Origin: a virus
IMG/VR virus record: IMGVR_UViG_3300037189_016017
Location: 1-33,895 of that record
Direction: 5' to 3' (one strand)
Length of the DNA stretch: 33,895 bases
Under the pieces are notes generated by a model. It saw only the letters and a program-made list of their open reading frames with translations. It was not told where the DNA came from and did not search any database. Of the stretch, positions 1-33,895 are shown piece after piece. Position numbers and translations under genes: made by a program. The stretch's first letter is position 1. Each line of letters starts with the position of its first letter.

Positions 1-323
1 CCGGAAAAGTCAATTTGGTTAAATAAGAACATTACATACCCATCGCAGTAAACCTTTATCCTCCCGTTGTAGATTTTAAAAGTGTAGTTCTGAGAAGAAG
101 TTTCAATCACCTTGCCCGCTTCCTTTGGATGTACGTAGGTAGGAAGATTCGTGGAGCTAATGTTTGGTAAGGGGGCTTTGGATTCGTTTAAAGCTATTTC
201 TTCCTGTGTCATTGCTACCAAAAGGTCTTGATTTGTTATTAGCATCTCAATTAACACATCTCTGTCTGTATCCTTATAAAGAGCAACCCGTTCTTCGTAG
301 GTTAAATTAACTTTTTGATTCAT
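1..323 (-). CDS. Hypothetical protein, 3' end outside window
   Basis: No family is recognised. Reading leftward from the ATG at 323, the frame stays open for 107 codons to the window edge, so the C-terminus is missing. The N-terminus (MNQKVNLTYEERVALYKDT) is hydrophilic and probably helical; aromatic residues become common after about residue 80. The start is supported by a GC-box junction element (332-371) whose GGCGG lies 18 bases upstream, the spacing seen at several other genes here. The gene follows terminase on the same strand with a 52-base gap, so the two are probably co-transcribed. By position it could be a structural or packaging gene, but nothing in the sequence shows that. Confidence 0.7.
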   Translation of the reverse strand, partial: MNQKVNLTYEERVALYKDTDRDVLIEMLITNQDLLVAMTQEEIALNESKAPLPNISSTNLPTYVHPKEAGKVIETSSQNYTFKIYNGRIKVYCDGYVMFLFNQIDFS

Positions 324-331
324 GTTTTTTG

Positions 332-371
332 TTTTACGATACCGCCCCGAAAATGTTTCAAACTGGGGCAA
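332..371 (-). repeat. GC-box junction element between terminase and next gene
   Basis: On the minus strand GCCCC, a spacer containing GTTTGAAAC, then GGGGCGGTATCGTAAAAC lead to the ATG at 323. The GCCCC and GGGGC arms can pair. The spacer resembles that of the copies at 4081 and 22652. Confidence 0.6.
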
Positions 372-375
372 AACC

Positions 376-2724
376 TCACTTTGAATATTTTGGCTGGCGG
401 TATCCCCTTAACGCATTCTCTATCTTTGCTTCCCTTGCTGACTTAACAACTACTGTAAGCCTTCCATCGTCTCCTCTAATTATATTTCTGCTTGGCTTAG
501 ATTCTCGTAACCAGTCCTTCTCTGTTTTTACATCTACGTTCTTAGGCACTAAATGGTTCTTCGATTCTGCTGCTAAGTACCCGTATACAGCTCCATCTAA
601 CCGATCATCTTTGTAATACGCCTTATCTTTTGGCCCCCAAACATATCCCGTTTTAGAAGGATTGAGCTTCTTAGTAAACGAAGATATCTCACTCCAAAAC
701 TCTGGACTGTCTATTTTCTCACCGTATACAGTAACCAACTCAATAAGTTTCCCTACTATCCTTGGAGCATTGTGCGCCTTCTTACTAATACCATCTTGAG
801 AAGCCTGTTCCCCTGACTGGAACATATCCGGTAACTCAGCATTGGAAATAACGTACCGTTCCAGTCCCATTATCTCTAACCAGTTGGTGTACTCAGCACC
901 CGTATTGGTTTCTATTAACTCAAAAGGGAACTCCCCTCTTTTGTTCATAAAATAAAAAGATAAGCATATAGCCTGGATATAACATTCGTGGTAGTCCGGA
1001 ACCCTGAAATTAACTTCAGCCGAAATAGTGTGGTTTACTGCATCAAATATTGTGGAATCGAAATTGGACGTTCCCGTGCCATGATTAATACAATCTGTTC
1101 CTTTGTAATACCTGTTTATCCAGGCAGGATCAGGTTCGTGAAAAATTGTGGTAGTAACCAAAGGGTCTACCCTGTCTGTTTGTATGAATTCCGCCCCCAC
1201 AATTATTCCTTTGTCCCGTAAGAATATCGGGGCATTCGGGCTGCTGGAATATTTAGGAATGAAATACCCGTACTTCTTAGGGGCTTCCAACGCCCGCTTA
1301 ACGTGAACGTCAATCTGCTTTCTGGGAATAAGCGTGCTGTCCGAAGATAAGAAAACGTCTGCTATCCTCCGGGGATAGTGTTGCTTGAACTGAACTTCAG
1401 GATCCTCATCCAGAACCAGCCCCTCTTTCGTTCCGGCCATATACGACCGATACTCCGATTCCAAGAACTCTTCCGTTATCCCAGGTTTGGCAAAGCACTG
1501 AATGAACATAGGGATAATGCCAGAATCGAACGTTCTTTCCTGCCATTCCCGGATCAAGCCCATATAGATAATCTCTAAGTCTTTTCCCTCCCGATTAATA
1601 TTACCGCCGGTTCCCCATCCCACAACCTGCCTTACCTGTCGCAAGGTTCCGTTGATATTCTTAAATAAAGTAGGTCTGCCCTCCTTCATCATAACCCCAA
1701 GTTTCTGGGTCATACCAATTTCATCCAAAAGAACCACGCTTGGTGTACCTCCATTGATAGAGTACTTGCTGGGGCTATCTACCAGAATAGAAGAGTTGTT
1801 CCCTTTGATAGTTCCCTTTTCCTCTTTGTAGCCCACACGTAGCGACATCTTGGTATCAGAGAATACCGAAGGCCGCATATAGTCGGACCAGTTGGAGTAC
1901 GAATAATAAATCTTATCCGTATAAATCTCCATTGACTTCTCTAAATCACAGGCTATATATTTGGCTTTATAGTTCTCATAAACCATTGTTTTGTTGGCTA
2001 CCCAGCCTCCTTCAGTAATGGTTAAACCTACCTGCCTACCCTTGGTAGCAAAAATACTGTACCCGCAGTCCTGAAGGAATAATACCAACTGTTGCAAAGG
2101 CCACGCCGTATACTTCTCCTTACCTAATCCATTGGTAGCCCCCGATTCCTGAAACCATAAGTGCTTATTTAAAGCGTACAACGAATTGCACTTGCACCGC
2201 TTGGCTTCCGTTCTCAGTAACTCGTTAGCTTGCTCGTAAGATAAATCTGAGGACCATACTAATGGATCATCGTTTAGCCAGTAGTATGCCTGAGTAATGT
2301 AGTTGGATAAATAGTGGGGTATGTAAATATCTCGGAAGTCCCCGAAAAGCATGGTGTCAATGAACTGGATTATTTCCGGGTCCATATATCCCTTTATACC
2401 TACTCCTTGAGGCATCCAGAAGGACTGGCTTATCTTAGAGGCTAACTGAGATTTGGTTACGGTGGCTTTGGCGGTGTAGTCGCCTATCTGTAAGGTCTTG
2501 CTTACTGTGGATACGAAGGGGTCAACGGTAATTTGAGGTTGGGATACCGCCGGCAAATTCGTTGAAAGGCGGGTTTCTGGCATAGCCCCAACTACCTCGT
2601 AGTTGACATCATACCCTCCCTGCTTCAGTTGGATTAATACCGCAGTATCTAATAATGCCCCACTCTTGTACAGAGTAAAGTACATCTCCAACTCCCGCTT
2701 CGATATGTTTTGCTTGTGGCTCAA
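376..2724 (-). CDS. Phage terminase, large subunit (packaging ATPase-nuclease)
   Basis: This is probably the DNA-packaging motor: an ATPase that pumps DNA into the prohead, fused to a nuclease that cuts concatemers. The 782-residue length is long for the family. A Walker-A-like stretch TKGRQVGLT lies near residue 228. It lacks the usual GK(S/T), but the lysine at its front resembles the variant in lambda gpA. A Walker B, SVVLLDE, follows near residue 330. The C-terminal half looks like an RNase-H-type nuclease, with acidic residues in YKGTD (near 540) and in DDRLDGA (near 708). The start overlaps the stop of the upstream gene as ATGA, indicating translational coupling. No small subunit is recognised next to it. 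The terminase call is firm; the exact catalytic residues are inference. Confidence 0.88.
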   Translation of the reverse strand: MSHKQNISKRELEMYFTLYKSGALLDTAVLIQLKQGGYDVNYEVVGAMPETRLSTNLPAVSQPQITVDPFVSTVSKTLQIGDYTAKATVTKSQLASKISQSFWMPQGVGIKGYMDPEIIQFIDTMLFGDFRDIYIPHYLSNYITQAYYWLNDDPLVWSSDLSYEQANELLRTEAKRCKCNSLYALNKHLWFQESGATNGLGKEKYTAWPLQQLVLFLQDCGYSIFATKGRQVGLTITEGGWVANKTMVYENYKAKYIACDLEKSMEIYTDKIYYSYSNWSDYMRPSVFSDTKMSLRVGYKEEKGTIKGNNSSILVDSPSKYSINGGTPSVVLLDEIGMTQKLGVMMKEGRPTLFKNINGTLRQVRQVVGWGTGGNINREGKDLEIIYMGLIREWQERTFDSGIIPMFIQCFAKPGITEEFLESEYRSYMAGTKEGLVLDEDPEVQFKQHYPRRIADVFLSSDSTLIPRKQIDVHVKRALEAPKKYGYFIPKYSSSPNAPIFLRDKGIIVGAEFIQTDRVDPLVTTTIFHEPDPAWINRYYKGTDCINHGTGTSNFDSTIFDAVNHTISAEVNFRVPDYHECYIQAICLSFYFMNKRGEFPFELIETNTGAEYTNWLEIMGLERYVISNAELPDMFQSGEQASQDGISKKAHNAPRIVGKLIELVTVYGEKIDSPEFWSEISSFTKKLNPSKTGYVWGPKDKAYYKDDRLDGAVYGYLAAESKNHLVPKNVDVKTEKDWLRESKPSRNIIRGDDGRLTVVVKSAREAKIENALRGYRQPKYSK

Positions 2725-3161
2725 ATCTTGCTATTCTTTAACGCTTCTACAATAGCTTTCCGGCTTCCATACTCAGGGTCAGCCAGAATATCTATCGCTT
2801 TCTTAATGCCCGCAGAAAAGCCTAATGCCACAAACCGGTTTTTCAATAAAAGGGCTGGCGGGTTCTTATACGGAACCTGAACGTGTAAGTGCATATTCTT
2901 AATCGCATCCGCTAACTCAGCATATTCTTGATCCGAAATAACCTCAGCACTCTTGAAGTTAACAAGCCTCTGGATATTCGTTTGGCTCATAAGCGTTACC
3001 CTTGAGATATTCTCCTGCTCTGGCAGGTATCGGGTAAACTGAACCCGTACATTACCATCCTTATCGGGGTTGGTAACAACCTCCGCTAACTCTAAAGTAG
3101 TTAGGACAACAAACTTATGCCCCAGTAAATATTTTGGTTTTTCCGTAGTTGTCTTCTGCAT
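2721..3161 (-). CDS. Hypothetical protein upstream of terminase
   Basis: No family is recognised. The 146-residue protein is soluble, with no signal peptide or membrane segment. It mixes predicted strands (residues 13-60) with a more helical C-terminal half rich in Lys and Ala. It overlaps terminase by the 4-base ATGA and the preceding gene by 47 bases, so it belongs to a coupled leftward operon. Being directly in front of the large terminase gene, it could be a packaging or head protein; that rests on position only. Confidence 0.7.
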   Translation of the reverse strand: MQKTTTEKPKYLLGHKFVVLTTLELAEVVTNPDKDGNVRVQFTRYLPEQENISRVTLMSQTNIQRLVNFKSAEVISDQEYAELADAIKNMHLHVQVPYKNPPALLLKNRFVALGFSAGIKKAIDILADPEYGSRKAIVEALKNSKI

Positions 3162-3564
3162 TATTGGAAAACATTTGAGTATAATTCAACGGGGCTAAGA
3201 AGCATCCGAACACCCACGCTGGCTGGCATTCCCTCAGCACAAAGAGCAATCCGTTAATTTTCTGGGCGGTTTCCGTACCATCAACAACAAGTTTCAAGGA
3301 TTCAAATCTAAGATCATTCATCTTAAATACCTCCCGCATCCAAGCGTCAAAGCAGGTAGGAGCATCGCCCTTTTTAATCTGCATGAACTTCAATATCTCT
3401 TCCCGAACCGCCTCAGCATCTGCTTCCGGTAGGTTTTTAGTAAACCCCATACGCTCTGCAAAATTAGGTAGGTAGTACAATGGAACAAGATAAGTATAGG
3501 GCAACGACTTTAGCTTACCCTTGAATAATCGGTAACGTCCGTCAACTTTAAGACTTTGTTGCAT
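3115..3564 (-). CDS. Hypothetical protein in terminase operon
   Basis: No family is recognised. The 149-residue protein is basic and aromatic at its N-terminus (residues 5-35), with an acidic helical stretch near residues 45-60 and no membrane segment. It overlaps its upstream neighbour by 55 bases and its downstream neighbour by 47 bases in different frames. The true start may lie later; a downstream methionine near residue 39 (MGFTKNLPEADAEAV) would remove the upstream overlap. Compact packing with terminase suggests a virion or packaging role, which is inference. Confidence 0.65.
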   Translation of the reverse strand: MQQSLKVDGRYRLFKGKLKSLPYTYLVPLYYLPNFAERMGFTKNLPEADAEAVREEILKFMQIKKGDAPTCFDAWMREVFKMNDLRFESLKLVVDGTETAQKINGLLFVLRECQPAWVFGCFLAPLNYTQMFSNNAEDNYGKTKIFTGA

Positions 3565-4073
3565 ACGTCAAAAGTAGGGCTTTCTGACGATATTTTAAAA
3601 TACAACTCCATCAGGGAATGACCAAAAGGGAGTAGTCCGAATCTGCCAGGATTTGCCATAAGGATAGAATATGTGTTCTTTATGATCCTGCCTACATTGT
3701 CTGTGTACGGGATCCCGTACCGCTGTAAGTCCTCTTCGTAATCCTCTTTGTCTAATACTTGGGCAAAGATTCGCTGTAAGCTACGGTAACTTAGAATTAA
3801 ATCAGAGTAGAAAAAGACTTTGCCCTTGGGTATTGAAGGGAAAAGTTTGGTTAAGAAGTAATGGAAGGTGTAGATTATCTGGTATTCTGTAACCGCCGGT
3901 ATTTTTGTTAAAACAGGGGTAGTCAACTTGTGGCACGGTAACTTCTCCAGAAACACATAGAACACAATAGGGTCGCTTCCCGTAACAAAAACAACCGTTC
4001 CCTTTGAAGGGTCAAACCGCTTCGCTGGGAAAAAACCCGTCGCCCTGTCAAACTTTAACGGCTTTAGTGCCAT
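3510..4073 (-). CDS. Hypothetical protein, first gene of leftward terminase operon
   Basis: No family is recognised. The 187-residue protein is rich in Phe, Tyr and Leu, with several hydrophobic strands but no clear membrane segment. The start is well supported: the ATG at 4073 lies 16 bases after the GC-box sequence GGAGGCGGTTGCGTATAAAC of the element at 4081-4143, and the upstream space is shared with the divergent gene at 4157. As first gene of the leftward operon, its expression is probably set by that element. Function unknown. Confidence 0.7.
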   Translation of the reverse strand: MALKPLKFDRATGFFPAKRFDPSKGTVVFVTGSDPIVFYVFLEKLPCHKLTTPVLTKIPAVTEYQIIYTFHYFLTKLFPSIPKGKVFFYSDLILSYRSLQRIFAQVLDKEDYEEDLQRYGIPYTDNVGRIIKNTYSILMANPGRFGLLPFGHSLMELYFKISSESPTFDVCNKVLKLTDVTDYSRVS

Positions 4074-4080
4074 ATTTGTT

Positions 4081-4143
4081 TATACGCAACCGCCTCCAAA
4101 AAGTTTCAAAACCCCTGATTTATTGATTTTAGGGGCGGGATTA
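4081..4143. repeat. GC-box junction element, copy shared with 22652-22716
   Basis: Bases 4089-4143 are identical over 55 bases to 22662-22716, and TATACG just before them is also shared. The unit contains CCGCCTCC, AAGTTTCAAAACCCC, and TTTTAGGGGCGGG. Here it lies between divergent genes, so it could serve both directions. CCGCC and GGCGG arms can pair across the unit. Confidence 0.85.
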
Positions 4144-4152
4144 ATACCTTTG
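4123..4152 (+). promoter_or_regulatory. Candidate Bacteroidetes-type promoter
   Basis: TTG at 4123-4125, a 19-base spacer and TACCTTTG at 4145-4152 match the known Bacteroidetes pattern TTG/TTTG then TAnnTTTG. Transcription would begin at or next to the ATG at 4157, so the mRNA could be leaderless. Confidence 0.5.
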
Positions 4153-4156
4153 CCTT

Positions 4157-4780
4157 ATGTCCAACGAATTATTTCCTGTCCCTGCTGACCATACCCGTAA
4201 GCTCCGTGAGCTGTACCCAGCCCTACAAGAAGTTCCTGAGTTCACCGATTCCAAACTTATTGATGAAGAACTCCGCTTTGTGATCCTGTACGGTTCTCCT
4301 ACTTCTCCCATAAAAGGAGAAGATTCTGTACGTATAGCCAAGTGTATTGAAAGAGCCTTTAAGCAAGGTTCTCTTTCTGCTCAGGAGAAAGCACTGTACG
4401 CTCAGGGTAAGTTTCCCGACAACGTGCGCTCTGCGATTCTACGTATGCGCAAGTTCAATCCCAGCACTCGTAATAAAGCGAAGGAAGCAACTGAGAATGT
4501 GTTTAACCAGTTTGTCCAAATCCTCAATACCGATACCAACAATACTAAGATAACGGAAATGGATAGCGAAGGGAACTCAATAGAAAGCACCAGAGGCATG
4601 ACACTGGATGAGTTGAAGAAGTGGTCAGAGATGGCAATTAAGATTACCTCCGAGCTTCCTACCCTTATTGAAACAATGGAAAAAGGTTTTGGTATGCACC
4701 AGAAAATTAAATCCCAAGAGGGAGGCAATCAGAAGAACATTGATAAAATCTTGTCAGAGAAAATTACCCTGGATGAATAG
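4157..4780 (+). CDS. Hypothetical helical protein, first gene of rightward block
   Basis: No family is recognised. The 207-residue protein is soluble and mostly helical by composition, with many Lys and Glu. The middle (residues 65-100) reads like a repeated helical DNA- or protein-binding region. The C-terminal third (residues 145-207) is amphipathic and may form a coiled coil. It is transcribed divergently from the terminase operon. A terminase small subunit can have this size and helical character and lie near terminase, but no signature is visible, so that is only a suggestion. The ATG lies four bases after a promoter-like TACCTTTG. Confidence 0.75.
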   Translation: MSNELFPVPADHTRKLRELYPALQEVPEFTDSKLIDEELRFVILYGSPTSPIKGEDSVRIAKCIERAFKQGSLSAQEKALYAQGKFPDNVRSAILRMRKFNPSTRNKAKEATENVFNQFVQILNTDTNNTKITEMDSEGNSIESTRGMTLDELKKWSEMAIKITSELPTLIETMEKGFGMHQKIKSQEGGNQKNIDKILSEKITLDE

Positions 4781-4948
4781 CTTCAGGGGAAGCAAAAAAA
4801 AATCGGGCAAATTTGAATTGGACGGAATTTGGGCAAAAGATTTTAGAATTTTATTTTCTTTTTTTTTATTTTTCTTTTCTATAATTCTATATCTTCAGGA
4901 TAACATCCCTATTAGCATGGAACATTTTGAGCATAGATTCTTCTAAGG
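4781..4948. other. Non-coding AT-rich stretch
   Basis: A long run of T with few other bases (4850-4880) is followed by unremarkable sequence. The only open frame here is a short one rich in Phe, caused by the T run. I see no gene. Confidence 0.5.
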
Positions 4949-4996
4949 AGGACAAAACAATCCCTTCCCCGATTAAGGGGGGATTTGTCTTGTCCT
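4949..4996 (+). ncRNA. Long imperfect hairpin at head of non-coding region
   Basis: AGGACAAAACAA (4949-4960) pairs with TTGTCTTGTCCT (4985-4996) with one mismatch. Inside, CCCC and GGGG pair around GATTAA. This is the strongest fold in the gap between 4780 and 5500 and may begin a structured RNA. Confidence 0.5.
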
Positions 4997-5243
4997 GAGA
5001 GGTGTAACATTCGTCACATGAGTTCCCCGTCGTCAGACCCCAAACCCTGTTAGACCATGTTTAGGTGCGGTGATTCTCTGTTTTAAAGAGTCTTCGCCTA
5101 TAACCGCCCAGTGTGTTTCCACACTTACAATTCAGTCCCAGTCTGCTTGCTCCTGATTACTGGGTTAGTTTCGCTCAATGCTCAGTTAGGAAAGTACGCC
5201 CCACATTGTGCTATCTGATTTGTCTTTAACGAGATAAAAAAGA
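4997..5243 (+). ncRNA. Possible structured non-coding RNA region
   Basis: No open frame is convincing. Small paired elements occur: CTCT/AGAG near 5075-5092, AGTGTG-TTTC-CACACT near 5110-5126, and CCCAGT/ACTGGG near 5136-5163. The base composition is more balanced than in the T-rich flanks. This could be a phage non-coding RNA or an untranslated leader. Confidence 0.3.
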
Positions 5244-5275
5244 AAAGCCTCGATTGAGTTAACAATCAAGGCTTT
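5244..5275 (-). terminator. Terminator-like hairpin, best as minus-strand terminator
   Basis: AAAGCCTCGATTG (5244-5256) pairs with CAATCAAGGCTTT (5263-5275) around AGTTAA, 13 pairs with one weak position. On the minus strand it is followed by TTTTCTTTTTTATC; on the plus strand there is no T tract. It would therefore end a leftward transcript. Confidence 0.55.
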
Positions 5276-5292
5276 AAACATAGTTTAAGACC

Positions 5293-5351
5293 GGGAAGAA
5301 GGTGAAAACAAAACTATATGCTCTTACACGTTTTTTTTAAACCTTCTTCCC
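5293..5351. ncRNA. Long-range inverted repeat, possible minus-strand small RNA body
   Basis: GGGAAGAAGGT (5293-5303) and ACCTTCTTCCC (5341-5351) are perfect 11-base complements around a 37-base loop. Just to the left is a minus-strand terminator-like hairpin. Together they suggest a short leftward RNA of about 150 bases. A fragment at 5356-5373, GGCGTTAGCTCAACGGCA, resembles a tRNA D-arm but no full tRNA follows. Confidence 0.35.
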
Positions 5352-5499
5352 AAAAGGCGTTAGCTCAACGGCACAAAGTAAAACAACCCGTTTTTAAAAA
5401 GCAAGAAGTTTTTTATTTTTTTTTCTGAACCGCTCTCTATTTTATTTTTTTGCGGGTTTTTGTAACCTTTTCTCTGGGAATGCGTATAGTATAATAGGT

Positions 5500-5670
5500 A
5501 TGAACAAGAAGCTATTAAAAAGAATTGAGCAACTTTTTACAGAAAGGTTGAAAGCAAAAACCGGATGGGGGAGAAACGAAGTCCTGCAAGCCTACAAAGA
5601 TTGCTTCAATGAGGCTATCAGTGAGATTCTACTTCCTTTGCTGGATGAGAAAACAAGCCCAAATGATTAA
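5500..5670 (+). CDS. Small hypothetical protein, 56 residues
   Basis: No family is recognised. The frame begins at ATG 5500, codes for 56 residues and ends with TAA at 5668. The sequence is amphipathic and helical: a basic N-terminal half beginning MNKKLLKRIEQLFTERLK and a leucine-rich segment EAISEILLPLLDE before the end. It reads like a real small protein and shares its strand with the nuclease gene, whose ATG follows after 21 bases. A TATAGTATAAT stretch lies just upstream but is too close to the start to be an ordinary promoter with leader. Confidence 0.6.
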   Translation: MNKKLLKRIEQLFTERLKAKTGWGRNEVLQAYKDCFNEAISEILLPLLDEKTSPND

Positions 5671-5690
5671 TTTTAGGGGCGGAATCCATC
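5662..5690 (+). repeat. Half GC-box element before nuclease gene
   Basis: AATGATTAATTTTAGGGGCGG precedes the ATG at 5692 by nine bases. Near-identical strings occur at 4119, 11972 and 31530. Part of it codes for the end of the upstream small protein (SPND, stop). Confidence 0.6.
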
Positions 5691-5691
5691 C

Positions 5692-6207
5692 ATGACAGCA
5701 TCACGTAACGCTTGGACTAAGAAACTAACAGGCAAAGCCCTTTCTACAAAAAGCAAATACGGGAACGTCCGTGTTGGCTCCCATGATTCTAAATTAGAGA
5801 TTTACTTTAAATCCCTTCTGGTAAATGCTGGGATTCCTTTCTTGGAGAAACAAAGTGTTGAACTCCAGCCCCCGTTTACCTATATGGGAGAAAAGGTTCA
5901 ATCAATAAAAATAGAGCCGGATTTCTTTATCTATGCAGAACCAGGAGATGTTCTACTGGATTGTTTTGCTATCGTGGATACCAAACACATAACAGGTAAG
6001 GTAAAGAATAAAGATGGTTCAGTAAAAGAAATTAAAGGCACTGCCGAGTGGAGGATGAAAATAAAAATGCTGAAACATAGGCTCGCACAAGATGAGGAAT
6101 CTATCCTCTTTTATTTCCCTACCAATAAAAAAGAATGCCAGATAGTACTCCTAAAGCTAATTGAAGAAAGACAGAAGGCTTTGGAGAACCGCCCGACAAA
6201 ACAATAA
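5692..6207 (+). CDS. PD-(D/E)XK nuclease, DUF1064-like
   Basis: Probable metal-dependent DNA nuclease of the PD-(D/E)XK superfamily. The pattern is visible in order: E36 in SKLEIYF, then EPDFFIY with D77, then IVDTKH with D96 and K98, then a helix with RMKIKMLKHRL near residues 120-132. Length (171 residues) and layout resemble the small phage family DUF1064, found near replication genes and thought to act in recombination or Holliday-junction processing. The last residues, ENRPTKQ, are encoded by a GC-box junction element rather than by typical gene sequence. No own promoter is evident. Confidence 0.65.
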   Translation: MTASRNAWTKKLTGKALSTKSKYGNVRVGSHDSKLEIYFKSLLVNAGIPFLEKQSVELQPPFTYMGEKVQSIKIEPDFFIYAEPGDVLLDCFAIVDTKHITGKVKNKDGSVKEIKGTAEWRMKIKMLKHRLAQDEESILFYFPTNKKECQIVLLKLIEERQKALENRPTKQ

Positions 6208-6217
6208 ATCAGGGGTT
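6187..6217 (+). repeat. GC-box junction element
   Basis: AACCGCCCGACAAAACAATA and the following AATCAGGGGTT form a unit with pairing ends (AACC.CC / GGGGTT). It encodes the end and stop of the nuclease gene. A near-identical copy lies at 7159. Confidence 0.7.
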
Positions 6218-6239
6218 ACAAAGACAAAGATATTTTAAC

Positions 6240-7160
6240 ATGGAAGAAGCAAAAACAAATACCCCTACCATTAACATAGCCCTTGTTTCCGGAGGGAAAG
6301 ACAGTCAAGCTGTTGCTATTTGGGCTAAAAAAACCCTCGAAAACGTTATTTATTTAAACTGCGATACGGAATGGGAGGATGAGGTTACTTATGAGTTTTT
6401 AAACGAATTTGAAAACAAGCTGGGCGAAAAGATAATAAGATTAACAAGTATGGGATTTGAAAATCTGACAAGAAAGAAAGGCAGGTTCGCCTCTACAAAA
6501 GCAAAGTTTTGTACTGAAGAGTTAAAAATAAAGCCCACAATAGATTTTATATTGAGTTTAGAAGGCAATGTTAATATATATCAAGGCATTCGATGGGAAG
6601 AAAGCACGAACAGAGCATCCATGAATAAGTCAGAGGATTATTTTAAATATTACTTTGAGTCTTATGGATTTGACAAAAAAGGTAAACCTAAACGATATTC
6701 TTATCGAAAAAAAGATATAGTCTTGTGGCTAAAAAAATATTTTTGTTTTGCAGTGAGGCCAATTATTAGCTGGTCTACAAAGGAGGTTTTTGAATACATT
6801 ATTGATAATGGATATATGCCAAACAAGCTTTATCAATATGGATTTACACGGGTTGGATGTTTCCCTTGTATTATGTGTTCGCTGGATGAAGTTGCTAAGA
6901 TTGCGGAATACAGACCTGAGAAAGTAGAGTATATTAAAAAACTTGAAATAGAATTAGGGACAACTTTTTTCCCACCAAATTATATTCCAGTCAGGTTTTG
7001 TAGTAGAAAAATCAGAAAGATTGATAAAGAAACTAAGCAACCAGTAATAGTGGGCATCCCTTCAATTGCGGATGTGATTAATTATGTTCAATCTAAAGGG
7101 TATGGCTCTGGGTTATTTGTTGGGTCGCACTGCCAAAACCCTATGTTGCCTTGCGAGTAA
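6240..7160 (+). CDS. PAPS reductase / PP-loop family protein
   Basis: Belongs to the adenine nucleotide alpha hydrolase (PP-loop) superfamily, nearest to PAPS-reductase-like phage proteins. The PP-loop SGGKDS is at residues 17-22, followed by YLNCDTEWEDE (about 38-48) and FCTEELKI (about 90). A cysteine pair in GCFPCIMC lies near residue 210. Family members activate a substrate with ATP for sulfur transfer or reduction. In phages the true substrate is usually unknown; sulfur modification of DNA or tRNA are possibilities, but no dnd partner genes are present. The base composition is noticeably more AT-rich than its neighbours, which may indicate separate acquisition. Confidence 0.75.
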   Translation: MEEAKTNTPTINIALVSGGKDSQAVAIWAKKTLENVIYLNCDTEWEDEVTYEFLNEFENKLGEKIIRLTSMGFENLTRKKGRFASTKAKFCTEELKIKPTIDFILSLEGNVNIYQGIRWEESTNRASMNKSEDYFKYYFESYGFDKKGKPKRYSYRKKDIVLWLKKYFCFAVRPIISWSTKEVFEYIIDNGYMPNKLYQYGFTRVGCFPCIMCSLDEVAKIAEYRPEKVEYIKKLEIELGTTFFPPNYIPVRFCSRKIRKIDKETKQPVIVGIPSIADVINYVQSKGYGSGLFVGSHCQNPMLPCE

Positions 7161-7200
7161 CCGCCCAGCAAAACAATAAATCAGGGGTTACGTATAACCC
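7159..7200 (+). repeat. GC-box junction element
   Basis: AACCGCCCAGCAAAACAATA and AATCAGGGGTT repeat the unit at 6187 with two changes. It is extended by a small hairpin, GGGTTA-CGTA-TAACCC. It starts on the stop codon of the PP-loop gene. Confidence 0.7.
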
Positions 7201-7219
7201 AGAGAACAAATAATAGGAA

Positions 7220-7993
7220 ATGGCAGAAGCATTCGTTTTAAGGGCGGTATCCATTCCCGAAATAAAAAAAGCAGGGTATGTACAGAAGCGCATAACCAAG
7301 TTAGACGCATCCTTAATCCGTACCGGCAAGAAGAAGCAGTTCATATTCTCTGATCCCGAACTGGGCAAGCAGAACAAAAAAGACTTCTTAGGATTTGTCA
7401 ACTGCCCAGTAACGAAACGAGTACTGCATGGCAATATCGTCAACGCTAAATTAAAAAGTGGATGGTACGCTCAGTTCTCCAGCAACTCTGAATGGGGGAA
7501 TTACGTCGCCTGCCGTGCCGGATACGTGGGTCAGTACATAGCCTTATACGAAGATTACTACGTCAACCAGTTTGGGATATCCGTGCCTAAAAGCTCAGAT
7601 ACGTCCCCCGTTCATGCTATGAGCCAGCCTATCACCAGCGTGGAGTTATGGGCTAAGATAGTCCGTATGGACGTAGTACGCATCCAAGATATTACAATAC
7701 AGGATTACTTAGATAACGGACTGGATATGCAGAAAGACTATTACGACAAAGTAATATTCCGGAACTATAAGTTTACAGAAACAATGAGGAAGCGGATTCA
7801 GTCAGGGTACTACGATAAAAAGAAACTGCCGGAACCTAAAGAGTGGTTGGACACGTATAAAGAATCGTTTGCCTCCTACTGGTCTAAAGGAAGGAAAGAA
7901 GTGTATTTGGGGTCTAATGACTGGGTGTGGAGAGCAGAGGTGCAAGCGTGCGTATTATTAATTCCGCCGACAAAAAGAATCAAAGAGGGGTGA
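7220..7993 (+). CDS. Hypothetical phage protein
   Basis: No family is firmly recognised. The 257-residue protein is soluble. Its C-terminal third (WLDTYKESFASYWSKG, then GSNDWVWRAEVQAC) loosely recalls phage ASCH/PUA-like proteins with a conserved NPWVW-type motif, but the match is from memory and weak. The last residues, IPPTKRIKEG, come from a junction-type repeat (7959-7980) that is non-coding in its other copy at 10181, so the coding end seems to have extended into the repeat. It lies between the PP-loop gene and a zinc-knuckle gene on the same strand. Confidence 0.65.
   Translation: MAEAFVLRAVSIPEIKKAGYVQKRITKLDASLIRTGKKKQFIFSDPELGKQNKKDFLGFVNCPVTKRVLHGNIVNAKLKSGWYAQFSSNSEWGNYVACRAGYVGQYIALYEDYYVNQFGISVPKSSDTSPVHAMSQPITSVELWAKIVRMDVVRIQDITIQDYLDNGLDMQKDYYDKVIFRNYKFTETMRKRIQSGYYDKKKLPEPKEWLDTYKESFASYWSKGRKEVYLGSNDWVWRAEVQACVLLIPPTKRIKEG
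7959..7980 (+). repeat. 22-base repeat, coding copy
   Basis: TAATTCCGCCGACAAAAAGA plus AT is identical to 10181-10202. Here it codes for part of the C-terminus of the upstream protein. Confidence 0.8.
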
Positions 7994-8003
7994 AAACACC
8001 TAA

Positions 8004-8032
8004 TCGAACAAAATAGGGGGCGGTATCGTAAA
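8004..8032 (+). repeat. GC-box leader element
   Basis: CGAACAAAATAGGGGGCGG, then TATCGTAAAAGAACC, then ATG (8039). The GGCGG-to-ATG distance is 15 bases. The same core occurs on the minus strand at 31487-31520. Confidence 0.7.
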
Positions 8033-8038
8033 AGAACC

Positions 8039-8182
8039 ATGTGGATTATTTGTCCTATATGCAAGGGGAAGAAAGACCCTTATTGCAAGTCTTGTAACAA
8101 CAAAGGGCTTCTTAACGCCCTAACGGGGAAACCCCCTGAATCAATAGCTTTCACCCCTAAAGAGAAGAAGAAAGATGCCTAA
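8039..8182 (+). CDS. Small zinc-knuckle protein, 47 residues
   Basis: The frame starts at ATG 8039, directly behind a GC-box leader element, and ends at TAA 8180. It codes for 47 residues. Two CxxC pairs, CPICKGKK (residues 5-12) and CKSCNNKG (16-23), are spaced as in a DnaJ-type or treble-clef zinc-binding module; a lysine-rich tail follows. The start is strongly supported by the leader, and the stop overlaps the methyltransferase start by eight bases, so the two are coupled. The role may be binding nucleic acid or a protein partner. Confidence 0.75.
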   Translation: MWIICPICKGKKDPYCKSCNNKGLLNALTGKPPESIAFTPKEKKKDA

Positions 8183-8789
8183 CATACAGTTTTTCAATAC
8201 CGATTGCGTGGAGTTTATGAAATCTTTACCCGATAATTACTACGACCTTTGCATAGTTGATCCGCCTTATGGGATGCCAAAAGGTAGCACGCACGGGAGA
8301 GGCAAATTAAAAAACAGAATTTTGAATAATGGAGGTCTTGAAAATTGGGATATTAAACCCGATTCCGAATATTTTGCAGAATTGAAAAGGATTTCTAAAA
8401 ATCAAATCATTTGGGGTGGCAATTACTTTCCGTTACCACCAACCAGATGTATTATTTGCTGGGATAAGGTGCAACCGTGGGAAAACTTTTCACAAGTAGA
8501 ATTAGCTTGGACTTCATTTGATAGCCCTGCACAACTTTACAGATATGATAATAGAACTGGCGATAAAATTCACCCTACTCAAAAGCCAATTAAACTTTAC
8601 CGCTGGCTTTTACAGAAGTACGCTAAGCAAGGGGATAAGATACTGGACACACACGGAGGGAGTATGAGTTCGGCCATTGCGTGCGACATGGAGGGCTTTG
8701 ATTTAGATATCTGCGAAATTGATTTAGATTATTTTGAAGCAGGCAAAAAGCGATTTGCAACGTACAAACAGCAACAACAATTATTCTAA
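8175..8789 (+). CDS. DNA methyltransferase, N6-adenine or N4-cytosine, beta-type
   Basis: Transfers a methyl group from S-adenosylmethionine to an exocyclic amino group in DNA. The catalytic motif DPPY is at residues 29-32, preceded by FFNTDCVEFM. The SAM-binding region, LDTHGGSMSSAIA, lies in the C-terminal half (about 160-172), in the DPPY-first order of beta-class enzymes. HPTQKP (about 137-142) is also typical of this class. The 204-residue length suggests a small enzyme with little room for a separate target-recognition domain. It probably protects phage DNA from host restriction. Adenine or cytosine specificity cannot be told from sequence. The start overlaps the previous gene; DnaB follows after two bases. 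Confidence 0.88.
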   Translation: MPNIQFFNTDCVEFMKSLPDNYYDLCIVDPPYGMPKGSTHGRGKLKNRILNNGGLENWDIKPDSEYFAELKRISKNQIIWGGNYFPLPPTRCIICWDKVQPWENFSQVELAWTSFDSPAQLYRYDNRTGDKIHPTQKPIKLYRWLLQKYAKQGDKILDTHGGSMSSAIACDMEGFDLDICEIDLDYFEAGKKRFATYKQQQQLF

Positions 8790-8791
8790 AG

Positions 8792-10183
8792 ATGCTCCTA
8801 ACTAAAGGCGACCCACATAATGAGAAGTTAGAAGAAACAGCGATAGGGATATTTATCTCGGAGGCTGGCACCTTTAAAAAGAACTATGCCTCCTTAAACG
8901 AAGGCTTATTCCATACGCTGAGGCTAAAGAAGATTTACACTGCCTTACAATCCCTGTACAATGCAGACGCTCCTATTGACAAGCTATCCGTAATTGACCA
9001 GCTACGCAAGCAAGGGGACTTGGAATACGTAAGTATGTCCTACGTTACTTTTTTAGAGTATAGCCCTGTTCAGTCTGGGAGTATCGAATACTCTATCCAA
9101 CTGCTAAAAGAGTGGCAGATAAAAAGGGAATCCTACCAGTTCTCCCTTGAGCTAAACCAGAATAGTGCATCCGACACCTATGACCCCTTAGAGTTAATTG
9201 AGCGAATTGAATCATTTCACAAGAAGCTAAATGATATCCTGACAACGGGGAGTATGAGTGGCGTTAAGACGCTCAAGCAGGTGTATATAGAAACCGCCGT
9301 CTATTTGAATAAAATAGCCTTATCCAAGGAGGGTATGATGGGGGTGTCAACGGGATATCCAGAACTGGATGCTGCGTTGGCAGGATGGAAAAAGGGGGAT
9401 TTGGTTGTTATTGCTGGACGACCAGGCATGGGTAAAACCGCCTTTACGGTTAATTCATTGTATAGGGCGGCGGTATTCTATAAAAAGAAAGTTCTCTTCG
9501 TATCCTTAGAAATGTCCAACGAGCAAATAGGAGTAAGACAAATCTCCATGCAAACGGGCATCAACAGCAAAACATTACAGCTCCCCAAGCAAATAACAAC
9601 CCAGGAGTGGCAGAGAATACAACGGGGAGAAGCCGGAAGCGGTCAGGAGAACTTCTTAATCTACACCCCTAAGCACAGTAACCCTTCCGTGCTAATGGCT
9701 GAAATACGTTCCCTTGTCCATAAGCACGGAATCGAAGCCGTGGCAGTTGACTACTTACAGCTCCTTTCTTTCTCAAGCAAGAAAAGTACGACAGATGCTA
9801 TTGGAGAAGCAACTAAGGGATTCAAGAATTTGGCAAAAGAACTGGAAGTCCCTATCTTGCTTCTTTCCCAGCTCAACAGAAACAATGAGGAACGTACCGA
9901 CAAAGAACCTAAGTTATCAGACCTCAGAGCTTCAGGAGATATTGAACAAGATGCGGATACCGTTCTTATGTTGCACCGCCCCGAATATTATAAAATAGAC
10001 GCTTTCATGGATTCCGGAGAATCAACGAAGGGGATAGCCCAAGTGCTAATCCGTAAAGGAAGGCAAAGCGGTACGGGAGAAGTAAGGCTCAACTGGCAAG
10101 AAACCAATACAGTGTTCTATGGACAAGGAGAAACATCAAGTGTGTACTACCAACCAGGAGGCGAGAGTGAAATCCCATTCTAA
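8792..10183 (+). CDS. dnaB: Replicative DNA helicase, DnaB family
   Basis: Hexameric replicative helicase that unwinds DNA at the phage fork. The protein has 463 residues, the usual DnaB length. The N-terminal helical domain (about residues 1-110) is followed by a linker and a RecA-like domain. Walker A, AGRPGMGKTAF, lies at about residues 208-218. Walker B is in AVDYLQLL near 318, and a DnaB-type segment LSQLNR near 355. SDLRASGDIEQDADTVLMLHR (from about 370) is also typical. No primase or loader is recognised nearby. The gene follows the methyltransferase after two bases and is followed by the repeat at 10181. Confidence 0.95.
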   Translation: MLLTKGDPHNEKLEETAIGIFISEAGTFKKNYASLNEGLFHTLRLKKIYTALQSLYNADAPIDKLSVIDQLRKQGDLEYVSMSYVTFLEYSPVQSGSIEYSIQLLKEWQIKRESYQFSLELNQNSASDTYDPLELIERIESFHKKLNDILTTGSMSGVKTLKQVYIETAVYLNKIALSKEGMMGVSTGYPELDAALAGWKKGDLVVIAGRPGMGKTAFTVNSLYRAAVFYKKKVLFVSLEMSNEQIGVRQISMQTGINSKTLQLPKQITTQEWQRIQRGEAGSGQENFLIYTPKHSNPSVLMAEIRSLVHKHGIEAVAVDYLQLLSFSSKKSTTDAIGEATKGFKNLAKELEVPILLLSQLNRNNEERTDKEPKLSDLRASGDIEQDADTVLMLHRPEYYKIDAFMDSGESTKGIAQVLIRKGRQSGTGEVRLNWQETNTVFYGQGETSSVYYQPGGESEIPF

Positions 10184-10202
10184 TTCCGCCGACAAAAAGA
10201 AT
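10181..10202 (+). repeat. 22-base repeat, non-coding copy
   Basis: TAATTCCGCCGACAAAAAGA plus AT is identical to 7959-7980. It begins on the stop codon of dnaB and is followed by GCGGGTTTTGATTATATG leading into the next gene. Confidence 0.8.
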
Positions 10203-10222
10203 GGATTGCGGGTTTTGATTAT

Positions 10223-11143
10223 ATGAAACATATCGGGTTGTTTGAAGGGATAGGAGGTTTTTCATTGGCGGCACGTTGGATGGGATGGGAAACCGTTGCC
10301 TGGTGCGAATGGAATGAATTTGGACAAAAGGTTTTAAGACATCACTTCCCGGAAGCGGAAGGATTTGGAGATATAACAAAAACAGATTTTACAAAATATG
10401 CAAACAGAATTGATATACTCACAGGAGGATTTCCCTGCCAACCTTACTCACTTGCAGGAAAGCGAAAAGGAAAAGAAGATGACCGCCACCTCTGGCCGGA
10501 AATGCTTAGAGCAATTAGAGAAATTCGACCAAGTTGGGTTGTGGGCGAAAACGTTTTCGGCCTTATTAATTGGAATGGAGGGATGGTATTCGACGAAGCG
10601 CAAACTGACTTGGAAGCTGAAGGGTACGAAGTCTGGGCGTATGTATTGCCAGCTTGTGCCGTTAACGCACCGCACAAAAGAGAGCGAATTTGGTTTGTTG
10701 CCTACCGTAACAAGTGTACAAAGGGATCATCCGGAAAGAGTAGAGAAATTAAAAGCATCGGGGCCAAAACAATGATGAGCAGGAACAACGGAGAGGAGAG
10801 GCCAAACAGTATAATAGATCACATGAATTTTTACGGAATTCTACCAACTCCAACAGGAATGGACGCAACGAATGCCACAGCAAACATGAAAAGCAGCCAA
10901 GTGAAACAGGGGAGTATGCACTCAATGACTTTAACGAGGTTACTATGCACCCCAACGGCACAAGCGAGCAGAGGGAATACATCGGACAAACGAGGAAAAG
11001 GCAATTTGACGGACCAGATAGCAGAAATGGAATTAACAACTGGGAAAACTTCCCAACTCAATCCCCGATTTGTGGCGGAAATGATGGGCTTCCCGCCGAA
11101 TTGGACGGAATTACCTTTCCAAAATGGAGAAACGAAAGTATAA
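10223..11143 (+). CDS. C5 cytosine DNA methyltransferase, frame shifted in its C-terminal half
   Basis: Methylates cytosine at carbon 5. Motif I, FEGIGGFS, is at residues 7-14; motif IV, GGFPCQPYS, has the catalytic Cys at 72; ENV follows near 112; and a motif VIII-like NAPHKRERIWFVA ends near 158. Beyond this, the frame changes character: residues from about 180 (GAKTMMSRNN, later LNPRFVAEMMGFPPNWTELPF) look like the end of a different methyltransferase-related protein. The expected motif X (GNAIVPQVA) is instead in the frame ending at 11271. Adding one G to the GGGG at 10760-10763 would join the motif I-VIII part to motif X as a 349-residue enzyme. That enzyme would end in an ATGA overlap with the next gene. 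Confidence 0.85.
   Translation: MKHIGLFEGIGGFSLAARWMGWETVAWCEWNEFGQKVLRHHFPEAEGFGDITKTDFTKYANRIDILTGGFPCQPYSLAGKRKGKEDDRHLWPEMLRAIREIRPSWVVGENVFGLINWNGGMVFDEAQTDLEAEGYEVWAYVLPACAVNAPHKRERIWFVAYRNKCTKGSSGKSREIKSIGAKTMMSRNNGEERPNSIIDHMNFYGILPTPTGMDATNATANMKSSQVKQGSMHSMTLTRLLCTPTAQASRGNTSDKRGKGNLTDQIAEMELTTGKTSQLNPRFVAEMMGFPPNWTELPFQNGETKV
10398..10775 (+). CDS. Nested overlapping frame, methyltransferase-associated protein (N-terminal part)
   Basis: A second frame inside the C5 methyltransferase gene reads for 125 codons. Its sequence is not random in appearance: SALLIGMEGWYSTKRKLTWK, then LVPLTHRTKESEFGLLPTVT, resembles stand-alone phage proteins that I recall next to C5 methyltransferases. 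Their usual ending contains MGFPxxWT, which here occurs in the 10223 frame (residues 285-300). With one extra G at 10760-10763 the frame would run from 10398 to 11143 as a 248-residue protein. Similarity is from memory, so an out-of-frame artefact is not excluded. Confidence 0.45.
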   Translation: MQTELIYSQEDFPANLTHLQESEKEKKMTATSGRKCLEQLEKFDQVGLWAKTFSALLIGMEGWYSTKRKLTWKLKGTKSGRMYCQLVPLTHRTKESEFGLLPTVTSVQRDHPERVEKLKASGPKQ

Positions 11144-11271
11144 AAGCTTATGGGAACGCAATTGTTCCACAAGTAGCATTTCAGATTTTTAAAGCTATTG
11201 AGCGAATGAATGTTAACCACAAACCTGTAATCGAACAAAAAGAGGGGCGGGTTCGTACAAAGAGAAAATGA
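10945..11271 (+). CDS. C-terminal part of C5 methyltransferase in shifted frame (motif X)
   Basis: This frame is open from 10753 and holds NWENFPTQSPICGGNDGLP, then FPKWRNESIKAYGNAIVPQV and AFQIFKAIE. The segment GNAIVPQVA is motif X of C5 methyltransferases, which packs on the SAM site and is missing from the main frame. The first methionine is at 10945, but this is probably not an independent start; the segment more likely belongs to the 10223 gene across a one-base frameshift. The tail EQKEGRVRTKRK is encoded by a GC-box element. The stop overlaps the next ATG (ATGA at 11268), which supports this frame as the true gene end. Confidence 0.6.
   Translation: MHPNGTSEQREYIGQTRKRQFDGPDSRNGINNWENFPTQSPICGGNDGLPAELDGITFPKWRNESIKAYGNAIVPQVAFQIFKAIERMNVNHKPVIEQKEGRVRTKRK
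11232..11260 (+). repeat. GC-box leader element inside gene end
   Basis: CGAACAAAAAGAGGGGCGGG then TTCGTACAAAGAGAAA precede the ATG at 11268. It codes at the same time for the tail of the methyltransferase frame. Confidence 0.65.
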
Positions 11272-11576
11272 AAAGATACTTCATCACCTTATTAAAAAAG
11301 ATTTTCTGGCACTGGCAAATCTTCCAGAAGTACCAGAGCATAGCCCGCAACCACGACCATTGGGTTTTGTTAATCGTTTCCCAGAAGGATGCCGCCAAGC
11401 TGATGGAGGAAGAGCCTCAAGCGATTAGTGTTGGTGTAATGAACAACATGAGTTCGCCAATACAAATGGAATTGTACCGAACCATGATTGAAACTACACG
11501 GGAGATAAAAAGAAAAGAGGTCGAAAAAATCCTGACAAACCTGCATTTGAACAAAAATGAGGGCGGGATACAATGA
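11268..11576 (+). CDS. Hypothetical protein, 102 residues
   Basis: No family is recognised. The N-terminus (MKRYFITLLKKIFWHWQIFQ) is basic and aromatic, amphipathic rather than clearly membrane-spanning. The C-terminal half (residues 60-95) is a charged helix that could form a coiled coil. Its ATG follows a GC-box leader and overlaps the previous stop as ATGA. The last residues, NKNEGGIQ, are encoded by another GC-box element, and its stop overlaps the next start as ATGA. The gene belongs to a coupled string after the methyltransferase. Confidence 0.65.
   Translation: MKRYFITLLKKIFWHWQIFQKYQSIARNHDHWVLLIVSQKDAAKLMEEEPQAISVGVMNNMSSPIQMELYRTMIETTREIKRKEVEKILTNLHLNKNEGGIQ
11549..11572 (+). repeat. 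GC-box element at gene overlap
   Basis: GAACAAAAATGAGGGCGGG then ATACA precede the ATG at 11573. It lies wholly in the coding end of the upstream gene. Confidence 0.6.
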
Positions 11577-11950
11577 AGAAGAAAGAAAAGAACCCTGATA
11601 TTCCCAGCATGACTTTATATGCTAAAGGAACAGTAGAGGTACGTTCTCATAATAAAAGCATTGTTCTTTGCCCTACCAAAGCGGGCGAAGAGTTTATGTA
11701 CACTGTCCAACTGAAGAGGGTCGCCAGAGAAGATGCCTACAAGCCAGCGTGCAGACACGAAGTGCTGAGAGATATTGTCAGGGAAACGACGATAGGGCTA
11801 ACGGAAGCGTCCATAGAACGCCTGTTTGTAGCCCATATATTGTCCAAATACGGGGAAACGCAAGCCAAATTTGCGGCAATGTTTGTACAAACATTGAAAT
11901 ATTCCAATGAGGGGTATCCAGAATCCCAAGGGTCAGAAAAAAATAAATGA
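11573..11950 (+). CDS. Hypothetical protein, 125 residues
   Basis: No family is recognised. The N-terminal half (residues 10-55) looks like strands with a basic patch (MYTVQLKRVARED). The second half is helical (SIERLFVAHILSKYG, then AKFAAMFVQTLKY) and ends in a hydrophilic tail. No membrane segment or metal motif is seen. It is coupled to the preceding gene by ATGA and followed after 15 bases by a strong GC-box hairpin (11966-11989). Confidence 0.65.
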   Translation: MKKKEKNPDIPSMTLYAKGTVEVRSHNKSIVLCPTKAGEEFMYTVQLKRVAREDAYKPACRHEVLRDIVRETTIGLTEASIERLFVAHILSKYGETQAKFAAMFVQTLKYSNEGYPESQGSEKNK

Positions 11951-11965
11951 AATTAACTAAGAAAA

Positions 11966-11989
11966 CCCCGAAATGATTGATTTTCGGGG
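11966..11989 (+). repeat. GC-box hairpin element
   Basis: CCCCGAAA (11966-11973) pairs with TTTCGGGG (11982-11989) and is followed by CGGTTGCAG. The inner part repeats the AATGATTGATTTT string seen at 4119, 5662 and 31530. Confidence 0.65.
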
Positions 11990-12153
11990 CGGTTGCAGAA
12001 CCAGAAAAGAAAGAAGAACACCAAGAGCCAGAACCAGCCACACCTCAACCCTTCTCCATAACAGAAGCCAGGTGGGACGCAACCCAACGAAACATAAACA
12101 CGCTCTACGCAGAGATACAGAAAATAAACGAAAGCCTCAGAGGCATTAAGTAA
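11977..12153 (+). CDS. Small hypothetical protein with TTG start or remnant of a longer gene
   Basis: No ATG exists in this frame. The possible TTG start at 11977 gives 58 residues ending at TAA 12151. The first part is a low-complexity Glu/Pro linker (AEPEKKEEHQEPEPATPQ), followed by a plausible amphipathic helix, FSITEARWDATQRN, and LYAEIQKINESLRGIK. This reads like the coiled-coil end of a real protein. Either translation starts at TTG within the GC-box hairpin, or the gene lost its 5' part. Confidence is moderate because the start is unusual. Confidence 0.45.
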   Translation: MIFGAVAEPEKKEEHQEPEPATPQPFSITEARWDATQRNINTLYAEIQKINESLRGIK

Positions 12154-12196
12154 AGACTAACCCAAGCGAGTTCGCATTTACGGGTATTATCAGTGG

Positions 12197-12218
12197 AAGG
12201 GGAGAGCAATCTCCCCTT
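12197..12218 (+). terminator. Rho-independent terminator-like hairpin
   Basis: AAGGGGAG (12197-12204) pairs perfectly with CTCCCCTT (12211-12218) around AGCAAT, followed by AGCCTTTTAT. It lies 43 bases after the last rightward gene and probably ends that operon. Confidence 0.65.
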
Positions 12219-12587
12219 AGCCTTTTATATTGATTCCGGAGCCGGTAGAGTCGAATCGAAAAACGAGCAGGAATAAACCTACCAGAAATGGCAGAATGGA
12301 TTTAAGGCTATCCAAAATCCAAACAGCAATGCCACCATTTAAGAGAACCGCCACTATCTACCCAACACCAAACGCATATAATACCTATCCCATCCAATAA
12401 CAAGAATCCAATACAACCAAGCCAATTCCATAGAACACTATAAAATCCAATACCACCAAAAAAATCGTGACTAAGGTACCGATATATTAAAACCACCCCC
12501 ACCCTAAAGCTGTTTATCTTGAAAAACCATTTTTTTTTGCCGTTTTGCCAGAAAAAATAGATTCCTTTTTTGTTTTTTTTGTGCGCT

Positions 12588-12606
12588 GATTATCAATGAG
12601 TTACAA
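12588..12606 (+). repeat. Direct repeat, left copy
   Basis: GATTATCAATGAGTTACAA matches 12987-13005 at 16 of 19 positions. The pair flanks the AT-rich, skew-reversal region. Confidence 0.5.
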
Positions 12607-12642
12607 GTCTACTTAACATAATATAAATTATAGGACAAAAAC

Positions 12643-12741
12643 ATGATCCACTGGTTGAGCAGGGCAATTCCTGAAGCTGCACCGGTTGATCCTGTAAAGG
12701 GCTCGCTATATATATACTTTACTATACTCTATATTCTATGA
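12643..12741 (+). CDS. Possible small peptide, 32 residues
   Basis: An ATG with an A-rich leader (AGGACAAAAACATG) opens a 32-codon frame. Its first part is mixed (MIHWLSRAIPEAAPVD) and its end hydrophobic and aromatic (YIYFTILYIL), partly because of the TATA repeats beneath. It could be a small membrane peptide or chance. Confidence 0.2.
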   Translation: MIHWLSRAIPEAAPVDPVKGSLYIYFTILYIL

Positions 12742-12986
12742 TGAAATATGATGATGCTTAGGTGCGAAACATTCCTAAGTAAGAATTATTTTTATCTAAT
12801 AGTCTTTGTTATCTGTGGTTGTGTGGTGGGGGTATTTTGGTTGTTTTGCACGGTTTTAGGGTTTGTGAGGTATATTATTATAGTAGTTATATACTGTTTG
12901 CTGGAGCGGGGATTTTAGGCTAAAAATGGGTAACGAATAGATATTCGATATAATTTTTCCCGTTCGTGGTATAATTTTATTATATT

Positions 12987-13005
12987 GATTCTCAAGGGGT
13001 TACAA
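12987..13005 (+). repeat. Direct repeat, right copy
   Basis: GATTCTCAAGGGGTTACAA is related to 12588-12606. It lies 91 bases before the ATG of the gene at 13097. Confidence 0.5.
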
Positions 13006-13023
13006 AAAAGGTTAAAATATTTG

Positions 13024-13050
13024 TTCTATATTTTGCCGTAAAATGTAGAA
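13024..13050 (+). promoter_or_regulatory. Inverted repeat upstream of ArdC-like gene
   Basis: TTCTATATTTT pairs with AAAATGTAGAA around GCCGT, 11 pairs with one wobble. The dyad lies 46 bases before the start at 13097 and could be an operator or an mRNA hairpin. Confidence 0.4.
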
Positions 13051-13096
13051 CGTATTAAAAAGTTTCTTAATGTTGCATAAGATTTAAAACGAAAAA

Positions 13097-13426
13097 ATGC
13101 CAATTACAAAACGGCTAAGCGAACGGATTAACGATGAGACTTACAAAGCTTTAGTAAGTCAGGGTATCAAAGGGAATGAGGCGTTAATACTCATATACCA
13201 AGAGGAGACAGGGGCGAACGTCTTTAAAACGTTTATACAGTGGAAAGCAGAAGGAATGATGGTAAAAAAAGGTTCTGAAGGGTTCCCTGTGTTTTCCCGT
13301 TCAATAGGTAAGATCAAGGAGGAACAAGGGAAAGAGACTAAAGAAGGAGAAAATAGAATGTTTCGTACTGCTTACTTGTTTAATGAGTTACAAGTGGAGC
13401 CTTTGAATGTTAGGGAACCGGCCTAA
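13097..13426 (+). CDS. ArdC-like N-terminal-domain protein
   Basis: The central part (FKTFIQWKAEGMMVKKGSEG, then FPVFSRSIGKI and FRTAYLFNEL) follows the pattern of the N-terminal ssDNA-binding domain of ArdC antirestriction proteins: a threonine-containing helix, an aligned VKKG, a strand and a terminal FN. The protein has only 109 residues, so the metalloprotease-like C-terminal domain of full ArdC is absent. It would act by binding single-stranded DNA, perhaps shielding it from restriction. It is the first gene of the rightward cluster after the candidate origin. Confidence 0.55.
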   Translation: MPITKRLSERINDETYKALVSQGIKGNEALILIYQEETGANVFKTFIQWKAEGMMVKKGSEGFPVFSRSIGKIKEEQGKETKEGENRMFRTAYLFNELQVEPLNVREPA

Positions 13427-13439
13427 AAAATATTCAAAT

Positions 13440-13495
13440 GCGGGTTTTCTGGTGAAATATTAGGGTTCGATTCTCTTAAACCTGCCTAACATTTA
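13440..13495 (+). promoter_or_regulatory. tRNA-like leader element 1 (T-loop class)
   Basis: GCGGGTTT (13440-13447) pairs with AAACCTGC (13478-13485). Between them lie a linker containing TGGT and the hairpin AGGG-TTCGATT-CTCT, whose loop matches the tRNA T-loop pattern. CTAACATTTA (13486-13495) follows directly, then 11 bases and ATG. Confidence 0.65.
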
Positions 13496-13506
13496 TTTAC
13501 AACAAA

Positions 13507-14673
13507 ATGAAAGTTCAAATTTTAGAATCAGGGGAAATACTTACTTTCTCAGGTGGCCCAAAGGAGGCCGCAAATCATTTTAATTTATCAAACGGGCTTT
13601 TAGGCCTTGCGTCTCTGAGCTCTCAGGGTGTTATTAAGATTTTACCTAATGATCACCAGGTCGAACCGGAACCGGTAAAAGCCCAAAGTATTAAGCCTAT
13701 TGAGCAGGACCACAAACCAACACCAAAGGAGGAAAAAAATATTATCCCTTTGGTAGAAGTTGTGGAACCAGAAACAAAGGAACCGGAAATTATTGATCCT
13801 GAGAAATTAATTTTAAAGGCATTCCAGCAAATTAAAAACAGTGGTTCTATTGATATTGAACAAGTGCGGGCAATTGTTAAAGAGGAACTATTAAAACAAG
13901 CAAACCCGGTAATTGAACACAAGTTTCAAATCCAAAGTTTGCCAGAATACAAAACAACTGAGGTACATTCCTGTATTGATACGTTGGTAAAATTAGCGAT
14001 GAATAAGCGGCACGCATGGGTATACGGGCCTCCAGGCTCTGGTAAATCGTATGCTTGTAAACAAGTGGCGGAAATATTGAATATCCCCTTTTATTCTAAA
14101 AGTTTTAGTTCTCAGGCCTCAGTATTTGAATTAAAAGGATTTCAGAATGCAAACGGTGTTTATGTGGAAACAGATTTTGTAAAATGTTTTAGAGATGGTG
14201 GCCTTTTCTTACTGGATGAAATAGACGGGGCAAACCCCAATGTATTGTTAAGTCTTAATAGTGCACTATCAAACGGGTTTATAGATACTCCGGGCGGTCA
14301 AATTGTTAAAAGTCCCGAGTTCGTTTGTTTTGCAGGTGCTAATACCATAGGGACCGGAAACAGTGCTAAATACGCAGGCAGGCAAATAATTGATCAAACC
14401 ACTATATCCCGTTTCAGGTTTGTTTATTTTGGCTATGATGAAAATTTAGAAACCGTTTTAGTAGGTTCGGCAATTGCAAAAAAAGTCCAAAAAATTAGAC
14501 AAAAGGCGAATGAAAAGGGTTTACAGTTTGAAGTTTCTCCGCGTGTTTCGCTTCAAATTAGGGATGCAATTCAAGACGGTTTTACCCTTTTTGAAGCATG
14601 GGATCAAGCACTGATTAACAAATTGAACGAAACCGATAAAAAGCAGGTTGAAATCTGGATAAGCGAACTATGA
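13507..14673 (+). CDS. MoxR-type AAA+ ATPase
   Basis: AAA+ ATPase of the MoxR/CbbQ kind, which typically remodels or activates a partner protein. The first 150 residues form a separate region: a small strand-rich domain (1-48), then an acidic/Pro linker and a helix near 100-130. Walker A, GPPGSGKS, is at 174-181; Walker B, LFLLDEIDGA, near 233-241; a sensor-1-like FAGANT near 278; and an arginine-finger-like SRFRF near 303. The 388-residue length is usual with the N-terminal extension. It overlaps the next gene by ATGA, and MoxR ATPases are commonly encoded beside their target, so the 14670 product is the likely partner. Confidence 0.85.
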   Translation: MKVQILESGEILTFSGGPKEAANHFNLSNGLLGLASLSSQGVIKILPNDHQVEPEPVKAQSIKPIEQDHKPTPKEEKNIIPLVEVVEPETKEPEIIDPEKLILKAFQQIKNSGSIDIEQVRAIVKEELLKQANPVIEHKFQIQSLPEYKTTEVHSCIDTLVKLAMNKRHAWVYGPPGSGKSYACKQVAEILNIPFYSKSFSSQASVFELKGFQNANGVYVETDFVKCFRDGGLFLLDEIDGANPNVLLSLNSALSNGFIDTPGGQIVKSPEFVCFAGANTIGTGNSAKYAGRQIIDQTTISRFRFVYFGYDENLETVLVGSAIAKKVQKIRQKANEKGLQFEVSPRVSLQIRDAIQDGFTLFEAWDQALINKLNETDKKQVEIWISEL

Positions 14674-15410
14674 AACACGTATTTAACAGTCTAAATGCTT
14701 TTGCGTCCTTCATGCAGGACGCAAATAATAACCTTGACAAGTTCAAAGGGATTAAAAGGGGTTCTGCTTGTTGGAGTGCGAGGGATGATTTTAACGGTGG
14801 TGTATCTTTTGAAACGGCTTTAGGTTATTTGCAAAACGGTTTTTATGCTCCTGTAAAAGAATTACAAACCGTTGGGAATTTTGAACAAGGTAGTACAATA
14901 GACTTTAAGGCTTCAGTTTGCGGTGTGTTTGCCAGCGTTCCCGCTTATCTAAGTGGGGATCCTTTGGCCTTTTTTGAATTTAATGAACAAGCGACCAATA
15001 AAAAATCTTTTCTTATTGACGTTTGTGTACCTGCAAATTTTGATACTGAAGAACTAAAAAACAAGGTTGAACTTGTTTTAAATATCATTAATTCGCTTGA
15101 ATGTGACAATATCAAGTGTGAAATAATAATAGGGGTAAAAACCGTCGAAATTACAAAACAGGGCAAAATAAAAGCATCTCACGAACTTGAAATAGTTGTT
15201 AAACCTTTTGAGGATCGTATAAACTTAGGGACCCATTCCTTTGCACTTGGTAACATAGCTTTTTTTAGGTCACTGTGCCTATGTTATATCTCCTTATATG
15301 CCAAAGATCCGAGGTTGGGCAATGTACGGCCTTACGAATGTCCTGAAGGAGCTATTAGCGTCTCTTTATTCAGGGACTCGACCGAAACTATTTTAAAGAA
15401 AATGCTTTAA
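14670..15410 (+). CDS. Hypothetical partner of MoxR-type ATPase (DUF7192-like)
   Basis: No catalytic family is recognised. The 246-residue protein begins with a helical region that includes WSARDDFNGGVSFETALGYL (residues 35-54), a pattern I loosely associate with the phage family DUF7192. A mid-region of alternating strands and helices (residues 110-190), with IDVCVPANFD and IKCEIIIGV, suggests a Rossmann-like or VWA-like core, though no MIDAS signature (DxSxS) is seen. Position argues for a complex with the ATPase: its start overlaps that gene by four bases. Confidence 0.6.
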   Translation: MKHVFNSLNAFASFMQDANNNLDKFKGIKRGSACWSARDDFNGGVSFETALGYLQNGFYAPVKELQTVGNFEQGSTIDFKASVCGVFASVPAYLSGDPLAFFEFNEQATNKKSFLIDVCVPANFDTEELKNKVELVLNIINSLECDNIKCEIIIGVKTVEITKQGKIKASHELEIVVKPFEDRINLGTHSFALGNIAFFRSLCLCYISLYAKDPRLGNVRPYECPEGAISVSLFRDSTETILKKML

Positions 15411-15435
15411 TCCCGGCCCTAAAATCAATTTTTTG

Positions 15436-15492
15436 CCCTGTTTACGATATTGTTTTAAACTCCTCAGAAGAGTTAACAGGGACTAACATTTA
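15436..15492 (+). promoter_or_regulatory. tRNA-like leader element 2 (CTCAGAA class)
   Basis: CCCTGTT (15436-15442) pairs with AACAGGG (15475-15481). Inside lies a 15-base linker with GATATTG and the hairpin AACTC-CTCAGAA-GAGTT. After one A comes CTAACATTTA (15483-15492), then 13 bases and ATG. Same plan as element 4 at 17176. Confidence 0.7.
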
Positions 15493-15505
15493 ACAAAACA
15501 ACAAA

Positions 15506-15997
15506 ATGAAAAAGACAGTAAAAACAATTAAGGCGGATTTAGAAGCTATTAAACACATAGCAGATGTTTCTGTAAATTATTCCACCAAAGTAAAAGCAAA
15601 AGACAGAAAGGAGCTTGAAGGCCTTTCAGAAGCCTACCAACTTATTTGGGATCGTTCAATAGGCTTGCAATTAGAACTAAAGGAGTTTTTTTATATGCTC
15701 GTTTTAGATCGTGCAAACAAAGTTTTAGGGATTATGAAATTAGGAGAAGGTAGTGCCAGTGCGTGTATTGTTGATATTCAGCAAATGGTTAGAACTGCGC
15801 TCCTTTGCAACGCTCAGGGAGTTATTATGTGGCATAATCATCCATCAGGGAATATAAACCCATCAGAAGCAGACAAAGTAATAACTGAAAGGGCAAAACA
15901 GGCTTTAAAACTAATGGATATTAATCTAATAGACCATTTTATAATAACAGCAGAAAAGTACTGGTATACTTCATTTAAGAAAGAAGGGTTATTATAA
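15506..15997 (+). CDS. RadC-like JAB/MPN-domain protein
   Basis: A short RadC-family protein with a complete JAMM metal-binding pattern: E60 in LKEFFYML, then H110 and H112 in HNHPSG, S120 and D123 in NPSEAD. This is the set expected for a zinc-bound MPN core. RadC proteins are common on phages and mobile elements; their enzyme activity is unproven, although the older DNA-repair label persists. The helix-hairpin-helix region of full-length RadC is replaced by a short charged N-terminus (residues 1-40). The start follows a tRNA-like leader element. Confidence 0.88.
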   Translation: MKKTVKTIKADLEAIKHIADVSVNYSTKVKAKDRKELEGLSEAYQLIWDRSIGLQLELKEFFYMLVLDRANKVLGIMKLGEGSASACIVDIQQMVRTALLCNAQGVIMWHNHPSGNINPSEADKVITERAKQALKLMDINLIDHFIITAEKYWYTSFKKEGLL

Positions 15998-16030
15998 TAC
16001 CGCCTCCCTTTTCAATCTTTTGCAGGTATT
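15996..16030 (+). repeat. Post-stop hairpin element of the TAATACCGCC type
   Basis: The stop codon is part of TAATACCGCCTCC, and AATACC (15996-16001) pairs with GGTATT (16025-16030). The string AATCTTTTGC inside also occurs at 21905, and a related one at 19316. Confidence 0.55.
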
Positions 16031-16038
16031 TAAAAATC

Positions 16039-16070
16039 TTTAGTATTAGTAAAAACTTTTACTAACTTTG
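16039..16070 (+). promoter_or_regulatory. Candidate Bacteroidetes-type promoter with dyad
   Basis: TTTAG (16039-16043), a 19-base spacer and TAACTTTG (16063-16070) fit the TAnnTTTG pattern. The spacer holds the inverted repeat TAGTAAAA-AC-TTTTACTA, a possible operator. Confidence 0.6.
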
Positions 16071-16093
16071 AATAACAATTTAACCTTTTCATC

Positions 16094-16288
16094 ATGAACA
16101 AGACAGAAAAAAAATTGTACGTACTTATGTTCTTCCTTCTCGCACTCATAGCGGGAGTTAAGGAGCATAGAAAAGCGGAGTTTGACCATTCCATCAAGCA
16201 CTTTAGCTTACCCAGTAACAGGTATAAAGACCTGGTTAAAAACATTGAAGCACACAGAGAATTTTCAATTAATCAACATGGAAACTGA
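16094..16288 (+). CDS. Small membrane protein, 64 residues
   Basis: No family is recognised. After MNKTEKKLY comes a hydrophobic stretch, VLMFFLLALIAGV (residues 9-21), likely one membrane span, then a hydrophilic His/Lys-rich tail that would face the cytoplasm or periplasm. The start is supported by a typical A/T-rich leader and by the promoter at 16039-16070. The stop overlaps the next small membrane gene (start 16278) by 11 bases. Two adjacent small membrane proteins could form a lysis or superinfection-exclusion pair, but nothing specific shows this. Confidence 0.65.
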   Translation: MNKTEKKLYVLMFFLLALIAGVKEHRKAEFDHSIKHFSLPSNRYKDLVKNIEAHREFSINQHGN

Positions 16289-16439
16289 ACCTTATTTCAA
16301 CCCTGAACAATTTGTGGGCTTTTGTATCTTCTTTATCTTCCTTTACGGGTTTGTGATGGCTTCAATAGGAATGTGGTTCTACAAAGCAAGTAAGAAAACA
16401 GATGGGAAAGATGTTTTTATATCCCGCCGGAAAAATTAA
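16278..16439 (+). CDS. Small membrane protein, 53 residues
   Basis: No family is recognised. I start at ATG 16278 (METEPYFNPEQF) because upstream codons in this frame lie in the preceding gene, and the leader TTAATCAAC is typical. A long hydrophobic segment (FVGFCIFFIFLYGFVMASIG, then MWFY) spans residues 12-35, followed by a basic tail (KASKKTDGK, ending SRRKN). This gives one membrane span with a positive, probably cytoplasmic C-terminus. An earlier methionine at 16182 would add 32 residues from the overlap. Confidence 0.6.
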   Translation: METEPYFNPEQFVGFCIFFIFLYGFVMASIGMWFYKASKKTDGKDVFISRRKN

Positions 16440-16444
16440 TCAAT

Positions 16445-16515
16445 TAGGGGCAAACGGTCAAAAGGGAATCTGATTCCCGCAGGAGGTTCGAGTCCTCCAC
16501 CCCTACTAACATTTA
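16445..16515 (+). promoter_or_regulatory. tRNA-like leader element 3 (T-loop class, with anticodon-like arm)
   Basis: TAGGGG (16445-16450) pairs with CCCCTA (16500-16505). Between them lie a short D-loop-like ACGGTCAAAA, the hairpin GGGAA-TCTGA-TTCCC, and GGAGG-TTCGAGT-CCTCC, a perfect T-arm. As a 7-base loop, ATCTGAT would show the anticodon CUG. There is no paired D-arm. CTAACATTTA (16506-16515) follows at once, then 11 bases and ATG. Confidence 0.7.
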
Positions 16516-16526
16516 ATAACAACATC

Positions 16527-17162
16527 ATGAGAAAGGCAGAGTTAAGGCAGTGTATTACTGAACGTAGTACTTACTGGTCCAAAGGTCGGTTAATAAGATT
16601 TATTACCATTTACATGGCATCTGGTTACAGGTGGGAGGATACCGCTGACCCTGAACGAGAGGGTATTAGTTACCATTTTACAGAAGAAGAAGCAATTGCA
16701 GCAGCGGACAAAATTAATTTGTCATTAGGGTTTAAAGCTCAGGTAGATTCAATAGAGATTGACTATGAAGAAGCAAATCAGCACTTTGCCTTCCGGCAGG
16801 AGTTTACCTGGTCAGACGTGGACCATAAAAGATTTTACCCGAATAGTACAACCATTTATTGCGGAAGGTTTAATGCCGGTTTAGAGTTAAGCCCTGATGC
16901 CATTGTAGTAGGTTATAATCATCATATGTATATGAATTATTCATATGATATCAATTTTGTAGGGCCGGTGAGGGATACCCACCTAAAAAAGGAATCTGAC
17001 TTGGTAAATTCTAAAGACTCTACAACGGCTACTTATTTTACCGTTTATGAAACCATAGAAGAACTGGAAGAGTCTTTTAAAAAAGGGGCTTCTGTACCAT
17101 TCAATAAGATTAATAGAGGGTCAAGGTTAATCAGGGAGTTTATTGAGGAGTCCCGCACCTAA
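16527..17162 (+). CDS. Hypothetical protein, 211 residues
   Basis: No family is recognised. The protein is soluble and acidic with many aromatic residues. The N-terminal part (residues 20-75) has a strand-helix pattern ending in EEEAIAAADKINLSLGF, and the middle is rich in Tyr, Asn and His (YNHHMYMNYSYDINF, near 130-145). No metal or nucleotide motif is convincing. The gene is preceded by tRNA-like leader element 3 and followed by element 4, so it forms one unit of a regularly punctuated cluster. Confidence 0.65.
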   Translation: MRKAELRQCITERSTYWSKGRLIRFITIYMASGYRWEDTADPEREGISYHFTEEEAIAAADKINLSLGFKAQVDSIEIDYEEANQHFAFRQEFTWSDVDHKRFYPNSTTIYCGRFNAGLELSPDAIVVGYNHHMYMNYSYDINFVGPVRDTHLKKESDLVNSKDSTTATYFTVYETIEELEESFKKGASVPFNKINRGSRLIREFIEESRT

Positions 17163-17175
17163 AATTAATCAAACG

Positions 17176-17232
17176 CCCTGTTTGTGATATTGCTTCATCC
17201 GGCTCAGAACCGGAAACAGGGACTAACATTTA
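17176..17232 (+). promoter_or_regulatory. tRNA-like leader element 4 (CTCAGAA class)
   Basis: CCCTGTT (17176-17182) pairs with AACAGGG (17215-17221) around a 15-base linker with GATATTG and the hairpin TCCGG-CTCAGAA-CCGGA. Compared with element 2, the hairpin stem differs at paired positions while the loop and outer stem are unchanged. CTAACATTTA (17223-17232) follows, then 13 bases and ATG. Confidence 0.72.
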
Positions 17233-17245
17233 ACAACAAATCAAA

Positions 17246-17755
17246 ATGGGTTTAGACAGCTATTTAGTTAAAAAAACGTATGTTAAAAATTGGAAACATA
17301 CGCCTGCCAAAGAAAGGCACACTGTAACCGTTTTATTGAATGGGGAATTATCCCCCGAAATAAAACCAGAAAGAATGTTTTCAATTGTTGAGGAAATTTG
17401 GTCTTGGAGGAAAGCAAATCAAATACACAAATGGTTTGTAGACAACTGCCAAGACGGAGAGGACAACTGTAAAGAGTACTATGTAAGCAGAGAACAACTT
17501 CAAGAACTTGTAGACATTTGCGAAAAGGTTCGGGATAGTTTGCTTGCTGAAGGTAATTCCGAAGGGGAAATGGGCAAAAGAAGGTTTTTAAACACCGATG
17601 TCGCTAAAGAATTACTCCCAACCTCATTAGGGTTTTATTTTGGAAGCGAGGCTTACGATGAAAACTATCTCATAGACCTGAAAGAAACAATTGCTTATGT
17701 AAAACCTGAGCTTTCCTCCAAAACCGGAGATTTTTATTATCAGGCTTCTTGGTAA
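17246..17755 (+). CDS. Conserved phage protein with WRKANxIHKWF motif
   Basis: This resembles a common phage family of unknown function, sometimes mislabelled phosphoglycerate kinase. The hallmarks are an N-terminal MGLDSYLVKKTYVKNW, the core WRKANQIHKWFVDNCQDGED (residues 52-71) with CKEYYVSREQL after it, and a C-terminal GFYFGSEAYDENYL. The protein has 169 residues and no membrane segment. Family recognition is from memory of the motif, not from a search. It is preceded by leader element 4 and followed by element 5. Confidence 0.75.
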   Translation: MGLDSYLVKKTYVKNWKHTPAKERHTVTVLLNGELSPEIKPERMFSIVEEIWSWRKANQIHKWFVDNCQDGEDNCKEYYVSREQLQELVDICEKVRDSLLAEGNSEGEMGKRRFLNTDVAKELLPTSLGFYFGSEAYDENYLIDLKETIAYVKPELSSKTGDFYYQASW

Positions 17756-17761
17756 GCCTAA

Positions 17762-17814
17762 GCGGGAAAATGGTTTTAAGAGGGTTCGATTCCCTCTTTC
17801 CTGCCTAACATTTA
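17762..17814 (+). promoter_or_regulatory. tRNA-like leader element 5 (T-loop class)
   Basis: GCGGGAAA (17762-17769) pairs with TTTCCTGC (17797-17804). Between them lie a short linker with TGGT and the hairpin GAGGG-TTCGATT-CCCTC. Compared with element 1, AAA/TTT replaces TTT/AAA at paired positions of the outer stem. CTAACATTTA (17805-17814), 11 bases and ATG follow. Confidence 0.72.
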
Positions 17815-17825
17815 ATTAAAACAAC

Positions 17826-18059
17826 ATGACAGAGTACCTTTTAAAAACAGAAGCAGGCCCGATTGCCTTCTTTAAAGTCCCCCCACAACTACCAATGGAG
17901 GACTTGACTAATATGGTTCGCTCAAAGATTGAGCTTGAATCTAATACTCCCGTTATCCTTAATATGGGCTTGCCTCATGTTAAGAATAATGTAATCATGT
18001 TTAACTACATGACCGATTCCCTTACTACTCACCAGGCAACTCTTACTCCTTCCAAATGA
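17826..18059 (+). CDS. Hypothetical protein, 77 residues
   Basis: No family is recognised. The small soluble protein has an N-terminal strand region (TEYLLKTEAGPIAFFKV), a short helix and a C-terminal strand pair containing NNVIMFNYM. It follows tRNA-like leader element 5 and overlaps the clamp gene by four bases (ATGA at 18056), so it is probably translated together with it. A role in replication is suggested by the neighbour only. Confidence 0.6.
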   Translation: MTEYLLKTEAGPIAFFKVPPQLPMEDLTNMVRSKIELESNTPVILNMGLPHVKNNVIMFNYMTDSLTTHQATLTPSK

Positions 18060-19075
18060 ATTTAAAAGAATTGCAGGCTATATTAGCCAAGTGTAAGATA
18101 AAGCCTTCCAGAAGCATTCCTATCGCCTCCGGCATAACATACCATAATGGAATCTGGCAGGTAACTGATTTTAACAGTTACCTACAAATCCGGTACAACA
18201 TTGGAGATGGAACATTTTTTATTCCTTTGCCTTTGGCAAAAAAAGCCAAAAAGATTGAAATTGTTGGCGGGATTATGCTTATAAACGGGTTTGAACACCC
18301 AGAGGCATATCCCATTGAATCAGAGGATCTTCCAAGTACAGATGCATGGCTCCAATTGAAAAACTACATAGGCGTTTATCATATTGACATTCCTAACATA
18401 ACTGATACTGTTTGTAGTACTAACCCTTTGCTACCTGCTATAAATGGAATCTGTTTTGACTTCCCAGAATCTAAGGCTATTGCTACGGATGCTCATATTC
18501 TAAGAACATGGGAGTTAATCAACATAAAGCTAATAAAAGGGGATGCGGTAACAAGTCAAGTCATTTATCCTACTACTATTGCACAACTAAAGGGCATGAC
18601 AGGGCTTAATGTTCAGGTAAACAAAGGGGCTTCCTTATTCTTAACCAAAGATTTTGACCTTATTGTTAAGCATATAGATGAAAAATTCCTTGCCTATCAA
18701 AATGTATTCCCAAGTCCTAACGACGTTAATTATATCGTATCGGCTCATAAGGACCTAATGTTAGCCTTGTGTGATTCTATCCCAGAAAGCGGGAAGCATA
18801 AGCACTTTGCTATGGAAATTAAGGATGAAAAAGTTACTGTTTTTGGCAAAGATGCTGAAGGTGTTATTTCTGACAAAGGAGTTCCCTTTCTCCATTGCCA
18901 AGTAATTCAACCAAGTCCGGAGGCTTCTATTAGAGTAGGCTTAGATGCCAAAAAACTAAAAACTATTGTTACCAGCATTACAGAAAGCAAATTTATCCGT
19001 ATGGGCATTAGCACTAACAATAGAGCGTTTTTTATAAACGATTCAAACCTCATTTTCCCTATGATCTTTTCGTAA
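18056..19075 (+). CDS. DNA polymerase III beta-clamp-like protein
   Basis: Probable sliding clamp that tethers a DNA polymerase to DNA. At 339 residues it is slightly shorter than bacterial DnaN (about 370). Clamp-like features are present: GICFDFPESKAIATDAHIL (residues 137-155) corresponds to the conserved strand with TDGHRL, YQNVFPSPND (about 214-223) to the usual YP.v.P, and the C-terminal IFPMIFS to the final MPM-type strand. The similarity is clear in pattern but divergent. No polymerase was found in this window, so it may serve the host polymerase or one encoded elsewhere. It overlaps the preceding small gene by ATGA. Confidence 0.72.
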   Translation: MNLKELQAILAKCKIKPSRSIPIASGITYHNGIWQVTDFNSYLQIRYNIGDGTFFIPLPLAKKAKKIEIVGGIMLINGFEHPEAYPIESEDLPSTDAWLQLKNYIGVYHIDIPNITDTVCSTNPLLPAINGICFDFPESKAIATDAHILRTWELINIKLIKGDAVTSQVIYPTTIAQLKGMTGLNVQVNKGASLFLTKDFDLIVKHIDEKFLAYQNVFPSPNDVNYIVSAHKDLMLALCDSIPESGKHKHFAMEIKDEKVTVFGKDAEGVISDKGVPFLHCQVIQPSPEASIRVGLDAKKLKTIVTSITESKFIRMGISTNNRAFFINDSNLIFPMIFS

Positions 19076-19093
19076 CACCTTACCCCAAATAAA

Positions 19094-19300
19094 ATGACAG
19101 AGAAAGTAAAACTGCTGGGAATTACGGCTCAGGACTTAATAGTAGTCTACCTAAATGGAATTCAGATAGTAGCCAAACCAGAATCAGAAGAGATTCTAAG
19201 AGTTAGAAGACCTCTATTCCAATGGGTGCCAGATGTACTAATTGAAGTATCAGCTTCCCTTAAACTTAAATGTGAGAATGCAGTAAAACAGATGGTGTAA
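19094..19300 (+). CDS. Hypothetical protein, 68 residues
   Basis: No family is recognised. The small protein alternates strands (KLLGITAQDLIVVYLNGIQI) with a C-terminal helix, and is mildly basic. Its leader ACCTTACCCCAAATAAA is A/C-rich, without a Shine-Dalgarno. Its stop lies within a post-stop hairpin element of the TAATACCGCC type, and it is the last gene before the convergent terminator. Confidence 0.55.
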   Translation: MTEKVKLLGITAQDLIVVYLNGIQIVAKPESEEILRVRRPLFQWVPDVLIEVSASLKLKCENAVKQMV

Positions 19301-19327
19301 TACCGCCCCTAAAATTAATCTTTTAGG
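19298..19327 (+). repeat. Post-stop hairpin element of the TAATACCGCC type
   Basis: TAATACCGCC includes the stop codon. CCTAAAA (19308-19314) pairs with TTTTAGG (19321-19327). Related copies are at 15995 and 21885. Confidence 0.6.
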
Positions 19328-19331
19328 CTTA

Positions 19332-19367
19332 AAAACCCGCCCCTGAATAAAATCGGAGGCGGGTTTT
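19332..19367. terminator. Bidirectional terminator between convergent blocks
   Basis: AAAACCCGCC (19332-19341) and GGCGGGTTTT (19358-19367) are perfect complements, with T tracts on both strands. It separates the rightward operon from the leftward one. Confidence 0.8.
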
Positions 19368-19384
19368 CTCATGGTAGTTTAATA

Positions 19385-20425
19385 TTACTCTTCGCTTAGA
19401 TCCACATACTTACCCAGCTCCCTGAACCTTTGCGGACATACAGAACGTACTGAACAGTAGTATAAACACCTTGTAGGCTCTCCCTTTCTTTCTAAAATAG
19501 AATACATTCCTGACGGAGCATTAAGCGTACCCAAAAAGGCTTCAGCAGCTTCCCTCCTATCAAATATCCTGGTAGCTTGCTTGTTCCCTTTTTTCATTAC
19601 GGCAAACATAGAATCACTCTGCCATTTATCCGCAGGAGTACATTCAATAAGTTCATTCCGCTGTACGTACCCATCCACCTTTTCTACCAACTGCTGAACG
19701 TTATCTACAATGGAAGGTAGTTTCTCATCCGGGAAAGAGAATGCAATGCTATGTGCCTCCACTGCCTTTTTAGGATAGGAAAAATTATGCAACCCTTTCA
19801 TCTTGGAATAATCCTTGTAGAATAAAAGCAGTTCCACTTTCTCAATCTTAATATCCATCACTACCCAGATCAGCCAACGGTAGAAGTTCAGTTGCTTACT
19901 TCTTTCAACGGTATAGCCTCCAGTTTTTGCCTGGCTAACGGAAACGTTCTTTAGGTCCACCAACCGCTTTTCGGATTTGACTATCTTATCCGGCCTACCT
20001 GAAATAGTAAACCCGTTGGGTAGCTCATACTTTAGGCTATGCTCCAATAGCACATCATCCCCTTGTGGCATATAGAAGTCCTTAAACTCTTCCAGCATGG
20101 CTCTCAAAGTATCAGCCTTGTCCGCTATCTCAGGGTTCTTGTACGTCATGCGCTCAAGGATCTTCAATGCCTTCTGCATGATGGCTAATTCGTAGTCCTT
20201 GTAGTGCGCCATTTCTAATACATGGTGCATAGCACTCCCTTGTAGCATAGGTATCATATCGTGTACGTCCTGCTCAAAGTGAACGTTACGCTTCAGTACC
20301 GTTATCTGAAGGGGTTGGAACAAGTCGGAAGGACTGTATTGTCCTTCCTTTATGTATCCATCGAAGGAGACAGCATCTACTATCTCTTGGGGATACCCAA
20401 GTTTATTGGTAATTGTTGATGGCAT
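19385..20425 (-). CDS. PD-(D/E)XK nuclease, Cas4/RecB-like
   Basis: Probable exonuclease of the RecB/Cas4 group. In order the 346-residue protein shows GSAMHHVLE with H68, E128 in LLEHSLKYE, GRPD with D146, VDLKN with D157 and K159, and the QxxxY helix QLNFYRW (178-184). A C-terminal segment CLYYCSVRSVCPQ could, with another cysteine, bind an iron-sulfur cluster as in Cas4; no full four-cysteine set is certain. It may process DNA ends in phage recombination. The gene is the last of the leftward block, with an ATG 13 bases after a GC box. Confidence 0.78.
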   Translation of the reverse strand: MPSTITNKLGYPQEIVDAVSFDGYIKEGQYSPSDLFQPLQITVLKRNVHFEQDVHDMIPMLQGSAMHHVLEMAHYKDYELAIMQKALKILERMTYKNPEIADKADTLRAMLEEFKDFYMPQGDDVLLEHSLKYELPNGFTISGRPDKIVKSEKRLVDLKNVSVSQAKTGGYTVERSKQLNFYRWLIWVVMDIKIEKVELLLFYKDYSKMKGLHNFSYPKKAVEAHSIAFSFPDEKLPSIVDNVQQLVEKVDGYVQRNELIECTPADKWQSDSMFAVMKKGNKQATRIFDRREAAEAFLGTLNAPSGMYSILERKGEPTRCLYYCSVRSVCPQRFRELGKYVDLSEE

Positions 20426-20436
20426 ATAAATAGGGC

Positions 20437-20471
20437 AACCGCCCCTTATTTTGTTGGATTAGGGGTTTGCG
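20437..20471 (-). repeat. GC-box junction element
   Basis: On the minus strand, CGCAAACCCCTAATCC then AACAAAATAAGGGGCGGTTG lead to ATG 20425. It contains the stop and the last codons (TPNPTK) of the gene at 20446. Confidence 0.65.
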
Positions 20472-20688
20472 CCTTAAAAAATTCATGCTTCAGCAAAAGT
20501 CCCGGTCGTGCCAGACAAAGGGAACCCACCTTATACCCGGTATACACTTCCCCAGAAACAATTCCGGAGATATGCAACGTGGAAGGATTGAGATGATAAA
20601 TAACACCCCTTTGCATTTCAAAGTAGTGGATACCTTCAGGACAATGCCTGTTGTGGTATTCTATGACTCTTTCCTCTTTCTTTTCCAT
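20446..20688 (-). CDS. Hypothetical protein, 80 residues
   Basis: No family is recognised. I choose the ATG at 20688 (MEKKEERVIEYHNRHC); an earlier one at 20727 lies fully inside the small membrane gene that overlaps it. The protein is mixed strand and loop with several His and Cys (HNRHCPEGIHYFE) and no clear metal motif. Its last residues, TPNPTK, are encoded by a GC-box junction element. It overlaps the small membrane gene upstream by 28 bases in another frame. Confidence 0.6.
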   Translation of the reverse strand: MEKKEERVIEYHNRHCPEGIHYFEMQRGVIYHLNPSTLHISGIVSGEVYTGYKVGSLCLARPGLLLKHEFFKAQTPNPTK

Positions 20689-20789
20689 AACGGATAAATC
20701 ATAATAAAGTGAACGGTACCGCCACATATAGCGGCTACAATCAAATTAACAGCCCATATCGAGGCTTCCTGAATGGTTTCAAAGTCCAT
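20661..20789 (-). CDS. Small membrane protein, 42 residues
   Basis: The ATG at 20789 is one base after the stop of the NinB-like gene, and the frame ends at TAG 20661. The peptide begins MDFETIQEASIW, continues with a hydrophobic span (AVNLIVAAICGGTVHFIMIY, about residues 13-32) and ends with a basic tail (LWKRKRKES). This is the usual form of a single-pass phage membrane peptide with a cytoplasmic C-terminus. Function unknown; no family recognised. Confidence 0.6.
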   Translation of the reverse strand: MDFETIQEASIWAVNLIVAAICGGTVHFIMIYPLWKRKRKES

Positions 20790-20790
20790 G

Positions 20791-21156
20791 CTATAATAAA
20801 TCAAGTTGTACTCCTGCTTCTGAGCAGTAGACCTCTACTGCTATTGTGTATTGTTCAAATTCCATATCAGTTAAGGCTCTGGTAGATGCTTCTACGCTCC
20901 CCAGAAACTCCTTCTTAAAGAATTTATCTGCTTTCCCCTTATTAAAATGCTCCCCTTGCGCCGTCATGTGCTTGGCGAACCTGTCGCACAACACTCCATG
21001 ATAGTAAGCGTTTCTGGCATCCCTGCCTCCCGATTCTGGAATCTTAGTAATAGAGATTTTTACAAGGGAACCCTTGTAGTAAGCCAATGCCCTGTTAATA
21101 AAACCACTTGCAGGAGCAGACGAACCATTCTCGTTAATCCTGATTAATGCTTCCAT
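20791..21156 (-). CDS. NinB-like recombination protein
   Basis: The second half resembles lambda NinB/Orf, a recombination mediator that helps load recombinase onto SSB-coated DNA. The pattern is NAYYHGVLCDRF (residues 49-60), a helix with KADKFFKKEFLG, and the conserved end STRALTDMEFEQYTIAVEVY plus CSEAGVQL. The length, 121 residues, is close to the family. Recognition is by pattern only. SSB and nuclease genes on the same strand fit a recombination role. It overlaps the upstream gene by 23 bases. Confidence 0.5.
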   Translation of the reverse strand: MEALIRINENGSSAPASGFINRALAYYKGSLVKISITKIPESGGRDARNAYYHGVLCDRFAKHMTAQGEHFNKGKADKFFKKEFLGSVEASTRALTDMEFEQYTIAVEVYCSEAGVQLDLL

Positions 21157-21613
21157 ATTGGTTCAATAATTCCTGAAGGAAATGTACGTTCCTGTCGTAA
21201 AACTGGCGTACTTCAATCCTGTTGTCCATCTTCTTTTTCAGGATGTCCAAATACTCTGCCTCTGGTTGGGGCTGGCATTCTTCTTCAGAATACTCACCGA
21301 CAGCTTCGTGCATATAGTTGTCGGCTATATTAAACGAACCCCTCTGGTTATTCAACTCTTGCACTAAGATAATAAGGAGTTCCTTTTTCTCTTCCTTAGA
21401 GGCTTTCTTTACAAACAACTCTATCTCTGCCTTTACCTCTTCCTGAGTAATGGTTTGGTATCCCACCTCAGAAAAGAAACGGGTAAAAAATTTTCCTACC
21501 ACAATTGATGTTGGCTCATACGCTAACTCCTGACTTGCGTCCCCTACGGTTAAGTATCTGCGTTCCACTTCTTTTTGCAACTCCGGCACGGATTTCTGTT
21601 TTTGCTTTTTCAA
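21134..21613 (-). CDS. Hypothetical charged helical protein
   Basis: No family is recognised. The 159-residue protein is highly charged, with a Lys/Gln-rich start (MKKQKQKSVPELQKEVERRY) and an acidic stretch in the middle (EYSEEECQPQPEAEY). It is largely helical with no membrane segment. Such composition suits a nucleic-acid or protein-binding accessory factor. It overlaps the NinB-like gene by 23 bases and starts 22 bases from the oppositely transcribed small membrane gene at 21636. Confidence 0.6.
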   Translation of the reverse strand: MKKQKQKSVPELQKEVERRYLTVGDASQELAYEPTSIVVGKFFTRFFSEVGYQTITQEEVKAEIELFVKKASKEEKKELLIILVQELNNQRGSFNIADNYMHEAVGEYSEEECQPQPEAEYLDILKKKMDNRIEVRQFYDRNVHFLQELLNQYGSINQD

Positions 21614-21635
21614 AATTAACTATTTTTACAACGTA

Positions 21636-21887
21636 ATGGTTAAGCCTGCCCAATCTACTTTTGATGTTTTTATGGAGAAACTACGGGCATACATAGTTCC
21701 CTCTCTCTTTGCGTTTATTATATTCCTTATTATGACCCTTGCTTCATTCCTAAGAAAAGATTTTGATAACCTCTCAGATGATATTAAAGACCTTAAAGAA
21801 ATGGTGTCCTCCATGAATACTCAAATGGCTATCGAATCAGAAAAAACAAAAGCTCTAAAGGATAGGTTAGATAGGTTAGAGAAATAA
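21636..21887 (+). CDS. Small membrane protein with coiled-coil tail, lysis candidate
   Basis: The only rightward gene in the 19.4-33.8 kb leftward block. The 83-residue protein has a short amphipathic start (residues 1-18), a strong hydrophobic segment, IVPSLFAFIIFLIMTLASFL (about 20-39), and a heptad-rich coiled coil (about 43-83) ending LKDRLDRLEK. One span plus a coiled coil is seen in holins, some spanins and XhlA-like proteins, so lysis is one guess; no family is recognised. It ends in a TAATACCGCC-type element. Confidence 0.65.
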   Translation: MVKPAQSTFDVFMEKLRAYIVPSLFAFIIFLIMTLASFLRKDFDNLSDDIKDLKEMVSSMNTQMAIESEKTKALKDRLDRLEK

Positions 21888-21917
21888 TACCGCCCTTCAT
21901 TTTAATCTTTTGCGGGC
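21885..21917 (+). repeat. Post-stop element of the TAATACCGCC type
   Basis: TAATACCGCCCTTCATTTTA, then ATCTTTTGCGGGC. The stop codon is the first TAA. GCCC/GGGC ends can pair. Compare 15995 and 19298. Confidence 0.55.
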
Positions 21918-21918
21918 T

Positions 21919-22146
21919 TTACCACCAAGAAATTCGGTATTTATCGCCTTCACTATCATTACGGGTTTTCGCTACCTGAAATCCGTGCCTCATTAATGCT
22001 TTAGTAGTTTTTTCCGTTAATGTAGGAACCTCTATAAATGGCTTTTCTTCTGAAACCCTTGCTTGAGCATAGATTTGGTTTAATATCCCTTGAAATTCTG
22101 AGTTACACTCATCAGAAATTAATCGTGCTTTTTCTCCGCTATTCAT
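21919..22146 (-). CDS. Hypothetical protein, 75 residues
   Basis: No family is recognised. The protein is soluble, with an N-terminal helix (EKARLISDECNSEFQGILNQ) and a C-terminal strand pair ending KYRISWW. The ATG at 22146 is 30 bases after a GC box, behind the A-rich leader AAACAACAAACCAA. It is separated from the rightward gene at 21636 by a shared convergent element. Confidence 0.6.
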   Translation of the reverse strand: MNSGEKARLISDECNSEFQGILNQIYAQARVSEEKPFIEVPTLTEKTTKALMRHGFQVAKTRNDSEGDKYRISWW

Positions 22147-22169
22147 TTGGTTTGTTGTTTAAAACGCTT

Positions 22170-22205
22170 TACGATACCGCCTTTATTTTTGTTCAGAAGC
22201 GGGTA
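22170..22205 (-). repeat. GC-box junction element
   Basis: On the minus strand: ACCCGCTTCTGAACAAAAAT, then AAAGGCGGTATCGTAAA. It codes for the C-terminus ASEQK and the stop of the upstream gene. Confidence 0.65.
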
Positions 22206-22647
22206 CAGTCCAATCGGGGTGCATATACACCACCTTCGATGGGGTAAAGTACCTTTCCCTCCTGCCATCCTCCTTTATCACAAGGTAGGACAACTGATCG
22301 CCATTGCTCTCTTCTGTAATAGATACAACGCCATCCTTGCCCGGCTGTAAAGAATCCGTAGCCAATTCGCTCCTGTGGTATAAAAACATAACCAGAGGAT
22401 TAGGAGTTTTTTCTGTTCGATAGGCTTTAGATTTTTTCAGAATGGCTATAAACGCATCGCAATTAGCCCCTAACTCTTCAATAGGCATTTCGGCTATTTC
22501 ACTCCCCATCTTGTATATTTCACTATCCTCATCATCTAAGGAGTCAATAGTAAAATTCGTGCTGAATTTTGCATCACACTTTTCATCTTCTGAACAAGTG
22601 AAACACTGTTCTGTGCAATTGCCAAGAGCGCATAGAAAGTTATTCAT
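22183..22647 (-). CDS. Hypothetical protein with N-terminal cysteine cluster
   Basis: No family is recognised. The first 25 residues contain five cysteines (LCALGNCTEQCFTCSEDEKC), which could bind a metal ion. The rest is acidic (DSLDDEDSEIY) and then mixed strands, including GDQLSYLVIKEDGRR and RYFTPSKVVY. At 154 residues it is soluble with no membrane segment. The start follows the GC-box leader GGCGGTATCGTATAAACAAT directly. Its last residues are encoded by a junction repeat. Confidence 0.65.
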   Translation of the reverse strand: MNNFLCALGNCTEQCFTCSEDEKCDAKFSTNFTIDSLDDEDSEIYKMGSEIAEMPIEELGANCDAFIAILKKSKAYRTEKTPNPLVMFLYHRSELATDSLQPGKDGVVSITEESNGDQLSYLVIKEDGRRERYFTPSKVVYMHPDWTVPASEQK

Positions 22648-22651
22648 ATTG

Positions 22652-22716
22652 TTTATACGATACCGCCTCCAAAAAGTTTCAAAACCCCTGATTTATTGAT
22701 TTTAGGGGCGGGATTA
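22652..22716 (-). repeat. GC-box junction element, second copy of 4081-4143
   Basis: Bases 22662-22716 are identical to 4089-4143 over 55 bases. Here the unit lies between two genes on the same strand, covering the stop of one and the leader of the next. Confidence 0.85.
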
Positions 22717-23520
22717 CTGCCCCCTAAGCCCCTTAGCATTATAATAATGTCCATCATCTGCTCTGTAGAATCCTTTGCTTCCTAATTCTCTTTCTGGCGC
22801 ACTGGATAACTGTATTCTTAGGAAGTGTGTTACATCCATACCTCGTCCTGGAACTGCTTCTGGTAGCCCTAAATCTTCTCTTAGAACAAACTGTCCATCC
22901 TTTAGCCCTACGCTACTCAGAATAGCTTTGTAGTCGTCTGAATAGTCCTTATACCAATCAGCGTACTTGATATATCTTTCCAAGTGCTTCATCTCCGGAA
23001 AGAATATTTTCTTCATGGGATACGCTTCCTGAATAGCTTTTATTTTTTCCCGTATAGCCATCTGCTCTAAGAAGCAATCGTATATCTGTTGCAAGTCTGC
23101 TAACAAATTCTCATCTCCTAATTTGGCTTTTACTAAGTTCCAATCGTTTCTTAGCGAACCTTTTTTACTCTTAGGATACTTCTGGTGGAATAATTCAAAC
23201 AACCTAAATTCGTTGCTGTCCTCAGAGTACTTAGTTACTTTAGGGGCTGTTCGCTTCCCTTCATATACCCTGTTGTTTATCAGTTCATAGAACCCTTTGG
23301 CTGTCATACCCTGAGAAGGGAATAACTCCTTGCCTACTGCTTCCAGTTCCGTATGGCTCTTGCCATAATGGAAGGTAATAAGCATCTCCATAATACGCCT
23401 TCTTTCATCCCATGCTAACATTTTGGGAGTTAAAATGGCTGTCATATCCCTGAGAATGTTTTCCTTTGTTCTTGTTCTCCTACGCTTAGAACCCTCTGGA
23501 GAATCTATTGTTGTTGCCAT
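22714..23520 (-). CDS. Hypothetical basic protein, 268 residues
   Basis: No family is recognised. I start at ATG 23520 (MATTIDSPEGSKRRRTR) because upstream codons to a TTG at 23550 fall in the GC-box leader. The N-terminus is very basic (KRRRTRTKEN), suggesting nucleic-acid binding, followed by a helical region (ILTPKMLAWDERRRIMEMLI) and a mid-region rich in Tyr, Lys and Asp. The C-terminal part (residues 210-268) ends RADDGHYYNAKGLRGQ. It lies between the tail-fibre-like gene and the cysteine-cluster gene. Confidence 0.65.
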   Translation of the reverse strand: MATTIDSPEGSKRRRTRTKENILRDMTAILTPKMLAWDERRRIMEMLITFHYGKSHTELEAVGKELFPSQGMTAKGFYELINNRVYEGKRTAPKVTKYSEDSNEFRLFELFHQKYPKSKKGSLRNDWNLVKAKLGDENLLADLQQIYDCFLEQMAIREKIKAIQEAYPMKKIFFPEMKHLERYIKYADWYKDYSDDYKAILSSVGLKDGQFVLREDLGLPEAVPGRGMDVTHFLRIQLSSAPERELGSKGFYRADDGHYYNAKGLRGQ

Positions 23521-23541
23521 GTTAGTCTTTATATTCTCTTT

Positions 23542-23610
23542 TATACGCAACCGCCCCCGTTTTTGTTCGGAGGCGGGCTCATAAGCCTAAAGCATTAAAA
23601 TAAGGGGCGG
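23542..23610 (-). repeat. GC-box junction element, strong hairpin
   Basis: CCGCCCCCG (23551-23559) and CGGAGGCGG (23568-23576) pair over nine positions with one wobble around TTTTTGTT. A second box, GGGGCGGC, lies at 23604-23611. The core is close to that at 31495-31520. Confidence 0.75.
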
Positions 23611-23612
23611 CA

Positions 23613-24821
23613 TTACTTACAGTACCATACTCCACTTGAGTACAGGACTTCTCTCCATACGTAATTAGAAGCTAACACATACGTTGATGCTAATGCTGCG
23701 CCTGCAACTGCTATCATATTCCCGTTCCCATCAAGGGTTATATTATTTGTTCCTGCATTGCCGTACCCATCTGTTATTTCCAACATATCATTTTCTGTTG
23801 GACTTGCTGGGAAGTAAACCGTTAATGCTGCTGAACATAATTTCTTTACTCTCTCAAACCTTTTAGCCGTTACTGGCGCACCTTCAACTGTTGCTTGCAG
23901 GTCGTTGAATCTTCTCAGCACCCTAAAGGTTTCTCCGGCTCTAAATTCAAGGTCGCCTGTTGTCCCTTGTACTTCTCCATCGTTGGCTAATACAGCCCCG
24001 CCACGAGTTCTAATTGCCCCGTTGACATCTAAGGTAGTAGTAGGATTACTTGCTCCAAGCATAATCCCTATCCTTGCGCTGACGTACTTAATATAACTGT
24101 CTAAAGCTATATCACCAGAGGTAGGACTATATCCATAGAACCTGTATTCTGCTGCCGTTCCCATGATTTGCGCACGGGTCTTAGCCAACATCCTACTTGA
24201 TCCTGTACTGTACTGAGGGATATTACCATCTGCCCAAGCATCAGCAAAGAAGGCAGTCATGGTAGTTACCTGACCTTTACTATTTACGGTAATGGTAGGG
24301 GCTCGCATGGTTCCTGCTGGACTTGGAGATAGAGCTGACAGTTTGGCTGGCGTTATGCTTCCATCAGGGATGGAGAACATGTTCGGAACTGCTGCGCTCA
24401 AAGCAGCTACCTGAGAGGACGTATACGCACTGGCAGACGCAATAGCCTGAGACCTAACCGTAATATCTTTGGTTAATATCTCGGCTGCAAAATCTGTGAA
24501 TACGCTATTTAACGCTGCGCTTCCTTCAGGGAAAGCACTCCAACCAGTTTGCAAACCCCCATCATAAAATATATTTGAGGTAAAATGTAAAGCATCCGTT
24601 TCCGCTTCTACATCTCCAATCCTTGTTACCAGTCCTGCATAAGCAGAACTCAAAGATTCTAAGGTATCAACCCTTAAATCCATCTGGGTATAGGCAGAAC
24701 CTACATTTTCCAGTTCCTCCTGGATAGTCGCTGGCTGAGTACCTAAGTTGTTCTCAACAAAAGTTATTCCCGTATCGGATATAGAACGAATGACTGAAGG
24801 GCTGGTTACTTTTGCTCTCAT
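23613..24821 (-). CDS. Tail-fibre-like structural protein
   Basis: Probably part of a tail fibre or a related receptor-binding structure. The 402-residue protein has a helical, Ala/Ser-rich N-terminal half (residues 20-150). A PDGSITPAKL stretch and repeated beta-type segments follow, including the pattern GIMLGASNPTTTLDVNGAIR that is common in phage fibres and in proteins with a C-terminal chaperone-type domain. It is poor in charge and rich in Thr, Ser and Gly. I start at ATG 24821, one base after the stop of the preceding gene; an earlier in-frame ATG at 24875 would overlap it. No membrane or enzyme motif is seen. Confidence 0.72.
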   Translation of the reverse strand: MRAKVTSPSVIRSISDTGITFVENNLGTQPATIQEELENVGSAYTQMDLRVDTLESLSSAYAGLVTRIGDVEAETDALHFTSNIFYDGGLQTGWSAFPEGSAALNSVFTDFAAEILTKDITVRSQAIASASAYTSSQVAALSAAVPNMFSIPDGSITPAKLSALSPSPAGTMRAPTITVNSKGQVTTMTAFFADAWADGNIPQYSTGSSRMLAKTRAQIMGTAAEYRFYGYSPTSGDIALDSYIKYVSARIGIMLGASNPTTTLDVNGAIRTRGGAVLANDGEVQGTTGDLEFRAGETFRVLRRFNDLQATVEGAPVTAKRFERVKKLCSAALTVYFPASPTENDMLEITDGYGNAGTNNITLDGNGNMIAVAGAALASTYVLASNYVWREVLYSSGVWYCK

Positions 24822-24822
24822 G

Positions 24823-25323
24823 TTACACCTCGTTGGAATTGAAGTCGTATTGTGTAGCGAAGGCTTGGCCTCCAATATAAGCTACCACCACCAAAGCGTA
24901 GTCTGTATCGGCAACAATTCCAGACAAAGTTAAGTAATTCGTGGTTGTTGTAAGTGTGGTACAGAGGGTTTCGCTTTCAATCAAAGCCCCGCCTCTGCAA
25001 TATTTTACCAGGTAACTATCCGCCGGAGGAAGTGGATCCCAGAACAAGCGATAAACGCCTGACTGGTTTTTGACTTCAACATTCTGAGGGTAGTTAGAAT
25101 AAGCCCTTTGAGCATTGGCATAAGTAGGAAGCAAGCAAGTATAGTCCTTGCCTACAGCCAAGTCTTTTTCCAATACTTTGTGGATTAAAAAGTTCCTAAG
25201 CAGTTTGTCCCATAAGCAACAGTCTGGTTTACCTATGCGGTATACCTCTTGCTTACAGACTTTACCAAGGAGGGAAACCGCCTCGGCATTCATTAAAGTG
25301 TCGTTATCAACGCTCAGTGGCAT
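24823..25323 (-). CDS. Structural protein with fibronectin-type-III-like domain
   Basis: The second half resembles an FnIII fold: EVKNQSGVYRLFWDPLPPAD, then SYLVKYCRGG and NYLTLSGIVADTDYALVVVA, with the expected Trp, Pro and Tyr positions of such beta-sandwiches. The first half is helical with three cysteines (VCKQ, DCC). I start at ATG 25323 (MPLSVDNDTLMN), one base after the stop of the upstream gene; an in-frame ATG at 25413 would overlap it by 89 bases. With tail-fibre-like and Cys-rich neighbours it is probably a virion protein. Confidence 0.7.
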   Translation of the reverse strand: MPLSVDNDTLMNAEAVSLLGKVCKQEVYRIGKPDCCLWDKLLRNFLIHKVLEKDLAVGKDYTCLLPTYANAQRAYSNYPQNVEVKNQSGVYRLFWDPLPPADSYLVKYCRGGALIESETLCTTLTTTTNYLTLSGIVADTDYALVVVAYIGGQAFATQYDFNSNEV

Positions 25324-25324
25324 A

Positions 25325-26422
25325 TTATCCTCCGCATCCGCATCCGCAGTCTGCACTACATATTGTTCCAGCCACATCCAAAGCGTCTGCTGCTGCCTGA
25401 TAGTTTCTGGCATTTAATGCTGCCTGTACCGTTCTCTCGATAATCAATAGCTTGGTAGCTTTCAATAAACAAGGGTTCTTACACAGCATATCATCATTGC
25501 AAGGCGTTTCTGCTATGTTGCAGTACGCTGACTTAACAGCGTCGGATAAGCACGTCTGGAACGCACAGTGAACAATAAAATATTCTTCATCCTTGTACTT
25601 ACCAATAGCAATATCATCTTCCGCAATAACACTCCATGCTACACTATTGGTAACATTAACGCTCACATGAACCACCCCATTAGCCTTATACAAAACTCCT
25701 GAGTTGTGAACAATAGCTCCATTCATGTAGGCTAAATTCACAGACCCGCCTGTTGCTGAATTGTAATCCGGAACGGCAATTAATGTGGCTTTATATAGCC
25801 CATCTACAATTGCATAAGCCCCAGGAGTATAATTTACTATGGTTATGCCTGCACTTGGAGCCGCTAAGAATTCATCATAAGGCAGCGCAGAACAATATCG
25901 GTACGTTGACCCATCAGGGAACTCAAGTACCACGCTCCGGTAGTTAAATAATGCTTGAGTATGTTTAGGGTCATTGTTTGTTGTGTAATTACTGGTATCG
26001 GAGAACTCAATCTCTGATCCACAAGTACTCCCCAGGTCAACCTCAAAGGTTCCAGTAGCGTCGAGTAAATTGGCTTGGAAAGGAATTGTTGGGGCAGTAG
26101 CACAATACAGCGTTTGGAAAATAGCCGTAAAGTTTATCTGGTCCTCCACTTGGTCAATAGGCTCTACAACAGTAAATCCAGCCGTTATCGTCTGGCTATA
26201 TAAAGCCTGCAAGCTCAAGGTTACGCTTTGGGTAGCTAAGGGAGCAATTGTCAGAGACGAATAAGTCATTGTTCCCGCAGAGGACTGTAAGTTGGCAAAC
26301 TCCAACGTCATTGCCCCCGTATTCTGTACATACACTACCGCAGTACCCGTTTGGTTAACGCATACACTCACACTGAATGTCGAATTACCAGGGAAACTGG
26401 GTAAGTTGATAGGGTTGTTCAT
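25325..26422 (-). CDS. Virion-like protein with cysteine-rich C-terminus
   Basis: No family is recognised. The 365-residue protein is acidic and rich in Thr, Val, Ala and Asn, as in beta-rich virion proteins. The last 70 residues hold many cysteines (CNIAETPCNDDMLCKNPC), ending in CSADCGCGCGG. Such a tail could form disulfides in the virion or bind a metal. Clean 1-base spacing to the next two genes indicates one tail operon. A terminator hairpin lies upstream at 26441-26467, so a separate start of transcription or read-through is needed. Confidence 0.65.
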   Translation of the reverse strand: MNNPINLPSFPGNSTFSVSVCVNQTGTAVVYVQNTGAMTLEFANLQSSAGTMTYSSLTIAPLATQSVTLSLQALYSQTITAGFTVVEPIDQVEDQINFTAIFQTLYCATAPTIPFQANLLDATGTFEVDLGSTCGSEIEFSDTSNYTTNNDPKHTQALFNYRSVVLEFPDGSTYRYCSALPYDEFLAAPSAGITIVNYTPGAYAIVDGLYKATLIAVPDYNSATGGSVNLAYMNGAIVHNSGVLYKANGVVHVSVNVTNSVAWSVIAEDDIAIGKYKDEEYFIVHCAFQTCLSDAVKSAYCNIAETPCNDDMLCKNPCLLKATKLLIIERTVQAALNARNYQAAADALDVAGTICSADCGCGCGG

Positions 26423-26440
26423 AATAAGCCAAAATTAAAA

Positions 26441-26467
26441 AAGGGATTCGGCAATACCAAATCCCTT
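26441..26467 (-). terminator. Rho-independent terminator, leftward
   Basis: AAGGGATT (26441-26448) pairs with AATCCCTT (26460-26467); on the minus strand it is followed by TTTTTTAATTTT. It lies 21 bases after the stop of the gene at 26489 and could limit expression of the genes downstream. Confidence 0.8.
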
Positions 26468-26488
26468 CGATTGTGAGTAAGCTACTGC

Positions 26489-26749
26489 TTATGCGTTAGC
26501 AGCAGATGTCCATTGAGCAACAGTTTCTTTAATGTAGATTTCAGAACCCGGAACTCCTTCATTGAATTGGATAATTGCATTGATGGAGGATACGCCTGTT
26601 ACGGTTTGGGGAACTACCCGTCTTACATTAGCAACTAAAATGCCAACGGTTGCACTGGAGACGAGAAACGTAGGCACACTTAAAGAATCATAAGTAGCCG
26701 TTTTATCGTACTTCCAGTTTACCTGAGTTACATTTACAGAATTTGCCAT
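26489..26749 (-). CDS. Hypothetical, probably abundant virion protein, 86 residues
   Basis: No family is recognised. The sequence is rich in Val, Thr, Ser and Asn with few charges (LSVPTFLVSSATVGILVANV), as in small beta-rich structural proteins, and lacks a membrane segment. It has its own Bacteroidetes-type promoter (26773-26804) and an immediate strong terminator (26441-26467). A one-gene transcription unit of this kind suits a highly expressed protein such as a small capsid or decoration protein; that is inference. Confidence 0.6.
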   Translation of the reverse strand: MANSVNVTQVNWKYDKTATYDSLSVPTFLVSSATVGILVANVRRVVPQTVTGVSSINAIIQFNEGVPGSEIYIKETVAQWTSAANA

Positions 26750-26772
26750 TACTTGGTTAACCTTTCTGCAAG

Positions 26773-26804
26773 CAAAGATACAGTTTTATTTATACCGCCG
26801 GCAA
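26773..26804 (-). promoter_or_regulatory. Candidate Bacteroidetes-type promoter
   Basis: On the minus strand, TTG (26804-26802), a 21-base spacer that includes GGCGGTATAAA, and TATCTTTG (26780-26773), 23 bases before ATG 26749. This is a good match to the TAnnTTTG pattern. Confidence 0.65.
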
Positions 26805-26810
26805 TTTTAT

Positions 26811-27146
26811 TTATTCAAGGGTTTTTGCCGGAACTAATTTCTTCTGCTCCAAATAATCTTGAAGCGCAAGGTTGCATATATGTTGAATTACACCCCTTGT
26901 TTCGGAGTTTAGATTTGATTTTTTAGACCAAATATCGCCTATGTGCATCAAACAATCCCCAACAGTCAAGCTACTTCTTCCCATCCTATCGTACCAATCC
27001 CTCTCGTATCGCTTCCCTTCGGGTGGTTCTGGGCGCATACGCCTCTTGGCAACAAGTTCGTTCAAATGCTTCCTGACTAAATCTTGGAAATCAAAATCCT
27101 GAATAATTTCAGCAAGCGTTATTTTAATTGGCTCTGGATTTTCCAT
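26811..27146 (-). CDS. Hypothetical protein, 111 residues
   Basis: No family is recognised. The soluble protein is helical and charged; the N-terminus (PIKITLAEIIQDFDFQDLVR) resembles a helical assembly domain, and the middle (RRMRPEPPEGKRYERDWYDR) is basic. A cysteine and two histidines are scattered. It follows the SSB gene after three bases and is likely co-expressed, so a DNA-related role is possible. Confidence 0.6.
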   Translation of the reverse strand: MENPEPIKITLAEIIQDFDFQDLVRKHLNELVAKRRMRPEPPEGKRYERDWYDRMGRSSLTVGDCLMHIGDIWSKKSNLNSETRGVIQHICNLALQDYLEQKKLVPAKTLE

Positions 27147-27149
27147 AGA

Positions 27150-27959
27150 TTAAAAAGGTAAATCATCCCCCCATTCTGCCTCTGCCTGAACTGGCGGTGC
27201 TTTCTGTGGCCTAACAGGGGCAGGCGGTTCTACCTGAGTGCCCACTACTGGCCTTTTTTGTGGCGCAGGAACGCTGGCTCTTTGCGGTGCTGGCGGAGCT
27301 TCAACTTCCTCAGCTACTTCCAAATCTGGAATGTCGTCAACGAAAGCATCCCCTTCCGCAAACCCTTGTTCCATCATATCAATGGCCTCTTCGATAGTTG
27401 ACTCTACCCATTCCTGAAATTCTATCTTCCAGATTTTAAGTTCCTTTTCTGAAAAATCAGCACGGTACGCTGGAGAACCATTGTCGCTTGCACCAATTAA
27501 CTTCTGGTTAGGGTCAAGTTGTCCGTTGGCATAAGGAGCGCAAGCGTAAATAGAAATCCCTACAATGAGTTTTGGGTCGCCATTCTTTTTCCGCTTTGTC
27601 TTGTCCTCAAAGGAGTAAGGAACGAAGGTGTACAAATGCCCATACGCCAACTGGTTTGCTTTGGTAGCAAAATCGGTAGCTTGTCTGCTTTCCGCAGGAA
27701 ACGACAACTGATAGAATTGTCCATTGTTATCTACAACAATAGTAATTTCTTTAGCATTTATGGCTTCATTCTTGCGGATGGCGCAGGAAACTAAATGCCC
27801 ACACACATAGTCGTGGAACACTTCAAAGACTTCATTGCCCTTTTTGTTGGTACGCTGGATGGCTCCAAGCGTATCTGCATCTACTTTTTGCGCCAACTTC
27901 CCATCAAAAATGGAAAGATACACAACGTGTTTCTGTCTAAAACTTCCTAATCCACTCAT
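27150..27959 (-). CDS. Single-stranded DNA-binding protein
   Basis: Probable SSB that coats single-stranded DNA in replication and recombination. The first 180 residues look like a phage-type OB-fold region with many strands (VVYLSIFDGKLAQKV, EITIVVDNNGQFYQLSF). They are followed by a low-complexity Pro/Ala/Val linker (residues 212-258) and the acidic tip WGDDLPF (263-269). Such a tip is the hallmark of SSBs and normally recruits partner proteins. The body is longer and unlike bacterial Ssb. It overlaps the next gene by four bases and lies downstream of the SNF2 helicase and SMC-like genes. Confidence 0.75.
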   Translation of the reverse strand: MSGLGSFRQKHVVYLSIFDGKLAQKVDADTLGAIQRTNKKGNEVFEVFHDYVCGHLVSCAIRKNEAINAKEITIVVDNNGQFYQLSFPAESRQATDFATKANQLAYGHLYTFVPYSFEDKTKRKKNGDPKLIVGISIYACAPYANGQLDPNQKLIGASDNGSPAYRADFSEKELKIWKIEFQEWVESTIEEAIDMMEQGFAEGDAFVDDIPDLEVAEEVEAPPAPQRASVPAPQKRPVVGTQVEPPAPVRPQKAPPVQAEAEWGDDLPF

Positions 27960-28147
27960 TTTGTTTTATCAATGATTTGTAAGTATACGCAAAGCGCATC
28001 AATAAGGTTACGCACTTCTGCCATGATTTCCTGCTTTAATTTCTTGTCTGGCAGGTAAGTATATCTGGCTAACAATGGCACAAGTTTCTTTGTCGCCTGC
28101 CCCAGAATCTCAGTAAAATTAGTTCCTAACTTCTCCCGATTGCTCAA
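27956..28147 (-). CDS. Small helical protein, 63 residues
   Basis: No family is recognised. The peptide is nearly all helix by composition (LGTNFTEILGQATKKLVPLL, then KLKQEIMAEVRNLIDALCVY). It is soluble and may dimerise. It is coupled to SSB by an ATGA overlap and to the HTH-like gene upstream by a 29-base overlap. A role with SSB is suggested by position only. Confidence 0.6.
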   Translation of the reverse strand: MSNREKLGTNFTEILGQATKKLVPLLARYTYLPDKKLKQEIMAEVRNLIDALCVYLQIIDKTK

Positions 28148-28394
28148 TGGTGAGTACTATTTTAAGCCCAAATTTAGCCAATAAATTTATCAATTGCCAT
28201 TGGTTAAAAACCCGGCTTCCATTCTTTTTCCCGGCGGTTAACCAACCATAAAAGTCCTCCACACTTACTCCTACCTCCATACAAGCAACAGCAACATTAG
28301 GGCAACTCTTTTCTATATGCGCTTGCACCATCCCCCTTAGCGTATCATTGCTAAAGAGAATATCATAGTTCTCATTATACGGCAACAGCCTCAT
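28119..28394 (-). CDS. Small protein with possible helix-turn-helix
   Basis: The 91-residue frame is read from ATG 28394 (MRLLPYNENYD); an earlier ATG at 28415 would add seven residues and more overlap. The middle, VAVACMEVGVSVEDFYGWLT, resembles the two helices of a Cro/CI-type HTH, followed by SRVFNQWQLINLLAKFG. It could be a small transcription regulator. No other DNA-binding residues are certain. It overlaps the end of the SNF2 helicase gene. Confidence 0.5.
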   Translation of the reverse strand: MRLLPYNENYDILFSNDTLRGMVQAHIEKSCPNVAVACMEVGVSVEDFYGWLTAGKKNGSRVFNQWQLINLLAKFGLKIVLTIEQSGEVRN

Positions 28395-30123
28395 GTATCT
28401 TAGCTTTTTTAGCAACCTCTTTCATTACCACTTCAAAGAATGCCCTACCCTGTACCGGGTCAAAAGATTTCCCATCCACAATAGCATCTTGCTCCTGCTT
28501 CTTATTCTTAATTATAGCAGACAATACCTCATCCAAAGTATCTACACAAGTAAGCAAGTACCATGAAACAACTTCTTTCTGCCCTATCCTATCCAACCTA
28601 TCAGTTCCTTGGAAAAATTCCGCTGGTGTAAAAGGAAGGTCTAAGAATACCCCTTGCGAACAACACCTCTGCAACCCATTGATACCTGTTCCTGCTACTC
28701 CTAATGTAGCAAATAAAACTTCTATTTTAGGATCATTAATAAACTGTTCCCGAATAGCTAATCTCGTTTGGGTATTTGTCTTTCCGGTTATCAGTACCGA
28801 ATTGTTTTTGAATTTGCCGTGTAGGATTTCAAGGGGTTCCACAAACATAGAGAATACCAATACTTTTCCGTTGGGAAGAAGTTCCTCTTTTAAGAAGGAC
28901 TGGCAGTGGGGAACCTTATACAATGCCAGAACCTTGAGCATCCTCTTTAATGCTTGGTCTTTCTCCAAGTCCGATTGCGCCACAGCCATTTCCTGTAAGG
29001 CTTGTCTGTATGTTTCCCAGATAGCATCAGAATCTATGTAGTGGTTGCTTATTGTTTTACCCAGAGTATGCAACTCCTTAATATCTTCCTTTTTTAGCTT
29101 AGGCATGAAGTTCAATAAGCGTCCGTACAATTCTCCTGCATTGGCAGGATTTAGTTTTGCCCGCCCTCCATTTGATGTTTTGCAGTAGTTGTTCTGGAAC
29201 GTTCTTATAACCCTACCCATAGGGTGTTCGGCTATCTTCAGGTAAGCAATTAAATCCGTAACACTATTCTTATAGGGGGTTCCGGTAAGTAACATAACCT
29301 TCGCTTTAGCGTTCCGCTTCCTTTGGAAATGAATAATATCCGTTACCACCTGACTTTGTGCGCTGTCCCTGTTCTTAATATTATGCGCTTCATCCACGAT
29401 AATATTATTAAAGGGATGCGCATTTAGTTCGTCGTAATATCTTTTAGCGTCCTCGTAGTGGACCACAATAAACTTCTCATGTGGCATAGCATTGAATCCG
29501 GTTTTCTTTTTAATCTCCCGAATTGCTAATGGATCAACGCCCCAGTCTTTAACCAAATCATTTACCCATGATGGTTTAACATTGAGTGGACAAATAACCA
29601 ATGTCTGTTCCCCATAAATCAGGGAAGCCGTTGCGCTGGTAATAGTCTTGCCCGTTCCCATATCAAACGCCAAAAGCGAAGTTCTGGCATTGCATAAGAA
29701 AGGAATTTCCTCTTTTTGCTTCTCAAATAACCTGTCCAGATACGGAACCTTATGCCCGTGCCTCTCATAGAACATGGCTGTTTCAGTAGCGTACCCATCC
29801 CGGAACAAAGCAAAGAGTTCTTCATCCCGTTCCAAGTCCACGATCTTAAATTCCCTCAACAGATGGAACATAGCCCTTCTGCGGACAGTAAGCAAATGGC
29901 CATACGCCTTATAATAATTGTCGTCATGGGATTCTACTGCTACTCCATAGTCATTGAATAGCATTTCAATAGGGGATTTCCACTTCTCACCAAAGCGTTT
30001 CTCCAGAGTAAACATATCGGGTCTTTGGTACCTGTACTCCTTCGGCCAATAAAAACAGAAATAACCGCTTGAAGAAACGGTTATACTGATTTTGCCATAT
30101 TTGGTACTACCCCTGCTAATCAA
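28375..30123 (-). CDS. SNF2-family DEAD/H-box helicase
   Basis: ATP-driven DNA translocase of the SNF2 kind, probably for replication, recombination or displacing proteins from DNA. The 582-residue protein has Walker A, FDMGTGKT, at 153-160, DEAH at 244-247, and a motif III, LLTGTPYKNS, near 281. The second RecA domain has motif V, LGVAGTGINGLQ, and motif VI, QGTDRLDRIGQ, near 500-530. All core motifs are intact. The frame begins with TTG at 30123, overlapping the upstream stop by four bases (TTGA), which parallels the ATGA overlaps elsewhere; the first in-frame ATG is 36 residues later. The N-terminal 140 residues are unfamiliar. Confidence 0.92.
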   Translation of the reverse strand: MISRGSTKYGKISITVSSSGYFCFYWPKEYRYQRPDMFTLEKRFGEKWKSPIEMLFNDYGVAVESHDDNYYKAYGHLLTVRRRAMFHLLREFKIVDLERDEELFALFRDGYATETAMFYERHGHKVPYLDRLFEKQKEEIPFLCNARTSLLAFDMGTGKTITSATASLIYGEQTLVICPLNVKPSWVNDLVKDWGVDPLAIREIKKKTGFNAMPHEKFIVVHYEDAKRYYDELNAHPFNNIIVDEAHNIKNRDSAQSQVVTDIIHFQRKRNAKAKVMLLTGTPYKNSVTDLIAYLKIAEHPMGRVIRTFQNNYCKTSNGGRAKLNPANAGELYGRLLNFMPKLKKEDIKELHTLGKTISNHYIDSDAIWETYRQALQEMAVAQSDLEKDQALKRMLKVLALYKVPHCQSFLKEELLPNGKVLVFSMFVEPLEILHGKFKNNSVLITGKTNTQTRLAIREQFINDPKIEVLFATLGVAGTGINGLQRCCSQGVFLDLPFTPAEFFQGTDRLDRIGQKEVVSWYLLTCVDTLDEVLSAIIKNKKQEQDAIVDGKSFDPVQGRAFFEVVMKEVAKKAKIHEAVAV

Positions 30124-31475
30124 AACACAGGGGCTTCTGCAATACCTTCTTCTTCTGAGTACCTAATCTCTAAGTCGCCACCATCATCATCCACCAATTC
30201 CCAGAAGGCTTGGTATCCCTTTTCTTCAATAACTGCTTGCAAGGCTTCTCTGGTATGCTTATCCATTAAGGAAGCGTCTGGTAAGCGTATAGCCTCCACT
30301 TGTGATAGCTGGGCTATGTTAAGCAAGATAGCAACCTTCAGCATTTCGTTACGTGCTATCTGGTTCTCGTCGTATGGTACGCCTTTGTAAAGTAATCCTT
30401 CATCCGTATAAGTTAATCCTTCTACCGGAATGTTTGCGGACTTGATGATATCAATCTTCTGCTGTTCCAGTTCCTTTAGCCTTGTTGTTTTAGCTTCAGA
30501 ATCGGCTTCTGCTTTTTGCTGTTCCTCGTATGCCTTGTAGAAGTTGTCGTATTCTGCATCCTTCTTAGCGTTCTGGGCAAGGAGAACTAAGTCATTTGCC
30601 AGCTTCTTCTCTGATTCCTCCCAGTGGGCTTTGTTCGCTCCTTCTAACCAGGTTGTGCCTCTGGTTACGCTTTCTTTTGCAACCGCCGCCTCATTTAATA
30701 AATCGTGGTTTTTTTGGGTTAAGGACTGAATTTCCGCCTGCAACTGCTCGATTCTCTCTGCATTCCTGCGTACCGAGGCCAGCGTGTTCTGCAACATATT
30801 GTTGAAGTCGCTGGTCTTGGTTTCAATATCCCTTATGGTAGATAACTTAGCCCGTACCTTGGCTAACTCATCCTGAATCTGCTCCGCATTTACCGTTACG
30901 CTTTTTTTGTAGTTCTCAAAATCAGGATAGGCTTTCAAGAAACTATCTACCAAAGCCTTATGCCTCTTTACCTCCCTGTTAACGTCGGTTCGCTCCTTGT
31001 AGATCCTATCAAACTCTTCCTGAATAATGTCGGTATTGATTCCAGCAATAGCCTTAACTATTTTCACCTGCTCCTCCGCCTTCATGTTAATGAACTTGAA
31101 AGGCTCAATTGTGTATGGAGCCATCAGAGATTCTAAGAAGGTTCTCTCAGCCCCCTTAGCCACTGGCGCACCCTGCTCATTGTGGATGGTTAGGTACTTA
31201 TCCTTCTTTGTGATACTGCAATTGACAGTCAGGTTTCTTTCCTGATTGCCAACTACTACACTTATCTGGGCTTTAGCCTCCCCTTTTTTGATAGGATCAG
31301 GAGGCCACCCTTTGCCCGTAAGGACACACCAAATGGATTGTAATACGCTGGTCTTATCGTGGGAGTTGCCTCCAATAAGCCATACAGAACGCCCGTTAAT
31401 AGGGGCTTCAAGTTCTCCAATGCCCTTGAAGTTTATTATACGGGCATTTAAGATTCTAAAGGATTGCTTTGACAT
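30120..31475 (-). CDS. SMC/RecF-like AAA ATPase with altered Walker A
   Basis: Resembles SMC/SbcC-type ATPases that act on DNA ends. The N-terminal ATP domain has the pattern GGNSHDKT (residues 35-42), in which the expected glycine before the Lys is Asp40. A long helical region (150-350), rich in Glu, Lys and Gln, forms a coiled coil. A C-terminal segment (MLKVAILLNIAQLSQVEAIR, then LPDASLMD near 405-412) could be the signature and Walker B region. At 451 residues it is shorter than SbcC. It is coupled to the SNF2 gene by TTGA. Binding of nucleotide may be altered by Asp40. Confidence 0.75.
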   Translation of the reverse strand: MSKQSFRILNARIINFKGIGELEAPINGRSVWLIGGNSHDKTSVLQSIWCVLTGKGWPPDPIKKGEAKAQISVVVGNQERNLTVNCSITKKDKYLTIHNEQGAPVAKGAERTFLESLMAPYTIEPFKFINMKAEEQVKIVKAIAGINTDIIQEEFDRIYKERTDVNREVKRHKALVDSFLKAYPDFENYKKSVTVNAEQIQDELAKVRAKLSTIRDIETKTSDFNNMLQNTLASVRRNAERIEQLQAEIQSLTQKNHDLLNEAAVAKESVTRGTTWLEGANKAHWEESEKKLANDLVLLAQNAKKDAEYDNFYKAYEEQQKAEADSEAKTTRLKELEQQKIDIIKSANIPVEGLTYTDEGLLYKGVPYDENQIARNEMLKVAILLNIAQLSQVEAIRLPDASLMDKHTREALQAVIEEKGYQAFWELVDDDGGDLEIRYSEEEGIAEAPVF

Positions 31476-31486
31476 AGATTTTTGTT

Positions 31487-31550
31487 ATACGATACCGCCC
31501 CCTATTTTGTTCGGAGGCGGGTACGGGCAAATGATTGTTTTTAGGGGCGG
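31487..31550 (-). repeat. GC-box junction element, full unit
   Basis: CCGCCCCC (31495-31502) pairs with GGAGGCGG (31513-31520); TTTTTAGGGGCGG follows at 31538-31550. On the minus strand the unit starts just after the FkbM stop and ends in GGCGGTATCGTATAAC before ATG 31475. Confidence 0.75.
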
Positions 31551-31552
31551 TT

Positions 31553-32224
31553 TCAATCAACCCCAGTAACTACCACTTTCTTTCTTTCAAAAAGAACATC
31601 ATAATGTAAGTCATAATACTCAAATACTATATGCTTCTTCCAGAGGACAGGACTAAAGAACTGCAATATGCTTTCTTCTGAAAACCCGTTATCCTGTAAT
31701 GCTTTTTTGTTTACCTCAATCATAACGAAGTCGGTACGTTTTAACAGATTTTGCGCCCCCTTTAATACAAAAAGTTCAAATCCCTCTGTATCTATTTTGA
31801 GCAACCCACATTTTTCGCCTACAAATATTTCATCCAAACTCTGAGTTGCTGTTTCACCTTTCGTTAAGCCACGACCCCCAAGGTTGCCCCCGTATTCGGT
31901 CATAAGCCCTATACGTTCCTCAAAGCCTATCGCCCACGGGAACGCTTGCACATTAGAAAGGTTCTTGCATAAGCACTCAAAAGCATCTGGGTAAGGTTCA
32001 AACGCAAAGGTATCAAAGCCAGCATCCACAAACCACTTCGTAGAATCCCCAATGAAAGCCCCTACATCAATAGCAATTCTGCCCTTGGCGGGACCAACAA
32101 TGTCCAATACCTTTTGGAAAGTGTCGTCCCACTTTAATCCCTTTTCTAAAATGTGGGGGTTCGTTCCAGTATCTCCGGCAACACACCACACCCCGTTGAT
32201 TTCTTCTATGTTATTGTTTACCAT
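31553..32224 (-). CDS. FkbM-family methyltransferase
   Basis: SAM-dependent methyltransferase of the FkbM family, which O-methylates sugars and other small hydroxyl groups. The SAM site is seen as RIAIDVGAFIGDSTKWF (residues 49-65) and AFEPYPDAFECL (near 75-86). The family signature LLKIDTEGFELFVLKGA follows at about 140-156. The length, 223 residues, is usual. Its start overlaps the stop of the glycosyltransferase-like gene by seven bases, so the pair probably works together on a glycan. The substrate is unknown. Confidence 0.85.
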   Translation of the reverse strand: MVNNNIEEINGVWCVAGDTGTNPHILEKGLKWDDTFQKVLDIVGPAKGRIAIDVGAFIGDSTKWFVDAGFDTFAFEPYPDAFECLCKNLSNVQAFPWAIGFEERIGLMTEYGGNLGGRGLTKGETATQSLDEIFVGEKCGLLKIDTEGFELFVLKGAQNLLKRTDFVMIEVNKKALQDNGFSEESILQFFSPVLWKKHIVFEYYDLHYDVLFERKKVVVTGVD

Positions 32225-33816
32225 AAGTCTGCTTTTATTGTTGGTTGCTTCGTTTGCCCATGAACCATAAGGTATTGTTCATACCCAAACTGCTTCATGA
32301 ACTGCTTAAACAGCATTACATTCGTTTCCCGTTCAGGGCTTTCTTTCATCCAGTTTGTCGTATGGCTCATGTGGTAACATACGTTCTCCTGCAACTTAGC
32401 AAACTGGCATTTTAACTCTGGAGGGTTGCCGTACAGTTTGTATTCAAAGATTTTCCTCCAAACAAAATCCCATCCCTCATTGCCTAAATACATATCCAAG
32501 TAAGGGACGTATTTAACATCGCTGAGGATAGCATCTAAGAACCCAAACGTACAGGCAAACAGATCCGTTCCCACATAGGTAGGCATATCAGCAATGTCTT
32601 GGTAGGTTAAGCACTTAGGAACTGTTGTTTCAACCCTGCTGGCATAAGTAGCCCCGCCGTTATTTTTAACCGCCCGACGAATAAAGAATAAGGATTCCGG
32701 GACCAGACCGATATCAGTATTGGTGAACATGAAAATATCTTTAGGTTGCGCACCCATAGCGATTCCAGATTCAAAGCCATTAATAAAGATTTCCCCGATA
32801 GTCATTATCTCATCGCCAGCTTTCCTTTGTGTAAACTGTTTGTAGTAAATATCCTGCTCTGGGAGTACCGTGTAACTCATCTGGACTACTGAGTGTCTAC
32901 GCTTGGCAAGCAAATCCCTTTCATCGTAAACGTTGTACGTATGGAAGATTTTCTGACTGCTTAAATCTTCAAACATACTCATCCCGTACAAAGGCTTGTT
33001 GTCCAACAAGGAAATATTCTTTTCCCAGTTGAAGAAGTTATTCATAACCATCTTTAAGTTGCTAATTCCGGAATGGGTTAACAACTCCTTAGCAGTAAAG
33101 CGGGATAAACAATCAGCGTATTCTATGCTATGGCTGTACTGCTTATGCCAGGATATGAGTATACGAGCATCTCCAATATCTAAGTCATGGTAAGTAGCAG
33201 TGTCGTTGGTGAGTAATAAAACCCGCCCCTCTTTTTGTCCGATTGCCCGTTTTACCCATCCCGCCAAATCGCTGTACCTTGACAAGCGAACATCGGTAAT
33301 GTCCAACACTTTTATCTTTAGATAATCCGCTATCTTATAAACAGTAGAACGTATCTGCGCTATCATAGGCGCATCAATAGCACTGGATTCCCCTGATAAA
33401 TTAAGGACTATCCAATCGCTTTTAATCTCCATCACCTTAGAAACCGTTCGCCCCTCAAACGTAGACAACTCCAGATAGATAGGAGATATTTGCGCCGCAT
33501 GGTAGTTCTTGAACTGTATCGTTTCCTCAAGGGGTGTTCCGTTCGCCTGGCAAACAATAATCTTATCATCAGGAAATAGGCTCTGGGCTAACACATAAGC
33601 GTCCTGCCATTCGTGGGTGTAGCCATCGTGTAAATGCACTTGGTATCTCGATAACTTACCCCCCTCTTCAAATAAATGTCCGTTGCTCTTATGTACAAAA
33701 AAGAGGATGTCCGAAGGACTGCATATCAAGCCCCCGTTTTCCTCTATTGCACAAATAGCATTGTGCATCTGTAACAAATCTCCTGTCTTAGATAGCTGTA
33801 TCAGCACATATTTCAT
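32218..33816 (-). CDS. Glycosyltransferase-like protein
   Basis: A 532-residue protein with two likely domains. The N-terminal start (MKYVLIQLSKTGDLLQMHNA) resembles the first Rossmann segment of GT-B enzymes such as heptosyltransferases. Around residues 355-420, FMFTNTDIGLVPESLFFIRR and later CTFGFLDAIL suggest a GT-A-like fold with a D-x-D type site (TNTD). No family signature is complete. It may add sugars to a phage structural protein, host glycan or modified DNA. It is first in the leftward operon after a terminator at 33870, and is coupled to the FkbM methyltransferase. Confidence 0.6.
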   Translation of the reverse strand: MKYVLIQLSKTGDLLQMHNAICAIEENGGLICSPSDILFFVHKSNGHLFEEGGKLSRYQVHLHDGYTHEWQDAYVLAQSLFPDDKIIVCQANGTPLEETIQFKNYHAAQISPIYLELSTFEGRTVSKVMEIKSDWIVLNLSGESSAIDAPMIAQIRSTVYKIADYLKIKVLDITDVRLSRYSDLAGWVKRAIGQKEGRVLLLTNDTATYHDLDIGDARILISWHKQYSHSIEYADCLSRFTAKELLTHSGISNLKMVMNNFFNWEKNISLLDNKPLYGMSMFEDLSSQKIFHTYNVYDERDLLAKRRHSVVQMSYTVLPEQDIYYKQFTQRKAGDEIMTIGEIFINGFESGIAMGAQPKDIFMFTNTDIGLVPESLFFIRRAVKNNGGATYASRVETTVPKCLTYQDIADMPTYVGTDLFACTFGFLDAILSDVKYVPYLDMYLGNEGWDFVWRKIFEYKLYGNPPELKCQFAKLQENVCYHMSHTTNWMKESPERETNVMLFKQFMKQFGYEQYLMVHGQTKQPTIKADLW

Positions 33817-33869
33817 GACCTGTTGATACGAATACTAAGGGAAAAAGGTTACACATATTCCAAAAAAAA

Positions 33870-33893
33870 CACTTGCCCCGAAAGAGACAAGTG
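33870..33893 (-). terminator. Rho-independent terminator, leftward
   Basis: CACTTG (33870-33875) pairs with CAAGTG (33888-33893); on the minus strand TTTTTTTTGG follows. It ends a gene to the right, outside this window. The 53 bases between it and the start at 33816 hold the likely promoter of the glycosyltransferase-like gene. Confidence 0.7.
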
Positions 33894-33895
33894 CA

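Follow-up and report, generated by a model that had tools for sequence, protein, structure and literature searches.

Five short tRNA-like elements stand between genes of a viral sequence of 33,895 nucleotides (IMG/VR record IMGVR_UViG_3300037189_016017, referred to here in its full length as the window), and elements of this kind occur in many bacterial viruses, where they measure 40-60 bases, amount to a tRNA with few or none of its decoding parts and are sited between a stop codon and the next start. Weighing the sequence evidence, we put at about even the chance that they are RNase P and/or RNase Z processing sites that punctuate polycistronic phage mRNA. The element separates two genes within a phage operon and combines a T-arm with an acceptor stem that stacks on it, a GG-bearing loop taking the place of the D and anticodon arms. 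In the mechanism that we propose, host enzymes would mistake it for a pre-tRNA within the polycistronic transcript. Host RNase P would cut the 5' edge and/or host RNase Z the 3' edge, producing separate mRNAs, with the 3' cut leaving a short leader (CTAACATTTA plus 11-13 nt in the window) before the ATG. The presumed gain is that mRNA ends, stability and expression could be set gene by gene.

Results and Discussion

A first-pass annotation of this DNA had listed five elements, and all five are present where it placed them (Table 1), each 0-1 base 5' of CTAACATTTA, of which the window has exactly five copies, always directly 3' of an element. Its spacings from CTAACATTTA to the ATG, 11 bases in the T-loop class and 13 in the CTCAGAA class, are correct, as are the compensatory stem changes that it described: seven stem positions have changed as pairs between copies, at 3 of 8 outer pairs between elements 1 and 5 and at 4 of 5 inner pairs between elements 2 and 4. 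The description of all five as tRNA-like stands in part; T-loop and GG are limited to elements 1, 3 and 5, while elements 2 and 4 have no T-loop and their loop is anticodon-like. Element 3 is the least reduced of the copies and its extra hairpin GGGAATCTGATTCCC resembles a tRNA anticodon arm. Folded alone, elements 3, 4 and 5 adopt the proposed fold (z -1.9 to -2.5); for elements 1 and 2 the lowest-energy state differs from it (z -0.7 and -1.5), and the inner stem of element 1 is made up of 4 bp and a T-T mismatch.

Table 1. Elements, leaders and neighboring genes in the window. R1 is a covariance model (see text).
Feature	Position	Strand	Description
Element 1, T-loop class	13440..13485	+	8-pair outer stem GCGGGTTT/AAACCTGC, GGT in linker, inner stem with loop TTCGATT; R1 E=0.008
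Leader of element 1	13486..13506	+	CTAACATTTA + 11 nt to ATG
Gene after element 1	13507..14673	+	AAA+ ATPase (CobS-like, phrog_249)
Element 2, anticodon-loop class	15436..15482	+	outer stem CCCTGTT/AACAGGG, 15-nt linker, inner stem AACTC/GAGTT, loop CTCAGAA, then A
Leader of element 2	15483..15505	+	CTAACATTTA + 13 nt to ATG
Gene after element 2	15506..15997	+	RadC-like protein
Element 3	16445..16505	+	outer stem TAGGGG/CCCCTA, GG linker, extra hairpin GGGAATCTGATTCCC, T-arm GGAGG TTCGAGT CCTCC; R1 E=0.07, T-arm part only
Leader of element 3	16506..16526	+	CTAACATTTA + 11 nt to ATG
Gene after element 3	16527..17162	+	211 aa, no function assigned
Element 4, anticodon-loop class	17176..17222	+	outer stem as element 2, inner stem TCCGG/CCGGA, loop CTCAGAA, then A
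Leader of element 4	17223..17245	+	CTAACATTTA + 13 nt to ATG
Gene after element 4	17246..17755	+	169 aa, no function assigned; relatives in many phages, there without element
Element 5, T-loop class	17762..17804	+	outer stem GCGGGAA(A)/(T)TTCCTGC, linker ATGGTTTTAA, T-arm GAGGG TTCGATT CCCTC; R1 46.4 bits, E=5.6e-11
Leader of element 5	17805..17825	+	CTAACATTTA + 11 nt to ATG
Gene after element 5	17826..18059	+	77 aa, no function assigned
Sliding-clamp-like gene, next after 17826..18059	18056-19075		

Known families do not account for the elements. ARAGORN in bacterial mode finds no tRNA in the window and Rfam RF00005 (tRNA) has no match there, contradicting a functional tRNA gene with a cloverleaf and an anticodon arm; no family of Rfam 15 exceeds its gathering score in the window, and nine other loci give no Rfam 15 match at their elements either, two ordinary tRNAs being the only matches there. 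Nor does ARAGORN find a tmRNA at the elements. The tRNA-like domain of tmRNA, which is matured by RNase P, consists of acceptor, T-arm and D-loop and has no full D-stem, an architecture that the elements share; unlike tmRNA they have no tag reading frame.

A search keyed on the short GG linker and T-loop alone, so that the elbow is part of the selection, returned the anticodon-less mini-tRNA of the window from many unrelated phages and prophages. Their position is directly past a stop codon and ahead of the next start, on the coding strand; 27 of 43 are clear of predicted ORFs and in all 27 of those the next gene is on the same strand. One 32 kb phage contig (G002) has 13 places that fit the pattern, all forward, a Mu-like prophage of the isolate Dysgonomonas sp. 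PF1-14 has one copy, and in two prophages the element is kept ahead of orthologous genes (71% amino acid identity) with one compensated pair. Comparison of the carrier phages with INPHARED by DNA similarity found no cultured phage with an element, a scan of four relatives of the L342 phage gave one weak tRNA-like match that is not of the short GG/TTCGA form, and literature searches, covering sources other than subscription papers and preprints, found no account of such elements in phages.

The topology of the elements exceeds chance. For matches that had not been selected on the acceptor stem, this stem pairs in 30 of 61 cases from IMG/VR vs 5.3 expected and in 28 of 78 from GTDB genomes vs 6.4 expected, and the T-stem pairs in 43 of the 61 IMG/VR matches (8.3 expected). 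A search in the converse direction, by topology only, returned loops that are mostly TTCGANT in G002, G003 and G014, and a strict T-loop descriptor had no match in either 2.9 Mb of shuffled DNA or 0.97 Mb of phage sequence chosen without regard to elements. Eleven of 12 pairs are altered on both sides, a covariation score reached by none of 500 shuffles, and R1, trained without any window sequence, recovers element 5 (Table 1). The first-pass annotation had staked its reading on related genomes containing copies whose stems change in pairs; many other phages carry the class, with extensive covariation, and fold, intergenic placement and covariation in these phages strongly support its minimal tRNA mimics between genes. 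That the elements are decaying phage tRNA genes or chance hairpins might be suggested by the anticodon-arm-like hairpin persisting in element 3 and by the real tRNA clusters of some carrier phages, but is extremely improbable, being contradicted by the covariation; repeated intergenic placement in the sense direction and 13 places in one contig do not look like decay, and the shuffles yielded no matches. Element 3, together with longer copies in other phages, suggests that tRNA genes may have been reduced stepwise.

RNase P measures 12 bp from the T-loop to its cleavage site and cuts AT1, a hairpin of acceptor and T-arm (review, PMC11143913); it binds the tRNA elbow (review, PMC4919913), and its known non-tRNA substrates include t-elements and lac operon mRNA (PMC4919922). 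Counted from the T-loop, 58 of 73 phage elements have a helix of 12 or 13 layers, beyond which pairing is at background level. This length matches the RNase P ruler, and with the elbow present the T-loop class, as distinct from elements 2 and 4, has the dimensions of a substrate (∼12 bp from T-loop to cut site). The ends are less tRNA-like. The first acceptor pair is G-C in 17 of 75 elements, the base after the acceptor (position 73; n=75) is C in 29, T in 19, A in 15 and G in 12, hence C or T in 48, and the usual tRNA end features are not enriched, with no general CCA. The favorable cut-site features G1-C72 and 3' RCCA are thus not generally present, which an RNase P mechanism survives because they are not obligatory. 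The upstream stop codon runs into the 5' edge of the element in G002, G004, G017 and G022, so that cleavage by RNase P at this point would destroy part of it; both these overlaps and the terminal bases speak against a simple cut on two sides. Against processing more generally stand elements 2 and 4, without T-loop and GG, and the gene at 17246: a search of the regions upstream of its homologs in other phages found no element, so this gene does not need one. The cutting by RNase P or RNase Z put forward in the first-pass annotation therefore fits the anatomy (12-13-layer helix, elbow of GG and T-loop, leader at the 3' edge), although some features oppose its two-sided form and cleavage itself is putative.

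Several phages have a common leader, often with a small hairpin, that starts at the 3' edge of the element. An RNase Z-like cut at this edge alone, giving the upstream mRNA a tRNA-like 3' cap against exonucleases and starting the downstream mRNA at the conserved leader, would explain why leader conservation begins there in each phage, would leave the overlapping stop codons intact and agrees with CTAA directly 3' of the element in 11 of 75 cases vs 0.7 expected. We nevertheless regard it as rather improbable, as mostly C or T follows the acceptor and the conserved leader may also be a ribosome-binding feature. Somewhat better placed, while still unlikely, is an uncut leader whose fold regulates how the next gene is translated or how stable its mRNA is, be it a post-stop structure, a tRNA mimic bound by ribosome or protein, or an operator like the thrS leader. 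The fixed 11/13 nt to the ATG in the window, the site between stop and start, the anticodon-like loop of elements 2 and 4 and the loss of tRNA-substrate end features would all suit such a leader, for which overlapping stops pose no difficulty; in other phages, however, anything from about 13 to 80 nt separates the element from the ATG, some have their own Shine-Dalgarno-like sequence 3' of the element, and one shape precedes unrelated genes, leaving no obvious gene-specific ligand.

The CTCAGAA loop of elements 2 and 4 looks like an anticodon loop as judged from its bases, fitting the consensus (U33, anticodon CAG, A37, A38), and ARAGORN in mitochondrial mode calls both elements tRNA-Leu(CAG), but via a different acceptor pairing. 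Searching IMG/VR with the pattern CTCAGAA...ACTAACAT gave chance matches and a twin contig. With the topology and a CTCAGAA loop as its key, a search of all loci found four weak matches beyond the window. One of these is the anticodon arm of an ordinary tRNA and suggested the anticodon-loop reading.

Two further possibilities do not involve mRNA processing. PeSLs of T4-like phages, like the elements, are repeated intergenic stem-loop modules ahead of unrelated genes; they differ in carrying an early promoter with a simple hairpin, and are not known to have a tRNA-like fold. Integrases commonly use tRNA 3' halves as sites, and a module acting in DNA, whether for recombination or cassette exchange or as a mobile promoter/stem-loop cassette of the PeSL kind, would account for copies multiplying inside one genome and for one module preceding unrelated genes, yet is very unlikely given T-stems that vary between copies with compensation, unlike a conserved crossover core, and strict strand agreement with the next gene; moreover, by reading of the sequence, CTAACATTTA does not fit the Bacteroidota promoter (TAnnTTTG at -7, TTG at -33). 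Equally remote is a decoy that sequesters a host or defense factor binding the tRNA elbow: the elbow is retained and the ends are lost, though the elbow was part of the search selection, and the elements are single and between operon genes, not separate multicopy RNA genes.

The processing reading has precedents. AT1 is an artificial hairpin with a 3' CCA and without linker or GG. The phage elements share its helix topology of acceptor stem, T-stem and T-loop and its 12-layer length (PMC11143913); unlike AT1 they are natural, have a GG linker and usually lack CCA. In plant mitochondria, t-elements are tRNA-like sites at which RNase P and RNase Z process mRNA (PMC4919922), and the phage elements resemble them in fold and position: in both systems a tRNA-like acceptor and T-arm that do not decode lie in polycistronic transcripts, at mRNA ends in the one and between genes, at putative mRNA boundaries, in the other. 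The t-elements are organellar and meet a protein-only RNase P, whereas the phage elements are many, short and repeated, with cleavage putative. RNase P and RNase Z also cut MALAT1 mascRNA and MENbeta menRNA, tRNA-like structures within a longer RNA, but these are eukaryotic and mark a lncRNA 3' end (PMC4919922).

Concluding Remarks

Taken as a whole, our interpretation is tentative and rates somewhat below an even chance: a widespread, undescribed class of phage RNA in which anticodon-less mini-tRNAs, stepwise-stripped phage tRNA genes, may punctuate mRNA by co-opting the tRNA-processing enzymes of the host, which would be the bacterial equivalent of mitochondrial tRNA punctuation, with elements 2 and 4 as a second form based on the anticodon arm. 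If it is true, phages would set mRNA ends using the host's essential tRNA-maturation enzymes, and the tRNA-punctuation logic of organelles would operate in bacteria too. In the elements the minimal RNase P substrate would have its counterpart in nature; they would add an RNA class that current ARAGORN and Rfam annotation misses, and they would provide a reason why phage genomes retain odd tRNA-like remnants.

Results and Discussion

All five tRNA-like elements that the first-pass annotation placed at 13440-17814 (E1 to E5 in the table) are present, and each is followed, 0-1 base past its end, by CTAACATTTA, of which the 33.9 kb window contains exactly five copies, and then, after the spacers claimed for it, by ATG. 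The compensatory changes described are also there, with both sides altered at 3 outer pairs (E1 vs E5) and 4 inner pairs (E2 vs E4); the proposed fold was recovered for E3, E4 and E5, while E1 and E2 prefer other structures when folded alone. The window is a phage fragment, and a 59 kb contig carries the same five elements with identical spacing. Genes 3' of the elements encode a CobS-like AAA+ ATPase, RadC, two unknown proteins and, ahead of a sliding clamp, a small protein. The gene at 16094 has no element and is served by a good Bacteroidota-type promoter, TTTACTAACTTTG (fitting TAnnTTTG), so that the cluster has ordinary promoters scattered through it as well. Upstream of the cluster lie ∼500 A/T-rich, apparently non-coding bases, likely a regulatory region.

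Coordinates of the elements and of features noted in the window and at other loci (L numbers)
Feature	Location	Positions	Strand	Spacer up to ATG (bases)
E1, T-loop class	window	13440..13485	+	11
E2, anticodon-loop class	window	15436..15482	+	13
E3, T-loop class	window	16445..16505	+	11
E4, anticodon-loop class	window	17176..17222	+	13
E5, T-loop class	window	17762..17804	+	11
A/T-rich region	window	12560-13096
Promoter	window	16030-16093
Mini-tRNAs with small hairpin	L443	G002:C1:1-16000
Mini-tRNAs with GC-rich hairpin	L351	2537-2631, 2889-2970
Mini-tRNA, AAA_5 ATPase gene	L349	5809-6690
Mini-tRNA, initiator-like gene	L579	5858-5898
Longer element	L457	1711-1780
Longer element	L040	1542-1601

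E1-E5 are of more than one form. E1 and E5 consist of an acceptor stem, a GGT linker and a T-arm; E3 retains an additional hairpin, GGGAATCTGATTCCC, where an anticodon arm would sit. E2 and E4 have no T-loop, and their 7-base loop CTCAGAA matches an anticodon loop (C32 U33 CAG A37 A38). ARAGORN (mitochondrial mode, default thresholds) calls exactly these two within the region, as tRNA-Leu(CAG), with an acceptor pairing that differs from the described fold. The loop may be an anticodon loop, a weak reading since it comes from just two related copies in one phage. Longer tRNA-like elements, able to accommodate an extra hairpin, occur at L457 and L040 with CTAACACTTAA after them and are perhaps intermediates between tRNA and the mini form.

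Judged by pattern and pairing, anticodon-less mini-tRNAs form a widespread class, many having been found beyond tRNA genes in a scan of IMG/VR. Because the scan pattern was a GG linker near a T-loop, leaving the acceptor stem unselected, acceptor pairing among the matches is a fair test: it was seen in 30 of the 61 non-tRNA matches listed, vs 5.3 with shuffled partners (maximum 13 in 500), and T-stem pairing in 43 of these 61 vs 8.3 expected. Among the matches listed from GTDB genomes the acceptor paired in 28/78 (6.4 expected). The converse search, by topology only, returned loops that were mostly TTCGANT in three other genomes (G002, G003, G014). A strict descriptor matched neither shuffled sequence (2.9 Mb) nor phage DNA picked without regard to elements (0.97 Mb). 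Paired changes, as claimed for the window, extend beyond it: when 11 elements of other phages were aligned, both sides changed at 11/12 pairs and 0/500 shuffles reached the covariation score; the covariance model built from these 11 detects E5 (46 bits, E=5.6e-11) and E1 (E=0.008), with no full-length match across 0.63 Mb of unselected phage DNA. No Rfam family matches the elements.

G002 (32 kb) has 13 pattern matches, all on a single strand and most of them between one ORF's stop and the following ORF's start. At its locus L443 every mini-tRNA is followed by a common small hairpin (GGCTGGYATC..GCC) and then ATG, and in several cases the upstream stop codon overlaps the element by 1-3 bases. 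Across phages 27/43 elements are clear of predicted ORFs, the following gene being on the same strand in 27/27; the remainder overlap ORFs from a simple gene finder, some probably spurious. Carriers include Mu-like Bacteroidota prophages (Dysgonomonas sp. PF1-14, L493; a Sphingobacteriaceae MAG, L569) and a phage resembling Firmicutes siphophages (L342). In two prophages the element precedes orthologous genes (71% identity) with differing T-stem pairs, and five elements of this kind covary; of 81 genomes in that family only 5 gave a match at E<=1e-4, which makes the element rare in chromosomes. In another phage (L349) a mini-tRNA lies ahead of an AAA_5 ATPase gene, the arrangement also seen in the window. 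Enterococcus cecorum DSM 20682 has one ahead of a replication-initiator-like gene (L579), which suggests that the class may reach other mobile elements.

In 58/73 elements the helix, counted from the T-loop, reaches layer 12 or 13 and stops there, the 7-bp seed imposing a minimum and no maximum, and pairing beyond is at background. Reviews describe a measure of 12 bp between the T-loop and the RNase P site and the cleavage of a hairpin of acceptor and T-arm (PMC11143913), as well as recognition of the elbow (PMC4919913). The parts kept are those read by RNase P/RNase Z, of which GG and the T-loop belonged to the search pattern, and the parts lost are those of decoding. For this reason our preferred explanation is that the elements are processed by RNase P, RNase Z or both, held with belief and doubt about evenly balanced. 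A 3' cut would agree with leaders starting at the element's 3' edge; CTAA lies immediately 3' in 11/75 elements vs 0.7 expected, on several unrelated contigs, and CTAA(C) recurs there in unrelated phages. At L351, in two places, ACTAACCGA and then a GC-rich hairpin separate a mini-tRNA from ATG. Stop codons overlapping the 5' edge in some phages, and terminal bases that are not tRNA-like, count against processing; the main rival is a structure that stays uncut and controls translation or stability.

Concluding Remarks

We found no report of mini-tRNA punctuation in phages in the open-access literature, preprints and most subscription papers being outside that scope. Non-tRNA substrates of RNase P are already known, including plant-mitochondrial t-elements and mascRNA (PMC4919922). 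If confirmed, mini-tRNAs would be a new RNA class that follows an already known logic.
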